From an uncultured Pseudomonadota bacterium (GTDB lineage: Bacteria > Myxococcota_A > Bradymonadia > Bradymonadales > Bradymonadaceae): a DNA stretch of 64,000 nt. Numbering within the stretch: the stretch's first letter is position 1; every line of letters starts with the position of its first letter. The position numbers and the translations under genes were made by a program. The notes beneath the pieces are model-generated. The model was given only the letters and a program-made list of their open reading frames with translations, did no database searches and had not been told where the DNA came from. Positions 1 through 64,000 of the stretch are shown piece by piece. The stretch covers positions 124,001 through 188,000 of the forward strand of contig CAJXPB010000002.1 in assembly GCA_913057905.1 (NCBI GenBank), in the 5' to 3' direction.

Positions 1-1
1 A

Positions 2-1882
2 TGGGGCGGCGAGACCGTCGAGTGGGCCTCCTCGATCGTCGACAACGACGATCTGCCCGTCTTCATTGCAGCGACCTACCGCGACGAGGACCTCTCGGAC
101 CGTCCGAACGAAGCCCGCCTCATCGACGCGCTGCAGGACCACCCGGCCTGCACGGACCTGCCGCTTTCCGACTTGAAGCCCGGTGAACTGACCGAGCTTC
201 TGGAACACAGCCTACGGCTCTCCCCGGCACTGACCCACGAGGTCGTCGACCGGACCGACGGCAACCCCCTGATGGCCGTGCAGATGGTCGACGACTGGAT
301 CGCCCGGGGCATCCTGGAGTCGAGCGACGACGGATTCGTCCTGGCCGAGGGCCACGATCTGGAGATCCCCGAAGACATGCTCCAGACCTGGCAGCGGCGT
401 CTGGAGCGCGTCCTCCAGGGGTTCGAAGATGAGATCTGGGACGCCGTCTCCGCCGGCTCCATCCTGGGCCGCGCCCCGCGCGAAGAAGACTGGCGCGCCG
501 TCTGCGAGCGCCTCGATCTACCCTTTCCCGAAGATGCCATCGACGCCCTCTCCCGGGCGAACCTCGTCCGCGACACCGGAGAGGGCTGGGAGTTCGCCCA
601 CAACATGCTCCGCCAGGCCTTTGAGAGGCGCGTCCGCGACGCCGAAGAATGGGCCCGAGTCAACCGCGCCTGCGCCGAAGTCTTCACGAAGGAACACGAC
701 CTCGACCACCCGCGAAATCAGTACCGAGCCGCCCACTTCTGGCTGGCCGCCGGCGAGGACGAAGAAGCCCTGCCGCTGCTCTTGGACGTGGTCAACTACC
801 ACGGCAAGATGGGCCAGTTCGATGCGGCGAGCTACCTTATGGAGCGCATCGAAGAGGTGCTAGAGCGATTGGACCTCGACGAAGACGATTCACGGGTGCT
901 GGAGTATCATCTGAGGGCCGGGAGATTTGCGCTAACACGGCATGATCTTGACCGCGCTCAACATCATTTCAAAACAATCGTTGAATCGCCGACAGCGGGT
1001 CCGAATCGCGTTACGGCCCAGGCCCTCAGGGGCCTAGCGCGGGCCTCTACGCTCGCCGAAGACTACGTGAAAGCTAAGAGATTCTTGGATAGAGCGCTGG
1101 AGGATCACGCATCCATACTCGACAGTGCTGAGAAAGGCTCCTTGCGACGGATGTCTGCGTCAGTCGCATTCAACTTGGGTCAGCACGAAGAGGGGATTAA
1201 CTTAGCAAGAGACGCCGTAGCCCTCCACACCAAACACCCCATGGAACATGCAAAGAGCCTTGTCTCGTTGGCCGATCTCTTGCGCAAGAAAGTCAGTTAT
1301 GACGCCGCGAACCAGGCTTTGGACAAAGCCTATAGGATATTCGACGATCTCGGCTCTGACTATGGGAAGGGTAGGGTCGTCAGCCAGAAGGGCGAAGTGA
1401 GCCTAGCCCGCAACAATGTCAAAGACGCTTTCGAAAAATTTGAGCAGGCGGCCCGTCTGTTGTCTGGATCGCCCGAAGATATGGGATTGATGAGGCTGTC
1501 ACAGGCGCAGGCTGCGCTGAAGCTAGACAATCTAGAGACTGCCGAAGAATTGCTGACTCAAACGATGCAGATGACTAATGACCGGACCCAAGGCCGTCTT
1601 AAAAGCTTGGAAAGGGCGTTGAAACTCCACCTCGAATTGCACAGATCCAATGAGGACGCATCCAAAGAGATAATTCTAGAACTGGAGGATTTTGCCTCGA
1701 ACCGAAAATCGTTCAATGAGCAGCTTGGAGAGCTGCTGTACGAAGCCCTTGACATCGCGACGGATCAAAGGCTGGGTCCCGAACTTGTGCGCAGACTAGT
1801 AGAATTGGTTGCTCCGATGTACGAAGCCTCCGGGAGAATCTCGAAAGCCGAACAAATTCGAAGCCATCTCCCAGAGGCATGA
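2..1882 (+). CDS. AAA ATPase / TPR-repeat regulatory protein, 3' part (5' truncated by window)
   Basis: The frame is open from the left edge, so the start lies outside the window. The first ~100 residues read like the end of an AAA_16-type ATPase domain of PknK/LuxR-like signalling proteins: a sensor-like FIAATYRDEDL segment, then a winged-helix-like region with DRTDGNPL. The remainder is helical with repeated TPR-like units (alanine/leucine-rich pairs such as ALRGLARASTLAEDY and AQAALKLDNLETAEELL). In myxobacteria and relatives such modules follow Ser/Thr kinase domains; whether a kinase precedes this one cannot be seen. Base composition changes inside the gene: about 73% GC around 540-600 but about 43% around 1621-1680. 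Product class is likely; precise role unknown. Confidence 0.75.
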   Translation, partial: WGGETVEWASSIVDNDDLPVFIAATYRDEDLSDRPNEARLIDALQDHPACTDLPLSDLKPGELTELLEHSLRLSPALTHEVVDRTDGNPLMAVQMVDDWIARGILESSDDGFVLAEGHDLEIPEDMLQTWQRRLERVLQGFEDEIWDAVSAGSILGRAPREEDWRAVCERLDLPFPEDAIDALSRANLVRDTGEGWEFAHNMLRQAFERRVRDAEEWARVNRACAEVFTKEHDLDHPRNQYRAAHFWLAAGEDEEALPLLLDVVNYHGKMGQFDAASYLMERIEEVLERLDLDEDDSRVLEYHLRAGRFALTRHDLDRAQHHFKTIVESPTAGPNRVTAQALRGLARASTLAEDYVKAKRFLDRALEDHASILDSAEKGSLRRMSASVAFNLGQHEEGINLARDAVALHTKHPMEHAKSLVSLADLLRKKVSYDAANQALDKAYRIFDDLGSDYGKGRVVSQKGEVSLARNNVKDAFEKFEQAARLLSGSPEDMGLMRLSQAQAALKLDNLETAEELLTQTMQMTNDRTQGRLKSLERALKLHLELHRSNEDASKEIILELEDFASNRKSFNEQLGELLYEALDIATDQRLGPELVRRLVELVAPMYEASGRISKAEQIRSHLPEA

Positions 1883-1909
1883 CCGGATTCTCGTGGAGCT
1901 TATCGAGGA

Positions 1910-2221
1910 TTACGGCCTGTGCGCATCATTGTCCCCATGACCGTGCCAACTATCGGTTATGGTCCAATCTGAGGAATCATCGGTTTTCTCGAACTCGACG
2001 GCACCGACGTCGTCCAGTTCTTTGAACTGCTGAACAATATCTTCAACTTCAGCTCGGTCGCCTTCGACATCGAGCCAACTCCATCCCCCATTCGCAACGA
2101 ACACCCCTCGGATTTCTCCGCCATCGAGGATCGAATAGACATCATCCACGAACTGCTCCTGCTCGGAGCCGCTCAACTGCGAAGCATTCTCGGATCGAAT
2201 CAGGTATCGTCGTTTCGGCAT
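1910..2221 (-). CDS. Small acidic hypothetical protein
   Basis: 103 residues, convergent with the preceding ATPase/TPR gene. The start is supported by a GGAG ribosome-binding site about 7 bases upstream of the ATG. The sequence is acidic (VEDIVQQFKELDDVGAVEFE) and alternates short strands and helices, with a central GVFVANGGWSWLDVEGD segment; it could be a small alpha/beta domain. No family is recognised and there is no signal peptide or membrane segment. Its codon composition is less GC-rich than the helicase downstream, like the 3' half of the neighbouring ATPase/TPR gene. Confidence 0.55.
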   Translation of the reverse strand: MPKRRYLIRSENASQLSGSEQEQFVDDVYSILDGGEIRGVFVANGGWSWLDVEGDRAEVEDIVQQFKELDDVGAVEFEKTDDSSDWTITDSWHGHGDNDAHRP

Positions 2222-2394
2222 ATTCAGTCTCCAGAATCAGAGTACACGAAAGAGCGCATAGATACTGCCGCGCCGAGTTGTCGACTTCTTCCCGCATCTT
2301 ATCGTATTCGGAGCCACATTCAAACCGCTTCCTATGGAAGCTGGCACTAAATTGATCGAATAAGCATGAGTCAACCAACATTGACACGGTTGTC

Positions 2395-2673
2395 ATGAGC
2401 CAAGCACGAGCAGAACTGAAGATCACGGGACACGTTCAGGGTGTCACCTATCGGGCGTCGACCCGGCGGCAGGCCCAGGAGCGCGGGCTTTACGGCTGGG
2501 TCGAAAACCAGCCCGACGGCAGCGTCGAGGCGGTTGTCGAGGGTTCCAAAGACGCGATCGAGGGGCTGGTCGAGTGGGCCCACACCGGACCGAAGCGCGC
2601 CCGGGTCGAGTCGGTCGAAGTCGACTGGACCGAGCCGACCGGGGAGTTCTCTAGATTCAAGGTTCACCGGTAA
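2395..2673 (+). CDS. acyP: Acylphosphatase
   Basis: 92 residues, the normal size for acylphosphatase, which hydrolyses carboxyl-phosphate bonds of small acyl phosphates in the cytoplasm. The signature GHVQGVTYR near residues 12-20 contains the phosphate-binding loop and the catalytic Arg; the conserved GWVENQPDGSVE with the catalytic Asn follows around residues 34-45. No clear Shine-Dalgarno precedes the ATG; instead a 5-bp inverted repeat (TGACA/TGTCA) runs up to the A of the start codon. It ends 9 bases before the helicase gene and is probably co-transcribed with it. Confidence 0.92.
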   Translation: MSQARAELKITGHVQGVTYRASTRRQAQERGLYGWVENQPDGSVEAVVEGSKDAIEGLVEWAHTGPKRARVESVEVDWTEPTGEFSRFKVHR

Positions 2674-2682
2674 GGAAGACGA

Positions 2683-5214
2683 TTGGCTGACGCCCTACCC
2701 ATCGACAAGCAGCGCGGGGAGTTCGAGGAGAGCCTCCGAGCCGACCGGCCGACCATCGTGGTGGCGCCGACGGGGTCGGGAAAGTCCACGCGACTTCCCC
2801 TGTGGATGGCCGAATCACTCGATGGGCCGATCCTGGTCGTCGAGCCCCGACGTGTCGCCTGTCGGTCCCTCGCCCAGTACCTGGCGAAGGGCCGCGGAGA
2901 GGAGGCCGGCCAGTCGATCGGGTACCGGGTGCGGTTTGACGATCGTACGTCGGATGAGACCGAGGTCATCTTCGCCACCACCGGCGTGGCATTGCGGATG
3001 CTCGGCGGTGCCGATGGGGGAGACGACTGGCCGTTTGCCGGCGTCCTGGTCGACGAATTTCACGAGCGCGGGTGGGAGGTCGACCTCATCGTCGCCACCC
3101 TGCGCGCTCATCAGGACGACCCCGCCTTCGGCCCCTTCGTCCTCACCTCGGCGACCATCGAGGCGGAACGGCTCGCCGAGGAGCTGAACGCCGACCTGGT
3201 GCGCTCCGAGGGGCGCACCTATCCCGTAGACATCTCCTACGCCGGGGAGCCGAAGGCACCGACCTCGCGCGGCCTGGAGGGCCGGGTCAAAGACGCCGTC
3301 CAAGAGGTCTGCGAGAGCCCCGACGACGACGGCGGCGACATCCTGGTGTTTCTGCCCGGCAAAGGCGAGATCTCGGACTGCAAGGGCGCCCTCGGCGGGG
3401 TGGCAAACACCCACAACCTGGATCTGGTCGAAGTCCACGGCCGGCTGCCGCCTCACAAGATGGCGAAAGCCTTTGACGATCAGGACAAACGCCGGGTCTT
3501 TCTGGCCACAAACGTCGCCGAGACCTCGGTGACCCTGCCCGGCGTCACGACCGTGATCGACAGCGGATTGGTCAAACAGATGATCCATCGCGGCGGCGCC
3601 TCGGCGCTGGCGTTGGTGCCGACCTCCGAGGCATCGATGGACCAGCGCGCCGGCCGCGCGGGGCGCGTACAACCGGGACGCTGCGTGCGGCTTTGGAGCG
3701 AGCGGTTTCGACCCAAGCCGTCGACCCCACCGGAGATCGAGCGCATCGAACTGGACGAACCGGTCCTGCAGGCGGCGATGTGCGGCCTCGATGGCGAACG
3801 TTTTGACCGCGCGGGTTGGCTGACCGAACCGCCGGAATTCGCGGTGGAGAATGCCCGCCAACGCCTACGCGACATCGGTGCTCTGGATGAGGACAACGAG
3901 CTGACCGACAAGGGAGAGCGGCTCGGGGAGCTGCCGGTCGATGCCCACGACGCCCGGATGTTGATCGGCGTGACCGACGAGATGGCCGGGCCGATGTGCG
4001 ACCTGGTGGCGCTGCTTCAGCGTTCCACGAATCTGATTTTGCCCATGGGTGCCATACGAGGCGACACTCACCGGGTGCAGCAGAATCGAAACGACCTGTT
4101 TAAGGGCTGCGATGACGAGGTGACCGCGCAACTGACCGCCCTGCGTGAGGGCCGTCCGCGCGAGCACGGCCTGCACCGCTCGGCGTGGGAGGAGGCAAAA
4201 AAGATCTCGTCGAGCCTGCGTTCGATGGTCGATGCCCCGGCGCCCGATCCCCTCAGCGACGACCGGCCCCTGCCCAAACCGGGGCGCATGGCCGAGTACC
4301 TGCTCGATCGAATCCCCGAGTCGGCCTTCGTGCTCAGGGAGCGCGCGATGGGCTACCGCGACGACGGTCAAGCCAGCTTCGGCCGCTCGGAGCCCTGGGG
4401 AAACGGAGATATCGAGGTGTCGGTCTACCCCTTCGAGTCGCCGGTCCAGGAGCGCGAACGCGACGAGAAGCTGACCCATCCGACGGCTGGGTTGATCTTG
4501 AGTCTGTTCTGGACCGGCGACGGCTCCAAGGGCGTCCACGGCATCGGCAGCATGTTGCTGCCCGCCGACGAGTCCCAACTGGCCGACGCGGGCCTCGGCG
4601 AGCCCGAGATCTCGAGGCCCAAGCCGAAGGGCCACGCCGACGCGCCCCGTGTCGTGGCGACGGTCTCCAGAACCTACGCCGGCCGGACGCTCAGGACGAC
4701 CAATCGCGAGCTCGACGGCCGGCCGCTGTGCGAAGCCGTTGCCGAGCTGACCTTCGAAGGTCGCATGTTCCGCGACGCGGGCGACCGGATCCGTGACGAC
4801 CTGCACCTGTGGGACGTGTTGGCGCGCTGGCCCGCCGAGCGGCGTTGGTGGGGCGAGGTCGAGCCGCCCACGGAGCCCGAGGAGTGGTTGACCGAGCACC
4901 TCTGGGAGCTCGGCCTGCGCTCAAACGACGACCTGATGCTCCTGGAGCCCGACGACTTGCGACCCGACCTGGCCGACCACTTTGGCATGAACGACCATCA
5001 ACTGGCCGAGTGGCGCGAGAAGTTCCCCCGGCTCTGGAGCCACATGGGCCGCACCTACCGGTGCAAGGTCCAGCCGAGCACCCAGAAGGTCATTTTGGAG
5101 CCGGCCGACAAGGCGGCGCGCAAGGGAGACGACCCGCAGGCGATGCACGTGCCCCGATTCGAGGGATTCAGCGTCTACTACCGCAACGCCAGCCGGGTCG
5201 TCCCCGTGACGTGA
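2683..5214 (+). CDS. hrpB: ATP-dependent RNA helicase HrpB
   Basis: 843 residues, full length for the HrpB branch of DEAH-box helicases. Walker A is APTGSGKST (residues 28-36), motif II is DEFHER (124-129), motif III is SAT (156-158) and motif VI lies in QRAGRAGRVQPG. The C-terminal region (GDRIRDDLHLWDVL to the end) matches the HrpB-specific domain. The start is a TTG preceded at a good distance by AAGGAAG that overlaps the acylphosphatase stop region. HrpB acts in RNA processing in some proteobacteria; its exact substrate is generally unknown. Confidence 0.9.
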   Translation: MADALPIDKQRGEFEESLRADRPTIVVAPTGSGKSTRLPLWMAESLDGPILVVEPRRVACRSLAQYLAKGRGEEAGQSIGYRVRFDDRTSDETEVIFATTGVALRMLGGADGGDDWPFAGVLVDEFHERGWEVDLIVATLRAHQDDPAFGPFVLTSATIEAERLAEELNADLVRSEGRTYPVDISYAGEPKAPTSRGLEGRVKDAVQEVCESPDDDGGDILVFLPGKGEISDCKGALGGVANTHNLDLVEVHGRLPPHKMAKAFDDQDKRRVFLATNVAETSVTLPGVTTVIDSGLVKQMIHRGGASALALVPTSEASMDQRAGRAGRVQPGRCVRLWSERFRPKPSTPPEIERIELDEPVLQAAMCGLDGERFDRAGWLTEPPEFAVENARQRLRDIGALDEDNELTDKGERLGELPVDAHDARMLIGVTDEMAGPMCDLVALLQRSTNLILPMGAIRGDTHRVQQNRNDLFKGCDDEVTAQLTALREGRPREHGLHRSAWEEAKKISSSLRSMVDAPAPDPLSDDRPLPKPGRMAEYLLDRIPESAFVLRERAMGYRDDGQASFGRSEPWGNGDIEVSVYPFESPVQERERDEKLTHPTAGLILSLFWTGDGSKGVHGIGSMLLPADESQLADAGLGEPEISRPKPKGHADAPRVVATVSRTYAGRTLRTTNRELDGRPLCEAVAELTFEGRMFRDAGDRIRDDLHLWDVLARWPAERRWWGEVEPPTEPEEWLTEHLWELGLRSNDDLMLLEPDDLRPDLADHFGMNDHQLAEWREKFPRLWSHMGRTYRCKVQPSTQKVILEPADKAARKGDDPQAMHVPRFEGFSVYYRNASRVVPVT

Positions 5215-5270
5215 CCGACGATCCAACCCCACTTGTCACGTTCGAGCCCTCAGCATAAATTGGCGCACGT

Positions 5271-6230
5271 ATGGAGACTCCAAGTATCATCATTCACGGT
5301 GGCGCCGGCAGCGCCATCGGCGATGGTCGCCGCAAAAAGGTCCGCAACGCCCTGGGCCGCATCCGCGACGAGGTTTGGGAGATCCTCGCCGACGGCGCAG
5401 ATGCTCGCCAGGCCGTCGTCGAGGGATGCCGACGCCTGGAGGACGACACGCTCTTTAACGCCGGCACCGGCGCCGTGCTCCAGTCCGATGGACAGGTGCG
5501 ACTGAGCGCCTCGATGATGGAAAACGACGCCGGTCACTTCAGCGGCGTGGTCAATGCCCGCCGGCTGCGTCACCCCATCGATGTGGCCCGGTTTCTTCAG
5601 GACGAACGTGACCGGGTCATCGCCGCGCCCGGAGTCCAGGAGCTGTTGCGAGAACTCGAGATCCCCGTCCACGAGCCGGTGACCAAAAAGCGGCTCAAAA
5701 AGTGGGCCAAAAACCGGGGCAGAAACGTCGACTCGGCCACCGACGAATTGGTGGCCGACGACGACCCCGGCTTCGAAGACGGTCACGGCACCGTCGGCGT
5801 GGTCGTCCGAGACACGGAAGGCCGGCTCGCCGCAGGGACGTCCACCGGCGGCCGCGGCCACGAACGCGTCGGTCGAGTCAGCGACTGCGCCACACCCGCC
5901 GGCAACTACGCCGGTGAGTCGGCGGCCATCAGTTGCACGGGCATCGGCGAGGACATCCTCGATGAGGGGCTGGCCACGCGGATCGCCGTGCGAGTCGAAG
6001 ACGGACTCTCGCTCCCCGACGCCCTGCGGCGCACCTTCGACGAGGCGGAGCGCCGCGAGCGCAGCTTCGGCGTCATCGCCATCGACGATCAGGGAGACAT
6101 CGGCTGGGCAAAGACCTCGGACGTGTTACTGTCGGCCTGGCGCAGCGACGTCGGCCGTGGAGATACACTCGAATTGGATCACGGAACGATCGTCAGCGAA
6201 CCAAACGCGACTTCAGGAGGAACGACATGA
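5271..6230 (+). CDS. Isoaspartyl peptidase / L-asparaginase (Ntn-hydrolase)
   Basis: 319 residues of the plant-type asparaginase (EcAIII/IaaA) family, which autocleaves into alpha and beta subunits and hydrolyses beta-aspartyl dipeptides and asparagine. The N-terminal IIIHGGAGS motif, the LFNAGTGAVL segment and the processing site GHGTVGVVV are present; Thr174 would be the new N-terminal nucleophile. Downstream STGGRGHERVGRVSD and NYAGESAAIS complete the active site. Its stop overlaps the next start by four bases (ATGA), so it is translationally coupled to the cupin gene. Confidence 0.9.
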   Translation: METPSIIIHGGAGSAIGDGRRKKVRNALGRIRDEVWEILADGADARQAVVEGCRRLEDDTLFNAGTGAVLQSDGQVRLSASMMENDAGHFSGVVNARRLRHPIDVARFLQDERDRVIAAPGVQELLRELEIPVHEPVTKKRLKKWAKNRGRNVDSATDELVADDDPGFEDGHGTVGVVVRDTEGRLAAGTSTGGRGHERVGRVSDCATPAGNYAGESAAISCTGIGEDILDEGLATRIAVRVEDGLSLPDALRRTFDEAERRERSFGVIAIDDQGDIGWAKTSDVLLSAWRSDVGRGDTLELDHGTIVSEPNATSGGTT

Positions 6231-6751
6231 ACATCCAGCACACAATGGCCGGACTCGTCGTGGGACTGATTCTGGGCGTCGGCATCACCGCCACCGCGCA
6301 GGACGAAAAAAACGCCCTCGGCGAGGTCGTCATGAGTGAAGGGCTCTCGGCGACGCGGCAGGCGCCCGACGGCGACACCCAGGTCGGCATTCTGGCCGAA
6401 GGCAAAGAGGCCTTTCTGGGCAAGCTCCGGGTGCGTCCCAACGGGAGCATCAAGAAGCACAGCGACCCGTCGGAGCAGTACCTCTACATTCTGCGCGGCT
6501 CGGGCACCCTGACCATCGACGGCACCGAGTACACCGTGGAGCCGAAGATGACGATCTTCGTAGAGCCGGGCGCCGAGATGAGCTTTCAGAATGGCGACGG
6601 ACTCTTCGAGGCGCTTCAGGTCTACGCGCCGCCCGAAGCCGCCAACAAGTACAGCAAATGGGAGACGGGCGTGAGTCCGTTCAAGCCGCAGCCGACCCGC
6701 GGTGAAAACCAGGGTAGCGGAAGCAGCGGCGGCGGCTCGGTCTCGTTCTGA
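6227..6751 (+). CDS. Secreted cupin-domain protein
   Basis: 174 residues. A hydrophobic N-terminal segment (about residues 8-22, ending ATAQ) looks like a signal peptide, so the protein is probably exported. The body is a single cupin barrel: KLRVRPNGSIKKHSDPSEQYLYILRG and a second motif around VEPKMTIFVEPGAEMSF. The first motif keeps one His plus Glu, so metal binding is possible but incomplete. The C-terminal tail is Gly/Ser-rich. It overlaps the isoaspartyl peptidase gene by 4 bp; a functional link is not evident. Confidence 0.75.
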   Translation: MNIQHTMAGLVVGLILGVGITATAQDEKNALGEVVMSEGLSATRQAPDGDTQVGILAEGKEAFLGKLRVRPNGSIKKHSDPSEQYLYILRGSGTLTIDGTEYTVEPKMTIFVEPGAEMSFQNGDGLFEALQVYAPPEAANKYSKWETGVSPFKPQPTRGENQGSGSSGGGSVSF

Positions 6752-6762
6752 GCCCTCGAAGC

Positions 6763-6780
6763 CGGGCTCTCAGGAGCCCG
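6763..6780. terminator. Convergent hairpin between cupin and DUF4261-like genes
   Basis: A 7-bp perfect GC stem (CGGGCTC/GAGCCCG) with a TCAG loop sits between two convergent genes and covers the stop codon of the minus-strand gene. There is no U tract on either side, so termination activity is only a guess from position. Confidence 0.35.
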
Positions 6781-7609
6781 CGCTCACCTTCGGTGGGCGG
6801 ACCGTCAGCACGCCATAGGTGCCGGCCGTGGGGACCTTCTGGTCCTCCGGGCCCTGGCGCCCCTTCTCCAGCGTAAACTGCTGGTCGCCCACCCGTAGGT
6901 TCCCGCCCACGGGATAGGCTTCGCCCTGCATGATCATGTTGGCGGCGACGTCCATCAGCCGGAAGAACGCCTCGTTGAATTTGCTGCCCTGCACTTCGGT
7001 CTCCAACTCCGGCAGCTCAAAGCAGGTCAGCCCCCGGGTGGCCATCCAGCCATCCTCGTCCCAGGCACTCACAAACAGATTGGTCAGCGCCTGTACCTGT
7101 GTCAGATCCTCGGTCTGATCGCGGATCATCGACGGCGAGTGCATCTCACCGCAGGCGGGCAAGAAGGCTCCGGCCGCCCCGGCCTCGGCAAACGTGTACA
7201 TCAATCGCCCGGCGACCTGTGAGGCCGCCACGTGATCGACGCCCTTTTCGGCATCGGTCTGGGCCGGTGTGACCACCAACCGCCAGACCTTTTCGTGTTT
7301 CGTCAGCATCGACGCCTCTGACGCCGTAAAGGCCTCCTTGGCCATCGCCGCCACGCCCTTCAGCTCTTCGATGCGCGGCTCGATGACCACATCGACCTCG
7401 TCGACCTGCTCCGAGGGACCGCCCTCCTCCAGGGTCATGGTACCCGTAGCCTCGGCGTCTTCGGGCGCGCCGTCGGCGAGTTCGTCGTGCCACTCCAGGT
7501 TCATCGGTTCAAACCACAGCTCGTGGTGAACCTCTTCGATCATGTCGGTCTGGTCGCGGCCCCAGGTGACCGGGATCACGACGACGAAGGCGTCGGGCGA
7601 AACTTGCAT
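6770..7609 (-). CDS. DUF4261-like protein
   Basis: 279 residues, soluble and acidic. The C-terminal half (LTNLFVSAWDEDGWMATRGLTCF followed by an ELPELE motif and later MDVAANMIM) resembles DUF4261, a family of unknown function found near regulatory and toxin-immunity genes; the family assignment is from memory. The N-terminal half contains a short acidic linker (about residues 47-70). The ATG lies 8 bases downstream of the stop of the lipoprotein gene, so it is probably the last gene of a pyrG - lipoprotein - DUF4261 transcript. Confidence 0.6.
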   Translation of the reverse strand: MQVSPDAFVVVIPVTWGRDQTDMIEEVHHELWFEPMNLEWHDELADGAPEDAEATGTMTLEEGGPSEQVDEVDVVIEPRIEELKGVAAMAKEAFTASEASMLTKHEKVWRLVVTPAQTDAEKGVDHVAASQVAGRLMYTFAEAGAAGAFLPACGEMHSPSMIRDQTEDLTQVQALTNLFVSAWDEDGWMATRGLTCFELPELETEVQGSKFNEAFFRLMDVAANMIMQGEAYPVGGNLRVGDQQFTLEKGRQGPEDQKVPTAGTYGVLTVRPPKVSAGS

Positions 7610-7617
7610 GGTAGTGG

Positions 7618-8514
7618 CTAGTTAAAGGTGTGGATCTCGAAGGTGTCTGTCAGCTTTTTCAGAATGGCTTCGGCGGCCTTCGGGCCGGGCGTCTCGATCG
7701 CCTCATCGACGCCGAAGGTGTCGGGACCCAGGGTCTTGTCGACCAGAAGCATCGCGCTGGCTCCCGAAGACTCCAATCCGAGCGGGCTCTCACCAGATCG
7801 GGGGTCGATCGCCTGAAGGTCGACCGTCGTTCGTGCGTCGGTCTTCCAGGTAAAGGATGTCCACTCGTCGTCACTCTGGCCCGCTTTCTTGGTAGCGCCA
7901 CGGATCAGAAGCGACGTACCGACCATCTCTTCGGTGCGGATCGAGGTCGAATTCATGACATCGCTGTCGGCGGGCGCCACGACGGGGACCACTCGACACC
8001 ACCGCCCCAGAGGCGGCGCGATCTCGCCGATGATCTTGGCGCTGCCCGGCTTGGCCAACAGGTCTTCCACGTACGGCGTTCCCAGCCGGGTGGCCGAGCT
8101 CGGCACATGGGCGGAAACCGGCGGCACCAATAGGTCGTAGAGGCCATTGATGAGTTCGGGATTGCCCGAGGGCTCGTAGCCGTCCCGGCCCGGCTCGCAG
8201 GCGTGCAGCTCGAAGGCCGCCATCACCAGATACGCCTCGTCGATGCGGACCGTCTTGTTAGACTGGTCACTTTCGACCTCGACGGTCCAGGGGCCGCCGG
8301 GCTCGGCGTCGCCCTGGTGGTGATGGATGGCGCCGAAGGTCACCGACGCCTTGTCGGCCCGGGCGGCGGCCTGCTGTTCGAGCTTGCGCTTGAGGGCCTC
8401 GTCTTCGCTCGGGGCTTCGTCTTTGGCGTCGCCACAACCTGCGGCAACGACCAAACCGAACAGGACCAGCGAGGCCGCCACCCCGGTACGCATGTCGAAT
8501 CGAAACGGAGTCAT
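7618..8514 (-). CDS. Putative lipoprotein
   Basis: 298 residues with an N-terminal hydrophobic stretch ending in the lipobox VAAGC (Cys near residue 27), followed by an acidic linker ([21 protein letters not shown]). The mature part has no recognisable family. It begins on the last bases of pyrG (ATGA overlap, 8511-8514), so it is translationally coupled to CTP synthase. A role in the envelope is inferred from the lipobox only. Confidence 0.65.
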
Positions 8515-10127
8515 TCGGCTTGTCGGCCGTGCTCGAGCGCCGCACCGATGAAGCTCTCAAACAGCGGGTGGGCGTCGGTCGGCTTGCTCTGGAATTCGGG
8601 GTGGAACTGACAGCCGATAAACCAGGGATGGTCCGACAACTCGATCATCTCGACGAGGACGTCGTCCGGCGAGATACCGGTGATGCCCATGCCCGCCTCT
8701 TCGAGCTGCTCTCGGTAAGCGTTGTTGAACTCGAATCGGTGGCGGTGGCGCTCGCTGATCTCGTTTTTCCCGTAGATCTCGGCCACGCGGCTCCCCGGCG
8801 CCAACTCACAGGGGTAAGCCCCCAGGCGCATGGTGGCGCCCTTGTCGACCACGTCCTCCTGGTCGGGCATCAGCGAGATGACCGGACTTTCGGCCTCCTC
8901 GTCAAATTCGAAGCTGTTCGCGTCTTCCATGCCCGCCACGTTTCTGGCGTATTCGACCACGGCCAACTGCATGCCAAGACAAATGCCGAAGAAGGGGATG
9001 TCGTTTTCGCGCGCGTATTGGATGGCCTCGACCTTGCCGTCCATGCCGCGCTCGCCAAATCCACCCGGCACCAGGATGCCCTGGCAGTCGTCGAGCTTCT
9101 CTGCCACGTCGTCGGCCGTCAGCTCCTGGGAGTCGACAAACTTCAGATTGACCTTGGCCTTGTTGGCGATGCCGCCGTGCAACAGCGCCTCGTTCAGCGA
9201 CTTGTAGCTGTCGGTCATGTCGACGTATTTGCCGACGATCCCGATGGTGCATTCACCCTCGGGGTTTTTGATGCGATCGACGATCTGGTCCCAGCGACTC
9301 AGGTCCGCCTTGCGCGACCAGATGTTCAGCGCTTCGGAGAGTTCTTCGTCGATGCCCTGCTCGGCCAGTGCGCTGGGCACCTCGTAGATCGATTCCTCGT
9401 CCTTGGCGGTGATGACCCGGTCGACGGGCACGTTACAAAACAGGGCGATCTTTTCTTTGATGTCGGAGGTCAGGTCGCGGTCCGACCGGCAGACCAGAAT
9501 GTCGGGCTGGATGCCGATCTCGCGCAGGGCCTTGACCGAGTGTTGGGTCGGCTTGGTCTTCATCTCGTCGGCGGCCTTGATGTAGGGCACCAACGTGACG
9601 TGCATGCAGACCGAGTTCTGGGGGCCCAGGTCCAGGGTCATCTGTCGAATCGCCTCCATAAACGGAAGCGACTCGATGTCGCCGACGGTGCCGCCGATCT
9701 CCACAAACGCGATGTCGGCGTCGCCGCAGGCATCGAAGACCCGCTGTTTAATTTCATCGGTAATGTGGGGAATGACCTGCACGGTCGTGCCCAGATATTC
9801 GCCGCGGCGCTCTTTGCTGATGACCGCGTCGTAGACCTGACCGGAGGTGCAATTGTTCGCCTCGGTCATCGTCGCCGAGGTAAACCGTTCGTAGTGGCCG
9901 AGATCCATGTCGGTCTCGGTCCCGTCCTCGGTCACAAAGACCTCGCCGTGCTCGAAGGGATTCATCGTCCCCGGATCCACGTTGATGTAGGGATCGAGTT
10001 TGATGAAGGTCACCTTCAGACCCCGGTTTTCCATTAGGGCTCCGAGGGCCGCGCCAGTGATGCCCTTGCCGAGGCTCGAGATCACCCCGCCGGTGATAAA
10101 TACGTATTTCGTCTGATGATTCGCCAT
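8511..10127 (-). CDS. pyrG: CTP synthase
   Basis: 538 residues from the ATG at 10127; the open frame reaches further up, but the family starts at [16 protein letters not shown]. PyrG converts UTP to CTP using ATP and glutamine. The amidoligase domain (about residues 1-265) carries the P-loop-like [10 protein letters not shown] and the [11 protein letters not shown] motif. The class I glutaminase domain (about 290-538) carries GICLGMQ with the nucleophilic Cys, and HPEFQSKP with His and Glu. A near-consensus promoter lies about 220 bp upstream. Confidence 0.97.
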
Positions 10128-10348
10128 GATTCTCCAGCAATTACAAAATCGGTAGCCGGCGCTCGGTCCACACCACTCCCACAGGACCACTCAACAGCAA
10201 TACCACAGAGCACTCACTCGTCGATCACCGGACGAATGAACGTGCGGATACCGCGGTCTGGTATGCAGAAGGGCGTTGTCGAAACGCCCGTCGGTTCGCA
10301 TTCGGTCAGATCACGTGTCCGCCGATTTGGGACGGCAGACGGAATCGC

Positions 10349-10377
10349 AATATAACGACCCGGTTCGCGATTGGCAA
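10349..10377 (-). promoter_or_regulatory. Predicted sigma70-type promoter of pyrG
   Basis: On the minus strand TTGCCA (10377-10372) and TATATT (10354-10349) are separated by 17 bases; each hexamer has one mismatch to consensus. It points toward pyrG and lies just downstream of the clpB terminator, leaving an mRNA leader of roughly 215 bases with no obvious riboswitch. Confidence 0.65.
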
Positions 10378-10402
10378 CCGGGCTAAATCAGGTGGGCGCA
10401 CA

Positions 10403-10449
10403 CAAAAAGGCCGGCCGCAGTCGCACATTCGAGTGCGACTGCGGCCGGC
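10403..10449 (-). terminator. Rho-independent terminator of clpB
   Basis: A perfect 17-bp inverted repeat (10410-10426 and 10433-10449) with a 6-base loop is followed on the minus strand by C and five T residues. It begins 10 bases after the clpB stop codon. This is the strongest intrinsic terminator in the window. Confidence 0.92.
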
Positions 10450-10458
10450 GAGTTCGGG

Positions 10459-13059
<2,601 letters not shown>

Positions 13060-13110
13060 AGAAGGTACTCCTACAGCTTAAATTGTGGCTTGATGGATAG
13101 TTGGGCGGAG

Positions 13111-13125
13111 GGATTTCCTCCATAC
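13111..13125 (-). promoter_or_regulatory. Small hairpin in clpB leader
   Basis: GGAGG/CCTCC inverted repeat with a 5-base loop, about 52-66 bases upstream of the clpB start. It could sequester a GGAGG sequence in the mRNA leader, but no coding start follows it directly, so function is unknown. Confidence 0.3.
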
Positions 13126-13198
13126 ACGCTAAACAGTAAACAGGGTCGGGGGTTCGGCAAGGTTGAGCGAACGAACGCAGACCGATTTTCGCACTCCG

Positions 13199-13445
13199 GT
13201 CACCCCGCGCTCCCTGACGGTCGCATCGGGGGGATCGCTGCGCGCCTGCGGCGCGCTGCGACTGACGATTTTCGTGCTGGCGGGACGTTCAGCGCAGCAA
13301 TCGATCCTGGTACTTGCGGGGGTTTTCGAGCACGAGCGCCGTAGGCTGATGGGGTGCGTGCTTGCGGGGTTTTCAGCCGGCTGGAGATGCCGGCACGGGG
13401 GTTGGTCGATTTCAGAATGATGGTCATCCCGGTCTCGCGCCGCGC
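13199..13445 (+). repeat. Dispersed intergenic repeat family 1, copy A
   Basis: About 245 bp between clpB and the PKD lipoprotein gene. Recognisable modules in order: CTCCCTGACGGTCGCATCGG, the hairpin GCGCGCC-TGC-GGCGCGC (13240-13256), TTCAGCGCAGCAATCGAT, TTTTCGAGCACGAGC, GTAGGCTGATGGGGTGCGTG, CTTGCGGGG and a CCGGCTGGAGATG-like end, then a GATGGTCATC segment. The same modules in the same order occur at 16845-17190 (opposite strand) and 59202-59465. The short motif GTGCTTGCGGGG or a variant recurs inside the element. It is non-coding as far as can be judged. Confidence 0.85.
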
Positions 13446-13510
13446 CAGCGCGGCGCATCGAACCGGGCGATCACGCGGCGTGTCGCGCCGCAGGCGCGCC
13501 GCCGCGGCCT
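13437..13510 (-). repeat. Two GC-rich inverted repeats downstream of PKD lipoprotein gene
   Basis: Two strong palindromes lie after the stop of the PKD gene on the minus strand: a 9-bp stem with a 2-base centre (13437-13456) and CGCGCC-GCA-GGCGCG (13484-13498). The second is the same hairpin that forms the core of repeat family 1, here in inverted orientation, so this may be a truncated copy. They could terminate the PKD transcript; no U tract is visible. Confidence 0.55.
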
Positions 13511-13523
13511 CCAACGCCCAGAT

Positions 13524-16500
13524 CTAACTCGCCGTAAAGCTGATGGTCGTCGTATCCGTCGCGCCTTCGGGATCCGTGACCGTGACTTCGAAGGTATAGC
13601 TGCCGGAGACATCCGGTGTGAAGTTCGTCGAGGCCATCGAGGGCGATGAAAGGGTCGCCGACGAGCCCGACGGAGCCGTCGTCACCGACCAACTGTAGGT
13701 CAGCGTGCCGCCTTCGGGATCCGTGCTACCGGAGGCGTCCAGGGTCAACTGGGTTCCGGTGGGTTCGCTGTTGGACGGCGAAATCGTCGCCGAGGCGGTC
13801 GGCGCCTGGTTGGTCGCAGTGAAGCTGATCGTCGTGCTGTCGGTCGCGCCTTCAGGATCCGTGACCGTGACCTCGAAGGTGTAGCTGCCGGAGACATCGG
13901 GCGTGAAGTTCGTCGACGCCATCGTGGGCGACGACAGGGTCGCCGACGATCCAGACGGAGCCGTCGTCACCAACCAACTGTAGGTCAACGTTCCGCCTTC
14001 GGGATCCGTGCTGCCGGACGCGTCCAGGGTCAATTGGGTTCCGGTGGGTTCACTGTTGGATGGCGAGATGGACGCCGAGGCGGTCGGCGCCTGGTTGGTC
14101 GCAGTGAAGCTGATCGTAGTGCTGTCGGTCGCGCCCTCGGGGTCCGTGACCGTGACTTCGAAGGTGTAGCTGCCGGAGACATCCGGCGTGAAGTTCGTCG
14201 ACGCCATCGACGGCGATGAAAGGGTCGCTGACGAGCCCGACGGGGCCGTTGTCACCGACCAACTGTAGGTCAGGGTGCCGCCTTCGGGATCCGTGCTGCC
14301 GGAGGCGTCCAGGGTCAATTGGGTTCCGGTGGGTTCGCTGTTGGACGGCGAGATCGTGGCGGAAGCGGTCGGCGTTTGGTTGTTGGCCTGAATCGTGACC
14401 GTGGTCGACGCCGTCGCGTTGTTCGGGTCGCTGGCGATTAACTCGACCGTGTAGCTGCCAGCGACGTCCGGGGTGAAGTTCGACTGCGCCGAACTCGTGC
14501 TCGAGAGCATCGCCGATGAGCCCGAGGGCGTGCTGGTCAGATTCCAGGTGTAGGAGATGGTGCCACCCTCGGGGTCGGTGCTGCCGGAGCCGTCCACGGT
14601 CACCTGGGTACCGGTCGCGACCGACGATGACGGTGAGACCGATATCGACGGGGTCGGCGGCTGGTTGGCATTGACCTCGACCCGCTTCGACGCGAGCGCG
14701 GTCTCAACCCCATCACTCACCGATACGGTCACGATGTAGTCGCCCGTGGCGTTGACGGTGAGTGTGGCGTTGGCCGAATTTGCGTTGCTCAATGATGGCT
14801 GGTCGGAACTCGACAGACCCGATGGCTTGGCGGTGATCGACCACTGGTAGGTCAGGGTTTGACCCATGTCGGGGTCGGAGGCAGACGCGCTGAGGCTGAC
14901 CGTGTCCGAACCACCCGAGGGCAGCACAACCGTCGAATCCGACAGCGGCTGCACGGTCGGCGCCGTGTTCCCGGAGGGCGAACCCGTCGCGTAGAAGATG
15001 ACCGACGTGGTGTCGGTGTCCATGCCGTCGTCGACGGTCAATTCGACCTCGTAGGCGCCCTCGACATCGGGAGTAATCGTGGAACTCGGCCCGCTGGTCG
15101 AACCGAGCGACGCCGTCGACCCGGTCGGCTGGGCCAGAAGCGACCAGGTGTAGGTCAGACTGGCGTTCGAGCCGTCGGGATCGTTGCTCGACGATCCGTC
15201 CAGATTCAGTTGTGTGCCGGTCGCCGCGGGGCTGGAGATCGACGCGATCGACGCCGTCGGCGGCTGATTGACGTCGGGATTCACGGTGATCTCGACCGTG
15301 TCCATCGCCGTCATGCCGTTGCCGTCATCGACGGTCAGCGTGGCAGTAAAGGTTCCGGTGGTCTGGGGCGTGAACGTCGGGTCGACGACCGATGGATCCG
15401 AGAGGGTCGCCGACGAACCGCTCGGGCCGGACAAGCTCCAACTGTAGGTCAAATTGTCGCCGTCGGGATCGCTGCTGCCGCTTCCATCGAGGGTTACCTG
15501 ATCACCCTGGACGACGGTCTGGTCGGCCCCGGCATCGGCGGTGGGTGCGCGGTTCGGCTGCTCGACGGTCACCTCGGCCGTAGCGCGGAAGCCGTCGAGC
15601 TCGACCAGCACGGTCACATCGCCGACGGCTTGACCGGTAATCATCCCCGTATCGTCGACGCTAAGGATCGACGACGAGCCCGAGATCCAAGCAGACGGCC
15701 GTCCGCAAGGCGTCGATGTGTCGGTGTACGCAGCCTCGCTGCAGAGCGGATCGCCGGCGTCATTCAAGGGTACGGCATTCAACTGCGTCGACTCCCCGAT
15801 GAGCACCGTCGTCGGCATATTCGGCTCGATGCTGAGGCCGGCGACCGCGGACTGTTCGACGATTACCGTAGCGGTGGCCGAACGTCCCTCGGAGGAAACC
15901 GTTATTTCCGTGGCACCTGCACCGCTGGCGGTCACAACGCCCTGATCGTCGACCGACGCGACGCCCGACTGGGCGCTGCTCCAGTCGAAGTCTCGGTTAT
16001 CGAGCTCATTCCCCTCGGCATCGTAGGCAGTCGCCTGCAGCGTTTCAGTCGTACCGACCGTCAGAAAGACCGTTTGCGGGGTAAGCTCGACCCGCGAAAC
16101 GGGGACCGTGACGACCGAAAGCGAGACCTGCGCGGATACGTCGCCGACGCTGGCGGTCACCGTTGTGTCGCCGGCCATCAACCCTTCGATCTCGGCGACG
16201 GTCCCGGAGTCGCTGGTATTCGTGACGCTCGCCAGGTCGCCGCTCCCGACGTCCCAGCTCACATCGGTCTCCGGCGTGATGACCTCTCCGCGGGAGTTGA
16301 TGACCCTGGCCTCCAGCGAAGCGGTGCGCCCCACACCGACCTCGACCATCTCCGGCGAGGCCAAAATATTCCTGATCGTGGGACCGGTATCGCCGGCATC
16401 GTCCATCCCACCATCGTCCATGCCGCCGTCGCCCATACCACCGTCGGTTTCATCGGGCGCGACCTGACAGCGGCCCTGGACGCAGATTTCATCCAAAAAA

Positions 16501-16613
16501 CAGTCCCGGTTCGTCTCGCATTTGTCGTCGGAAAATTCGGGCGCACAGCCCGCCAAAAGCATCCCGGCGACGAGGGCGAACAACGACGATACGATCCAGT
16601 AGCGCTTACTCAT
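13524..16613 (-). CDS. Ig-like / PKD-repeat surface lipoprotein
   Basis: 1029 residues. The signal peptide ends in lipobox LLAGC (Cys near 23); then a Cys-rich CETNRDCF...CVQGRCQ segment and a low-complexity Asp/Gly/Met linker. Next come Big_2-like Ig domains (about residues 85-350; repeated T-x-V-x-V-S patterns) and seven PKD/REJ-like domains (about 353-1029), each opening N-x-x-P-T and containing DGSGSxDPxGG-L-TYSW. The last three units (95 residues, 285 bp each) are almost identical. An outer-surface adhesive or scaffold role is inferred. Confidence 0.88.
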   Translation of the reverse strand: MSKRYWIVSSLFALVAGMLLAGCAPEFSDDKCETNRDCFLDEICVQGRCQVAPDETDGGMGDGGMDDGGMDDAGDTGPTIRNILASPEMVEVGVGRTASLEARVINSRGEVITPETDVSWDVGSGDLASVTNTSDSGTVAEIEGLMAGDTTVTASVGDVSAQVSLSVVTVPVSRVELTPQTVFLTVGTTETLQATAYDAEGNELDNRDFDWSSAQSGVASVDDQGVVTASGAGATEITVSSEGRSATATVIVEQSAVAGLSIEPNMPTTVLIGESTQLNAVPLNDAGDPLCSEAAYTDTSTPCGRPSAWISGSSSILSVDDTGMITGQAVGDVTVLVELDGFRATAEVTVEQPNRAPTADAGADQTVVQGDQVTLDGSGSSDPDGDNLTYSWSLSGPSGSSATLSDPSVVDPTFTPQTTGTFTATLTVDDGNGMTAMDTVEITVNPDVNQPPTASIASISSPAATGTQLNLDGSSSNDPDGSNASLTYTWSLLAQPTGSTASLGSTSGPSSTITPDVEGAYEVELTVDDGMDTDTTSVIFYATGSPSGNTAPTVQPLSDSTVVLPSGGSDTVSLSASASDPDMGQTLTYQWSITAKPSGLSSSDQPSLSNANSANATLTVNATGDYIVTVSVSDGVETALASKRVEVNANQPPTPSISVSPSSSVATGTQVTVDGSGSTDPEGGTISYTWNLTSTPSGSSAMLSSTSSAQSNFTPDVAGSYTVELIASDPNNATASTTVTIQANNQTPTASATISPSNSEPTGTQLTLDASGSTDPEGGTLTYSWSVTTAPSGSSATLSSPSMASTNFTPDVSGSYTFEVTVTDPEGATDSTTISFTATNQAPTASASISPSNSEPTGTQLTLDASGSTDPEGGTLTYSWLVTTAPSGSSATLSSPTMASTNFTPDVSGSYTFEVTVTDPEGATDSTTISFTATNQAPTASATISPSNSEPTGTQLTLDASGSTDPEGGTLTYSWSVTTAPSGSSATLSSPSMASTNFTPDVSGSYTFEVTVTDPEGATDTTTISFTAS
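13527..14381 (-). repeat. Three near-identical 285-bp tandem repeats inside the PKD gene
   Basis: The segments starting at 13807 and 14092 repeat with an exact period of 285 bp and differ by only scattered bases; the third unit runs to the stop codon. Each encodes one 95-residue PKD domain (SPSNSEPTGTQLTLDASGS...). The other four PKD domains of the protein are clearly more diverged, so these are recent in-frame duplications. Confidence 0.9.
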
Positions 16614-16700
16614 TACAGCCTCACAACATGTCTGCAGATCACGTGTCGTGGGGACTATAACACCCGCAGGGGCAGCCTTCTAGCTATCCAGTTTCACGGC

Positions 16701-16803
16701 ACACGTGAGCGCGGGCCGCGTAGGACGTACGAGGTACGACGGGGCCGCGGACGACGTGAGCGCGGGCCGCGTAGGACGTACGAGGTACAACGGGAAGCCG
16801 CGG
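16701..16803 (-). repeat. Intergenic repeat family 2, two tandem 51-bp units
   Basis: Two units with a 51-bp period, each containing GTGAGCGCGGGCCGCG then TAGGACGTACGAGGTAC, followed by a partial third (GTGATCGCGG at 16809). The core is found again, on the other strand, at 63241-63312. It lies between the PKD lipoprotein promoter region and repeat family 1. Confidence 0.8.
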
Positions 16804-16844
16804 ACCACGTGATCGCGGAGATCAGCAGACGTGCGGAGGTGGAG

Positions 16845-16967
16845 ACCCCGCAAGCACGAAGATCGGTTGCTGCGCTGAACGTTACGCGAGCACGGAGATC
16901 GACAGTCGCCGCGCGCCGAAGGCGCGCAACGATCACCCCGTTGCGACCGGATGGGAGCCCGGGGGTG
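16845..16967 (-). repeat. Dispersed intergenic repeat family 1, partial copy B2
   Basis: A second, shortened unit in tandem with B1 on the minus strand. It starts with GGGCTCCCATCCGGTCGCAA, has the hairpin GCGCGCC-TTC-GGCGCGC (16911-16927 on the plus strand), TTCAGCGCAGCAACCGATC and ends at CGTGCTTGCGGGGT; the second half of the element is missing. Confidence 0.82.
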
Positions 16968-17190
16968 ACCATCTCCAGCCAGCTGCCCTCTTCGCAAGCA
17001 CGACCCCAGCGGGCCCAAGAAATCCCGCAAGCACGCACCCCATCAGCCTACGAAGCTCGTGCTCGAAAATCCCCGCAAGCACGAAGATCGGTTGCTGCGC
17101 TGAAGGACTCGCGAGCACGGAGATCGACAGTCGCCGCGCGCCGAAGGCGCGCAGCGATCCCCCCGATGCGACCGGTAGGGAGCCCGGGGA
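16968..17190 (-). repeat. Dispersed intergenic repeat family 1, copy B1
   Basis: A nearly complete unit on the minus strand that begins six bases after the etfA stop codon. Module order equals copy A: GGGCTCCCTACCGGTCGCAT, hairpin GCGCGCC-TTC-GGCGCGC (17136-17152 on the plus strand), TTCAGCGCAGCAACCGATC, CGTGCTTGCGGGG, TTTTCGAGCACGAGCTTCG, TAGGCTGATGGGGTGCGTGC, GGGCCCGCTGGGGTCGTGC and GCTGGCTGGAGATGG. Confidence 0.87.
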
Positions 17191-17195
17191 TGTCT

Positions 17196-18170
17196 TCAGT
17201 CGCCCACGCCGAGCTTCTTCAGTTTCTCGTTGAGCTCCGGCACGACCTCGAAGGCGTCCTGAACGAGGCCGTAGTCGGCGACGTCGAAGATCGGCGCCTC
17301 GGGATCGGTGTTGATGGCCACGATGAACTTCGAACCCTTCATCCCGGAGAGGTGCTGGATGGCTCCGGAGATGGCGATGGCGACGTACAGTTCCGGGGCC
17401 ACGACCTTTCCGGTCTGGCCGATCTGCCAGTCGTTGGGGGCGTAGCCGCTGTCGACCGCCGCGCGGCTGGCGCCGACGGCGCCGCCGAAGAGGTCGGCGA
17501 GTTCCTCGAGCATGTCGAAGGCTTCGGCGGATTTGAGCCCGCGGCCTCCGCTGATGACGACGTCAGCGTCGGTCAGCTCCGGGCGCTCGCTCTTTACGAG
17601 CTCGAGGCCCAGGTGCTCGACGTTGTCGAAGGTGGGCACGTCGACATCGACGGACTCGATGGGGGCGGCGTCGCCCTCGGGCGAATCGTCGAAGTCGGTG
17701 GTTCGGACCGACACGATCTTGGTGGGCGTGGTGACCTCGACGGTCTTGATGACCGAGCCCGACCAGATCGGTCGCCTGAAGCGAAGCGTGTCGCCGTTGG
17801 TGACGTCCATGGCGTTGGTGACCATCCCGGCCTCGAGCGCTTGCGCCACGCGGGGCAGGTAGTCGGAGCCCTGGGAGCTGGCCGGGCCGCAGACGATCTC
17901 GGCGTCGACCTGCTTTGCCACCTGAGCCACGACGGGCGCCCAGGTCTCGGCGGTGTAGGTCTCGAATTCCGGGGCTTCGGCGGTCAACACCTTGTCGACG
18001 CCCCGCTTGGCGACGGCATCGGCGATGTCGCCGGCGTCGTCGTCGAGGACCAGCGCGTAGACCTCGCCGCCGATAGCGTCGGCGGCGTCCCGGGCAAAAC
18101 TGATCGTCGGGAAGGTGCTGGAGCGAAGCTTGCCGGCCTGAATCTCTGCTACAACGAGTACGTTACTCAT
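17196..18170 (-). CDS. etfA: Electron transfer flavoprotein alpha subunit
   Basis: 324 residues. With EtfB it forms the soluble FAD-containing heterodimer that takes electrons from acyl-CoA dehydrogenases to ETF:quinone oxidoreductase. The C-terminal FAD domain is intact: [41 protein letters not shown] and [19 protein letters not shown]. It lies 46 bp after etfB in the TetR-etfB-etfA operon, so fatty-acid-linked regulation is expected. Confidence 0.96.
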
Positions 18171-18216
18171 GGGTGCTCTCCTGTTCGATGTTCTGCGCGT
18201 TCAACCTCGGCGACGG

Positions 18217-18963
18217 TCAAATGAGGTTCGCTTCTTCGCGCAGCTTTTCGATGAGTTCATCGACGTCTTCGACGATTTCGCCGGCCTCGCGTTCGGGCGG
18301 CAGCTCGTATTTGACGCCCTTGACCTTCGGCGCAATGTCGACGCCGAGTTCGTCGGGGCTCGTCTCGTCGAGCGGCTTCTTTTTGGCCTGCATGATGCCG
18401 GGCAGCGAGGCGTATCGCGGCTCGTTGAGCCGTTCGATCGCCGTGATGATCGCCGGCGTCTGCACGCGTTTGACCTCTTCGCCGCCGTCGACCTCGCGGG
18501 TGACCTTCAGCCAGTCGCCGTCGACCTCGACCTTCGAGGCCTGGGTGACCTGCGGCCAACCGAGGTAGCCGGCCAGAAGCTGTCCAGTCTGATTTCGATC
18601 GGTGTCCAGCGACAACTTACCCAGCGTGATCAGATCGGGCTCTTCGTCCTGGGCGATCTCGGCCAACAGACGGGCGACCCCGTCGCTGTCGACATCTTCG
18701 TCGGTCTCGACGAGGATGCCGCGGTCGCCGCCCATGGCGATCCCCTTTCGGATCTCCTTGGTGGCTTCCTGCGGGCCGATGGAGACGACCACGACTTCGC
18801 CGCCGTGATCCTCTTTGATCCGGACCGCCTCCTCGACGCCCCATTCGTCGAGCTGGTTCATGACATGCTCGCCGCCTTCTGCTTCTACGGCGGTGCCGTC
18901 ATCAGAAATCGTGATCTTCTGGTCCGGGTCGGTGACCCGTTTGACAGTCGTCAAAATCTTCAT
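18217..18963 (-). CDS. etfB: Electron transfer flavoprotein beta subunit
   Basis: 248 residues, full length. EtfB binds AMP and contacts the dehydrogenase partner. It starts MKILTTVKRVTDPDQKI and contains the typical NQLDEWGVEEAVRIKE, VVVSIGPQEATKEIRKGIAMG and TLGKLSLDTDRNQTGQLLAGYLGWPQ segments. It follows the TetR gene by 45 bp with AAGGAGG just before the ATG, and precedes etfA. Confidence 0.96.
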   Translation of the reverse strand: MKILTTVKRVTDPDQKITISDDGTAVEAEGGEHVMNQLDEWGVEEAVRIKEDHGGEVVVVSIGPQEATKEIRKGIAMGGDRGILVETDEDVDSDGVARLLAEIAQDEEPDLITLGKLSLDTDRNQTGQLLAGYLGWPQVTQASKVEVDGDWLKVTREVDGGEEVKRVQTPAIITAIERLNEPRYASLPGIMQAKKKPLDETSPDELGVDIAPKVKGVKYELPPEREAGEIVEDVDELIEKLREEANLI

Positions 18964-19008
18964 CGCATCCTCCTTGCATCGGACGTAAGCGTTACTTCTG
19001 TGCGAACG

Positions 19009-19626
<618 letters not shown>

Positions 19627-19652
19627 TTCGCCGTAAAGTCGGTACCATCCAT

Positions 19653-19670
19653 TGAATGAATCGTCGTTCA
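19653..19670. promoter_or_regulatory. FadR-type operator
   Basis: TGAATGA-ATCG-TCGTTCA, an 18-bp palindrome with a 4-base centre and one mismatch. Architecture and bases match the operator known for TetR-type FadR proteins (TGAATGA-N4-TCATTCA). It follows immediately after the predicted -10 box of the TetR-etfBA promoter, where a bound repressor would block transcription. Confidence 0.8.
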
Positions 19671-19671
19671 G

Positions 19672-19700
19672 TAATTAGCGACCGAGATCCGCAAAGTCAA
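19672..19700 (-). promoter_or_regulatory. Predicted promoter of TetR-etfBA operon
   Basis: On the minus strand TTGACT (19700-19695) is followed after 17 bases by TAATTA (19677-19672), a poor -10. The FadR-type operator begins next to it, which supports the assignment. Confidence 0.5.
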
Positions 19701-19726
19701 CCTGAACGGTCGATAATGACCGCCTT

Positions 19727-20617
19727 TTAACCGGTCACGTAGTCGCCAAGTTCTTCGGGAAGCGGGCCGTCGAGCCGCAGATTATCGATGAGCCGCGCCT
19801 CACCGACGTGGACCGCCATGGCGATGACGACGCCGTCTTCTACGGTCGAATCCGGACGGTCGTCGAGGCGTTCCAGGGAGTCGGGATGGACCGCCTGCAC
19901 GTAGTCGATCGCCTCGGGGTCGGCGGCGTTCAAGACGACGTCCCGCGCCGCCTGTACAAGCGCTTCCGCGTCGCGTTCGCCGCCGTTCCACAGCTCCCAT
20001 GCCTCGGCGAGCCCCTCTGCCAGGCAGGTGGCCCGGGCGCGCTCGTCGTCGTCGAGGTATCGGTTGCGGCTGGAGACGGCGAGCCCGTCGTCCTCGCGGA
20101 CCGTCGGAGCGCCGACGATTTCGACGGGCATATCTAGATCGCGCACCATCCGACGAAGGATGGCGAGCTGCTGGTAGTCCTTGCGGCCAAAGACGGCGAC
20201 GTCGGGTTCGACGATATTCAGCAACTTGGTGACGATGGTGGCGACCCCGTCGAAGTGACCGGGCCGCTGCGGGCCACACAGTACATCATCCATCCCCTCG
20301 ACGTGGACGGTCGTCGAGTGGCCGTCGGGATACATCTCTTCGGGGTTGGGGGCGAAGATCAGCTCGCAACCGAGGTCGCGGCATTTTTCGGCATCGGATT
20401 CGAGCTCGCGAGGGTACGATTCGTAGTCCGAGCCCGGTTCGAATTGGGTCGGATTGACGAAGATACTGACGCATAGGTGGTCGGCCCGCTCGCGGGCGTT
20501 GCGCATCAGAGAAAGGTGTCCCTCGTGCAGGGCCCCCATGGTGGCCACAAATCCGACGGTCCCGTCGAGTTGGGATCGGGCCCGGCGAAACTCTTCGATC
20601 GTACGGCAGATCTTCAT
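19727..20617 (-). CDS. panC: Pantothenate synthetase
   Basis: 296 residues. PanC ligates pantoate and beta-alanine with ATP to give pantothenate, the coenzyme A precursor. Adenylation motifs are intact: TMGALHEGHLSL (about 26-37), NPTQF, FGRKDYQQL and SSRNRYL. It is 45 bp downstream of panB in the same orientation, forming a panB-panC pair. Confidence 0.97.
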   Translation of the reverse strand: MKICRTIEEFRRARSQLDGTVGFVATMGALHEGHLSLMRNARERADHLCVSIFVNPTQFEPGSDYESYPRELESDAEKCRDLGCELIFAPNPEEMYPDGHSTTVHVEGMDDVLCGPQRPGHFDGVATIVTKLLNIVEPDVAVFGRKDYQQLAILRRMVRDLDMPVEIVGAPTVREDDGLAVSSRNRYLDDDERARATCLAEGLAEAWELWNGGERDAEALVQAARDVVLNAADPEAIDYVQAVHPDSLERLDDRPDSTVEDGVVIAMAVHVGEARLIDNLRLDGPLPEELGDYVTG

Positions 20618-20662
20618 GTCGGTTGGTGTGGGATTGTCCCGAAAGTCTTCATCGGCACGGGA

Positions 20663-21460
20663 TTACCACGCGTGGTCGTCGGTTGGAAACTCTCCCGAAC
20701 GCACCTCGTCGCGGTAGCGCTCCAGAGCGTCGACCACGGTCTCCTCGAGGTCGGCAAACCGCTTGAGAAACTTCGGTTTAAAGCTGTTGTCGAGGCCCAG
20801 AAGGTCCTGAAGAACCAGCACCTGTCCGTCGGTCTCGGGGCCGGCGCCGATGCCGATCGTGGGTACGTCGACTGCGTCGGTGATCCGTTCGGCCAGATCG
20901 GCCGGGACCATCTCGAGGACCAGCGAATAGATGCCCGCATCTTCCAGGGCGCGGGCGTCCTCGATCATCTCGTCGCCGGCCTCACCGCGGCCCTGAACCT
21001 TGTAGCCGCCGAACTGGTGGACGGACTGTGGAGTCAGACCCAGATGGCCCATCACGGGAATGCCGGCGTCGGTCAATCTGTCGATCAGCGGAGCCACGCG
21101 CTCGCCGCCCTCGATTTTGACCGACTGGACGCCACCCTCCTTCATGAGCCGGCCGGCGTTTTTCATGCCGTCGCGGTCGCTGGACTGGTAGCTCATAAAG
21201 GGCATGTCGGCGACCAGATGGGACTGGCCGTCGGCACGCCTCACCGCTCGAGAATGATAGACGATGTCGTCGAGCGTCACCGGCAGGGTCGTGTCGCGCC
21301 CCTGGATGACGTTGCCAAGGCTGTCGCCGACGAGCATCACGTCGATGTCGGCGGATTCGACGAGCCGCGCGAAGGTGTAGTCGTAGCAGGTGACGACGGT
21401 CAGCGGCGTCCCCTCCCGATAGGTCTCTTTTAGCTCCAGAACGGTCCTGCGTGCGGCCAT
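20663..21460 (-). CDS. panB: 3-methyl-2-oxobutanoate hydroxymethyltransferase
   Basis: 265 residues. PanB makes ketopantoate from 2-oxoisovalerate and methylene-tetrahydrofolate, the first committed step to pantothenate. Family motifs: YDYTFARLVESADIDVMLVG, DSLGNVIQGRDTTLPVTLDD, MGHLGLTPQSVH and IGIGAGPETDGQVLVLQDLLG. It starts 28 bp after the phosphatase stop, so phosphatase, panB and panC may share a transcript. Confidence 0.97.
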   Translation of the reverse strand: MAARRTVLELKETYREGTPLTVVTCYDYTFARLVESADIDVMLVGDSLGNVIQGRDTTLPVTLDDIVYHSRAVRRADGQSHLVADMPFMSYQSSDRDGMKNAGRLMKEGGVQSVKIEGGERVAPLIDRLTDAGIPVMGHLGLTPQSVHQFGGYKVQGRGEAGDEMIEDARALEDAGIYSLVLEMVPADLAERITDAVDVPTIGIGAGPETDGQVLVLQDLLGLDNSFKPKFLKRFADLEETVVDALERYRDEVRSGEFPTDDHAW

Positions 21461-21488
21461 GTTCGTTCCTCGATTAAATTGCGTTGAA

Positions 21489-24107
21489 TCACTGGCTGGC
21501 CCACTCGACCAGAAACTGTCCCACGTCGGGCTGGTCGATCATACCTCGAAGCTGCGAGGCGCCGGGGCCGCCGGCAAACACGGGGGTAAAGTTCGCGGTC
21601 GCCGGGCCCTGTATGGAGCCGTCGGTCCGCAGCGATGCCTCTTGCTCGGCCCAGCCGTACTGCAACAGCAGGGTCGGGGGTGCGAACTTTCCCTGCAAGT
21701 CCCGGTCGTCGAACCCCTCGACGGCGTCGAGTCCCTGGGCGTCGACGCCGACTTCGTTCATCTCGTACGACCCGCCGCAGCGTTTGGCCGCATGGCAGAC
21801 GTCCGAGGAGAAGCCATAGTGGTCATCCAGGACGGTCAACGAGTAGTCGCGATCACCCAGGGCGACGACCAATGTCCGCCCGTCGTTTCGGGCGAATTTC
21901 ATCCCTTCGCGAACCGCCCGGTCGAAACCCCGGACGGCCTGGGGAACCGCGGCGTCTCGGTTCATGGACCGTTGAAGCTCGCCAATTCGGTTCGATTCGA
22001 CGACCAGGAAGAAGGCCTGATTGTCGGCCGAAAGCCGGCGGATCGCCTCTTTGGTCATCGACGCCAGCGACGCGCTGCTGGAGGTCGAGCCGCCGTTTAA
22101 GGGCATGAGCGCCCAGCTCGGCCCGTCGCCCGAGGCGACGTCTGCCCAGCTTGTCGCAAGGCCCACGTTACGCTTCTGAAGTGTTTTGCGAGCCCGCTCG
22201 GCCTCGCCGTCGGATCCGTGACCGAAGACGACATCCACGCCCTTCGAGTCGTCGTCATTCATGCCCGCGGAGAGGAGATCCTTCAGACGGGCCCGGCGCG
22301 AGGGAACCTCCTCGCCGCCGGAGGTGTAGAAGGGGGCCAGTGAGTCGCCGACGACGAGCCCGTCGGAGACGATGCCCGTCTTCATGTCCCGAGCCTCACC
22401 GAGTTCGAGGACGGACATGAGGTCCTCGCCATCGGGGCCGACGCCGACAGACCCGCGCATCGTGCGCCGGCCCGTCGCAAGGGCGGTGGCCGCCGAGGCC
22501 TGGTCGGAGACGATTCGGTCGGCGGCGTGGGTCGCCATCAGCCCTCGAAATGGGAGCTCGCGCATGGCCAGCGAGCCGCCGTTGTATGCGGCGGCGGTGA
22601 TCGCATCGAGTCCCATGCCGTCGCCCACAAAGAGTATGACATTGCGCGGCTCGACCTCGCCGACACCCGAGGGGGTCCGCTCCGGGGAGGTCTCGGTCAA
22701 CCGGGCGGTCCCCGAGATCATCGACAGCAGCGCCGCACCCAGGTGGGTATTGTCGGTCGAGGCATTCACCATCTCGGCGCCCGGACCCTCGGCCCACAGC
22801 GGGATCAGTTCCGGGGTGTGGGTGCCGTAGATATCCCACGCGTCGTCGATACCGGCCCGGCTTGCGACCGAGAGGTGACCGAATATCGTCGAAAAACTCT
22901 CCGCCTCGAACGTCTCGTCCAGATCGAGCGACGAATCCGTCATCGACGCGCCGTGTTTGTCGTAGCCGCCGGCGTCAACCTCGGCGACGGCGGCCGGCGC
23001 CTCCGTCTCGGCCTTCGAGGAGTACGCCACCTGCGACTCGGCCTTCTGGCGGCCTCCCAGGGCCTCCAGGTAGCGTTCGGCATCCTGGTTGTCGTAGACG
23101 CCGAGACCGCCCGTCTCGTGGTCGGCGACCGTGACCACCAGGGTATCGTCGCGGTCGCGGGCGTACTCCAGGGCTCGGGCGACGGCGCGGTCGAAGTCGA
23201 GGGTCTCCTCGATGACGCCCGGGCCGTCAAGATCGTGGCCCTCCCAGTCGATCTGCGAGCCCTCGACCATCAAAAAGAAACCCTCGTCGTTGTTGCGATC
23301 CAGCACCGACAGGGCCGACGAGGTCATCTCGCCCAGCGACATCTTGCGCGGCTCGTCGGCCTGCATCGGCGGCGGGTCTTTTTTGTCAAGCAGGCCGATC
23401 AGCCGGTCGCTGGTCTCGCGTGCCCGGCGGACACCGGCGGCATCGTCGACGACGGTGTAGCCGTCATCGCGAAACCCGGCCAACAGATCGCGGCCATCGT
23501 CGCGCTGTGCAAAGTGGCGGCGCCCGCCCCCCAGAAGGACATCGACCCCTGACCCGCGCAGGTCGTCGGCGATCGCCTGGTAACTGTCGCGATTGGCCCG
23601 GTGGGCGGCAAAGGCGGCCGGGGTCGCGTGGGTGATCCGCGCCGTCGCCACCAGGCCTGTCTTCCAGTCTCGGGCCTCGGCCTCCTCGATGAGGGTGCGA
23701 AGTTGAAAGGCCGGATCGGTCTCCTGCTCTTTGGTCGTCCCCGGCTCGACGCTGACGCCCTCATAGTGAGTCTTGTGTCCGGTCGAAAACGCGGTGGCCG
23801 AGGCGGCGGAGTCGGTGGTCACGAACTCCCAGGAATGGGTCGTGATGAAGTTCAGATAGGGCATCGTGGTCATCGCCAGCGGCCGCCCGGCGGCGTAGGT
23901 CGCCGCCGTCTGGGCCGACGCCCCCATTCCGTCGCCGATCAGCAAGATGATCCGATCGGGCCCGTCGCTTTCGGCGGGCTCGGCGGTCTGCACCTTCGGA
24001 GTCTGCTCATCGGCGCCCGCCGCGCCAGAGGTCGAACAGCCGACCAACAACATCGACAGGAGCGTCCACAGCGCGACGCATCCCCTTCGTTTCCACGTAT
24101 GTCGCAT
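21489..24107 (-). CDS. Two-domain alkaline phosphatase lipoprotein with inactive second domain
   Basis: 872 residues from the ATG at 24107, which has GAGG 5-8 bases upstream; a longer GTG start at 24152 would run into the rplQ terminator. Lipobox LLVGC (Cys 24). Two PhoA-like domains are fused. The first (about 45-460) keeps LIGDGMG, the nucleophile in TTDSAASAT, the metal motif VEGSQIDWEGH, ADHETGG and a THTPELIPL His. The second (about 490-872) keeps VGDGMG but has SDQASAAT (nucleophile Ser to Gln), ESNRIGELQR (Asp and His ligands lost) and GDRD for DH. It is therefore probably non-catalytic. Confidence 0.87.
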   Translation of the reverse strand: MRHTWKRRGCVALWTLLSMLLVGCSTSGAAGADEQTPKVQTAEPAESDGPDRIILLIGDGMGASAQTAATYAAGRPLAMTTMPYLNFITTHSWEFVTTDSAASATAFSTGHKTHYEGVSVEPGTTKEQETDPAFQLRTLIEEAEARDWKTGLVATARITHATPAAFAAHRANRDSYQAIADDLRGSGVDVLLGGGRRHFAQRDDGRDLLAGFRDDGYTVVDDAAGVRRARETSDRLIGLLDKKDPPPMQADEPRKMSLGEMTSSALSVLDRNNDEGFFLMVEGSQIDWEGHDLDGPGVIEETLDFDRAVARALEYARDRDDTLVVTVADHETGGLGVYDNQDAERYLEALGGRQKAESQVAYSSKAETEAPAAVAEVDAGGYDKHGASMTDSSLDLDETFEAESFSTIFGHLSVASRAGIDDAWDIYGTHTPELIPLWAEGPGAEMVNASTDNTHLGAALLSMISGTARLTETSPERTPSGVGEVEPRNVILFVGDGMGLDAITAAAYNGGSLAMRELPFRGLMATHAADRIVSDQASAATALATGRRTMRGSVGVGPDGEDLMSVLELGEARDMKTGIVSDGLVVGDSLAPFYTSGGEEVPSRRARLKDLLSAGMNDDDSKGVDVVFGHGSDGEAERARKTLQKRNVGLATSWADVASGDGPSWALMPLNGGSTSSSASLASMTKEAIRRLSADNQAFFLVVESNRIGELQRSMNRDAAVPQAVRGFDRAVREGMKFARNDGRTLVVALGDRDYSLTVLDDHYGFSSDVCHAAKRCGGSYEMNEVGVDAQGLDAVEGFDDRDLQGKFAPPTLLLQYGWAEQEASLRTDGSIQGPATANFTPVFAGGPGASQLRGMIDQPDVGQFLVEWASQ

Positions 24108-24151
24108 GCTCGTCCTCGGCTCGTCACCTGATTGTCCGCGAGACCCAAACA

Positions 24152-24181
24152 CGAACGCCCGGCCGGATGGCCGGGCGCTCG
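24152..24181 (-). terminator. Terminator-like hairpin after rplQ
   Basis: A 9-bp perfect GC stem (CGCCCGGCC/GGCCGGGCG, loop GGAT) extended by three more pairs after one mismatch. On the minus strand it is followed by GTGTTTGGG, a weak T tract. Position at the end of the ribosomal block supports it. Confidence 0.55.
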
Positions 24182-24223
24182 TTCAAACGTGTTCTGTGCT
24201 GCCAGGTTGTCTTCGTCCCGGCA

Positions 24224-24700
24224 TCACACCTCTTCTTCGGGATCCTCGTCTTCGATCTCTTCGTCGTCGACGACTTCCTCGCTCTCGATGAGGTCGAGGA
24301 TGTGGTCCGGAAAGCGCAGTTCCTCGGTGTTTTCCAGGTTCGACCCGACCCAGGAGATCCGCGTGATAGCCGCATTGTCGCCCTTGCGGTTGCCGACCTT
24401 GATGAGTCGGACGTACCCGCCTTCGCGCTCGGCGATCTCGGGGCGCTCGGCCAGGTCATTGAAGACCTTGTGGACCAGGTCGCGGTCATTGAGTTTCGAC
24501 TGCGCCTGGCGAAAGGCGTGTCGACTGCCGCGCTTGCCCAGCGTGATCAGCTTGTCGGCGAACCGCCGAAGTTCCTTGGCCCGAGCGTCGGTCGTCTGGA
24601 CCAGCTCGTATTTGACCAGGCTCTTCAGCAGGTTCCGGATCGTCGCCTTTCGGTGGTCCGGGCCGCGGTTGAGTTTATTTCCTTTATGACGATGTCGCAT
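24224..24700 (-). CDS. rplQ: 50S ribosomal protein L17
   Basis: 158 residues; begins MRHRHKGNKLNRGPDHRKAT as in all bL17 and contains RELRRFADKLITLGK. It has a long acidic C-terminal tail (EVVDDEEIEDEDPEEEV) beyond the usual ~120 residues. Last gene of the alpha operon, four bases after rpoA. Confidence 0.97.
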   Translation of the reverse strand: MRHRHKGNKLNRGPDHRKATIRNLLKSLVKYELVQTTDARAKELRRFADKLITLGKRGSRHAFRQAQSKLNDRDLVHKVFNDLAERPEIAEREGGYVRLIKVGNRKGDNAAITRISWVGSNLENTEELRFPDHILDLIESEEVVDDEEIEDEDPEEEV

Positions 24701-24704
24701 CAGC

Positions 24705-25706
<1,002 letters not shown>

Positions 25707-25789
25707 CTATATGCCTCCGCCAGACGAAGAAGTCCCACTCGGGGTGGTCGACAGCTGCTGTGTGACAGCCAAGAGTCGCCGCAAACGAA

Positions 25790-26155
25790 TCAGACGCGGC
25801 GCCGCTTGGGGGGTCGACATCCATTGTGCGGGATCGGCGTGACGTCACGAATCGTCGAAATCTTGAGCCCGGCCGACTGAAGGGACCGAAGCGCCGACTC
25901 ACGGCCGGTACCCGGTCCTCGCAGGCGGACGTTGATCTTTTCGAGCCCGTACTCCTGGGCTCGGTTGGCCGCCGTCTCGGCCGCCACACCCGCCGCATAC
26001 GGCGTCGACTTGCGGGAGCCCTTGAATCCTTCGGCGCCCGCACTCGACCACGACAGGGTGTTTCCCTGATTGTCCGTGATCGTGATCAACGTGTTATTGA
26101 ATGTCGAATGAATGTGCGCGATGCCGTTGCGCACTCGTCGCTTCTTGTTGGACAT
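25790..26155 (-). CDS. rpsK: 30S ribosomal protein S11
   Basis: 121 residues, slightly short at the N terminus. uS11 of the platform: [52 protein letters not shown] and the terminal [16 protein letters not shown]-like end ([16 protein letters not shown]). Between rpsM and rpoA. Confidence 0.97.
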
Positions 26156-26244
26156 CGTTCAGTCTCCTTGCAATCCGAAAAGCAAACGCACCCCGGCGAC
26201 TCCTCGCGTCGAAGAGCCGGAGGGCGCGCCCTTTCCGGGCTGTG

Positions 26245-26616
26245 TTAGGAACGTCGTTTTCGAACGGTCGAGGAACTCGGCCCTTTGCGCGTCCGGGCGT
26301 TGGTCCGGGTGCGCTGGCCGCGAACGGGAAGACCCTTCCGGTGGCGGATGCCACGGTAGCAGCCCAGATCCTTGAGCCGCTTGATGTTTCGTTGCACCTG
26401 ACGGCGCAGGTCTCCCTCGACGGTGTAGTTCTCGTCGATGGTCTGTCGAAGCGACCGAATCTCGCCCTCGGTCATATCTTTGACGTCGGTCGAGCCGTCA
26501 ATCCCGGCTCGCTCGACGATCTCTTCGGCACGGGAATGGCCCACGCCGTAGATGTAAGTCAGGGCGATATCCACGCGCTTTTTTCTCGGCAGGTCGACAC
26601 CAGCTATGCGTGCCAC
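26245..26616 (-). CDS. rpsM: 30S ribosomal protein S13
   Basis: 123 residues. uS13, head of the small subunit: [49 protein letters not shown] and the basic tail [12 protein letters not shown]. Its N-terminal H2TH-type region and length are typical. First small-subunit gene of the alpha group, after rpmJ. Confidence 0.97.
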
Positions 26617-26692
26617 AACCAGACTCCTTTGGTCTCAATCTCGATGGTGAGGCCTTGGGGCGCAGAGTGCGCCTCGCTCGAGGCCGTCGCCG

Positions 26693-26806
26693 TCAACCCT
26701 GGCGCTGCTTGTGACGCGGGTTCTCACAGATGACCCGAACCACGCCGTTGCGGCGGATGATCTTACACTTGTCGCAAATCTTTTTGACTGAAGGTCGAAC
26801 TTTCAT
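26693..26806 (-). CDS. rpmJ: 50S ribosomal protein L36
   Basis: 37 residues: [19 protein letters not shown] followed by [18 protein letters not shown]. It keeps the four zinc-ribbon residues (C-x2-C, C, H), so this is the zinc-binding C+ form. Located between infA and rpsM, its standard place. Confidence 0.96.
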
Positions 26807-26857
26807 GTCGTGCTCCCGTGTTAGGTGTTACTTGGCCGCGAACTCGACGCCGCGAGA

Positions 26858-27076
26858 TTACTTCTCGCGATAGACGATGCGTCCGCGCGTCAAATCGTAT
26901 GGGGATAGTTCCACCGTCACCGTGTCGCCGGGCAGGATCTTGATAAAGTGCATCCGCATCTTGCCCGAGATATGAGCCAGGACTTCGTGTCCGTTCTCCA
27001 ACTCGACACGAAAGACGGCGTTCGGGAGGGCCTCGGTGACCTCTCCCTCAACTTCAATGGGTTCTTCTTTGGCCAT
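26858..27076 (-). CDS. infA: Translation initiation factor IF-1
   Basis: 72 residues, OB fold. Contains [33 protein letters not shown] and [11 protein letters not shown]. Binds the 30S A site during initiation. A separate promoter is predicted about 110 bp upstream. The map (methionine aminopeptidase) gene often found between adk and infA is absent. Confidence 0.97.
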
Positions 27077-27184
27077 AGAACAGAACTCGTTCCGTGAAAT
27101 TCAGTGTGCACCGGCGAAGCAGCCACATTCGGCGTGGACGCCCCGCGTGCTGAGAAAACAGCCTCGGTGCGCATCAAGGTCCGC

Positions 27185-27213
27185 TAGATAGCGATGTCCC
27201 CCGCCGAAGTCAA
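27185..27213 (-). promoter_or_regulatory. Predicted internal promoter before infA
   Basis: On the minus strand TTGACT (27213-27208), 17-base spacer, TATCTA (27190-27185). It lies in the 157-bp gap between adk and infA, the largest gap of this part of the operon, and could drive infA-rpmJ-rpsM-rpsK-rpoA-rplQ independently. Confidence 0.6.
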
Positions 27214-27233
27214 CCTTGGTCCGGCGAGAGTGC

Positions 27234-27881
27234 TCAAACCGCGTCGATCGCCTGCGCAATCCGCCCGGCGACCGCCTCAGGCGAGCCTTCTCCGTCGATC
27301 CGGACCAAAACACCCCGATCGGCGTAGAAGCTCTTGAGGGGATCGGTATTCTCCTCGTACGTCCTCATCCGCTCCCGAATGACCTCCGGCTGGTCGTCCT
27401 TTCGGCGTTCCAGCCCCTGGTGTCCGCATTCGTCGCAGACGTCTTCGGTCTGGGGCGGGTCGAAGGATTTGTGGTAGCCCGCTCCGCATTCGGGGCAATG
27501 GAGCCGCCCGCTGAGCCGTCGGACGATCTCGGATTCCGAGACCTCCAGGCTCAGGACCGCATCCAGTTTGACACCCTGGCCATCCAGCGCCTCGGCCTGA
27601 TTCAGCGTGCGCGGAAACCCGTCGAGCACGAAGCCATCCTGCGCGTCGTCCTGCTCGAGCCGCTCTTCGACGATGCCGATGACGACGTCGTCGGGCACCA
27701 GCTCGCCGGCGTTCATATATTCGGCGGCCTTCTTGCCGAGGTCGGTCCCGCGATCACGGGCGTCTCGGAGCATGTCACCCGTGGAGATGTGCGGAATCTC
27801 CAGTGCCTCGGTAATGCGTTCGGCCTGCGTGCCTTTCCCCGCCCCCGGCGGGCCCAACAACATCAATTTGGTCTTTGGCAT
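27234..27881 (-). CDS. adk: Adenylate kinase
   Basis: 215 residues. Interconverts ATP + AMP and 2 ADP. P-loop GPPGAGKGTQ (about 10-19), AMP-binding STGDMLRD and GFPRTLNQA. The LID carries the zinc-binding C-x2-C...C-x2-C set (CPECG and CDECG), unlike the Cys-less LID of E. coli. Immediately downstream of secY (3-bp gap). Confidence 0.97.
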   Translation of the reverse strand: MPKTKLMLLGPPGAGKGTQAERITEALEIPHISTGDMLRDARDRGTDLGKKAAEYMNAGELVPDDVVIGIVEERLEQDDAQDGFVLDGFPRTLNQAEALDGQGVKLDAVLSLEVSESEIVRRLSGRLHCPECGAGYHKSFDPPQTEDVCDECGHQGLERRKDDQPEVIRERMRTYEENTDPLKSFYADRGVLVRIDGEGSPEAVAGRIAQAIDAV

Positions 27882-27883
27882 AA

Positions 27884-29227
27884 TCAGTCTCGGTCGCGTC
27901 CGGAGATCTGTCCCGCCTCTCCGGGTCGTCGGCCGGCGGTCTCGCTGAAGTCGTCGTACTCGCGGGTGATCAGGTAGTTCTCGATCTCATTGACCGTCCG
28001 CAGTCCGACGCTGACCGTAATCACCAGGCTGATGCCGCCAAAGTAGAAGCTGACGTTCATGTAATCCTGGATGAAGTACGGCATCACACACACGCCGGCC
28101 AGATAGACCGACCCGGCGGTCGTCAGTCGCGTCAGCACGGTGTCGATGTACTCGGCCGTGCGTTTTCCTGGGCGGATGCCCGGGACGAACGCGCCCGACT
28201 TCTTGAGGTTGTCGGCCATGTCGACCGGATTCACCTGTACGGCCGTATAGAAGAAGGTGAAGAAGATAATCAGCGCGACGTAGATCAGATTGTACTGCCA
28301 CGCGCCCGGCACCAGGACGGCCTGAATCTGCTGGCCGATGGCATAGTCCTGGAAGTAGCTCGCCACGGTCGTCGGGAAGATCAGCATCGACGACGCGAAG
28401 ATCGGCGGGATCACGCCGGACATATTCACCTTTAGCGGCAGGTGGTGTTGCTGGCCGCCGTAGATGCGCCGCCCGACCATGCGTTTGGCGTACTGCAGGG
28501 GGATGCGCCGTTGAGCGCTCTCCATGTAGACGATGAACGCGGTGACGACGAGTGCGATAAACAGGATGGCGAGGATTGTGAACGTGGTGATCCCGCCGGT
28601 ACTGAATTTCTGGTAGGTCTGGAAGACGGCGTCCGGGAAGCGGGCGATAATGCTGGCGGTAATGACCAGCGAGATCCCGTTTCCGATGCCGTATTCATCG
28701 ATCTGCTCACCGAGCCACATCACAAAGATCGACCCCGTGGTCAGGGTCAGGACCGTCATGAGCCGAAAGCCCCAGCCGGTCTGGATCAGCAGGTCGGGCC
28801 CCTGGCCGGTGGCGTGCATGTTCTCCAGGTACAGAGAAATCCCGAAGCCCTGGACGACACAGATGACCACCGTCAGGTAGCGCGTCCACTGGTTGACCTT
28901 CCGGCGGCCCTGTTCGCCCTCGTCCTTCTGTAGCCGTTCGACCTCGGGGACGACCACCGTCATCAACTGCATGATGATCGACGCCGAGATGTACGGCATG
29001 ATTCCGAGGGCGAAGATGCTCATCATCTTCAGGGCGCCACCTGTAAACAGGTTGATCAGCCCGAAGAAGCCCCCGCCCCCGCCCATCATCGCCTGCATTG
29101 CCTGGCGATTGACTCCCGGCACGGTGATAAAGACACCGACCCGGTAGAGGGCGAGGACCCCGAGCGTAAACAGCAGCCGCCGCCGCAGCTCGGGGACTTT
29201 GTGCATGTCGGTGAAGTTTGTAGCCAC
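27884..29227 (-). CDS. secY: Preprotein translocase subunit SecY
   Basis: 447 residues with ten predicted membrane helices, the channel of the Sec translocon. Recognisable: YRVGVFITVPGVN, MPYISASIIMQL, GIGNGISLVI, RRIPLQYAKR, PVDMADNLKKSGAFVPGIRPG and EYIDTVLTRLT. The start overlaps nothing; the gene lies 1 bp after rplO in the spc operon. Confidence 0.97.
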   Translation of the reverse strand: MATNFTDMHKVPELRRRLLFTLGVLALYRVGVFITVPGVNRQAMQAMMGGGGGFFGLINLFTGGALKMMSIFALGIMPYISASIIMQLMTVVVPEVERLQKDEGEQGRRKVNQWTRYLTVVICVVQGFGISLYLENMHATGQGPDLLIQTGWGFRLMTVLTLTTGSIFVMWLGEQIDEYGIGNGISLVITASIIARFPDAVFQTYQKFSTGGITTFTILAILFIALVVTAFIVYMESAQRRIPLQYAKRMVGRRIYGGQQHHLPLKVNMSGVIPPIFASSMLIFPTTVASYFQDYAIGQQIQAVLVPGAWQYNLIYVALIIFFTFFYTAVQVNPVDMADNLKKSGAFVPGIRPGKRTAEYIDTVLTRLTTAGSVYLAGVCVMPYFIQDYMNVSFYFGGISLVITVSVGLRTVNEIENYLITREYDDFSETAGRRPGEAGQISGRDRD

Positions 29228-29228
29228 G

Positions 29229-29675
29229 TCAGACGACCTCTGCGGTACCGCCGGCCGCTTCGATTTTCTCGCGGGCCGACTCGCTGAACTGGTGGACCCG
29301 GACCGTCACGGCGATGTCGATCTCGCCTTCGCCGAGGACTTTCAACTCGTCGAAGCTGCGGCGCACATGGCCGCCCTCGACCAGGGCCTCGACATCGATC
29401 TCGTCGCCGTCTTCGAACTGGCGGGCGATCTTGCCCACGTTGACGACAGCGACGTCGGTCTCGGTCGGATTCTTGAAACCGTACTTGGGAAGCTGGCGGT
29501 ACAACGGCGTCTGCCCACCTTCGAAGTAGGTCGGAATCTGGCCGCCCGAACGCGCCTTCTGTCCCTTGGTCCCTCGCCCGCAGGTCTTGCCCTGGCCGCT
29601 GCCCGGACCACGACCCTTGCGCGTGGACTCTTGATTTGCCCCTTCCGGGGGTTTCAGATTGCTGAGTTCACTCAT
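29229..29675 (-). CDS. rplO: 50S ribosomal protein L15
   Basis: 148 residues: KPPEGANQESTRKGRGPGSGQGKTCGRGTKGQKARSG-type N terminus typical of uL15, then GGQTPLYRQLPKYGF. Only 33 bp separate it from rpsE, so rpmD (L30), normally located here, is absent. Confidence 0.97.
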   Translation of the reverse strand: MSELSNLKPPEGANQESTRKGRGPGSGQGKTCGRGTKGQKARSGGQIPTYFEGGQTPLYRQLPKYGFKNPTETDVAVVNVGKIARQFEDGDEIDVEALVEGGHVRRSFDELKVLGEGEIDIAVTVRVHQFSESAREKIEAAGGTAEVV

Positions 29676-29708
29676 AACCTCTCCTTGTGGATGGCCTGAA
29701 AGCTGGAA

Positions 29709-30257
29709 TCACTCGACGTCGCCGGCGATCCTCGCCGCCATCTGCGCCGGGTTTTCCTGAGGAACCGTCTCCTCACGCTCCAGCCGGTCGCGGTAGGCAT
29801 CCGGGTGGTAGAGCCGGCCGAGTCCCTCCATCACAGCGTTGACCACGTTGTGTGGGGTGTTCGAGCCGAGGCTCTTGGTCAGGATGTTTTCGATGCCGGC
29901 CGATTCCAGAATCGCCCGCACCGGTCCGCCAGCGATGACGCCGGTTCCCGGAGATGCGGGTTTCAGAAGCACCTCGCCGGAGTTGTACTCGCCGGTGACT
30001 TCATAGGGAATCGTCCCGTCCACGATGGGGACCTCGATGAGTTCCTTACTGGCCTGCTGGGTGCCCTTTCGGATGGCTTCGGGGACCTCTTTGGCCTTCC
30101 CGTAGCCGACTCCGACGTGGCCGTTGCCGTCTCCGACAACCACGATGGCGCCAAATGCAAACCGGCGCCCACCCTTGACCACCTTCGACACCCGGTTGAT
30201 GTCGATGACGGTATCTTCCAGGTCCAGATTGTGATCGTCTGTGCGTCCGTATGCCAC
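29709..30257 (-). CDS. rpsE: 30S ribosomal protein S5
   Basis: 182 residues. Contains [40 protein letters not shown] and [19 protein letters not shown], the uS5 hallmarks of the decoding/accuracy region. Between rplR and rplO. Confidence 0.97.
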
Positions 30258-30268
30258 GATCTATCTCC

Positions 30269-30634
30269 TCAGAACTGGAGTCCATTGTCACGGGCGCCGT
30301 CGGCAACCGATGCCAACCGACCGTGATAGATGAACCCATTGCGGTCAAACACGACTTTGTCGATATCTTTCTCGAGCGCCCGCTCGGCGACGCGGCGGCC
30401 GACTTCTTCGGCCTGCTCGGATTTGCTCAAATCTTGGTCGTCCGACGCCTCTTGTTCGACGGTCGACGCGCTGGCCAACGTATGGCCGGCCAGATCGTCG
30501 ATCACCTGGGCGTAGATGTGCTGGTTCGACTTATAGACGGACAACCGGGGCCGACGGGGCGTGCCAAACACCTTCTTTCGCACGCGCCGCTTGCGCCGCA
30601 AGCGGTTGTTCTTTCGCTGACGTTTACTCTGCAT
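30269..30634 (-). CDS. rplR: 50S ribosomal protein L18
   Basis: 121 residues. Basic N terminus, [19 protein letters not shown], and the end [20 protein letters not shown]. Binds 5S rRNA with L5. Eleven bases before rpsE. Confidence 0.97.
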
Positions 30635-30695
30635 GCATTCCTCCTGCGAGGTGCCGACGCAGCGGGCGGCGACACCTGAAAATCAATACGGGTCT

Positions 30696-31235
30696 CTACG
30701 CGACGCCGGCCTTGCCGACCTTTCGGCGGACACGCTCGTCGGCGTACTTGATGCCCTTGCCCTTGTAGGGCTCCGGCGGCCGAAGGTCGCGCATCTTCGC
30801 GGCCACCTGGCCGAGAAGTTCCTTGTCGGGGCTGCTCAACTTGATCTCGGTCTGGCTCGGCAGCTCCACGGTCACCTGCTCGGGAATCTCGAACAGAATC
30901 GGGTGACTGAAGCCGAGGTCGAAGCGAAGAAACTCACCGGACTGCTCGGCACGGTACCCGACGCCGTTGATCTCGAGCTCCTTGGAGAAGCCCTCGTGGA
31001 CGCCCCTGACCATGCTGTCGATCAGCGAGCGCGTCAGCCCCTGAATACTGCGGGCATCGCGGGTGTCGTCGGGTCGGTCGATGACGAGCTCGTCGTCGGT
31101 GAGACTCAGCTCGAGGTCACCGTCGATCTCCCGGGTCAATTCACCCTCCGGGCCCGACACGGTCAACTCGTCGTCTCCGATGTCGACCTCGACCCCGTCC
31201 GGGATCTCGACCGGCTGCTTTCCGATGCGGCTCAT
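30696..31235 (-). CDS. rplF: 50S ribosomal protein L6
   Basis: 179 residues, two repeated L6 domains: MSRIGKQPVEIPDGV, LTVSGPEGELTREI, and PEPYKGKGIKYADERVRRKVGKAG at the C terminus with the family signature. Part of the spc operon. Confidence 0.97.
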   Translation of the reverse strand: MSRIGKQPVEIPDGVEVDIGDDELTVSGPEGELTREIDGDLELSLTDDELVIDRPDDTRDARSIQGLTRSLIDSMVRGVHEGFSKELEINGVGYRAEQSGEFLRFDLGFSHPILFEIPEQVTVELPSQTEIKLSSPDKELLGQVAAKMRDLRPPEPYKGKGIKYADERVRRKVGKAGVA

Positions 31236-31305
31236 AGCAGACTCCTTCGCTCAAAACTGCTGCGTTCAAGATGCGTACAAGACAGGCGCTTGGCGCCCCG
31301 TCAAT

Positions 31306-31707
31306 TCAGTAGACCCGGCAGACGTACTCGCCGCCCACGTTGGCCGCCTCGGCCTGATCGCCGGTGACCACACCGTGGGAGGTCGACAGGATCGAGACGC
31401 CGAGTCCGTTGAGGACATCCGGGATCTCGTCGCTGGCTACATACACGCGTCGCGACGGCCGGCTGACTCGTTCGAGCCCCTGAATGATGGGGACCTCGTC
31501 CTTGTCGTAGCGGATCTCGATGCGAAGCTGCCCCTGGGGGCCCTCATCGGACCATTCCACATCGGAGAGGTATCCCTCGTCCGACAGGATCCTGGCGATC
31601 TCGAACTTCAACTTCGAGCCCGGGACCGTCACCTCGGCATGCTTCGCCATCTGGGCGTTGCGGATCTGTGTCAGAAAATCCGCGATTGAATCATTTACGT
31701 TGGCCAT
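31306..31707 (-). CDS. rpsH: 30S ribosomal protein S8
   Basis: 133 residues. DSIADFLTQIRNAQMAKHAEV, RVSRPSRRVYVASDEIPDVLNGLG and STSHGVVTGDQA are uS8 features. In E. coli the spc operon is controlled through S8; no matching mRNA structure was sought in detail here. Confidence 0.97.
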   Translation of the reverse strand: MANVNDSIADFLTQIRNAQMAKHAEVTVPGSKLKFEIARILSDEGYLSDVEWSDEGPQGQLRIEIRYDKDEVPIIQGLERVSRPSRRVYVASDEIPDVLNGLGVSILSTSHGVVTGDQAEAANVGGEYVCRVY

Positions 31708-31734
31708 TGTTCTCTCTCGCCTCTGCGACAGTCG

Positions 31735-31920
31735 TTACCAGCTCGCCTTGACCACGCCCGGAATCTCGCCCTTGTGGGCCAGCTCCCGAAAGCAGATGCG
31801 GCACATATCGAACTTCCGCAGATACCCATCGGCGCGGCCACACAGTGGGCAGCGGTTGTACTCGCGGACGTCGTATTTTTTGTCCTTCTTATGTTTTTCA
31901 ACCAGACCTTTCTTAGCCAT
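31735..31920 (-). CDS. rpsZ: 30S ribosomal protein S14, zinc-binding type Z
   Basis: 61 residues, short form: [20 protein letters not shown] then [20 protein letters not shown] with the C-x2-C...C-x2-C zinc site, then [18 protein letters not shown]. Lies between rplE and rpsH. The start ATG at 31920 fits the family length; the open frame upstream is spurious. Confidence 0.96.
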
Positions 31921-31930
31921 GGCAGCCTCC

Positions 31931-32485
31931 TCAGTTCTTGGGTTGGGTCCCACGGAAGGGGAATCCCAGGGACTCGAGCAGCCGTCGGCCCTGCTCGTCG
32001 TCGTCCGACGAGGTGACAAACGTGATCCCGAGTCCGCGAATGCTGTCGACGTTGTCGTAATCGATCTCCGGAAAGATGATCTGCTCGTCGATCCCGAGCG
32101 TGTAGTTGCCGTGCCCGTCGAAGGCCTTCGGATTCGTGCCTTCGAAGTCACGCACACGCGGCAGCGCCACATAGATCAGGCGCTCCAGAAATTCGAACAT
32201 GTAGGTCCCGCGCAGGGTGACCTTCGCCCCGATGGGCATGCCCTCGCGGACCTTAAAGGCCGCGATGGAGCGTTTGGCCTTGGTGACGACCGGCTCCTGG
32301 CCGGTGATCGCCGCCAACTCGTCGACGGCTTTGTCGATCACCTTGGGGTTATCGACGGCTTCGCCGAGGCCCATGTTGACGATGATCTTTTCGAGCTTCG
32401 GGACATTCATCTGGTTGTCCAGCCCGAACTCGTCCATCAACTCCGGGACCGCTTCCTTTTTGTATCTTTCGCGCAGAAACGACAT
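31931..32485 (-). CDS. rplE: 50S ribosomal protein L5
   Basis: 184 residues from the ATG at 32485 ([20 protein letters not shown]). Contains [35 protein letters not shown] and [10 protein letters not shown]. The frame is open for 23 more codons upstream but family alignment supports this start. Binds 5S rRNA. Confidence 0.96.
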
Positions 32486-32612
32486 TGATTTCTCCAATAA
32501 AAAGACCGTCTCTTCAGGGGACGGTGGACTAACCGAAGGGCCTTGAGGTGTCAAGCACTCGACCCTGCGGCACCGCCGTCCAGTTCATCTCGCCCATCTT
32601 CGGGCAGTTCGC

Positions 32613-33029
32613 TCAGTATGTGGGCATCGGATCGAGTACGTCACCCGTCTGACGGGCGATCCGTACCTTCTCGATGACCTCGGGCCCGTCGCCCTCGAAG
32701 CTGTCGCGGGCGGCGCGCTTGTCGGTAAACAGTTCTCCGTCGGCCCCGACGTATCGGTAGCCGACACGCACGGGACGGCGGTTGAATTCGTCGTCTTCGC
32801 CGTCCTCTTCGATGAAGAGGGCGACGTTCGACGCGTCGATCCAGTTTTCGCGCTCGACGCGTGCACCTTCTTCGCCCGTGATCTGATTGGGCTGGCGGTG
32901 CTTGACGATCATATTCATCCGCTCGACCTTGACGCGTCCGTTGTCGGGATCCGCGTCCAGGACCTCGCCGACTCGGCCTTTGTCCTTGCCGGCCAGAATC
33001 AACACTTCGTCGTCGGTTTTAACGTGCAT
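32613..33029 (-). CDS. rplX: 50S ribosomal protein L24
   Basis: 138 residues. KOW domain at the N terminus (DDEVLILAGKDKGRVGEVL), then RMNMIVKHRQPNQ. It is longer than the usual ~105 residues, with an insertion/extension rich in Asp/Glu and a C-terminal tail (RIARQTGDVLDPMPTY). Confidence 0.95.
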   Translation of the reverse strand: MHVKTDDEVLILAGKDKGRVGEVLDADPDNGRVKVERMNMIVKHRQPNQITGEEGARVERENWIDASNVALFIEEDGEDDEFNRRPVRVGYRYVGADGELFTDKRAARDSFEGDGPEVIEKVRIARQTGDVLDPMPTY

Positions 33030-33079
33030 AACAAATCTCCTTCCGGTCCATCGCCTTTCCGCGGCCGGGCCCCTGATGC

Positions 33080-33448
33080 TCAGAGGACCTCGGCGGCCAG
33101 ACTGATGATCCGCATGTAATTATTGGTGCGAAGCTCGCGGGCGACCGGCCCGAAGATCCGCGTGCCCACCGGCAGGCCGTTGTCGTCGACCAGCACGGCG
33201 GCGTTGTCGTCGAATCGCACGTAGGTTCCATCGTCGCGGCCCACTTCTTTGTTGGTCCGCACGACCACGGCGCGTTGCACTTCGCCCTGGGCGACCTTCG
33301 CGTCGGACAATGCTTCCTTGACCGACACGATGATCTCGTCGCCCACCGAGGCGTAGCGTCGCTGCGAGCCTCCGAGTACCTTGATACACTGGACTTTCTT
33401 TGCGCCGGAGTTGTCGGCGACGTCCAATTTTGTCTCTTGCTGAATCAT
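33080..33448 (-). CDS. rplN: 50S ribosomal protein L14
   Basis: 122 residues: [53 protein letters not shown]. Typical uL14 length and ends. Lies between rpsQ and rplX. Confidence 0.97.
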
Positions 33449-33508
33449 TCTGTTACCTCCGGTTGGGCGGGTCCGCTGGCCTCAGACCACGGTGGTCACA
33501 CCGCGGTG

Positions 33509-33826
33509 TCACACCACCGGCGCCTTCTCGATGACCTCGAGAATCCGCCAATTTTTGTCCTTCGAAAGCGGACGCGTCTCTTCGATGAGCACTTTATCGC
33601 CGACCCGACATTCCTCGTCCGGATCATGCGCCTTGAAGCTCTTCCGGTCTCGGACGTACTTCTTGTACATCGGGTGCATGAACCGACGGGTCACCTCGAC
33701 GGCGATCGTCTTGTCCATCGCGGTCGAAGTCACGGTGCCGGTGCGCGTCTTGCGCTCGTGCTTCTCGGAGGCGTCCGCCTGTGGGGTGTCTGCCTCGTTC
33801 GTCTCTGTTTCGGTCGTCTCAGCCAT
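33509..33826 (-). CDS. rpsQ: 30S ribosomal protein S17
   Basis: 105 residues. The OB-fold body (GTVTSTAMDKTIAVEVTRR, KAHDPDEECRVGDKVLIEET, RPLSKDKNWRILEVIE) is standard; an acidic N-terminal extension of about 25 residues rich in Glu/Thr precedes it. Confidence 0.96.
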   Translation of the reverse strand: MAETTETETNEADTPQADASEKHERKTRTGTVTSTAMDKTIAVEVTRRFMHPMYKKYVRDRKSFKAHDPDEECRVGDKVLIEETRPLSKDKNWRILEVIEKAPVV

Positions 33827-33854
33827 AACGGTCTCGTTTATCCAGGCGACGGGC

Positions 33855-34055
33855 TCAGCTTTCGGCGCCGAGCTCCCGTTCGCGAAGAATCGTCTTGATG
33901 CGTGCGATGTCTTTGCGCTTCGACTTCAACTCCGCGGTCTGCTGAAGCTGGCCGGTTTGATGGCGCATCTTCAGCCGGAACAGCTCATCGTCGAGCTGGT
34001 CCTCGAGGTCGCGGAGCTCCTCGTCGGATTGTTCTCTGAGCTCTTCGGGGGTCAT
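33855..34055 (-). CDS. rpmC: 50S ribosomal protein L29
   Basis: 66 residues starting [20 protein letters not shown] and ending [15 protein letters not shown]; contains the uL29 segment [12 protein letters not shown]. Start chosen at the ATG that overlaps the rplP stop by four bases (ATGA), giving family length. Confidence 0.95.
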
Positions 34056-34468
34056 AGAATCTCTCCTCGGACCACGAATTTCGTCTTGATCGGCAGCTTG
34101 TGCGCGGCGAGTCGAAGGGCCTCGCGGGCGGTCTCCTCGTCGACGCCGTCCATCTCGAACAGCATCCGACCCGGTTTGACCTTGGCGACCCAGTGTTCCG
34201 GGGGTCCCTTGCCTTTCCCCATCCGGACCTCGGCCGGCTTCTTGGAGACCGGCTTGTCGGGAAAGATCCGAATCCAGACCTTCCCGGTCCTGAGGATGTG
34301 GCGGTTGATGGCGATACGGGCGGCCTCGATTTGACGCGCTGTGATGCGCGCCGGCTCCGTCGTCAGCAAGCCGTACTTGCCGAATGCAACGGTGGTGCCG
34401 CGCGTGGCCTTCCCTTTGGTGCGGCCGCGCTGCTGCTTGCGCCACTGTACTCGTTTGGGTTGCAACAT
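34052..34468 (-). CDS. rplP: 50S ribosomal protein L16
   Basis: 138 residues: [57 protein letters not shown]. Standard uL16, near the peptidyl-transferase centre. Overlaps rpmC by 4 bp. Confidence 0.97.
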
Positions 34469-34524
34469 AGTGTGTTCTCCTATTGAGCAGGTCGTCGGTC
34501 CGCCGCGCCTGAAGCCTCAACGGC

Positions 34525-35169
34525 TCAGAAGCTCGCGTCGGCCTCCAGAACCTCGCCTTTGAATATCCAGACTTTCACGCCGATCATGCCGTAGGTCGTC
34601 TCCGCCTCCGCCAGGCCGTAATCGATGTCGGCCCGGAGGGTGTGCAGCGGAACGCGCCCTTCGAGATACCATTCACGCCGGCTCATCTCGGCTCCGCCCA
34701 GACGACCCGCGCAATTCACGCGGATGCCTTCGGCGCCGAACTTCATGGCCGTCTGCACCGACTTCTTCATCGCCCGCCGGAAGCTGACGCGCCGCTCCAA
34801 CTGCGTGGCGATGTTCTCGGCCACCAGCTTGGCGTCGAGCTCGGCCTTGCGCACTTCCTGGATGTTCAGGAAGATCTCGTTGTCGGTGATCTCCTGAAGG
34901 TCGCCCTTCAGCTTCTCGATCCCGCTTCCGCGCTTGCCGATGACGATGCCCGGTTTGGCCGTAAAGATCGTGATCTTGACCTTGTTGGCCATCCGCTCGA
35001 TCTCGATCCGGCTGATACCGGTGTGACCGACGGCATCGCGCAGAAAGCGCTTGATGCGCAGGTCTTCGTGGAGCCACTCGGCGTATTCTTTGCCTTCGGC
35101 GAACCACTTCGACGTCCAGGACCGAATGATCCCGAGTCGAAATCCATTTGGATGTACTTTCTGACCCAA
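34525..35169 (-). CDS. rpsC: 30S ribosomal protein S3
   Basis: 214 residues: [20 protein letters not shown], a KH domain with [16 protein letters not shown], and the C-terminal [14 protein letters not shown]...[13 protein letters not shown]. Normal bacterial length. Between rplV and rplP. Confidence 0.97.
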
Positions 35170-35179
35170 AACGACCTCC

Positions 35180-35554
35180 TCAGTCTGAGCTGTTTGGCGC
35201 GAGGGCGACGTGAATGTGGCTCGTCCGCTTCAAAATCGTGGTGGCGCGACCCATGGCCCGCGGCTTGAACCGCTTGAGCGTGGGGCCCTCGTTGGCGTAG
35301 ATCTCTTCGACCTTGAGGTCGTCGATCTCCCAGTTGAGGTCGTCGCTCTCCTCGACATTGCGCAGGGCCGATTCAATGACCTTCGAAATGATGGGCGCGG
35401 CGCGCTTCTGGGTGAACTGGAGAATATCCAGCGCCTCCAGAATCGGTTTGCCGCGCACGAGGTCCACGACCATGCGCACCTTGCGAGGCGCGATCCTGAC
35501 GTGACGAGCACTCGCCGTGTTGGCGCGTGTCTTCTGTTGTGTTGCGTTAGCCAT
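35180..35554 (-). CDS. rplV: 50S ribosomal protein L22
   Basis: 124 residues: [29 protein letters not shown] and the C-terminal [16 protein letters not shown] loop region that reaches the exit tunnel. Between rpsS and rpsC. Confidence 0.97.
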
Positions 35555-35583
35555 GACTCTGTCTCATCGGGCGATGGGGCGAC

Positions 35584-35868
35584 TCAGTGCGTGCGCACCC
35601 GGGTGGTCTGCTGCCGACTGTGCTCATAGAACGTGCGTGTCGGCGCGAACTCTCCGAGCTTGTGGCCGACCATATTCTCGGTGACATACACCGGCACGAA
35701 CTTCTGGCCGTTGTGCACGGCGAAGGTCAAGCCGACGAAGTCGGGAATGATCATCGACCGGCGGCTCCAGGTCTTGATCGCCTTTCGCTCGCCCTTCTCC
35801 TGCGCCTCCTGAGCTTTCATCAGGAGGTGGTCGTCGACGTATGGTCCTTTCTTAATTGAGCGTGGCAC
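35584..35868 (-). CDS. rpsS: 30S ribosomal protein S19
   Basis: 94 residues: [36 protein letters not shown] and [13 protein letters not shown]. Standard uS19 of the head. Between rplB and rplV. Confidence 0.97.
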
Positions 35869-35913
35869 GGTTGTCTCCTTGCTCGGCGTGAGCTCCCCGG
35901 GGGAGCGTCACTG

Positions 35914-36747
35914 TCAGTTGCGTTTCGTCTTGCGATGCTTCTCGATGAATCGTTCGGTGCGCTTGTTGTGACGGGTCTTGCCGCCCTTGGTGACCTGACC
36001 CCAGGGCGTGACCGGGTGGCGTCCACCCGAGGTCGCACCTTCACCACCACCGTGAGGGTGGTCGATGGGGTTCATGGCCACTCCGCGTGTGTGCGGACGG
36101 CGGCCCTTCCAGCGGTTGCGGCCGGCCTTTCCGAGCGACACGTTTTCGTGCTCGGGATTCGAGACCGACCCGACGGTGGCGCGGCATTCGAGCTCCACGC
36201 GACGGTGCTCGCCGGAGGGCAGCTTGAGCAGTCCGTATTTGCCCTCTTTGGCGACGACCTGCGCCCAGCATCCCGCCGAACGCGCCATCTGTCCGCCCTT
36301 GCCGGGCTTCATCTCCACATTGTGAATGACGGTGCCCACGGGCATGTGCTTGAGGCGCTTGGCGTTGCCGGGTTTGATGTCGGCATCGGCCGCGGTGACC
36401 ACTTCGTCGCCCTCTTTGAGCTTCTGCGGGGCGATGATGTAGCGCTTCTCGCCGTCGGCGTAATGAAGCAGCGCGATATAAGCGGTGCGGTTGGGATCGT
36501 ATTCGATCCCGGCGACCGTCGCCGGCACGCCGTTTTTGTCGCGCTTGAAGTCGATCTTTCGATAACGTCGCCGGTGCCCGCCGCCGCGGTGCCGCGCGGT
36601 CATCCGACCGTCGGAATTGCGGCCGCCGGTCGAGCGCAGCTCCTCGGTGAGCGATTTTTCGGGCTCCGACTTCGTCACTTCGGAGAAGTCGCTGAGCCGC
36701 GCAAATCGTCGTCCGGGCGACGTCGGTTTGTAGTCTCGGTTTGCCAT
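35914..36747 (-). CDS. rplB: 50S ribosomal protein L2
   Basis: 277 residues: [44 protein letters not shown] and [16 protein letters not shown], the family signature with the conserved His near the peptidyl-transferase centre. Between rplW and rpsS. Confidence 0.98.
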
Positions 36748-36771
36748 GATTCGTATCCTCTAGCGGCTCGG

Positions 36772-37089
36772 TTAAACGGTGCCCGCTTCCTGGCCAGCGC
36801 TGTCGAGGGCGTAGAAGTCGAGGAAGTCATCGTCCGAGAGCGTCACGTAGGCCTTCTTGTAGGCCGAGCTCTCGCCGATGTACTGCCCGACGCGCCGGGG
36901 CTGGCTGGGCATGATGAGTGTATTGACCTTCTCGACGCTGACGTCGAAGAGTTCTTCGACCGCCGCTTTGATCTGCGGCTTCGTGGCGTCGTATTTGACC
37001 TGGAAGGTCGCCTTGTTTTCCTGCTCGAGCATGTAGACCGACTTCTCGGTCATGATCGGCTCGAGGATGATGTCGTATGCGGTACTCAT
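36772..37089 (-). CDS. rplW: 50S ribosomal protein L23
   Basis: 105 residues: DIILEPIMTEKSVYMLEQEN, FQVKYDATKPQIKAAVEELF, VEKVNTL. At the tunnel exit, docking SRP and trigger factor. Overlaps the rplD stop by 4 bp. Confidence 0.96.
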   Translation of the reverse strand: MSTAYDIILEPIMTEKSVYMLEQENKATFQVKYDATKPQIKAAVEELFDVSVEKVNTLIMPSQPRRVGQYIGESSAYKKAYVTLSDDDFLDFYALDSAGQEAGTV

Positions 37090-37736
37090 TGCTCGAGTCC
37101 CTCCTGAATCTGGGCGGCTGCCGCCTGGCTGAGCACCAGGGTCTCGTGGTTGAGGATGTCCCGGACGTTGACGCCTTCGGCCGCGAGGTATTTGACGTCG
37201 GGCAGGTTCCGCACCGACAGGCGAAGCGCCTCGTTGTGCAGAACCTCGCCGGCGTCTTCGTCGTATTCGGTGACGTCGACGACCAGGGCGTTGGTGGCAT
37301 CCAGCGCCTCGAGCATCTCGACGGCCCGCTTGGTCTTGATTTCGGGCAGCTCCAGCGAGTCGACGACGCGCAGGTTGCCGTTTTCGGCACGGGCGCTCAG
37401 GGCGGCCTTCAGCGCGGCGCGACGCTTGCTCTTGGAGAGCTGGTAGCTGTGGTCTTTCGGCTCCGGCGGATGGGCTTTACCACCGCCGACCCACAGCGGG
37501 GAACGGATGCTTCCGTGTCGGGCGCGGCCGGTTCCCTTCTGACGCCAGGGCTTTTTACCACCGCCGCTGACTTCGGAGCGTCGCTTGGCCTTGGCCGTCC
37601 CCTGTCGGTTGCGGGCCTCCTGCCATTTGACGACCTCCCAGAAGAGGTGCTCGCGGACCTCGACGCCGAAGACGTCGTCGGCCAGGTCCATCTCCCCGGC
37701 AGCCTCGTTTTCGATGTCGACAAGTTCAATGTTCAT
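37086..37736 (-). CDS. rplD: 50S ribosomal protein L4
   Basis: 216 residues: [40 protein letters not shown] and [19 protein letters not shown], the tunnel-loop region. In E. coli L4 represses its own operon. It follows rpsJ directly: the rplC gene that normally lies between them is absent. Confidence 0.97.
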
Positions 37737-37791
37737 CGTGTGCGACTCCTTGTGCGTTCGCGTCGGCTCGTGTGTGGCCCGATTTCACGGG

Positions 37792-37809
37792 CACCTCACC
37801 GTTGAGGTG
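37792..37809 (-). promoter_or_regulatory. Hairpin between rpsJ and rplD
   Basis: CACCTCA and TGAGGTG (7 bp) with a 4-base loop, in the 129-bp gap where rplC would normally be. No U tract follows. Its function is unknown; it could be a processing or translational element. Confidence 0.35.
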
Positions 37810-37865
37810 ATCCGACCGAACGGTAGATACTGTTGCGTGGGTTCGGGAGGAGCGCCGCAGCCGGT

Positions 37866-38174
37866 CTAGCTTTTGATCTCTACGTTCACACCGGCGGCCA
37901 GGTCCAGGCGCATCAGCGCATCCAACGTCTGCTGCTTCGGGTCGTGGATGTCCAGCAGGCGCTTGTGTGTGCGCATCTCAAACTGCTCGCGCGACTTCTT
38001 ATCCTTGAACGGCGACTTCAGCACCGTCCACCGACTGATCTGCGTCGGCAGGGGAACCGGCCCCGACACATTCGCGCCGGTGCGGTTCGCCGTCTCGACG
38101 ATCTCGCGGGCCGACGCATCGAGCAGCTTGTGGTCGTAGGCCTTCAGCTTGATGCGGATTTTGTCGCTGTCCAT
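37866..38174 (-). CDS. rpsJ: 30S ribosomal protein S10
   Basis: 102 residues: [52 protein letters not shown]. Standard uS10/NusE, also part of the antitermination complex. First gene of the S10 group, with a 311-bp leader region between it and tuf. Confidence 0.97.
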
Positions 38175-38275
38175 GACTCTTCCTCGGCTTCTCGGGGCGC
38201 CACCCGGGGGTGGACGCCATACAATCAGGCGATGATGTCGGGCACGACCGATGGGCCGGGCCCAGATGATGTGTC

Positions 38276-38317
38276 ACAAAAGAAAACGACTTCACAGTGT
38301 AACGACAGCGTGTGAAG
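38276..38317 (-). terminator. Terminator- or attenuator-like hairpin upstream of rpsJ
   Basis: On the minus strand CTTCACA (38317-38311) pairs with TGTGAAG (38296-38290) over a 14-base loop, followed by the T-rich TCGTTTTCTTTTG. It lies about 100 bases before rpsJ, downstream of a candidate promoter, so it could end tuf transcripts or attenuate the S10 operon. Confidence 0.45.
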
Positions 38318-38374
38318 CCGCGACATTCTACGGTGACTTGGCAGCCCCGGGGGTCGCCCGGCGCGCCGCGGGAC

Positions 38375-38401
38375 GCTATACGAGCCGTCCTCCAAGATCA
38401 A
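38375..38401 (-). promoter_or_regulatory. Weak candidate promoter for the S10 group
   Basis: On the minus strand TTGATC (38401-38396), a short 15-base spacer and TATAGC (38380-38375). Position in the tuf-rpsJ gap is suitable; match is weak. Confidence 0.3.
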
Positions 38402-38446
38402 GCCGTATCCGGGACTTGTCTGCCCTGGCTGCAAACCAGAGCCGGA

Positions 38447-38472
38447 GCGCCGCGGCTGGACGGCCGCGGCGC
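38447..38472 (-). terminator. GC hairpin just after tuf
   Basis: A 10-bp perfect stem (GCGCCGCGGC/GCCGCGGCGC, 6-base loop) starting 14 bases after the tuf stop. The T tract is on the wrong side for tuf (CCCCTTTTT on the plus strand), so termination in the tuf direction would have to rely on the stem alone or on Rho. Confidence 0.4.
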
Positions 38473-38485
38473 CCCTTTTTGCCCG

Positions 38486-39682
<1,197 letters not shown>

Positions 39683-39735
39683 CGTTGAACTCCTTGTATC
39701 GCTTCGAGTGAATCAGTGGAACGCGTTCCTGGACG

Positions 39736-41871
<2,136 letters not shown>

Positions 41872-41942
41872 TGGTCAGTCTCTCGTCGAAGAATGTCTTC
41901 TATATGAACGTCGGTCTGTGGGGCCCTCGCCCGACCGGTGCA

Positions 41943-42413
41943 TCACCAGCGATAGTGGGCAAACGCCTTGTTGGCTTCGGCCATCCGGTGCATGTCGTCC
42001 TTGCGGCGAATGGCGCCGCCCCGGTCATTCGAGGCGTCGAGCAGCTCGTTCGTGAGTCGCTCGACCATCGTGTACTCGTGGCGATCGCGCGCCGCGTCGA
42101 TGATCCAGCGCATCCCCAGGGCGGCCCGCCGCTCGGGGCGAACTTCCATGGGCACCTGGTAGGTCGAGCCGCCGACGCGTCGCGACCGAACCTCGACGGC
42201 CGGTTTGACGTTCTCGACGGCGTTCATGAAGACCTCGATCGGGTCGGTCTCGGTCGCCTCTTCGACCGCATCGAAGGTCTCCAGGAAGATGCGCTCGGCG
42301 GTGTGCTTCTTGCCGTCGCGCATCATCATGTTGATGAACTTCGTGACCCGCTTTTCCCCGTAGATCGGGTCCGGGTCGACTTCACGATGCTGCTTGTTTG
42401 CTCGTCTGGACAT
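41943..42413 (-). CDS. rpsG: 30S ribosomal protein S7
   Basis: 156 residues: [40 protein letters not shown] and the C-terminal [11 protein letters not shown]. Primary assembly protein of the 30S head. Between rpsL and fusA. Confidence 0.98.
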
Positions 42414-42471
42414 AGCGTTCTCGCTTCAGCAAAGTAGCAATTCGCAGGCTGGCCGGGCCGGCCCAAACCCA

Positions 42472-42843
42472 CTAGCGGGGCTTTTTGGTTCCGTACTTGG
42501 AACGGCCCTGGCGGCGCTCCTGCACGCCGATGGCGTCGAGCGTGCCGCGAATGATGTGATAGCGAACGCCCGGAAGGTCTTTGACACGACCGCCGCGAAT
42601 CAGAACGACGCTGTGCTCCTGAAGGTTGTGCCCTTCACCCGGAATGTACGCGGTCACCTCCATGCCGTTCGTCAGCCGCACACGTGCGACCTTTCGCAGA
42701 GCCGAGTTCGGCTTCTTGGGCGTGGTGGTGTAGACCCGCGTGCACACACCGCGTTTCTGCGGACAGCCCTCCAGGGCCGGTGCGTCGGTCTTACTCTCGA
42801 CTTTCTTTCGTCCCTTCCGAACGAGTTGGTTGATCGTCGGCAT
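42472..42843 (-). CDS. rpsL: 30S ribosomal protein S12
   Basis: 123 residues from the ATG at 42843 ([13 protein letters not shown]). [20 protein letters not shown] and [20 protein letters not shown] are present. Both Lys residues whose mutation gives streptomycin resistance (in PKKPNSAL and GRVKDLPG) are the wild-type ones. First gene of the whole ribosomal block. Confidence 0.98.
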
Positions 42844-42996
42844 TACAATTCCTGAAACGTTGCGCGAAGCAGATTTCCGCCGTGAACGGCGAACACCCTG
42901 GTGATGATTCACCCAGTTGTCTTGTCGGGGTCCGCCGGGGCAAGCCGTTTGATTCTGCAGGTCGCACATGCCCGAGAAGCGAACTTAGGTCGCGTA

Positions 42997-43024
42997 AGTC
43001 TACAGACCCGGGTCCCGGTGTCAA
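42997..43024 (-). promoter_or_regulatory. Predicted main promoter of the str-S10-spc ribosomal block
   Basis: On the minus strand a perfect TTGACA (43024-43019), 16-base spacer, TAGACT (43002-42997). It is about 155 bases upstream of rpsL and faces it. Confidence 0.65.
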
Positions 43025-43088
43025 GTGTCGACCCGCCCGTGTATTCCCGACTCGTCAAGCGACGGCCGTCGACCCGAGGGCCTCGAGA

Positions 43089-43107
43089 CGCCGCGCAGCG
43101 AGCGGCG
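43089..43107 (-). terminator. Hairpin downstream of the lasso cluster
   Basis: CGCCGC/GCGGCG with a 7-base loop, about 70 bases after the stop of the B2 protease gene. No T tract on the minus strand. It may separate the lasso cluster from the ribosomal block; weak. Confidence 0.3.
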
Positions 43108-43177
43108 TGATTAGTTAAGGACTTTCGTCGGTATGATCAAGGGAGATGATGCACAAATCCGCGCCCGGGCCCAAAGG

Positions 43178-43594
43178 TTACCCTCTCAACACCTCGCGCC
43201 AGCCGGCCTCGGCGTCGAAAAACGCCTGAATCAACCCGGCCTTGCCCCGGGCCTCCAGCCACGCATGCCCCTCCAGGCCGCCCCCTTTTCGAAACCCCAC
43301 GACGACCTCCGACTCCACACCCCTGCGCGCCAGCCACACCCTGGAGGCCAGCGCCCTGTGCAGACACCGCGTGCCGGGCACCCAACGGCTGATCCGTTCG
43401 GCCAAAAACCTCGCCCGCTCGACCAGCCGTTCCCTCTGCTCACCGTCTACCGCCGCGTCCTCCTCCCCGAAGCGCTCCGCCCACGCCGAAGCCTGATCCA
43501 AAAGAGGCTGAGTCCCCTTGGTCCACGACAGGACGTCGAAGGCCACCAGCAACCCGCCCATCTCCGCGTGTTCGAACATCCCTTTGAGCGTCAT
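43178..43594 (-). CDS. Lasso peptide B2 leader peptidase (transglutaminase-like)
   Basis: 138 residues of the McjB C-terminal type, a papain/transglutaminase-fold Cys protease that removes the lasso leader once it is delivered by the RRE protein. The core motif is RCLHRALASRVWLARRG (catalytic Cys77) and EGHAWLE (His110). N-terminal region is short, as expected for the split B1/B2 arrangement. Its ATG overlaps the kinase gene stop by 4 bp; last gene of the cluster. Confidence 0.88.
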   Translation of the reverse strand: MTLKGMFEHAEMGGLLVAFDVLSWTKGTQPLLDQASAWAERFGEEDAAVDGEQRERLVERARFLAERISRWVPGTRCLHRALASRVWLARRGVESEVVVGFRKGGGLEGHAWLEARGKAGLIQAFFDAEAGWREVLRG

Positions 43595-44535
43595 GCCGAG
43601 TCTCCTTCATCCGTGTCATCAAAAAGTGCATTCCACATCGCATCCACACGCTCGGCCGCGCCGATCGCCTCCGGGTCGTATCGATACGCCCATACTTTCG
43701 TCTGCTTGACCATACGCCCCACATTCCGAAACCGCCGCTTCTTCCACGCCCGCGGCGCCTCTTCAAAATCGAAGGTCTCCGAAAGCACCGCCTGTAGCGA
43801 TTCGGCGCCCCTCAACTCCACCAGCTCTCCCGATCCCTCGACGCCCTCGGTCGGCTGCAGCACCACGATGTCACCGAGTTCGCAATCCTCCCGGGCGACC
43901 TTCTCGTCGCCAAACCGCATCCAGTGTTTCTTGAGCTCCGGATGAATCTGCCCCGACTCCACAGGACGCGCCTCTCCAGGCACCGGCGGCTCGATCCGAA
44001 GCGCCGGCCCACCGTGAAACAGCGTGCCCGACTCGGTGTCGACCACCGCCATCTCGTCGGCCACCAGCTTCGCCCCATGCCGATCCATATCGTGATAGAT
44101 CGTCGTCGACTTGCCCGCCCCCGTGGTCCCGATGACGAGCACGCCGTTATTAGTCGCGGCGAGCGCGCCCGCGTGCAGGGCGACTCTCTCTTGGTGCGTC
44201 ACCGCCGAGTAAAGCGGCAGGATCTTGCGCTCGAGCATGTGATCGACGGGCACCGACCACGTCAGATCGGGCACCAACTGATAGCGGATCTCGTTGTCAT
44301 CCAACCTCAGCTCGAAGCCCCAGCCCCCAAAACCAAGCGGCAGCCGTTCTTCGGTCAAAACACCCCAGGCGTCGTCGTCGATTCGGTCCAGAAGACCGTC
44401 GTCTTCGACGATCTCCAACTCCGCGGATTCGTCGCCGGACCGTGCCGGCATCGGAAGATCCACGTCAGCGTCGATCGCCAGCCCAAAAGCCGATACTCGC
44501 CGGCCCCGCCTGATGCGCTCCCGCTGTGCTCTCAC
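43591..44535 (-). CDS. HPr-kinase-like protein, probable lasso peptide kinase
   Basis: 314 residues. The C-terminal part resembles the HprK catalytic domain: ALHAGAL (about 119-125), Walker A GTTGAGKS (136-143), LVADEMAV (about 157-164). In lasso clusters such as that of paeninodin, a homolog phosphorylates the C-terminal Ser of the precursor; the precursor here ends in Ser. It overlaps both neighbours by 4 bp (PqqD-like start side, B2 stop side), so it belongs to the cluster. It has no PTS/HPr neighbours. Confidence 0.85.
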   Translation of the reverse strand: MRAQRERIRRGRRVSAFGLAIDADVDLPMPARSGDESAELEIVEDDGLLDRIDDDAWGVLTEERLPLGFGGWGFELRLDDNEIRYQLVPDLTWSVPVDHMLERKILPLYSAVTHQERVALHAGALAATNNGVLVIGTTGAGKSTTIYHDMDRHGAKLVADEMAVVDTESGTLFHGGPALRIEPPVPGEARPVESGQIHPELKKHWMRFGDEKVAREDCELGDIVVLQPTEGVEGSGELVELRGAESLQAVLSETFDFEEAPRAWKKRRFRNVGRMVKQTKVWAYRYDPEAIGAAERVDAMWNALFDDTDEGDSA

Positions 44536-44831
44536 GACTCATCCTCGACCAACAGTCCGCGATCGACCGCATCTTCCAGAAAGGCAATCACGTCTTTCTC
44601 GGCCCGCTCGCGCTCGACCTCGAATTCGGCGAGCACGTGGTCGACGATGCCATCCAACTCGGCACCGTTTTTGACCGCCTTCCACACCGACTCCCCGACG
44701 GGGTTCAGCGAAAAGTACAGGTCCGCTTCCAGATCCAGGATCACCAGCTCGCCGTCGATCTCCTCGGCGATGGTGTCGGTCGACGGCCGAAGCCGCGTCT
44801 CTTTGGTGATTTCGATATCGTTGTCGCTCAT
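44532..44831 (-). CDS. PqqD-like RRE protein (lasso B1)
   Basis: 99 residues of the PqqD fold: RLRPSTDTIAEEIDGELVIL, DLEADLYFSLNPVGESVW and EKDVIAFLEDAVDRGLLVE. In lasso clusters this protein binds the YxxPxL motif of the leader and presents the precursor to B2 and the cyclase. Overlaps the kinase gene by 4 bp. Confidence 0.9.
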   Translation of the reverse strand: MSDNDIEITKETRLRPSTDTIAEEIDGELVILDLEADLYFSLNPVGESVWKAVKNGAELDGIVDHVLAEFEVERERAEKDVIAFLEDAVDRGLLVEDES

Positions 44832-44929
44832 AAAGGGGCCTTACGGGGCCAGTCACTACATAGGTCACTTGCAAACTAGAAAGGTAGAACCGAACCGGGG
44901 CAACTGCAAATTGGGATGGGCGATTGCCC

Positions 44930-46618
44930 CTACGACACAAACTGGCCCTTCTGGATTCGATGGACCGTTTTGGGATTCAGCCCGGAGGGGATCCGGTGGC
45001 CCACATACAGTATCGACAGGTCGTAGTTGTCCTCGATCCGCTCGAAGATCCGCTGGCACAATTCGTCTTCCAGATCCGCGGCCAACTGATCGACTACCAG
45101 CACGTCCGGATCTCGAAGAAGCGCCCGCGCCAGAGCCACACGCTTTCTCTGGCCGCCCGAGAGCTTGCTGCCGCCCTCGCCGACGTCGAACTCCAGCCCG
45201 TCGGCGTGCCCCTCCACAATCTCATCGACCGCGCTGGTGTGACATGCCCGCTCGATCGCGTCGTCGGAGGGCACCTCCGCAAGCCCAAAGAGGATGTTAT
45301 CGCGGATGGTGCCGTGAAACAGCGCCACCTCTTGACCGACCGTGCCGACCCGCGAGCGCCACTGTTTGACTGCCAGCTCCGGCAGCGGCACGCCGCCGGC
45401 ACGCACTTCGCCCTCGTCCGGGTCGATCAACCGAGGGAGCAGCCGCGCCGTCGTACTCTTGCCCGCTCCCGAAGGCCCGGTGAGCGCGATCCGATCCTGC
45501 GGCTCGATCGCCATCGACACCCCATCGACCGCGGGATCATCGTCCTCACCGAATCGAACGGTCACGTCGTCGTACTCGATCCGTGGGACGCCCTGGTCCA
45601 GCTCGACCGGGTCGTCGGCCTTCGGCAAATGAGCATCGGCCTCGAACAGCGCATCCAGTCGCTCCTGTGCGACCTGCGCGCGATACCAGCCAAAGACGAT
45701 ACTCGGCGCCTTGCGCACCGGACCCAGGCTTCGCGACACGTAAAAAACAAAGGCCACCAGCGTGCCCAAGGTCAGCGTGTCGTTCATGACCATCTGGCCG
45801 CCCACGCCCAGGCACAGCAGCACCACGATCGCCACCGAGAAGTTCACCAGCGGCAATAGCTGCGATTGATACCTGGTGTGCTCCAGCTCGGCGGCCTTTA
45901 ACTTTCGTCCCGCCTCATCGATGCGATCTTCGAACCACGACTCGGCCCCGTAGACCTTGACCGACTCGATGTTCGACATCGACTCCAAAAGCGCCGAATA
46001 GACCTTTCCCCGCTGCTCGGCACTCTCCCTCGACAGCGGCCGGACCTTGTCGTGAAACACCCACGCCGTCAGCGCCAAGGCCGGCAGCGCGATAAACGCC
46101 AACAACGTCAGTTTAGGCGCCATGACCACTAGGATCACCGCCGTCGCCAGCACACCGACGGCAAAGTCGACCACCGACGGAAGGACCCCCGTATACAATT
46201 GTTTGAGAGAATACGTATCGAACTGAGCCCGCGCGACGTGGTCTCCCACATCGCCGGACTGATGGTACCCCAACGCATAATCCTGCAGGGTCTCAAAGAC
46301 CCGATTGCGCGTCTCGAGCCAAAACTCCTCCCCCATCTTGGCCGCCCGCCACTTGCCCCAAAACTGTGTCACCGACGCCCCGGCATAAGCCGCCACCCCG
46401 ATACCCACATACGGCCAAAGCAAATCCGGCCGACCCGCCCGGATGACGTCGTCGACCACCAACTTGGTGATGTAGGGGGATACGAGGCCTAGGAGGGAGG
46501 CCGCTGCCAACGTAAGAATCGAGAACAGGAGCCTGCGAAAAATTCCACCGGGGAGCTCGGATCTGGTCAGCGCGTCCTTAGAAATGGGATCTAGCTCGTC
46601 GCGAAGACCAATACCCAC
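44930..46618 (-). CDS. ABC transporter (permease-ATPase), lasso peptide exporter candidate
   Basis: 562 residues, half transporter: six membrane helices (about 28-300) and an ATPase domain with Walker A GPSGAGKS (381-388), Q loop GQEVALF (428-434), signature LSGGQ (486-490), Walker B VLVVD (506-510) and H loop GHR (540-542). The residue after Walker B, normally the catalytic Glu, is Gln511 (VVDQLAADLE). Lasso D proteins of this type export the peptide and confer self-immunity. GTG start 7 bp after the precursor stop. Confidence 0.88.
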   Translation of the reverse strand: MGIGLRDELDPISKDALTRSELPGGIFRRLLFSILTLAAASLLGLVSPYITKLVVDDVIRAGRPDLLWPYVGIGVAAYAGASVTQFWGKWRAAKMGEEFWLETRNRVFETLQDYALGYHQSGDVGDHVARAQFDTYSLKQLYTGVLPSVVDFAVGVLATAVILVVMAPKLTLLAFIALPALALTAWVFHDKVRPLSRESAEQRGKVYSALLESMSNIESVKVYGAESWFEDRIDEAGRKLKAAELEHTRYQSQLLPLVNFSVAIVVLLCLGVGGQMVMNDTLTLGTLVAFVFYVSRSLGPVRKAPSIVFGWYRAQVAQERLDALFEADAHLPKADDPVELDQGVPRIEYDDVTVRFGEDDDPAVDGVSMAIEPQDRIALTGPSGAGKSTTARLLPRLIDPDEGEVRAGGVPLPELAVKQWRSRVGTVGQEVALFHGTIRDNILFGLAEVPSDDAIERACHTSAVDEIVEGHADGLEFDVGEGGSKLSGGQRKRVALARALLRDPDVLVVDQLAADLEDELCQRIFERIEDNYDLSILYVGHRIPSGLNPKTVHRIQKGQFVS

Positions 46619-46625
46619 ACCTTAT

Positions 46626-46799
46626 TCAAGAGCCGTTAAGAGTATCGCCCACACTGCCAGGCTGACCTGAAATAAGACTGCTGAGATCTCCATCAACGTT
46701 CAACGAAGGTGCTGCATAATTGCGTTTCCCGCACACGGGAGTATCGTTCAAATCTAGCTTTCCGCGTTCAGTCCTTTTTTCGCTAGTAGAGGACTTCAT
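46626..46799 (-). CDS. Lasso peptide precursor (57 residues)
   Basis: A short gene between cyclase and exporter. AGGAG lies 6 bases before the ATG (46799). The leader (1-44) carries the RRE recognition motif Y28-x2-P31-x-L33, then the conserved spacing to Gly37 and to Leu42 at -3; this matches the lasso leader pattern YxxPxLxxxG. The predicted core is GQPGSVGDTLNGS (45-57): Gly at position 1 and Asp at position 8 give an 8-residue macrolactam, with tail TLNGS. Position -2 is Ile instead of the usual Thr. The last residue is Ser, the site that lasso kinases modify. Context and motif make the call strong; product unproven. Confidence 0.87.
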   Translation of the reverse strand: MKSSTSEKRTERGKLDLNDTPVCGKRNYAAPSLNVDGDLSSLISGQPGSVGDTLNGS

Positions 46800-46805
46800 G
46801 CTCTT

Positions 46806-46810
46806 CTCCT
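46806..46810 (-). promoter_or_regulatory. Ribosome-binding site of lasso precursor
   Basis: AGGAG on the minus strand, 6 bases before the ATG at 46799. It is the best Shine-Dalgarno of the cluster, while the cyclase gene just upstream has none that is obvious; this fits high expression of the precursor. Confidence 0.75.
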
Positions 46811-46859
46811 ATTTCAGTCTCAGATTAGCAAGGAAACGTGACAAACGCGCAAATTCGAC

Positions 46860-48737
46860 TCATGTTCGAATTCTTTCATCCCGCTGGCAAGCGTACAGCC
46901 AATTCACAGTCGCGACAACCTGCCACACCGAGTAAATGCCCAGTTGAAACGACAGATCGGCCGCAGACGCATCCGCCGCCATTTCGAGTGACCTGAGTGA
47001 ACTGTCGAATGCCTGCCTGTCCAGAAACTTATCAGACAACAGATTCATCTCTTCACCTACCCCTTCGCGAAAAGCACCAATCCCAGAGATAATTCCGGAA
47101 TTTACAAGGGGGTGGTAGTTCGTATGATCGGCGCTGTTCAGTATTTCGTCGGGAACTAGCCCCGCTACTGCCCTTCTCAAGATGGCTTTCTGCAGCCCTC
47201 GGCACTCTAGATCTCCCTCGGAAATCTCACTTGAAAGATTCCATACTTCAGGGTCTAGGTAAGGCATCAAAAATGTGGCGCCGTATCGCCTGGCGCGCTT
47301 TGCCATGCTTAAATAGAATTTTTCTACTGACCACTGCTGATTCTCTTCGAATAGTTTCTCGATCCGACCCTGAGTACCAAGTTCGCCAGTCTCGTACGCC
47401 GCTTGCGAATGCCGATTACGTCTCCGAACCCATGCCTCGTTGTTGACCCATGGTCGAGACAGCCGATGGGGTATGCTCTGAGTGTAGTTCAAAAACAACC
47501 CTTCCCTTCCAATGATTGAAGCGCCCTGGAATAACAGTTGGAATGCCAAGTTATTCATCCGCTGAAACTGGCTGCTGCGAAAGAGCACTTCAAGCATCTT
47601 CCTCAAGACCCCCCTCCAAATTGAATCACTCCGGTTTGGACGCTTCTCGAATAGACGATCTGCGCCAACCCCTAAGAACACACCATCGCATTGATGGAAC
47701 TCCTGCATCTCTGGCGCAAAAAGGTCCCACCAGAATTCATCCACCAAGTACCTTGGTCCCCACGCGACGGTACGGCTCTTTACCATCGGGTCAGGCAAGG
47801 CCGCGCTGATATCCACTTCAGCATGACAAGAACCAAGGTGATCGACTGCCAATCTAATCCAGTGGGACTCATCCGCTTCGGGGAAATCCTTGCACACCAT
47901 CGAGCCCGTTCGTATCGAGCTTTCGCAAGACAGAGCCATCTCCGAATGTATCGCAGCCAGAGACGTCGAATCGAGACCCCCGCTGAGCGAATGCCATCCC
48001 GAAAAGCTCTGATACTGCTCAACCGATTCCTTCAGCCGATGGAGAAGCTCTTTCGGAGTTGCACTGTTGCCATCCGACGAAGAGGGTTTCCAATACCGAC
48101 GACGTTCGAACGCAAGAGCTGGGCAATCGACTGAAACGCATTCAGACGGTCGGATTCGTTGGAAATTTTCGAAGAAGTAACTTGTGTTCGCAGAGATTCC
48201 AGAGGCGATATTCTCAAGCAATAGCTCGTAATCTACGGAAACCTTGCCGGATGATTCAGTCAACAATCGATTTGGATCCGACCCGATGAAGAGCTCACCA
48301 GACTCTCGATGTATGAATAACGGTATCTGACCAAAGTAATCGCGAAAGATCTCAAGATTCCGGTTGGCATGATTCCAAACGACGCCACTCAAAGGTCCTC
48401 GTCGAGCACCTAAAACCTGATCGAGTCGTTTCGGCCTAGATCTAACCAGCTCGGTCAAGACCGGAAAACTGTCTTCCGCTACGAGAGCGCCGGAATTCGA
48501 TCCACCCTGGGGATTTCCGACAACCAATGCGAAATCATTGCCGTTTTGCGTGAAACCGACAGGCCATGGTGATTCTCCATCATATAGTCTGACGGATATT
48601 CGCTGACCTTCCGATATCGAAATATTGAGCAGTTCGCGTGAGTCCTCATCGGTTCCGATGCCCCACTGTCGACATTGTTTAGGACGATTTTTGTTTGAGC
48701 GACGGTTACTATAATGTACTATGAAGTCGTGAGTCAT
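46860..48737 (-). CDS. Lasso macrolactam synthetase (asparagine-synthase-like cyclase)
   Basis: 625 residues. The N-terminal half is a glutaminase-like domain without a Cys nucleophile; the C-terminal half is an ATP-pyrophosphatase of the AsnB fold with PP-loop SGGLDS (252-257), the DESHW region and GVGADRLF near 355. Such proteins adenylate the Asp/Glu side chain of the core and close the ring. GC content (about 48% in sampled lines) is far below that of the exporter and B2 genes (about 70-75%), suggesting separate acquisition with the precursor. No good Shine-Dalgarno at the ATG. Confidence 0.87.
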   Translation of the reverse strand: MTHDFIVHYSNRRSNKNRPKQCRQWGIGTDEDSRELLNISISEGQRISVRLYDGESPWPVGFTQNGNDFALVVGNPQGGSNSGALVAEDSFPVLTELVRSRPKRLDQVLGARRGPLSGVVWNHANRNLEIFRDYFGQIPLFIHRESGELFIGSDPNRLLTESSGKVSVDYELLLENIASGISANTSYFFENFQRIRPSECVSVDCPALAFERRRYWKPSSSDGNSATPKELLHRLKESVEQYQSFSGWHSLSGGLDSTSLAAIHSEMALSCESSIRTGSMVCKDFPEADESHWIRLAVDHLGSCHAEVDISAALPDPMVKSRTVAWGPRYLVDEFWWDLFAPEMQEFHQCDGVFLGVGADRLFEKRPNRSDSIWRGVLRKMLEVLFRSSQFQRMNNLAFQLLFQGASIIGREGLFLNYTQSIPHRLSRPWVNNEAWVRRRNRHSQAAYETGELGTQGRIEKLFEENQQWSVEKFYLSMAKRARRYGATFLMPYLDPEVWNLSSEISEGDLECRGLQKAILRRAVAGLVPDEILNSADHTNYHPLVNSGIISGIGAFREGVGEEMNLLSDKFLDRQAFDSSLRSLEMAADASAADLSFQLGIYSVWQVVATVNWLYACQRDERIRT

Positions 48738-48909
48738 CGATTCGTGAGTTTGTTGGAGAATTTAGTGCCGGTAAGGCACTCGTGCAGGTTCCTAGAGCTT
48801 AGAGTGGCCAAGCAATTTCGGGTCCACACCGGGCTGTAACGCTAGTTGGTTCAACTGCATTTCGGCATACATCGGCGCCGGAAACTCTCAGACAAGGGTT
48901 AGAGTCAGC
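48738..48909. promoter_or_regulatory. Divergent regulatory region of cyclase and FG-GAP protein genes
   Basis: 172 bp between two divergent genes. It contains the inverted repeat AGTGCC-N5-GGCACT (48764-48780), which could be an operator or leader hairpin on the cyclase side. Clear -10/-35 boxes could not be assigned. Confidence 0.4.
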
Positions 48910-51900
48910 ATGAATAACTTGATGTTCATAAAAGACAAAATTTTCGAGAAGCGTCCTAGGCGGAGACTTCTTGCGGCCACTGTTACCGTCGCAATGGGTG
49001 TTTTCGCAATTTCGTGCTCTTCGGACCCGAAGTCTGATGCGGCCGAACACGCTCCTTCTGCAGAAAGGACGACTCATTTACAAAAAGCGGACGGGGCCAG
49101 ATCTGATCAAGAAGACGACAATGGTGGCTATACCGATCCGGCTGAAGCGCCCAACGATAACCACATCTTGTCGTCGAATCTCACCCAAACAAGAGGGTTC
49201 GACTCTCGACATGGGGAAAATGAGTTTAGTGCCACTATCATTGGGCTGGGAGATGTCACGGTGAGGTCCGATGGGTCGACAACAGTTACACCAACCCCCC
49301 TTTATGATCCCTCAAGCGGGATGGACTCCAGCGAAAACTGGAAATTCTCTACGAAATTGGCCACTGTCGCAGCCTCCGGAATTAGTGGAGAAACACAACT
49401 GCTCGATATTGATAGACCAGCCGATACTTTCGTTGCACCGGATGGATCGCTAACTCTTTCTTACGCCGAAGGGCTTTCCGTCCACTACAGGAACTTCGGC
49501 ACCTCACTAAAACAGGCCATTACGATCTCTGAGCGCTTCTCCGATTCGAAGGATATCAGATTGCGGTGGGATATCCATCAATCGATGGAAGCCAAAATTC
49601 GTCCAAACGGCGGCGCGACCATTCGGTCTAATGAGACTGACAGAATAATTCTTGAGTGGACCCCTCTTAGGGTATTTGACTCAAACGGTGACGAAGTTGC
49701 CGCGAAGATGAAGATAGAGTCTGAGCACCTTGTGTACTCTATAGATAGCCGCGAGGCCGATTTTCCAATTAAGATCGACCCGCTCGCTCAGAATCCGAGC
49801 TTCCAAGACTCCGGGAGTCAAGCATCATCTCTTTTCGGGCAAAATGTTGCCTCCGCGGGCGACGTAGACGGTTACGAAGATCTGCTCGTCAGCCAAACCG
49901 GTTTTGACGACGGCGCAACAAGTAGTGTTGGAAAGGCTTACTTGTTTTTGGGTTCATCGTCGGGCACGGCGTCCACTGCGAGCTGGACTACTAAAGGCAC
50001 TACCCTTGAAGAATTTTACGGGATTGGCACCGGGATAGGGGATATCGACGGGGACGGAAACGACGATTCAGTCATTTCTGGATTCCGATGGATTTCCGGA
50101 AACCAAGATTTAGGTCAAGTCAAACTCTTCCTCGGCGGAGCCACGGCTACGGGCCTCAATACCTCTGCTGCAGAGACCATCTCAGGATCACAGAGCGATC
50201 AGTTCTTCGGCAGATCAGTCGCGGGAGGGGACTTCAATTGCGACGGCACGCCTGACGTGGCAGTGGGTTCACCAGGCTACGATGGTTCAGCAGGTGGTGG
50301 CTCCGGCAAAATTGAAATTTTCTTCGGAAACACCTCTTCTCCCTATTTACCAAATTCGGCATCTTGGACCTACGAGAGCTCGAAAGCCGGAGCGAATCTT
50401 GGCCAAGACATCGAGAATGCAGGTGATGTGAATAATGATGGATGCGATGATCTCATTGCAGGCGGTGGACAGTATCCCAACAGCTCTGGCACGCCATCTG
50501 GGATTGCGGTGCTTTTCTACGGGAGCAACTCCGGAATCTCTTCCACGCCTGACTGGTCGAGGGTGGGGCAAGCAAATTCGCAGTACGGTTTACGGATCTC
50601 CCCTGCGGGTGACGTGGACGGAGACGGTTTCGATGACATCGCGGTTGGCGCCCAAGGCGCCAACGCAGGAGATGGGCTCGTCGAGGTATTCTATGGCAGC
50701 ACTTCCGGGCCATCCTCTTCCCCGGACTGGTCAGACAGCGGCAGCAATGGAGCCAAACTTGGAAGTGGTTTGGCCAGTGGAGATGTCAACGGTGACGGAA
50801 CTCCCGACCTAGTTGTTGGAGCCACCGATGAAACTGAACCTTCCTCCGGAAGCCGATTCGGATCGGTCAGGCTTTATCTTACGGGGCCCGGCCCTTCTCC
50901 TTCCCTGTCGAGTTCTCCAAACTGGCAGGCCTACAGCAGTAACGTGTCTTCCCTATACGGATTCACAGTAGCCACGGTGCGGGGAAGTCAGACCGCAGGT
51001 GGAGAAGACGACATATTTGTCGGAGCTCCATTGCACAAGAATATGATGGGGCAATCGAGCGCTGGTAGTGTATTCGGATATCAGGGGCAACCCACCTGTT
51101 ACATCGGAGGTACTTACTACGCAGCTGGAGACACCAATCCAAACAATGCCTGTGAAGTCTGCACGCCGTCACAAAACAATACCTCTTGGTCAACGAAGTC
51201 AGTTGGAGCGACATGCGATGACGGAAATGCTTGCACAGAGAACACGACTTGCAATTCAAGTGGACAGTGCACTGGCAGCCAGGTCAACTGCGACGACGGG
51301 AATCCGTGCACTCAAAATCAGTGCGACCCCCAAATGGGATGTTCTTATCCCCCCGAGCCACAAGGAACGGCTTGTACTGATGACGGGAAAACCTGCACCA
51401 CAGACCAATGCGACGGAAACGGTGCCTGCACCCATTCGGTAACTAGTGGCTGCCTAATCGACGGCTCCTGTGTAAGCCAAGGTCAGTCGGATCCTTCAGC
51501 TCCGTGTCTTCAGTGTGTCCCGTCCCAGAGCACTACCAGCTATTCAGCGGTAAGCGCTGGCACCCCTTGCAATGACGGATCCTACTGCACTGTATCGGAC
51601 ACCTGCAACGCCTCGGGGCAATGTACGGGTTCGCCGCGAAACTGTGCTGATACAGTGGATCCCTCGATTGCCGCCTGCAACAATAGTTTCTCATGCGACG
51701 ATGTGCTGGATAAGTGCCGCTCATCACAACCCAAATCTGACGGTACGAGTTGCGACGATGGAAACGCATGTACCTCGATGGAGACATGTCAGTCAGGTGT
51801 TTGCCAAGCTGGTTCCACAGTCACGTGCTCCGACCCCGGAACCTGTCAATCCGCGTCCTGCAATCCTGATACCGGGACGTGCGAAACGACTAACGACCCA

Positions 51901-53067
51901 GACGGCTCGACTTGCGAAACTGGCGATGCGTGCACAACAGGCGCTTGTCAGTCCGGAAGTTGCATGACGCAAGGACCTGTCGACTGCGACGACATGAATC
52001 CATGCACCGCCGACTCGTGCGACAGTCAAACTGGTTGCCAGAACTCGGATGTCCCCGACGGCACAGAGATCGGCACGCCGTCATGCAACGACAACTTCAA
52101 CCTGTTGCAGTCGGCGACTTGCCAGGACGGCGAGCCGCAGGATCCGACGATTCAGGACTGCGGAAACTACAAGTGCTCAAGTGACCCGAACCCGAATTGT
52201 CCCACGGCCTGTACGGAGGATTCCGACTGCAAGGACGGCAGCTTCTGTACGGACGTGCCGGGATCGAACGATGGCGACCTGGAATGTGTGGGCAACCGGC
52301 CACCGACTGCGGATGCCGGGCCCGACCAGGGTGGCTACAGTAAGAACGAGCGCGTACGGCTGGATGGCACGCAAAGTAGCGACCCGGACAATGACATGCT
52401 GAGTTACACATGGTCGCTGGTCGATGCGAACTGCCCGGATGCCGGTGAATCGGCCGACCTGGCTGGGTTGCAACAGGCAATCAACGACCAAGACCAGTGG
52501 GACCCGACGGCGGCAAATCCGCAGTTCAGCGCTCCCGCGCCGGATTGCGAAAACGAGGAGCTGACGTTTGAGCTAGAAGTCTCGGATGGCACCTACACGG
52601 TGACCGACGAGGCAGTCGTCAGCTACGGCACGTGCAACAATCCGCCGAACGCGGTGGTCGCCGGTCAGCCGGCGACGGCCGAGTGGGGATCGAGCGTCAC
52701 GCTCGATGCCAGCAACTCGCAGCCCGGTTGCGGTTCTTCGCTCGAGTACTCCTGGAGCTACATGCCGCAGGAGCCGGAGCTGACTACGTCGGGGAGTGAA
52801 TCGCTGAGTGTGACGCTTCCGGACATCTGCCGGGAGGAGAGCACGACGTACACCTTCAACCTGACGGTCTTCGACGGTGTGCAAAACAGCGAGCCGTACG
52901 ACCGGGATCTGTTCGTGCCGGCCAACGGCCCCTGCGACGATGGCGGCGACGTCTCGGGCTCGGGCGGCTGTTCGTCGACCGGCAACAGCGGCGGACCCAT
53001 CGGCGGCCTGGCTGCCATGCTCTTCGCCGGCGGACTCGCCGCACTTCGACGGCGCCGACGCAACTAA
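48910..53067 (+). CDS. FG-GAP / Cys-rich / PKD surface protein with MYXO-CTERM-like tail
   Basis: 1385 residues. Signal peptide with lipobox-like AISC (Cys ~36). About residues 300-720 hold seven FG-GAP (integrin-like) repeats with Ca-binding loops: DVDGYEDLLV, DIDGDGNDDSV, DFNCDGTPDVAV, DVNNDGCDDLIAG, DVDGDGFDDIAVG, DVNGDGTPDLVVG. Residues ~730-1130 are Cys-rich repeats (CDDGNACT, CSGxGQCTG types). Two PKD-like domains follow. The end is GGCSS...GGLAAMLFAGGLAALRRRRR, a MYXO-CTERM sorting signal. GC is about 50% for most of the gene but about 65% in the last kilobase. Confidence 0.85.
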   Translation: MNNLMFIKDKIFEKRPRRRLLAATVTVAMGVFAISCSSDPKSDAAEHAPSAERTTHLQKADGARSDQEDDNGGYTDPAEAPNDNHILSSNLTQTRGFDSRHGENEFSATIIGLGDVTVRSDGSTTVTPTPLYDPSSGMDSSENWKFSTKLATVAASGISGETQLLDIDRPADTFVAPDGSLTLSYAEGLSVHYRNFGTSLKQAITISERFSDSKDIRLRWDIHQSMEAKIRPNGGATIRSNETDRIILEWTPLRVFDSNGDEVAAKMKIESEHLVYSIDSREADFPIKIDPLAQNPSFQDSGSQASSLFGQNVASAGDVDGYEDLLVSQTGFDDGATSSVGKAYLFLGSSSGTASTASWTTKGTTLEEFYGIGTGIGDIDGDGNDDSVISGFRWISGNQDLGQVKLFLGGATATGLNTSAAETISGSQSDQFFGRSVAGGDFNCDGTPDVAVGSPGYDGSAGGGSGKIEIFFGNTSSPYLPNSASWTYESSKAGANLGQDIENAGDVNNDGCDDLIAGGGQYPNSSGTPSGIAVLFYGSNSGISSTPDWSRVGQANSQYGLRISPAGDVDGDGFDDIAVGAQGANAGDGLVEVFYGSTSGPSSSPDWSDSGSNGAKLGSGLASGDVNGDGTPDLVVGATDETEPSSGSRFGSVRLYLTGPGPSPSLSSSPNWQAYSSNVSSLYGFTVATVRGSQTAGGEDDIFVGAPLHKNMMGQSSAGSVFGYQGQPTCYIGGTYYAAGDTNPNNACEVCTPSQNNTSWSTKSVGATCDDGNACTENTTCNSSGQCTGSQVNCDDGNPCTQNQCDPQMGCSYPPEPQGTACTDDGKTCTTDQCDGNGACTHSVTSGCLIDGSCVSQGQSDPSAPCLQCVPSQSTTSYSAVSAGTPCNDGSYCTVSDTCNASGQCTGSPRNCADTVDPSIAACNNSFSCDDVLDKCRSSQPKSDGTSCDDGNACTSMETCQSGVCQAGSTVTCSDPGTCQSASCNPDTGTCETTNDPDGSTCETGDACTTGACQSGSCMTQGPVDCDDMNPCTADSCDSQTGCQNSDVPDGTEIGTPSCNDNFNLLQSATCQDGEPQDPTIQDCGNYKCSSDPNPNCPTACTEDSDCKDGSFCTDVPGSNDGDLECVGNRPPTADAGPDQGGYSKNERVRLDGTQSSDPDNDMLSYTWSLVDANCPDAGESADLAGLQQAINDQDQWDPTAANPQFSAPAPDCENEELTFELEVSDGTYTVTDEAVVSYGTCNNPPNAVVAGQPATAEWGSSVTLDASNSQPGCGSSLEYSWSYMPQEPELTTSGSESLSVTLPDICREESTTYTFNLTVFDGVQNSEPYDRDLFVPANGPCDDGGDVSGSGGCSSTGNSGGPIGGLAAMLFAGGLAALRRRRRN

Positions 53068-53088
53068 CTCACACACCCACATTCGCCC

Positions 53089-53802
53089 ATGACCGACCAA
53101 CACTCCGAGGGCGACACCGGCGACGGTGTCGCCCTCGTCTCTTATGTGACTTCGGAAGAGGTGCCCAAAGATACGCCCTTCGGACGGGCGTGTCGCGGCA
53201 TCGGGGATAAGCCGCTGACCGCCGGACTTATCGGCGGGCTGGCGGTCGTCTCACTGGCAGCACTCCTAAAGCCCGGCGGCGTCGCCAACGCCCCGTGGGT
53301 CGCCGCGCAGCTCGCGGCGATCGTCGTGTTTGTCTGGGTCGTCCTCATCTACATGATCCGGGGGTTCTTCAGGGAACTCGGGATGACCGAGACCCACCGT
53401 ATGTACGAGATCACGCGGTTTGGGCCGGCCGATTCACCCTCGGCGCTCACCTGGACCCGGAACAACGAAGTTTTGAAGATCGTCGAAGTCCCGAAGACTC
53501 AGGTGTTTCACGAACCGGGGCTGGAGGTCGTCGATACCTCGAAGGTCTCCGGCGATGAGGTCGACGACTTCATCGAGGGCCGCGACCACAAAGAAGCCGC
53601 GGATGCAGATACGGTCGAACCGAACCAACCGGCCACCGTCTGGATCGTCGCCGGGGGTTCAGACGATCAGCAACTGGTGATCCAGACGCGGGTCACCGCC
53701 GACGAGGCCAAGAACTACGCCGAGGCCGACGCGGTGCCGGCCTCGGTCGATGAAGAGCTCCCAATCCACGTTGTCAGGGATTGGATTCAACAGATCGGCT
53801 AG
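53089..53802 (+). CDS. Hypothetical membrane protein
   Basis: 237 residues. Two hydrophobic segments (about 43-62 and 72-92: GLIGGLAVVSLAALL and AAQLAAIVVFVWVVLIYMI) are followed by a soluble domain of unknown family. The 5' end contains a perfect 13-bp hairpin (53107-53136), and neither the ATG nor a downstream GTG at 53146 has a good ribosome-binding site, so the start is uncertain. Same direction as the surface protein gene. Confidence 0.6.
   Translation: MTDQHSEGDTGDGVALVSYVTSEEVPKDTPFGRACRGIGDKPLTAGLIGGLAVVSLAALLKPGGVANAPWVAAQLAAIVVFVWVVLIYMIRGFFRELGMTETHRMYEITRFGPADSPSALTWTRNNEVLKIVEVPKTQVFHEPGLEVVDTSKVSGDEVDDFIEGRDHKEAADADTVEPNQPATVWIVAGGSDDQQLVIQTRVTADEAKNYAEADAVPASVDEELPIHVVRDWIQQIG
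53107..53136 (+). terminator. Terminator-like hairpin after the FG-GAP gene
   Basis: GAGGGCGACACCG and its exact complement, 13 bp with a GCGA tetraloop, 40 bases after the preceding stop codon, followed by TCTCTTATG. It would be an obvious terminator, but falls inside the predicted 5' end of the next gene. Confidence 0.55.
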
Positions 53803-54276
53803 TCAGTCGTCGAAGCCCTGTCGGTAGAGGTGGGCTTCCCAGGCGTAGATCGCTTCCTGAAGGACCTGGCGTTCGGCGTCGTAGCTTATCTCTTTGACGG
53901 CGTCGGAGAAGCTGAACCACTTGGCGGTCTCGACCTCGTCGTCGTGGTCTTCAACCTTTCCTTTTTTGTACTCCATCACGAAGAACCGCACGTGCTTGCG
54001 GATGCGGATCTTTTCGCCGGTGTCGTCGTGGCGACGCGTGTACCAGTACTCGATGTCGCTGATCTCGCTGATGGGGCGGCCAAGGCAGCCGGTTTCCTCG
54101 CGCGTCTCGCGCACACCGGCCTCCTCGGCGGATTCGCCCTCCTCGATTGCCCCTTTGGGAAGGCGCCAAGTCGGGTTTCCCCCTCGCGTCTTGACCTTGA
54201 TGAGGCAGGCGAGATTGTCGGACTCGCCGGGTTGGATCAGCACCCCGCCGGCTGATTCTTCCACTACGGTGTCCAT
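53803..54276 (-). CDS. Nudix hydrolase
   Basis: 157 residues. The Nudix box G-x5-E-x7-RETREETG is complete (GAIEEGESAEEAGVRETREE). Likely hydrolyses a nucleoside diphosphate derivative; diadenosine polyphosphate-type substrates are common for similar short bacterial Nudix proteins but cannot be assigned. Stop meets the stop of the membrane protein gene (convergent, adjacent). Confidence 0.9.
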   Translation of the reverse strand: MDTVVEESAGGVLIQPGESDNLACLIKVKTRGGNPTWRLPKGAIEEGESAEEAGVRETREETGCLGRPISEISDIEYWYTRRHDDTGEKIRIRKHVRFFVMEYKKGKVEDHDDEVETAKWFSFSDAVKEISYDAERQVLQEAIYAWEAHLYRQGFDD

Positions 54277-54337
54277 TCGCGCTGAATCGGTGATTTTGGC
54301 TGATTGCCGAAGGACCCCACGCTGAACGCTGGTCGAA

Positions 54338-55771
54338 TCAACCCCTCTCGGTCAGATGCTCGAGCCCTCGCTCGAAGACGTCGAGAAATCCGTCGATTTG
54401 CTGTTCAGTTGCGACGAATGGAGGTGTCAATCCCACGACGTTGCCGTGGGTCCCTGATGGTAGAAACAAATAGCCCGACTGGCGGCAAAAGTCCATGAGC
54501 CTACGCACCAGCGATCCGTCGGGCTCGACGCCGGCGCCGGATTCAACGACTTCCAGCCCCCACATCATGCCCCGCCCGCGCACGTCAACGATCCGGTCGG
54601 GCCAACGCGCCGCCAACGACTCGAGTTTGTCGGCCAGCGCGTCGCCGCGTTCGCGCACCCTCGAGGGCCAGTCCTCGTCGACGATCGTATCGACGGCGGC
54701 CTTGGCCATCGCACAGCACAGTGGATTCCCCAGAAACGTCTGGGTATGGATCGCCTCGCCTTCGGAGGTGCCCCACGACTCCATGATCTCGGGCCGGCCG
54801 ATCGCCGCGGACATGGGCGCGCCCCCGCCCATCGACTTTCCGGTGCACAAGACGTCGGGCACCACGTCTTCGTTTTGACATGCGAACAGGTCGCCGGTGC
54901 GGCCGAACCCGGTGTAAATCTCATCGAAGATCAGGACCAAGTCGTGGCGGTCGCACACATCGCGAAGCCCCTGCAGAAAGCCCTCGGGTGGCACGACCTT
55001 TCCGCCCCGCCCCTGAATCGGCTCGACGATAATGGCGCCGATGCCCTCCGAGCCTGTTGCGTGGCCGCTCAACAGTTGATCGATGTGTTCCAGGCAGGCG
55101 TCGCGGATCTCTTGGGGCGTCGCGTCGCCGCGCACCAGGCCAAACGGCGGCCGCAACGGATCGGGGTACGGCACGTGGCGAGCGTGGTTGTTGAGTTGGT
55201 CGAGAAAGGGTTCACGAAATTCCTCGCGGTAGGCCGACGCGCTCAGGGCGCCGTAGGCGAGCCCGTGGTAGGCGCCCCAAAAGCTCAGAAAGCCGGGTTT
55301 TCCCGTGTGAACGGCGGCGGTCTTGAGGGCGGCGGTCACGGCGTCGGAGCCGCTCTGTCCCAGAATCGATTGCTGCAGATCGCCGGGGGCGACGTCGGCG
55401 AGTCGATCGCACAGCTCGATTTTGATCTTCGAGGGATAGACGTCCCCCATGGCGTGGATCAGCGTATCAAGTTGGTCGCGCGCGGCATCTACTACTTGCG
55501 GGGGACGATGCCCGAGGCCGGCGACGGCAAACCCGGCGGTCATGTCGACATAGACATTCCCGTCGGCATCACGGACATTGGCACCACGCGCCTCGTCCCA
55601 CACAATGGGATCCTGACCCGCCCCGGTTTCGCGTTCTCGGCGCGCTCGACGCGCTGTAATCGCTGGACACTCCGTCCGGCTGAGTCGGTCGACCCATTCT
55701 GTAGAGGTCGGCCCCGGAGAATCGGTCGTCATACGGGGCATTTGGTCGCCGGTGAGTGCTTCGCTGGACAT
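54338..55771 (-). CDS. Class III PLP-dependent aminotransferase
   Basis: 477 residues. Fold-type I, class III: GQSGSDAVTAALKTAAVHTG, FWGAYHG, FDEIYTGFGRTG with the cofactor Asp, and CTGKSMGGGAPMSA with the Schiff-base Lys. The N-terminal ~25 residues are variable and the true start could be the ATG at about residue 11 or 14. Substrate could be 4-aminobutyrate, ornithine or another omega-amino acid; the neighbours do not decide. Confidence 0.87.
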   Translation of the reverse strand: MSSEALTGDQMPRMTTDSPGPTSTEWVDRLSRTECPAITARRARRERETGAGQDPIVWDEARGANVRDADGNVYVDMTAGFAVAGLGHRPPQVVDAARDQLDTLIHAMGDVYPSKIKIELCDRLADVAPGDLQQSILGQSGSDAVTAALKTAAVHTGKPGFLSFWGAYHGLAYGALSASAYREEFREPFLDQLNNHARHVPYPDPLRPPFGLVRGDATPQEIRDACLEHIDQLLSGHATGSEGIGAIIVEPIQGRGGKVVPPEGFLQGLRDVCDRHDLVLIFDEIYTGFGRTGDLFACQNEDVVPDVLCTGKSMGGGAPMSAAIGRPEIMESWGTSEGEAIHTQTFLGNPLCCAMAKAAVDTIVDEDWPSRVRERGDALADKLESLAARWPDRIVDVRGRGMMWGLEVVESGAGVEPDGSLVRRLMDFCRQSGYLFLPSGTHGNVVGLTPPFVATEQQIDGFLDVFERGLEHLTERG

Positions 55772-55876
55772 GTTCGCCTCGCCAATTGGCAGACGTTGAC
55801 TTGCGAGTCAATCTGTGCTGAATAGACAAACCGCTCACAGGAATTGAAGAATGGCCCCCTTCACGGATGCTACGGT

Positions 55877-57253
55877 ATGACGAACCAAGCCCCAGAACGC
55901 AACCGGCAGGACGCCGCCCAGCCGTCGGCTCCCGCGGAGACACGCCCGTCGAAGACCGAGCGTAACAGCCGGATTTCGGGCTTCTACAATCTGGACCGCA
56001 CCGAGCGGCTGAACTTGCTTCGCGACCGCGGTTTTTTGGACGAGGAGTCCTACGAGTACCTCTCCGAGACCGACAGCGGCCTCGGCTTCGAGACCGCCGA
56101 CAAGATGATCGAAAACGCCATCGGGACCTTCGAGCTGCCGATGGGCCTCGGACTGAACTTCACGGTCAACGGTCGCGACTACGTCGTGCCGATGGCCATC
56201 GAGGAGCCCAGTGTGGTCGCCGCGGTCAGTCACACCGCTAAGATCGTGCGCGGCGCGGGCGGGTTCGAGTCGAAGTGTAAAAGCTCGCTGATGATCGGCC
56301 AGATCCAGGTGCTGGAGTGCGAGGACCTGGACGAAGCACGCACGTCGGTGCTCGAAGAGCGCCAGCGGATCATCCACATGGCCAACGAGCTGCACCCGAA
56401 GATGGTGGAGCGCGGTGGAGGCGCCAAGGACCTGGAGGTCCGGGTGCTGGAAAACAGCGGCGGTAACGACATGCTCGTCGTGCACCTGCTCGTGGACGTG
56501 TGTGACGCAATGGGGGCGAACCTGGTCAACACCATGGCCGAGGGTGTCGCGCCGTTTATCGAGGAGTTGACCGGCGGGCGAGTGTCGCTGCGGATTCTAT
56601 CGAACCTGGCGGACCGCCGACTGGTCCACTCGCAGTGCAAGATCCCCTTCGACCGGCTCGATTGGAAGGGCTTTCCCGGCGAAGAGGTCGCCCGCGGCAT
56701 CGCGGAGGCGAGTGAGTTTGCAGAGCTCGATCCGTACCGGGCAGCGACCCACAACAAGGGTGTGATGAACGGCATCAGTTCGGTCTGCATCGCGTCGGGC
56801 AACGACTGGCGAGCGCTCGAAGCGGGCGCCCACGCCTACTGTTGTCAGGATGGGCAGTATCGCCCGATGGCCACCTGGCACCTGGAAGAAGACGAAGACG
56901 GCCAAGGCTACCTGGTCGGCCAGCTCACCATCCCGGTGCAACTCGGCACCGTGGGCGGGCCAACCAAACTCCACCCGACGGTCAAGGTCGCTCACCGCAT
57001 TTTGGACATCGACTCGGCCGCACAGCTCGGCGAAGTGATGGGCGCAGTCGGCCTGGCTCAGAACCTGGCGGCGCTCAAGGCGCTGGCCACCGAGGGCATT
57101 CAGAGCGGCCACATGTCGCTGCACGCCCGCAGCGTCGCCGCCACCGCCGGCGCCACCGACGAGGAGATGGACGAGCTCGTCGAACGGCTCATCGAGACCG
57201 AGGACATCAAAGTCCGGACGGCACAGAAGATCTTGGCCGAGATGCGGAGCTGA
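55877..57253 (+). CDS. Hydroxymethylglutaryl-CoA reductase, class II
   Basis: 458 residues from the ATG at 55877; an upstream TTG (55844) is also possible. Class II HMG-CoA reductase interconverts HMG-CoA and mevalonate, in biosynthetic or degradative direction. Motifs: ISGFYNLDRTERLNLL, ENAIGTFELPMGLGLNF, MAIEEPSVVAAVSH (catalytic Glu), DAMGANLVNTMAEGVAP (Asp), ATHNKGVMNGI (Lys) and GHMSLHARS (His). It is the only mevalonate-pathway gene in the window. Its 3' end overlaps the convergent gene by 47 bp. Confidence 0.93.
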   Translation: MTNQAPERNRQDAAQPSAPAETRPSKTERNSRISGFYNLDRTERLNLLRDRGFLDEESYEYLSETDSGLGFETADKMIENAIGTFELPMGLGLNFTVNGRDYVVPMAIEEPSVVAAVSHTAKIVRGAGGFESKCKSSLMIGQIQVLECEDLDEARTSVLEERQRIIHMANELHPKMVERGGGAKDLEVRVLENSGGNDMLVVHLLVDVCDAMGANLVNTMAEGVAPFIEELTGGRVSLRILSNLADRRLVHSQCKIPFDRLDWKGFPGEEVARGIAEASEFAELDPYRAATHNKGVMNGISSVCIASGNDWRALEAGAHAYCCQDGQYRPMATWHLEEDEDGQGYLVGQLTIPVQLGTVGGPTKLHPTVKVAHRILDIDSAAQLGEVMGAVGLAQNLAALKALATEGIQSGHMSLHARSVAATAGATDEEMDELVERLIETEDIKVRTAQKILAEMRS

Positions 57254-58952
57254 TCATCTCGTCTAGCCTGGTCTCGACCGCTCGCCAGAAGGCGCCGGAG
57301 CTGGCCCGCGAGCTGTCGAGCAACGTGAGCAGCGCCTGCAATTCGTCGTCGGCCTTGAACGTAAGCTTCAGGGTCGGCGGCGTTTCTTTTTGCGTGGCGA
57401 CGATGCCCAAATCCTCCGGTGCCGTCTGGCCCTCGAGAATCTCGCCGGGCTCCCGGCGATCCAGATAGGCAGCAAGTACCCGAATCGACGGACCCTCGTT
57501 GGCGTCGCACCACTCCCCGAGCGGCGTCAGGTCCATGACCCAGGGCTCCTCAACGTTTACGGACGGAAGGTCGCGGGCCTTTACCATACCCACCATCAGG
57601 ACCTTGGCGGCGTCGGTCGGCTCCAGCTTTTGGACCCAAGAGGCGCCCGCCAGCCGCGCATTCGCAAGCATCTTCGCGAAGGATTCCAACGGATTGCGGC
57701 CGATCTCGTCGCTGACCGCCTCCCACGCCGCGCGGGCCTTCGCCTCGGTCTCGGTATCAAAGGTGGCCGGCGCGCCCACGGCGCCCCTGTTGAAGCCGCG
57801 GGTCCAACCGCCCAGCAATCCGGCGAGCCGATGCCCCAGGTAATTAGCAGGGTCGCGAGCCATCCATTGGCCGCGCTCATACGTGGCGAGCCCTTCATCC
57901 GAACTCCTCTCCGGCCGGTCGGAGGCCACGGCAAACTCCTTGACCGAATCCTCGACAGACCGCAGTGCCTCGCGGGCGGGTTCCGTCACCCGACCGTCGG
58001 CCGCCAGGTCGCACATGTTCATCAAATGGAGGCAGAAGTGGGCGAAGCTGACGGCCTCGGTCTCGGAAATCTGTCGGTCCTCGGCAAACTCCCGGCACGG
58101 CCCGCGCAGATACTCGACCCAGGGTTCCAGGTGCCGCATGGTCGCCCGGCCCGAGAGATGTTCGACACACCGGCCGCGCATGGCCATCAGGGCGCGGGCG
58201 AGCTTCGCCAGCGGAGCATCGTCCCGAAACCGCCCGAAGGCGTAGACCGCCTCCGACTGCGCTTCATCCTCACGTTGCCCAGTGCCGACGGCGAGCGCCG
58301 CTGCAACGGCCGGCCTCAACCCGTGGCGGGCCATATTCTGGGCGAGGCTTCCCTCGAATTTACGGCTCCGCTCATCGAGCACGTCGAAGGCCTCGGGTAG
58401 ATCGCCCTCTTCCAGCGTTTCCAGGGTACGAAGCGCCCGAGCGCGCCGGCTGGCAGAGGCTGCGTCGAGGTCCGACAGCGCCAACAGTTCACTCAGCCGT
58501 TTGGCAAGCTGCCCATTCGACGACGCCACCAGCTCGAGCGCGGTGCCCAGTAGCGGGCCGTCGTCGAGCAGTTGCGCCGTCACCTGTTCTTTGGGAGCGC
58601 CGACGAGCTGCTGAAGCTGCCGCTCGAGCCCGGCGAGGTCTAGAATGCGTTCGTCTTCGAGGAAGGCGCGGGCCGTCGAATCGGGCACCAGTTGCAGCGC
58701 TCCGGTTTGGTGGAGGCGCTCCAACAGATGTTCGCCGTCGGCGGCCTCTTCGGACCGCGCCCCAAGCGCAACGCGCAGCCATGGCAATGCACGTTGCAGG
58801 TCAGCCAGCGCCTCCGGGCCACGCAGGTCACCCAGACGCACGAGTTCGGCGAGGAGGCTGTCGATCCCGTCCTGATCTGTCGTCGAAGTGGCCGGATCCT
58901 CCGGGAGGAAGTCGGCCAACAGAGCGCGCAGGGAAGCCTGATCGCGGCTCAT
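57207..58952 (-). CDS. Large hypothetical protein
   Basis: 581 residues, soluble, leucine/alanine-rich and predicted mostly helical; no known family recognised. Segments such as GSLAQNMARHGLRPAVAAALAVG and LRPWLRVALGARSEEA look like helical-repeat material. It ends inside the HMG-CoA reductase gene (47-bp convergent overlap). GC matches the host genome. Its start at 58952 is the first ATG of a frame open for 1.7 kb with genome-like codon use. Confidence 0.7.
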   Translation of the reverse strand: MSRDQASLRALLADFLPEDPATSTTDQDGIDSLLAELVRLGDLRGPEALADLQRALPWLRVALGARSEEAADGEHLLERLHQTGALQLVPDSTARAFLEDERILDLAGLERQLQQLVGAPKEQVTAQLLDDGPLLGTALELVASSNGQLAKRLSELLALSDLDAASASRRARALRTLETLEEGDLPEAFDVLDERSRKFEGSLAQNMARHGLRPAVAAALAVGTGQREDEAQSEAVYAFGRFRDDAPLAKLARALMAMRGRCVEHLSGRATMRHLEPWVEYLRGPCREFAEDRQISETEAVSFAHFCLHLMNMCDLAADGRVTEPAREALRSVEDSVKEFAVASDRPERSSDEGLATYERGQWMARDPANYLGHRLAGLLGGWTRGFNRGAVGAPATFDTETEAKARAAWEAVSDEIGRNPLESFAKMLANARLAGASWVQKLEPTDAAKVLMVGMVKARDLPSVNVEEPWVMDLTPLGEWCDANEGPSIRVLAAYLDRREPGEILEGQTAPEDLGIVATQKETPPTLKLTFKADDELQALLTLLDSSRASSGAFWRAVETRLDEMISSASRPRSSVPSGL

Positions 58953-59056
58953 CGGTCACCGTCCGTGGTTTCAGATATCTGTCGTCGCTGCGCCATCCAT
59001 GGCGCGGGCGGAGATCATAGGTCGTTCGGGGGATCGGCGGCAAGGGGAACTGCGGG

Positions 59057-59200
59057 CTTCCTGCCGCGACGCGGGAGGGTATGCGTGCTTGGGACACCCC
59101 CGGGCTCCCTGCTGCGACGCGGGAGGGTATGCGTGCTTGGGACACCCCCGCGCTCCCTGCTGCGACGCGGGAAGGTATTCGTGCTTAGGACACCCCCGGG
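59057..59200 (+). repeat. Three tandem 48-bp repeats
   Basis: The segment TGCGACGCGGGAGGGTATGC + GTGCTTGGGACACCCCC recurs at 59066, 59114 and 59162 with an exact 48-bp period and few substitutions. The unit contains the GTGCTTG motif and the CTCCCTGC start of repeat family 1, and runs directly into copy C. Confidence 0.85.
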
Positions 59201-59201
59201 C

Positions 59202-59465
59202 TCCCTGCCGGTCGCATCGGGGTCAGTGTTGCGCGCCTGCGGCGCGCGGCGACTGCTGATTTTCGCGCTGGCGGAGGGTTCAGCGCAGCAATCGATGTGC
59301 GTGTTTGCGGGGGTTTTCGAGCACGAACTATGCGGGTGTATGGGCTGCGTGGTTGCGGGGTTTCTGGGGCTCGCTGGCGTCGTGTTTGCGGGGTTTCCAG
59401 CTAGCTGGAATGCCGGCAAGGGCTAGCTTTGGCGTTCGCATGATGATCACCTCAATCTCGCGTTC
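59202..59465 (+). repeat. Dispersed intergenic repeat family 1, copy C
   Basis: Module order equals copies A and B1: CTCCCTGCCGGTCGCATCGG, hairpin GCGCGCC-TGC-GGCGCGC (59231-59247), TTCAGCGCAGCAATCGATG, GGTTTTCGAGCACGAAC, GTTGCGGGGTTTC, CTGGCGTCGTGTTTGCGGGG, TTTCCAGCTAGCTGGAATGC, and the end segment ATGATGATCACCTC. It lies between the large hypothetical gene and the TOPRIM nuclease gene. Confidence 0.85.
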
Positions 59466-59486
59466 ACTCCGTTGAAGGTGAATTGC

Positions 59487-60248
59487 TCAGTGGGGGGCGA
59501 CTCGAGTTCGAATCTCCTCGATAAATTCCGCGAGCCCCACGTCCGCACCCGCCGCCTCAAGGTCGTCGATAATTGACGATTCGATCAACTCGTCCTCGCG
59601 CCGATGCTCTCCCTGCAACAATTCATTTAAGACTCGTTTCGCGTTCTTCTTGGCTCCGCCTTTTTGGGCGGTCAATTTCTGTGCGTGCTCAGTCGGGTCG
59701 AAACCAAGAGCCGCACGTAGGTTTCCCAGAGCCTCATCGTCGTCGGCATCTTCAGGCTCGAACGCGACCAATATCCAGCATTCTCTTTTGGTGTGGGGAA
59801 GGCCGAGAACGATCTCGAAGTTCGTATCCGACGACACACGCGCCTGTTTCAATCCGGGGCGTCTTTCCGGGTCACCATCGGTATCCCGGATCAGGAAAAT
59901 CGCAAGAAGATCGCCATCGATCTCCTTGTTTAACTGTGCATCTTTGAAAAGCCGAATTGCCTTTGTGGCCTGAAGTGCCTCTCCGCTTCCCGGCTGACCT
60001 GAAAACTCCCCGTGCACGCGAAGATTTCGGTCGCGAGCGAGCCCTTTAATTCCCTTTTCCCCGGCCCAAGATGTGAAGTCCTGCAGACCAAGGACACCCC
60101 GCCATCCGATGAACTTGCTAAAACTATCGATCAGCCAGTGAACCTCGTCGGACAAGACTCGTTCGACCAGACGAGTCACTGTACGTTGGTCCGAAGGGCC
60201 CTCGCATACGAGGCCAAACCACATTTCTGGAGAATTCCCGTTAGTCAT
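59487..60248 (-). CDS. TOPRIM-like nuclease, effector of an ATPase pair
   Basis: 253 residues. N-terminal LVCEGPSDQRTVTRL provides the invariant TOPRIM Glu and the central IFLIRDTDGD the DxD pair; then a family-like RECWILVAFEPE. This layout is typical of RloB/DUF4276-type TOPRIM proteins that sit beside SMC/AAA ATPases in anti-phage systems (AbiL, PARIS, OLD-like). Its start overlaps the ATPase stop by 8 bp. Nuclease or tRNA-cleaving activity is inferred; a named system cannot be assigned. Confidence 0.75.
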   Translation of the reverse strand: MTNGNSPEMWFGLVCEGPSDQRTVTRLVERVLSDEVHWLIDSFSKFIGWRGVLGLQDFTSWAGEKGIKGLARDRNLRVHGEFSGQPGSGEALQATKAIRLFKDAQLNKEIDGDLLAIFLIRDTDGDPERRPGLKQARVSSDTNFEIVLGLPHTKRECWILVAFEPEDADDDEALGNLRAALGFDPTEHAQKLTAQKGGAKKNAKRVLNELLQGEHRREDELIESSIIDDLEAAGADVGLAEFIEEIRTRVAPH

Positions 60249-61383
60249 CCGTACCGGTTACCCAGTTTTCCCCCACATAGCTCCAGAACTCACCTGGAGA
60301 CATTTCGTCAGCCCACTCTTCGTAGTCCGGGTGCTCGCTCAAACGGCGAGCCACGGTTGAGCCGTCGTCGTCCAAGTTCGTCAGCCAGACCTCGTCCGCG
60401 TCTAGATGATCGAGCAAGTACGGCGAGTGAGATGTAGCGAGAATTTGTAGATCGGAGTACTTCTCAAGCAATTTTCGAAGCGTGCCGATCAAATCCTCGA
60501 GCGCCTTCGGATGCAGCGACTGCTCGATATCATCAAGGAGTACCAAATTCGGCCTCCTTTCATTCATGAGGACCGCTAGGAGCCCAAGAACGAGAAGCGT
60601 GCCTTCGCTGACCGCATGAGCGGGGAGATCGGACGCCCCCTCCATGTCAAAGACAACCTCTTCACCCATGAACTTCTCGGTCTCCTCGCCGGTGAAGCTC
60701 TCACCGTCTACAGTGATTTTTCGGGTGCTCGTCTTCCATACCGGAGCACGCCGTGTACGAACTCCCTCGACAGCAGGAACAACGGCTTTGAGTGATTCTA
60801 TCAGATCGCTAAAGGCATCCGGCCGGTTGGCCTGCATTTCTCGCAGGACCGTCGCCAAGCCTTCGCCATCGTACTTTATCCGCGGTTGCTCGGTTTCGCT
60901 GTATGAAGGAGCTGCGAGCTCTTCTGGATTCAGTCGAAGGAGCACGGCCGACTCGACGGCAAAGCCGAAATCACGGGTCTTCGGAGCGTAGACAAGCGGT
61001 TTATCTAAAGGTTGACGTTGTGTTCCATCATCGAAATTGGCGCCCAACTCAAACCTAGGCTCGCGGTCTTCACCATTCTCCGAAGAACGGGAAACCTGAA
61101 CGCAAAGGTGTACAACCCCTTTTGTACCACTCCAATCCCCCTCAATCTCTATTCCGATTTGGGAGTTCGACGCACCGCGACGAAGAAGCGTGGCCGCTTC
61201 CCGCTGTTCGTCGAAAAACTCTGATGGCTTTCTCGTTCCGAGCTTCGAGACGTAGTGTAATGCTTCCAAAACCGACGTCTTTCCGGAACCATTTGGCCCC
61301 ACGAACGTCGCAAAGTTGCCGAGCCTGTCGAGCTCGACGTCTGCGAGGCACTTAAAGTTCGTGAATTTCGCCCGGTGGATCAT
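60241..61383 (-). CDS. AAA ATPase (AAA_15/OLD-like)
   Basis: 380 residues from the ATG at 61383 (MIHRAKFTNFKCLADVELDR). Walker A FVGPNGSGKTS (about 27-37), signature-like HAVSEGTLLVLGLLAVL, Walker B LVLLDDIEQSLHP and a switch His in ATSHSPYLLD. The order is that of ABC/SMC-like ATPases that guard phage-defence nucleases (OLD, AriA, AbiLi). A longer TTG-start form (61542) is possible but adds no conserved sequence. Confidence 0.85.
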   Translation of the reverse strand: MIHRAKFTNFKCLADVELDRLGNFATFVGPNGSGKTSVLEALHYVSKLGTRKPSEFFDEQREAATLLRRGASNSQIGIEIEGDWSGTKGVVHLCVQVSRSSENGEDREPRFELGANFDDGTQRQPLDKPLVYAPKTRDFGFAVESAVLLRLNPEELAAPSYSETEQPRIKYDGEGLATVLREMQANRPDAFSDLIESLKAVVPAVEGVRTRRAPVWKTSTRKITVDGESFTGEETEKFMGEEVVFDMEGASDLPAHAVSEGTLLVLGLLAVLMNERRPNLVLLDDIEQSLHPKALEDLIGTLRKLLEKYSDLQILATSHSPYLLDHLDADEVWLTNLDDDGSTVARRLSEHPDYEEWADEMSPGEFWSYVGENWVTGTDD

Positions 61384-61425
61384 CGCGTTGGACCTGATGC
61401 CAAGTTGGGTCAATTCGCAGCCGCG

Positions 61426-61454
61426 AGTGTACGCTCGCCGAAAGGACTCCGCAA
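61426..61454 (-). promoter_or_regulatory. Weak candidate promoter before the ATPase gene
   Basis: On the minus strand TTGCGG (61454-61449), 17-base spacer, TACACT (61431-61426). It lies in the 171-bp gap after the small-protein gene and could give the ATPase-nuclease pair its own transcript. Confidence 0.3.
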
Positions 61455-61554
61455 ACTCAACCTGACCCTCGGCCGACGATGACGAGCAAATTCCGGTCGA
61501 ACGAATTCGGATCAGCTCCAAGCGGATTCCGCATTGCGCCAATCCAGATTTGAA

Positions 61555-61845
61555 TCAAGAGAATGAAACCCGTTCATCTTCGCGCTCCATCTCCTCTTCT
61601 TCCTGCGGCGTGTTCGTGAAAACAAACTCGATGAGCTGGTGATCCTCTTCTTCGAGTCTGTCGTAAATGACTCCCCAGACCTCTGACTGGCGCTCCGCCT
61701 CGTTCATCCCGTCAAAATCTGGAGTCGTCACGACTGCAAATAGTTTGCGCCCCCTCTCCATGTCGACCCTCACCTGGAGGTCCCGGTAGTCCAAGTCGCG
61801 CAGGACCTCCTCGAGGTCTCGTTTTCTCTTTTGGCGCGATTTCAT
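61555..61845 (-). CDS. Small alpha/beta protein of the ATPase-nuclease operon
   Basis: 96 residues from the ATG at 61845, which has GGAGG six bases upstream. Body: DLQVRVDMERGRKLFAVVTT, FDGMNEAERQSEVWGVIYDRL, IEFVFTNTPQEEEE; the helix-strand-strand-helix-strand pattern recalls BolA/KH-type folds, but this is a visual impression only. Acidic tail. It overlaps the stop of the 42-residue ORF by 4 bp (ATGA). Confidence 0.6.
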   Translation of the reverse strand: MKSRQKRKRDLEEVLRDLDYRDLQVRVDMERGRKLFAVVTTPDFDGMNEAERQSEVWGVIYDRLEEEDHQLIEFVFTNTPQEEEEMEREDERVSFS

Positions 61846-61970
61846 AGTTGTTCCTCCACAGATGCCAGAACGCGGTTGCCAAATTTCTCGATTGCCGAAC
61901 ACCACGGTTTAAGTAGGTTCTGAACGCGGCTCAGGTTCTTCTCAAAATCCGTATTGATTTGATTTTGCAT
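61842..61970 (-). CDS. 42-residue ORF leading the ATPase-nuclease operon
   Basis: Starts ATG at 61970 with GAGGTGGGG just upstream; protein MQNQINTDFEKNLSRVQNLL then KPWCSAIEKFGNRVLASVEE-QL, an amphipathic helix pair by appearance. The stop overlaps the next start by four bases, typical of a translationally coupled operon, which is the main evidence that it is real. Could be a leader peptide or an antitoxin-like partner. Confidence 0.5.
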   Translation of the reverse strand: MQNQINTDFEKNLSRVQNLLKPWCSAIEKFGNRVLASVEEQL

Positions 61971-62265
61971 CCCCACCTCGCTGAGATCATTCAATCATCG
62001 GCCAATTGTAGCGATTCGACTACGGAAACTCCACTTCAATCTTGAAAAGCGGGCAAATCCAAGCCGCCGGCCTACGATCGTGCCCCCCCGGACCAAGGAC
62101 CGGGGAGTCTTTCGAGATCGACGTTGGAGGGGCCTTCGTTCGTTTGACGCCTCACCGCCTCCAGGCTTGCCCAGGAGGGTGAAGTGATCGTTGGCCGGAG
62201 CGGTGCCCTTGAGGTTTCGATGTAGAACGGATGCAATGATCGAGACTACTGCCCCGGAGGAGCCA
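61971..62265. other. Intergenic region between defence-like operon and VOC gene
   Basis: About 295 bp between divergent genes. It holds a CCCCGG/CCGGGG inverted repeat (62086-62105) and otherwise nothing recognised; promoters for both sides probably lie here but are not clear. Confidence 0.4.
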
Positions 62266-63093
62266 ATGACGAACCGTACAGTCCAATCCGTGACTCTACG
62301 CGTACCGCAGCTCGAATCTGCGCGGCGCTTCTACCAGGAAGTCGTGGGCCTCGACGTCCTCGAGGAAAAAGACGGTCGAGTCGGCCTCGGCAGCGGCGGC
62401 CGGGAGGTCGTCACGCTGGTTGCGGCGCCGGACGCCCGTCCGCGTGGGTCGGGAGACGCCGGGCTGTTTCACCTGGCGATTCTGTTTCCGGAGCGCGGCG
62501 CACTGGCCGACGCCCTCGCTCGGGTGACGGAGATGGACTACGTGATGACCGGCGCGTCGGATCACCTGGTCAGCGAAGCCCTCTACATGAACGATCCCGG
62601 GGCCAACGGCGTGGAGTTGTACCGCGACCGGCCGGAATCGGAGTGGGAATACGACGATTCCGGGGAGGTGCGGATGACGACGAAGAGGCTCAATTTGGAG
62701 CACCTGCAAGGCGACGGGTCTCAGCCCACGCCGGACGGGGCCCCCGAGGCCACCCGGCTCGGTCACGTGCATCTGGAGGTGACCGATCTGGAGCGCGCGG
62801 CGACGTTCTACAGGGATATCTTCAGCATGGAGATGCAGACGAGCCGGCGCGGTGCGCGCTTTCTCTCCTGGGACGGCTACCACCACCACGTGGCGCTCAA
62901 CACATGGAACCGTCGCCGCAAAGCGCACGAGTCGGAGTCGCTCGGGCTGGAGTCAGTCGCCGCTACGATGCCGGCGTCAGACGGCGACGAAGTCCGTCAA
63001 CGCGCCACCGACAGCGGCATCTCCGTGAAAGAGACTGACCGCGGATTTCGTCTAACCGATCCGGACGGGATCACGTGGTGGGTTCGGTCGTAG
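62266..63093 (+). CDS. Two-domain VOC family protein, CatE-like ring-cleavage dioxygenase
   Basis: 275 residues; GGAGG six bases before the ATG at 62266 decides this start over upstream alternatives. Two vicinal-oxygen-chelate modules: first with VTLRVPQLESARRFYQEVVG and LFHLAILFPER, second with GHVHLEVTDLERAATFYRDIF and YHHHVALNTW. The layout and NDPGANGVELYRDRPESEW are those of CatE-type catechol 2,3-dioxygenases of Bacillus. The final metal-ligand Glu expected in DPxGxxxE is not visible (DPDGITWWV), so activity is uncertain. Confidence 0.78.
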   Translation: MTNRTVQSVTLRVPQLESARRFYQEVVGLDVLEEKDGRVGLGSGGREVVTLVAAPDARPRGSGDAGLFHLAILFPERGALADALARVTEMDYVMTGASDHLVSEALYMNDPGANGVELYRDRPESEWEYDDSGEVRMTTKRLNLEHLQGDGSQPTPDGAPEATRLGHVHLEVTDLERAATFYRDIFSMEMQTSRRGARFLSWDGYHHHVALNTWNRRRKAHESESLGLESVAATMPASDGDEVRQRATDSGISVKETDRGFRLTDPDGITWWVRS

Positions 63094-63109
63094 TTGCGGC
63101 GCGCCCCGG

Positions 63110-63245
63110 AAGTCGCAAACGTCCAACCTGAACGTCCAACGTAAACGAGCTCCGTCCAACCTGAACGTCTTTCGTAAACGTCCAACGTAAACGAGCTCCG
63201 TCCAGCCCGAACGTCTCTCGTAAACGTCCAACGTAAACGTCCTAC
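63110..63245. repeat. 46-bp tandem array built of 13-base modules
   Basis: The plus strand alternates GTCCAACGTAAAC, GTCCAACCTGAAC and GTCTTTCGTAAAC; GAGCTCCGTCC recurs at 63147 and 63193 (exact 46-bp period). On the minus strand the units read TTGGACGTTTACG. No coding capacity is apparent. Confidence 0.8.
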
Positions 63246-63312
63246 GCGAGACGCGGCCACGTGATTGGCGGCCCCGTCGTACCTCGTACGTCCTACGCGC
63301 GACGCGCCAACG
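63241..63312 (+). repeat. Intergenic repeat family 2, second locus
   Basis: Contains CACGTGATTGGCGGCCCCGT and CGTACCTCGTACGTCCTACG, the reverse complement of the unit at 16701-16750 over about 30 bases without mismatch. It runs from the 46-bp array to the transporter gene's end. Confidence 0.8.
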
Positions 63313-63318
63313 CGGGCC

Positions 63319-64000
63319 CTAATTCCGATCTTGCTCTCTCGGCAACAGCCAATCGATGCGGAAGGTCTCACCCAACCAAAACACAACGGGCATCGTCAGA
63401 AAGGTGGCGACCAGGGTGGTGCCAATGCCGACGATGGCCAGATGACCAATCGAGCTGAGGCCGCCGTGATGGGTGATCGCCAGGCCGCCGAAGCCGACCA
63501 TCGAGGTAATAGACGCCATGGCAACGGCGGAGCCGACCAGGCGCAGGACTTCGGGGCCGGAGCCTTCGCCGCGTTCCAGGTAGCGGCGGTAGAAGTGGAC
63601 GCCGGCGTCGACGCCGATGCCGATGACCACGGGGATGATGATGACGTTGAAGAAGTCGAGGTCGATGCCCATGTAGGCCAGGACCCCGAACATCCACGCG
63701 GCCCCGAGGATGAGGGGCAGCAGGGCGACCAGGCCGCGGATGGGGCTGCGGAAGGCGGCTGAGAGCAGCAGGAAGACCAGCGCCAGGGCGATGGAGATCA
63801 TCTTGGCGCCGTCATTTTTGATCTCGTCGAGCATCTGCACGTAGATGTACGACTGACTTCCGATGCGGAAGTCGATGCCCGTCTCGCGGCGGACCTGCTG
63901 GATCTGCTTGAGAAATTCGCGAGCTTTGGCGCCGCGCATCTGATCGATGCCCTCGTTGACGTAGACAAGGTAGCGGTAGGCGAACGGCTCTCCCTCTTGG
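63319..64000 (-). CDS. RND/MMPL family transporter, C-terminal part (5' outside window)
   Basis: About 227 residues visible; the frame stays open to the right edge, so the gene starts outside. The visible part has a periplasmic end followed by four to five membrane helices: ISIALALVFLLLSAAFRS, GLVALLPLILGAAWMFGVLA, VIIIPVVIGIGVDAGVHFYR, ASITSMVGFGGLAI and a terminal helix. GIGVDAGVHFYRR is the intramembrane Asp motif of RND/MMPL/HpnN-type permeases, which move lipids or drugs with proton flux. Substrate unknown. Confidence 0.85.
   Translation of the reverse strand, partial: QEGEPFAYRYLVYVNEGIDQMRGAKAREFLKQIQQVRRETGIDFRIGSQSYIYVQMLDEIKNDGAKMISIALALVFLLLSAAFRSPIRGLVALLPLILGAAWMFGVLAYMGIDLDFFNVIIIPVVIGIGVDAGVHFYRRYLERGEGSGPEVLRLVGSAVAMASITSMVGFGGLAITHHGGLSSIGHLAIVGIGTTLVATFLTMPVVFWLGETFRIDWLLPREQDRN

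Follow-up and report, generated by a model that had tools for sequence, protein, structure and literature searches.

The repeat at positions 13198 to 13507 of the window (the whole 64,000-nucleotide stretch analyzed here) belongs to a real, species-specific, hairpin-built dispersed family that is most probably served by IS200-like TnpA paralogues. We interpret the family as a REP/BIME-like non-autonomous element, most probably spread in trans by small HUH-Y1 transposases (TnpA) encoded elsewhere in the genome.

Modular build and hairpin pairing

Copy 1, delimited by its sequence and a genome search, is a full unit of about 310 bp on the plus strand (13198 to 13507). It displays the unit plan of the family: hairpins A, B, and E, together with a linker in which GTGCTTGCGGGG is abundant, make up the first half, and hairpins C and D the second. 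Hairpin B, the GC stem of the original prediction, was located by a stem search at 13240 to 13256; hairpin E (GCGACTG ... TTCAGCGCAGC) lies at 13258 to 13298 and is recognized from the sequence and from G-C/C-G/T-A pair changes elsewhere in the family. Hairpins C (13428 to 13467) and D (13474 to 13507), both from the own-genome search and a pairing test, complete the unit, all on the plus strand. The second site carries one and a half units on the opposite strand (16845 to 17193), as predicted. Here, copy 2a (16970 to 17193, minus strand), a first half with linker, begins 2 bp past the stop codon of an etfA-like gene (17196 to 18170, minus strand), and copy 2b (16845 to 16968, minus strand), found by own-genome and profile searches, is a truncated first half in tandem to it; the stem search places their B hairpins at 17136 to 17152 and 16911 to 16927, respectively, on the minus strand. 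Copy 3, about 280 bp long on the plus strand (59190 to 59470; sequence, genome and profile searches), joins a first half with linker to the decayed start of a second half, with hairpin B at 59231 to 59247 (plus strand, stem search). Direct repeats of 48 bp at 59053 to 59208 (plus strand, repeat family D9) correspond to the start of module A and continue into copy 3.

The modules are collinear, as the original prediction held: 13203 to 13372 is 82% identical to 59194 to 59363 and 88% identical to the inverted 17020 to 17189, and the tandem halves 16846 to 16967 and 17071 to 17192 share 92% identity. The predicted length of 220 to 280 bp, however, is too short, with copy 1 reaching about 13507 through two more hairpins; multi-hairpin units across the family measure about 170 to 350 bp. 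The motif GCGCGCC-N3-GGCGCGC occurs four times in the window (at 13240, 16911, 17136, and 59231) and in none of 100 shuffles. The window also holds a 285-bp tandem repeat in four units (13529 to 14683), within a PKD-domain lipoprotein gene (13524 to 16613), and another repeat family (unit length, about 51 bp; CGTCGTACCTCGTACGTCCTACGCG...) at 16698 to 16794 and 63118 to 63318, which is both tandem and dispersed and adjoins several copies of the first family.

In an alignment of 23 first halves, 94.4% of the cells of the B stem and 97.1% of those of the E stem are paired, and at one position of the E stem, 16 copies have G-C, 5 have C-G, and 1 has T-A. The B stem had been called invariant, which is true of the four stems in the window but not of the genome: among the 23 aligned copies, one reads GTGCGCC/GGCGCAC and one has a C-G to G-C swap, with pairing kept in both, while one shows a G-T wobble and 9 lack the outermost pair. 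Its loop varies as described, over a range that extends beyond TGC and TTC to TCC, TAC, TTT, and GAG. The second-half alignment comprises 27 rows, of which 25 are dispersed copies and 2 are pieces adjoining TnpA genes; of the 30 loci L028 to L057, 5 were left out. Two adjacent positions of the inner C stem alternate in these rows, one between A-T (12) and C-G (10) and the other between G-C (14) and C-G (9). The rows contain 24 double-change cells, compared with 9.8 on average after shuffling and with 0 of 500 shuffles reaching 24, although such counts are open to inflation by kinship among copies. Slid structures pair in only 30 to 49% of cells, compared with 93.4% for the real structure, which together with the compensatory changes indicates that the hairpins are maintained as hairpins. 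The B, E, and C stems are preserved as paired hairpins through compensatory changes. RNAalifold itself returned almost no covariation term for either the first-half or the second-half alignment, which we count against the overall interpretation. Hairpin A alone is weakly supported, with one of its four pairs failing in 20 of 23 copies, in part from the misaligning of four longer variants. The single-strand folding z score is only -1.9 for copy 1 of the window and -3.8 for copy L012.

Dispersal in the genome and absence from relatives

Searching the genome for further copies, as the original prediction proposed, was productive. The first half is found at 27 places at an E value of 0.001 or below (40 of 42 candidates scored) and the second half at at least 40 places (40 of 89 candidates scored). 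A first-half profile run on 61 loci fetched from the genome gave 29 matches, or 26 sites once matches within 400 bp were merged. For gene context, we removed matches shorter than 60 bp and any site no farther than 600 bp from a second one, leaving 44 de-duplicated sites, of which a crude gene finder places 43 between genes and one inside a called ORF. The description as a dispersed, mostly intergenic repeat family is upheld. The window has no match to Rfam 15 at gathering score, and a known structured RNA family was rejected on this ground. By eye, we found neither a target duplication nor a fixed cut site at the copies, which we count against mobilization by TnpA.

Proximity to the 3' end of a minus-strand gene, also noted in the original prediction, applies to the three window sites (gene 3' ends at 13524, 17196, and 59487) but is not a general rule. 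Among the 39 sites with both neighbors called (one of the 44 lies within a called ORF and four lack a called neighbor on one side), 14 are convergent, 17 co-directional, and 8 divergent. This placement bears on an alternative that we consider unlikely, namely, that the copies are host-selected structures (terminators, mRNA 3'-end stabilizers, or protein-binding sites) spread by recombination or gene conversion, with nearness to TnpA genes incidental. Several copies begin 2 to 57 bp past a stop codon and convergent sites outnumber divergent ones, as such a role would favor; the existence of eight divergent sites speaks against it. The copies are also concentrated on two contigs, which again fits host-selected structures: C2 and C3, 19% of the genome, hold 19 of the 26 first-half sites and 26 of the 40 second-half places (binomial probabilities, 3e-9 and 3e-10). 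These crowded contigs (the window is in C2) carry none of the six Y1 transposase genes of the genome, a distribution that we count against an involvement of TnpA.

Copies do not extend to relatives. Among 39 genomes searched, one of them of the same genus, only the own genome yields more than short, weak matches; five genomes matched in all, the own genome and four with one or two pieces of 37 to 59 bases. The repeat family is species-specific, and its lack in the genus relative argues against host-selected structures. In the same-genus genome G001 and the same-family genome G008, the region 3' of the etfA-like gene contains a hairpin and a T run (a terminator) and no repeat, and a related lipoprotein gene follows the etfA-like gene after about 200 to 255 bp; the corresponding gap in the own genome is 582 bp and includes the repeat. 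The downstream lipoprotein is 41% identical to that of G001 over 63 amino acids (E value, 7e-10) and 32% identical to that of G008 over 271 amino acids (E value, 3e-32). The etfA locus is a single case of a syntenic site that has the element in one genome and lacks it in others, marking a gain or loss whose mechanism it does not reveal. That the copy occupies the place of the relatives' terminator is a further point in favor of a host structure.

IS200-like transposase genes and their flanking repeats

The genome encodes six Y1_Tnp genes. Five of them specify IS200-like proteins of about 130 amino acids that form one clade (support, 100/98) and pass the IS200/IS605 TnpA model NF033573 (57.9 to 76.7 bits; cut-off, 55); one, P0001, matches the solved ISHp608 TnpA. 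The other copies are 42 to 55% identical to P0001, and near-identical gene copies were not found in the genome. The motif DH[IV]H is present in four of the five, all five have Y---Q--RH or IH, and WA, WG, or WS stands where WQ is expected. In one TnpA, L059 (C1:1033572-1033961), HIQ replaces the HUH motif, so this enzyme may be inactive.

Family pieces lie within about 170 bp of five of the six Y1 genes and are missing at the sixth; the search for a mobilizing transposase yielded a candidate. They flank the C7, C11, and C1 genes on both sides and the C4 and C6 genes on one. The layout is clear for C7, whose gene sits between direct copies of about 300 bp with 81% identity, and for C11; it is partial for C1 and C4 and reduced to a single 30-nt match at C6. 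In the repeat-rich window, 9.6% of random gene-sized positions have a piece no more than 170 bp away, a control made conservative by some flanking gene DNA in the query; against it, the binomial chance of five in six is about 5e-5.

We compared the 1,200 bp before and after each TnpA gene, taking 60 bits or more as a pass and leaving out as non-testable any locus with less than 300 bp on a side. Five truncated loci of set 1 had been dropped beforehand. Flank similarity was found in 16 of 26 testable loci of set 1 (relatives' loci and own genes) and in 50 of 71 testable loci of set 2 (80 loci from a wider search). Because overlapping loci of both sets are counted once (L119/L092, L120/L094, L121/L102, and L168/L103 are the same genes, with zero branch lengths, and L111/L115 are one gene), this amounts to 63 of 92 distinct TnpA genes across phyla, compared with 2 of 102 control positions, which come from the own bacterial family only and do not span the further phyla of the tested genes. 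Of 80 random positions in three same-family genomes, 2 passed, and these share a single 12-kb stretch; none of 22 in the window did. In a further control, 300 mixed flank pairs reached at most 45.5 bits. The control stretch L229 (G005:C1:5500001-5512000) is the sole one with strong repeats around a random position, of up to 357 bp at 93%. Among the five own TnpA genes, only that on C7 passes at 60 bits, which, like the lone short match at C6, we count against the TnpA reading.

In the relatives, each TnpA has repeats of its own on both sides, and their sequences differ between genomes. We examined the dispersal of six flank repeats outside the own genome. Those of two TnpA genes in G008 occur at 17 and 24 places, that of Nostoc sp. 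LEGE 12450 at 26, and that of Planctomycetota BJ19 at 12. The repeats of Rhodopirellula solitaria (11 of 14 places at the gene) and Rhodopirellula sp. Ww632 (4 of 4) are local, and these two of six also weigh against the TnpA reading. The R. solitaria locus (L189) contains a tandem array of about 234-bp units with the flank repeat, at 2256 to 4282, adjoining the TnpA gene and with little dispersal. At the Nostoc locus (L191), the flank repeats of about 66 bp are inverted (2321 to 2495 and 2918 to 2982), and the TnpA has the subclass 1.2 motif.

The recurrence of both-flank repeats of unrelated sequence at TnpA genes in other genomes is what incidental placing, as assumed for host-selected structures, fails to explain. 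It also bears on a second and still less probable alternative, in which the copies would be MITE-like remnants of another insertion sequence and the TnpA genes would only land in repeats. The long units (about 170 to 350 bp) and the presence among them of other repeats, the 51-bp unit for instance, suit such remnants. However, the repeats that flank TnpA genes on both sides vary from gene to gene and from genome to genome, and cognate repeats fit this better than shared targets do.

We favor mobilization by TnpA, to which the copies, the kept pairing, the repeat-less genus relative, the syntenic site without the repeat, and the TnpA genes beside copies all point at the sequence level. In this view, the non-autonomous element consists of GC-rich hairpin units (A+B+E and C+D), with linkers between them, and resides between the genes of one species. 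TnpA would recognize the unit hairpins on single-stranded DNA, cut and rejoin near a hairpin foot, and carry units, alone or joined, to new places between genes. The mosaic build of the units may result from several paralogous TnpA proteins with differing repeat types, and copies just 3' of stop codons may secondarily act as transcript 3' ends.

Relation to known REP and Y1 transposase systems

The original prediction that the repeat is not a REP holds in the strict sense. A canonical GTAG REP was rejected, as GT[AG]G within 0 to 2 nt of the foot is present in 0 of 23 to 27 copies per hairpin (A, B, E, C, and D) on the element strand; on the other strand, it occurs once at B (23 copies) and once at E (22 copies). 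A canonical RAYT partner was likewise rejected, with four of the five own proteins scoring 20 to 26 bits against the RAYT model NF047646 (cut-off, 80) and the fifth giving no match. In a wide sense, however, the layout corresponds to a REP/BIME system: dispersed, mostly intergenic units with conserved hairpins, copies of which flank a Y1 transposase gene (the REPtron layout, clear at C7 and C11). Like REP/BIME/REPIN elements and their TnpA-REP (RAYT), the family consists of species-specific hairpin units, single and joined, beside a Y1 gene and dispersed elsewhere; unlike them, its units are long and multi-hairpin and have no GT[AG]G foot, and its transposase fails NF047646. The five proteins resemble IS200/IS605 TnpA in model and structural match, but references with an adjacent TnpB group apart from them in a tree with many open forks, and the dispersed unit is without a transposase gene.

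TIRYTs, according to De Nocera et al. (2013; PMC3733652), are Y1 genes between long inverted repeats with GGGGWSAS, some of them dispersed. This motif occurs 46 times in 106 kb near the present genes and 15 times in 104 kb farther out, a threefold difference in density, and lies near 31 of 89 genes counted, 2 of them own. Quentin et al. (2018; PMC6006769), who divide TnpA-Y1 proteins into subclasses, assign the majority of TIRYTs to subclass 2.1, which is marked by Y---NP and an extra domain at the C terminus; neither was seen in the own TnpA proteins.

Subclass 1.2 is described in the same paper by DH[IV]H, WQ, and Y---Q--HH, low copy number, a REP entry of "no," and a distribution mainly in Cyanobacteria and Bacteroidetes; the automatic REP search reported there required a GT[AG]G foot. 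The own proteins share its IS200-like core, DH[IV]H (in four of five), Y---Q, low copy number, and divergent copies, but they have flanking repeats where that subclass is listed as REP-less, and no WQ. The motif Y---Q--HH, present in 74 of 80 set 2 loci and 14 of 19 relatives, is found in 0 of the 5 own proteins, whose Y---Q--RH or IH makes them at best a divergent side branch of subclass 1.2 as described there; in the tree, where many forks are open, the four references, none of them a published subclass 1.2 sequence, separate from the own clade. In the open-access literature, we found nothing on subclass 1.2 repeats or on such repeats in Bradymonadales.

A broader proposal, on which our judgment is evenly balanced, is that IS200-like subclass 1.2, although listed as REP-less, forms a separate REPtron lineage that is widespread among Myxococcota, Planctomycetota, Verrucomicrobiota, Acidobacteriota, and Cyanobacteria. 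Each gene would lie between long hairpin repeats specific to it, lacking a GTAG foot, and would spread them as non-autonomous elements; the window family would be one example, a mosaic to which five paralogous transposases contribute. The main new point would be the existence of cognate repeats for a transposase branch listed as having no REPs, which offer a likely DNA substrate for this branch of HUH transposases. This suggests that REP-like systems are not limited to short GTAG hairpins and class 2 transposases, and with many natural transposase/repeat pairs, the co-evolution of single-strand transposases and their hairpins becomes approachable.

The closest published parallel is class 3 of Quentin et al., which is reported to have "atypical" structures in high copy number, up to about 600 copies in Solibacter. 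The own system differs from the NHVH, YV[VI][AENY]EQ, and CnGA foot of that class and shares with it atypical hairpins that both surround the transposase gene and are dispersed.

Follow-up and report, generated by a model that had tools for sequence, protein, structure and literature searches.

The closest described system is the bsf lasso peptide cluster of Bradymonas sediminis FA350, a delta-type bacterium of the Bradymonadales, which was cloned and assayed by Duan et al. in 2023 (PMC10368454). This cluster is flanked by genes for an FG-GAP protein and ribosomal proteins, and its kinase, BsfK, phosphorylates Ser3 of the core peptide in a reaction that needs the leader on the precursor and is greatly improved by B1 (PMC10368454). 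BsfK is strict for core position 3: Thr2 is never marked, Thr is accepted at the site itself, and the S10A and T11A substitutions of its substrate BsfA, which ends in Asp, leave phosphorylation unchanged (PMC10368454). It also requires the D186-D187 pair, in which Ala substitution showed that D187 matters, while the leader peptidase BsfB2 cleaves the unphosphorylated precursor too (PMC10368454). Duan et al. reported Ser or Thr at core position 3 to be conserved in bsf-type precursors, and the mature bsf product was never detected (PMC10368454). Similarly, S3 is the residue marked by LppK, an HprK-like RiPP kinase that acts on linear peptides (PMC13381572).

Here, we analysed a stretch of 64,000 nucleotides (the window) that carries a complete lasso peptide gene cluster on its minus strand, transcribed in the order C-A-D-B1-K-B2, the precursor, the RiPP recognition element (RRE), the Cys peptidase and the asparagine-synthetase-like cyclase all being present. 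The cyclase C (46860-48737; 625 aa), with an SGGLDS motif, occupies the position of bsfC and matches PF00733 (5.9e-17) and the lasso cyclase model NF033535 (6.4e-13). It is followed by the precursor gene A (46626-46799; 57 aa), preceded by an AGGAG ribosome site, and by the ABC exporter D (44930-46618; 562 aa; PF00664 and PF00005), which is 44% identical to the D protein of the B. sediminis locus (L044). B1 (44532-44831; 99 aa) is a PqqD-like RRE (PF05402, 1.1e-17; 64.6 bits against a cut-off of 23.4) with 41% identity to BsfB1 over 76 aa. The leader peptidase B2 (43178-43594; 138 aa) retains Cys77 and His110, matches PF13471 (2.3e-15), Transglut_core3/lasso_biosyn_B2 (53.5 bits, cut-off 33) and, above its cut-off, NF033537, and is 64% identical to BsfB2 over 75 aa. 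Between them lies K (43591-44535; 314 aa; GTG start), which we assign as a BsfK-type precursor kinase from its 33% identity to BsfK over 216 aa (2e-29), an alignment of 17 kinases and a structure model; it has H121, the Walker A motif GTTGAGKS (K142, S143) and D160-E161 (codons 44053-44058). The stop of B1 and the start of K overlap by 4 bp (GTGA), as do the stop of K and the start of B2 (ATGA), so the coupling of the three genes is real on both sides. A preliminary description of this locus, which had noted an HprK-like protein with this Walker motif coupled to the RRE and B2 genes, and a precursor ending in NGS, was correct in its coordinates, motif, overlaps and precursor terminus. Codon-position GC of K, B1, B2 and D resembles that of the neighbouring fusA, and third-position GC is lower in C and A.

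Beyond B2 lie rpsL, rpsG, fusA and tuf, and the gene for an FG-GAP surface protein (48910-53067) diverges from the C side, so that the cluster sits, in the bsf manner, between an FG-GAP protein and rpsL-rpsG-fusA. Bsf-type B2 genes occur in 16 of 57 genomes of the class, all of them from the family of the window, with K adjoining. Nearly all of the family loci fetched have rpsL beside the cluster, and most of the loci that extend to the far side are bounded there by an FG-GAP protein. The window cluster is thus, judged by sequence, orthologous to bsf and has been inherited at a constant chromosomal site. The genome of B. sediminis is itself in our set (G002), and its proteins are 100% identical to the published bsf ones. 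Finding a lasso cluster that includes a kinase in a delta-type bacterium had been expected to reveal a new lineage; this novelty falls away, since such a Bradymonadales cluster was already assayed in 2023 (PMC10368454) and the window cluster is its ortholog. A sister genome (G003) was of no help in dating the change in the window cluster, as its incomplete assembly yielded neither a kinase nor a cyclase nor rpsL. An alignment of 12 B2 sequences was too diverse for a scan of contigs with a B2 profile, and the smaller alignment used instead returned six loci, in G008 (a Lujinxingiaceae MAG), in G015 and, for the rest, in Acidobacteria and Luteibacter.

Several other arrangements were observed among the genomes compared. 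In G008, G010-G012, G014, G015, G019 and G020, cyclase-precursor pairs lie apart from a lone B2 (L108, L109, L110, L112, L113, L117-L119 and L122-L124), and the kinase is usually single too, which suggests that in those family genomes several lasso peptides share a single processing module acting in trans. In genome G009, an entire Val(-2)-type precursor (DYEPPALEYLGELGEVVRGAASDVYD...) forms the in-frame C-terminal end of a 550-aa lasso cyclase ORF (L047:6608-8260, minus strand), a cyclase-precursor fusion that may contain an internal Met start. In another family of the class (f4), precursors that have Ile(-2)-Gln(-1) and Ser3 lie beside an exporter (L115, L116, L125 and L126, in G038, G037, G034 and G036), and DD-type kinases are found on other contigs of the f4 genomes G033, G034, G037 and G038. 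Finally, in a plasmid lasso cluster of Thalassobaculum, two HprK-like kinase genes flank the cyclase (L071:5992-6918 and 9207-10157).

The precursor of the window consists of the leader MKSSTSEKRTERGKLDLNDTPVCGKRNYAAPSLNVDGDLSSLIS and a predicted 13-residue core, GQPGSVGDTLNGS (46629-46667), the shortest of the 25 cores compared (the window and 24 relatives). Its signature, Y(-17), P(-14), L(-12), I(-2), G1 and D8, is that of BsfA position for position, and the leader has the YxxPxL motif at -17 to -12 and the Ile at -2 of the bsf type. Asp8 is the sole acidic residue of the core and falls within positions 7-9, where an Asp or Glu is expected for ring closure, which points to a Gly1-Asp8 ring. 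A search of 659 kb of fetched DNA with the pattern Y..P.L.{9}I.G.{6}D gave 15 hits, every one inside a precursor, and 2.56 Mb of shuffled window sequence gave none. Moreover, among 79,619 peptide windows, a matrix built with the window left out gives the top score to its precursor (9.8 bits; the next scores 1.4), and the same score makes it the most divergent member of the group (the others score 24.7-60.7). On these two tests we reject a chance ORF, although the precursor has no match in the domain and family libraries searched, and a HMMER profile of the relatives without the window fails to single it out. A value of 3.3e-10 obtained with the window's own sequence included is disregarded.

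The best matches of K are lasso kinases, with 14 bsf-type kinases at 67-123 bits, paeninodin-type kinases at 33-39 bits and true HprK at 32 bits. The preliminary description had proposed a phylogeny of K against the paeninodin-type kinases and HprK; in this tree the paeninodin-type kinases form a clade (100/99) that excludes K, true HprK stand apart (100/100), and K sits on a long branch among the bsf-type kinases. The deep branches are weak, and K is BsfK-type in a best tree that is not significantly better than trees joining it to the paeninodin-type kinases (AU p 0.18) or to HprK (AU p 0.13). In domain searches K scores as HprK-like, far under all curated cut-offs (Hpr_kinase_C, 22 against 33; HprK_rel_A, 37 against 200). 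Its AlphaFold model (pLDDT 88) has the fold of the HprK/PEPCK superfamily. PEPCK entries outrank HprK among the structure matches of this model, which aligns with PEP carboxykinase over 275 residues (Z 17), nearly its full length including the N-terminal part.

Which residue would K phosphorylate? Among 24 relative precursors with Ile or Val at -2, position 3 is Ser or Thr in 19 (binomial 9e-12 against the Ser plus Thr frequency of the tails, ignoring relatedness), and all 24 have a Ser or Thr within positions 3-5, the first being at position 3 in 19, at position 4 in four and at position 5 in one. In the window, position 3 is Pro and the first hydroxyl residue is Ser5; since five relatives also lack Ser or Thr at position 3, this residue is typical of bsf-type precursors rather than defining. 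The relative with its first hydroxyl at position 5 (GGYGSGGD, genome G008) has the same layout as the window (GQPGSVGD). Because residue 3, the target of BsfK, is Pro, the phosphate would most likely be on Ser5 (codon 46653-46655), the favoured candidate site. We think it probable that K belongs to the BsfK type but has shifted its specificity off core residue 3, to Ser5 or, by convergence on the paeninodin type, to the C-terminal Ser, along with a D-to-E change in the catalytic pair. As to the target, ring Ser5 is our first guess, the C-terminal Ser13 the second, and a loss of phosphorylation the third.

The reading that we tentatively prefer, without holding it firmly, is that this bsf-type cluster of a Bradymonadales relative uses B1-assisted phosphorylation by K of a leader-proximal hydroxyl in the ring, most likely Ser5. 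The make-up of the cluster, its synteny, the leader signature, Pro3, D-E and the kinship of K rest on sequence, whereas ring closure, Ser5 as the site and an active K are inferred. By analogy with the bsf biochemistry, from which the order of the steps, the dependence on B1 and the cut after residue -1 are carried over, B1 would bind the YxxPxL leader and present the precursor to K, which would move phosphate from ATP onto a leader-proximal hydroxyl within the future ring before cleavage. B2 would then cut after Ile(-2)-Ser(-1), C would join Gly1 to Asp8, closing the ring, and D would export the product. Against Ser5, BsfK is strict for position 3, so a shift to position 5 is not guaranteed, and the precursor offers an alternative in its C-terminal Ser.

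This C-terminal Ser13 (codon 46629-46631) was the site proposed in the preliminary description, in which a precursor ending in Ser and the kinase gene were taken to agree independently on a C-terminally phosphorylated lasso peptide. What stands is that a delta-type bacterium has a lasso cluster whose HprK-like kinase is dedicated to tailoring. The independent agreement does not: K is BsfK-like, BsfK modifies residue 3, and Ser ends only one of the 24 bsf-type relatives, which is chance level at a Ser frequency of 8% in the tails. The terminal Ser is thus weak evidence for C-terminal phosphorylation, which can still be envisaged because the usual Ser/Thr3 is Pro in the window. K would then have converged on, or retained, a paeninodin-type activity, a rival that we regard as unlikely, though the most serious one. 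The precursor ends in Ser just where Ser/Thr3 has been lost, all four paeninodin-type reference precursors (Priestia, Paenibacillus cellulosilyticus, Sulfitobacter and Thalassobaculum) end in Ser (Fisher p 2e-4 against the bsf type, with few sequences and relatedness ignored), and the AU test tolerates K in the paeninodin-type group. However, kinase similarity and synteny both favour BsfK, whose substrate ends in Asp, and the leader of the window has Ile(-2), whereas the Bacillota references have Thr(-2).

Less likely still is that phosphorylation is being lost, with K decayed or merely structural and the peptide unmodified. Of the motif residues H-G-G-G-K-S-D-D, K retains all save the last, the position of D187 in BsfK, where Asp becomes Glu; the window kinase is the only one of the 17 bsf-type kinases aligned to have Asp-Glu in place of the catalytic Asp-Asp. 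In this cluster both residue 3 of the core and the second catalytic Asp are altered, unlike in the other 16 kinases and in 19 of the 24 precursors. Together with the long branch of K, this means that the kinase may be weak or inactive; also in favour of a loss, BsfB2 cleaves a precursor without phosphate. Against decay, the K gene is intact over 314 codons with a codon-position GC close to that of its neighbours, and the protein keeps the His, the Walker glycines, the Lys, the Ser and the first Asp and models well. Moreover, D-E also occurs in some other HprK-like proteins, so it need not mean a dead enzyme, and we expect K to be active.

Thr9, just beyond the ring, offers another hydroxyl, and BsfK tolerates Thr at its site; this residue is however distant from the leader-proximal site, and the lack of effect of S10A and T11A in BsfA also speaks against it, which makes Thr9 a very improbable target. 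It is hardly credible that K should be a genuine HPr kinase, concerned with sugar control and in the cluster by chance: its Walker A region is HprK-like and the AU test leaves an HprK grouping standing, but its score against the HPr(Ser) kinase family model (19.1 bits, cut-off 240), its separation from HprK in the tree and its context, overlapping both B1 and B2 and with orthologs throughout the family in the equivalent cluster, speak strongly against this identity.

A kinase gene and a terminal Ser need not, then, mean C-terminal phosphorylation, as the sole assayed member of this lineage is marked beside the leader. By lacking the usual target of the kinase, the window cluster offers a natural experiment, and its comparison with bsf could reveal how leader, B1 and kinase jointly select a residue, which would help to add phosphates to engineered lasso peptides. 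If the specificity has indeed moved, the phosphorylation site of a lasso kinase would drift along the peptide inside one orthologous locus.

Among known systems, the window cluster shares with bsf (and its relatives pcy, mmv, llb, lss and lvt) the gene order C-A-D-B1-K-B2, the chromosomal site, the leader signature, the Gly1-Asp8 ring predicted here and a BsfK-type kinase. It differs in having Pro at core residue 3 instead of Ser/Thr, D-E in its kinase instead of D-D, Ser instead of Arg at -1, a core of 13 residues instead of 21, and a C-terminal Ser; it also has no nucleotidyltransferase gene, as is the case for llb, lss and lvt. With the paeninodin-type clusters (PadeK, ThcoK, SyanK and PsmK) it has in common an HprK-like kinase in a lasso cluster, split B1 and B2 genes and a precursor ending in Ser (here NGS), but its kinase falls outside their clade in the best tree, its leader has Ile(-2) and not Thr(-2), and its gene order differs. 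The linear polyphosphorylated peptides (LPP) also combine an HprK-like kinase, LppK, which marks the leader-proximal S3, with a discrete RRE (PMC13381572). In contrast to the window cluster, these Bacillota systems have no macrolactam cyclase, use an SpI-type leader peptidase instead of B2 and make a linear product.

Follow-up and report, generated by a model that had tools for sequence, protein, structure and literature searches.

Which product is encoded by the short reading frame between a lasso cyclase gene and an ABC exporter gene of an uncultured bradymonad, and what is left for the kinase of the same cluster to modify? We analysed this locus within a 64,000-nucleotide stretch of contig CAJXPB010000002.1, referred to below as the window. 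The 57-codon open reading frame almost certainly encodes a lasso precursor, and we estimate at about nine in ten the probability that it is precursor A of a bsf-type (Bradymonadales) kinase-associated lasso cluster, processed by B1, B2, C and D as proposed below. It is an additional member of a published lasso type; its notable points are an absent phosphorylation site and a very short core.

The precursor gene and its cluster

The minus strand of the window carries a complete lasso set in the order C-A-D-B1-K-B2 (Table 1), in which the B1 stop overlaps the K start and the K stop overlaps the B2 start. The initial annotation, made from the letters and their translations, had placed an ORF with a good ribosome-binding site between cyclase and exporter; its coordinates, the AGGAG box and both neighbours proved correct. 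Translated from its ATG, the gene specifies MKSSTSEKRTERGKLDLNDTPVCGKRNYAAPSLNVDGDLSSLISGQPGSVGDTLNGS. The leader pattern pointed out earlier, with YxxPxL at residues 28-33, a Gly at L+4 (Gly37) and Leu(-3), was found again on re-reading; Ile(-2) follows, and residues 45-57 form the core. The window itself shows the gene, where it lies, how its motif is spaced and that no enzyme of the set is missing: the cyclase lies beside the precursor, B2 is accompanied by a PqqD-like RRE B1, and the YxxPxL leader precedes a core with Gly1 and Asp8. The NF033535 score of the cyclase falls under the cut-off, as do those of the other bradymonad cyclases tested.

Table 1. Features of the lasso locus and the adjoining lipoprotein gene (positions within the window)
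Feature	Position	Strand	Remarks
Leader peptidase B2, transglutaminase-like, 138 aa	43178-43594	-	Cys and His conserved; NF033537 53.5 bits (cut-off 33); PF13471
HPr-kinase-like lasso kinase K, 314 aa	43591-44535	-	ADE replaces ADD
RRE / PqqD-like B1, 99 aa	44532-44831	-	PF05402 1.1e-17 (PqqD, above Pfam cut-off); NF033536 2.6e-15
ABC exporter D, 562 aa	44930-46618	-	38-44% identity to D of relatives
Low-GC3 block	46507-51982		exporter codons to ~37, A, C, FG-GAP codons to ~1025
Lasso precursor A, 57 aa	46626-46799	-	position flanked by C and D; family motif spacing
Core peptide GQPGSVGDTLNGS	46629-46667	-	predicted Gly1-Asp8 ring and tail TLNGS; cleavage register as in BsfA
Leader recognition motif YAAPSL, residues 28-33 (-17 to -12)	46701-46718	-	role established for relatives in PMC10368454
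Ribosome-binding site AGGAG	46806-46810	-	6 nt upstream of the precursor ATG, from sequence
Lasso cyclase C, asparagine-synthetase-like, 625 aa	46860-48737	-	PF00733 5.9e-17; NF033535 6.4e-13
Divergent FG-GAP/PKD lipoprotein, C-terminal anchor, 1385 aa	48910-53067	+	N-terminal part inside the putatively exchanged block

Y, P, L, L/V, L/I, I/V, G and D/E at fixed distances make up the family motif, which has a single occurrence in the window and none in 300 codon-shuffled windows. A profile built only from the precursors of relatives placed the ORF first among 1307 six-frame segments, with a weak E-value (0.58) that is expected, since the leader has only about 20 informative residues. When the ORF's own genome was scanned in full with A1, the full-length precursor profile, at E<=10, the ORF was missed; what speaks for a precursor is therefore the spacing of the motif and the position of the gene rather than overall similarity. 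The core and the Gly1-Asp8 ring proposed initially are supported. Used as a query across the order, the 57-mer matched only itself (other matches E>0.1), and NCBIfam and Pfam held no family matching it. It is very improbable that the ORF is open by chance and that another part of the cluster encodes the actual precursor: the missing family match and the weak profile score would fit such a reading, but motif, spacing, ribosome-binding site and position are concordant, and no other segment of the window carries the motif. Promoter and terminator scans gave results at chance level.

No close ortholog of the precursor was found among the genomes of the order, the sole same-genus genome (G003) being fragmented, with contig breaks beside the locus. 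The cluster was not found in G003; its contig begins inside rpsG, and the absence therefore means nothing. A protein scan of the genome contigs with the cyclase found no relative, and a profile scan from alignment A4 yielded six loci, two from genomes already in the comparison and the others from Acidobacteria and Luteibacter.

Bradymonad relatives and known lasso systems

The initial annotation had implied that an equivalent ORF should accompany the cyclase in relatives. It was looked for in 26 genomes of the order, most of which carry B2 and kinase homologues, and it was found. In L089, L092, L096, L097 and L098 the order C-small ORF-D-B1-K-B2 recurs, and the small ORF separating C from D is designed alike; short ORFs of this design adjoin other cluster parts in L100, L101, L103 and L104-L107. 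The spacing Y(-17)xxP(-14)xL(-12)...L(-3)I(-2)xG1...D8 is common to the window and the equivalent ORFs; in the precursor alignment Y, P, L and the core Gly never vary, and every sequence has Ile or Val at -2. No precursors were recognised in L091, L093, L094, L095 and L102, where contigs may be missing or the leader may be different.

Two variant arrangements were also observed. The precursor of L103 (7220-7490, plus strand) has a 30-residue core, GSGSGGLDVSTNCTTPGEDQVDPPPPTCSP, with two Cys that could form a disulfide, and Ile for Tyr at -17; the L103 cluster has no exporter gene. A second type of site lies near an SMC gene (L104 6397-8692, L105 8333-10374, L106 3599-5581, L107 894-6228) and consists of an orphan cyclase and a precursor with a GASxKGVDS core. 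B1, B2, K and D were not recognised in the stretch read, and these sites may depend in trans on enzymes encoded at the main locus.

A cluster of the same type has been described in Bradymonas sediminis FA350 (BsfA/B1/B2/C/D/K/N), with Ile(-2) and a Gly1-Asp8 ring. Cleavage of BsfA before Gly1 by B1 and B2 was shown experimentally, BsfK phosphorylates core Ser3, aided by B1, and a mature lasso peptide from this cluster was never detected (PMC10368454). The L092 precursor is letter-identical to BsfA as printed in that paper. The window resembles bsf in gene order, chromosomal locus, leader motif, Ile(-2), Gly1-Asp8, separate B1 and B2, and an HPr-kinase-like K. The bsf locus neighbours an FG-GAP gene and ribosomal genes (PMC10368454); in the window, the FG-GAP gene lies on one side and rpsL, rpsG, fusA and tuf, from 42969 down, on the other. 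Most features called odd in the initial annotation are the norm of this family; Ile in place of Thr at -2, which it had listed as an anomaly, is the published Bradymonadales norm (PMC10368454).

The two clusters differ in the core, which has 13 residues in the window as opposed to 21, Pro3 as opposed to a phosphorylated Ser3, and a C-terminal Ser, and in the kinase (ADE versus ADD). They also differ in that the interval between B2 and rpsL in the window (42970-43177) is too small for bsfN. A bsfN-type gene apparently follows B2 in L092 (12105-13283); the window cluster lost bsfN or never had it.

Paeninodin, ThcoK, SyanK and pseudomycoidin systems share with the window an HPr-kinase-like tailoring gene and a core ending in Ser, but their leaders carry Thr(-2), whereas the window has Ile(-2), and the C-terminal Ser is the acceptor there. 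As judged from its sequence, the window cluster groups with the bradymonad type by precursor, gene order and locus. Short cores without disulfides are known from xanthomonin-type class II lasso peptides, which have a seven-residue ring, in contrast to the eight residues predicted here.

The predicted product and its kinase

In the proposed pathway, B1 would bind the leader through YxxPxL and B2 would cleave after ...Leu-Ile-Ser, releasing GQPGSVGDTLNGS. C would activate Asp8 and couple it to the amine of Gly1, giving an eight-residue ring with a five-residue tail, and D would export the product. For the relative B. sediminis it is established that a leader with Ile(-2) is cut at this register and that the kinase, depending on B1, acts on Ser3. 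For the window product we infer ring closure, threading and export. The mass of 1169.53 Da given earlier for the cyclised core was reproduced (1169.531 Da monoisotopic; 1249.498 Da with one phosphate).

With 13 residues, the window core is the shortest among the precursors compared (15 or more in relatives); lasso peptide cores are quoted as having 14-24 residues (PMC6784204). The tail, TLNGS, contains no bulky plug. A frameshift was considered as the cause of the short tail and rejected, as both alternative frames soon meet a stop codon (after TALE and RYS, respectively) and resemble no relative. The short core and plug-less tail, set against the published natural range, raise the alternative that the enzymes yield a branched-cyclic (unthreaded) or otherwise non-lasso peptide because a five-residue tail without bulky residues cannot hold the thread. 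We regard this as distinctly unlikely: every enzyme of the lasso pathway is present, no rule forbids 13 residues, and whether a plug is needed depends on how large the ring and how flexible the tail is.

Ser/Thr at core residue 3 has been called conserved (PMC10368454). This residue is Pro in the window and Ser/Thr in all other aligned precursors, so the window core lacks the acceptor of the bsf type. The kinase-associated precursor of L103, in ungapped register, has Gly3 flanked by Ser2 and Ser4; since it also lacks Ser/Thr3, an acceptor at residue 3 is a usual but not a strictly defining trait of the type. The window kinase differs as well. It keeps the His, the P-loop GAGKS and the first Asp, but the second Asp is Glu: in an alignment of 17 kinases the window alone has ADE, with ADD or SDD in all 16 relatives. 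The matching position of BsfK is Asp187, whose change to Ala was among those lowering activity (PMC10368454).

The initial annotation had drawn attention to the terminal Ser and had allowed for a phosphorylated product of 1249.50 Da. Its arithmetic holds; Pro3 and the Asp-to-Glu change in the kinase make such a product doubtful and 1169.53 Da the better target. Most likely, the product is unphosphorylated (1169.53 Da) because residue 3 is Pro. Given this Pro, any acceptor must be Ser13, Ser5 or Thr9, which would be a switch of target residue inside this group of kinases. The kinase can thus be read in three ways: as idle, as redirected to Ser13 or Ser5, or as having some other substrate.

An idle kinase is a serious contender, somewhat short of even odds. 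A cassette of A and C would have been swapped for one without a residue-3 acceptor, leaving the resident kinase to drift (Asp to Glu). In accordance with this, GC3 is 0.43-0.53 in A and C versus 0.76-0.84 in D-B1-K-B2, and Pro3 and the Asp-to-Glu change coincide only in the window among the aligned clusters; the kinase, however, has kept its reading frame and other catalytic residues, and Glu can bind magnesium, so that the substitution need not abolish activity. Retargeting to the C-terminal Ser13, as in paeninodin-type kinases, or to Ser5, giving 1249.50 Da, appears somewhat less probable than idleness and on the whole unlikely. In its favour, the kinase gene, which overlaps both neighbours, is intact and retains His, GAGKS and the first Asp, and the core ends in Ser, a feature seen in no other precursor read. 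The nearest known relatives are, however, bradymonad kinases, of which the one studied is strict for residue 3, and the last catalytic Asp, present in 16 of 16 relatives, is Glu here.

The low-GC3 block and the FG-GAP lipoprotein

The protein encoded divergently from the cyclase contains FG-GAP repeats, Cys-rich repeats and PKD domains, and ends in a tail with a Gly-Cys motif, a hydrophobic stretch and an Arg-rich segment. A homologue adjoins the cyclase divergently in most relatives that keep the locus. A two-changepoint fit delimited a block reaching from the start of the exporter gene into the FG-GAP gene (Table 1), with a GC3 of 0.53 versus 0.79 and 0.78 in its flanks (likelihood ratio 245 versus at most 17 in shuffles). 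The same fit in B. sediminis (L092 4543-8425) runs from FG-GAP codon 523 to exporter codon 14, with a GC3 of 0.46 versus 0.81 and 0.76. The signal is clear in the window and L092 and weaker in L094, L097 and L089; in the same test it is absent from L103. A second low-GC3 gene group (0.59-0.64) occupies positions 59487-61905 of the otherwise high-GC3 window.

Direct evidence of an exchanged block comes from the congeneric trio L096, L097 and L098. Across L097 ~2859-7080, L096 and L097 are mostly 93-100% identical, whereas L098 is ~50-76% identical to either; outside this interval the three are mostly 70-98% alike. The swapped block covers precursor and cyclase together with ~650 N-terminal aa of the FG-GAP lipoprotein and stops where the exporter begins. 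Between most bradymonad genera, cyclases share 17-26% identity and exporters 37-69%.

We infer that recombination in constant flanks moves A, C and the propeller half jointly. This suggests that the block pairs a peptide with its cognate receptor, as a cassette on a processing chassis that stays fixed, and we hypothesize that the beta-propeller binds the peptide. Tentatively, and with odds clearly below even, the locus may be a polymorphic recognition system in which A, C and the propeller half form an exchangeable cassette of peptide and cognate receptor or immunity protein, set on a fixed chassis comprising the exporter, the RRE, the kinase, the peptidase and the PKD/anchor half of the lipoprotein; the window cassette would be foreign and its peptide would have escaped the chassis kinase. 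A full-text literature search for lasso peptides together with FG-GAP returned only the bsf paper, whose authors presume that the FG-GAP gene is not involved (PMC10368454).

The window precursor constitutes a natural test of kinase site choice, as the sole known acceptor residue is gone and a paeninodin-like C-terminal Ser is present. Its 13-residue core, if threaded, would fall under the usually quoted size range. The block structure connects lasso peptides of predatory bacteria with a beta-propeller protein at the cell surface, and the FG-GAP propeller is a concrete candidate for a receptor, immunity or kin recognition function.
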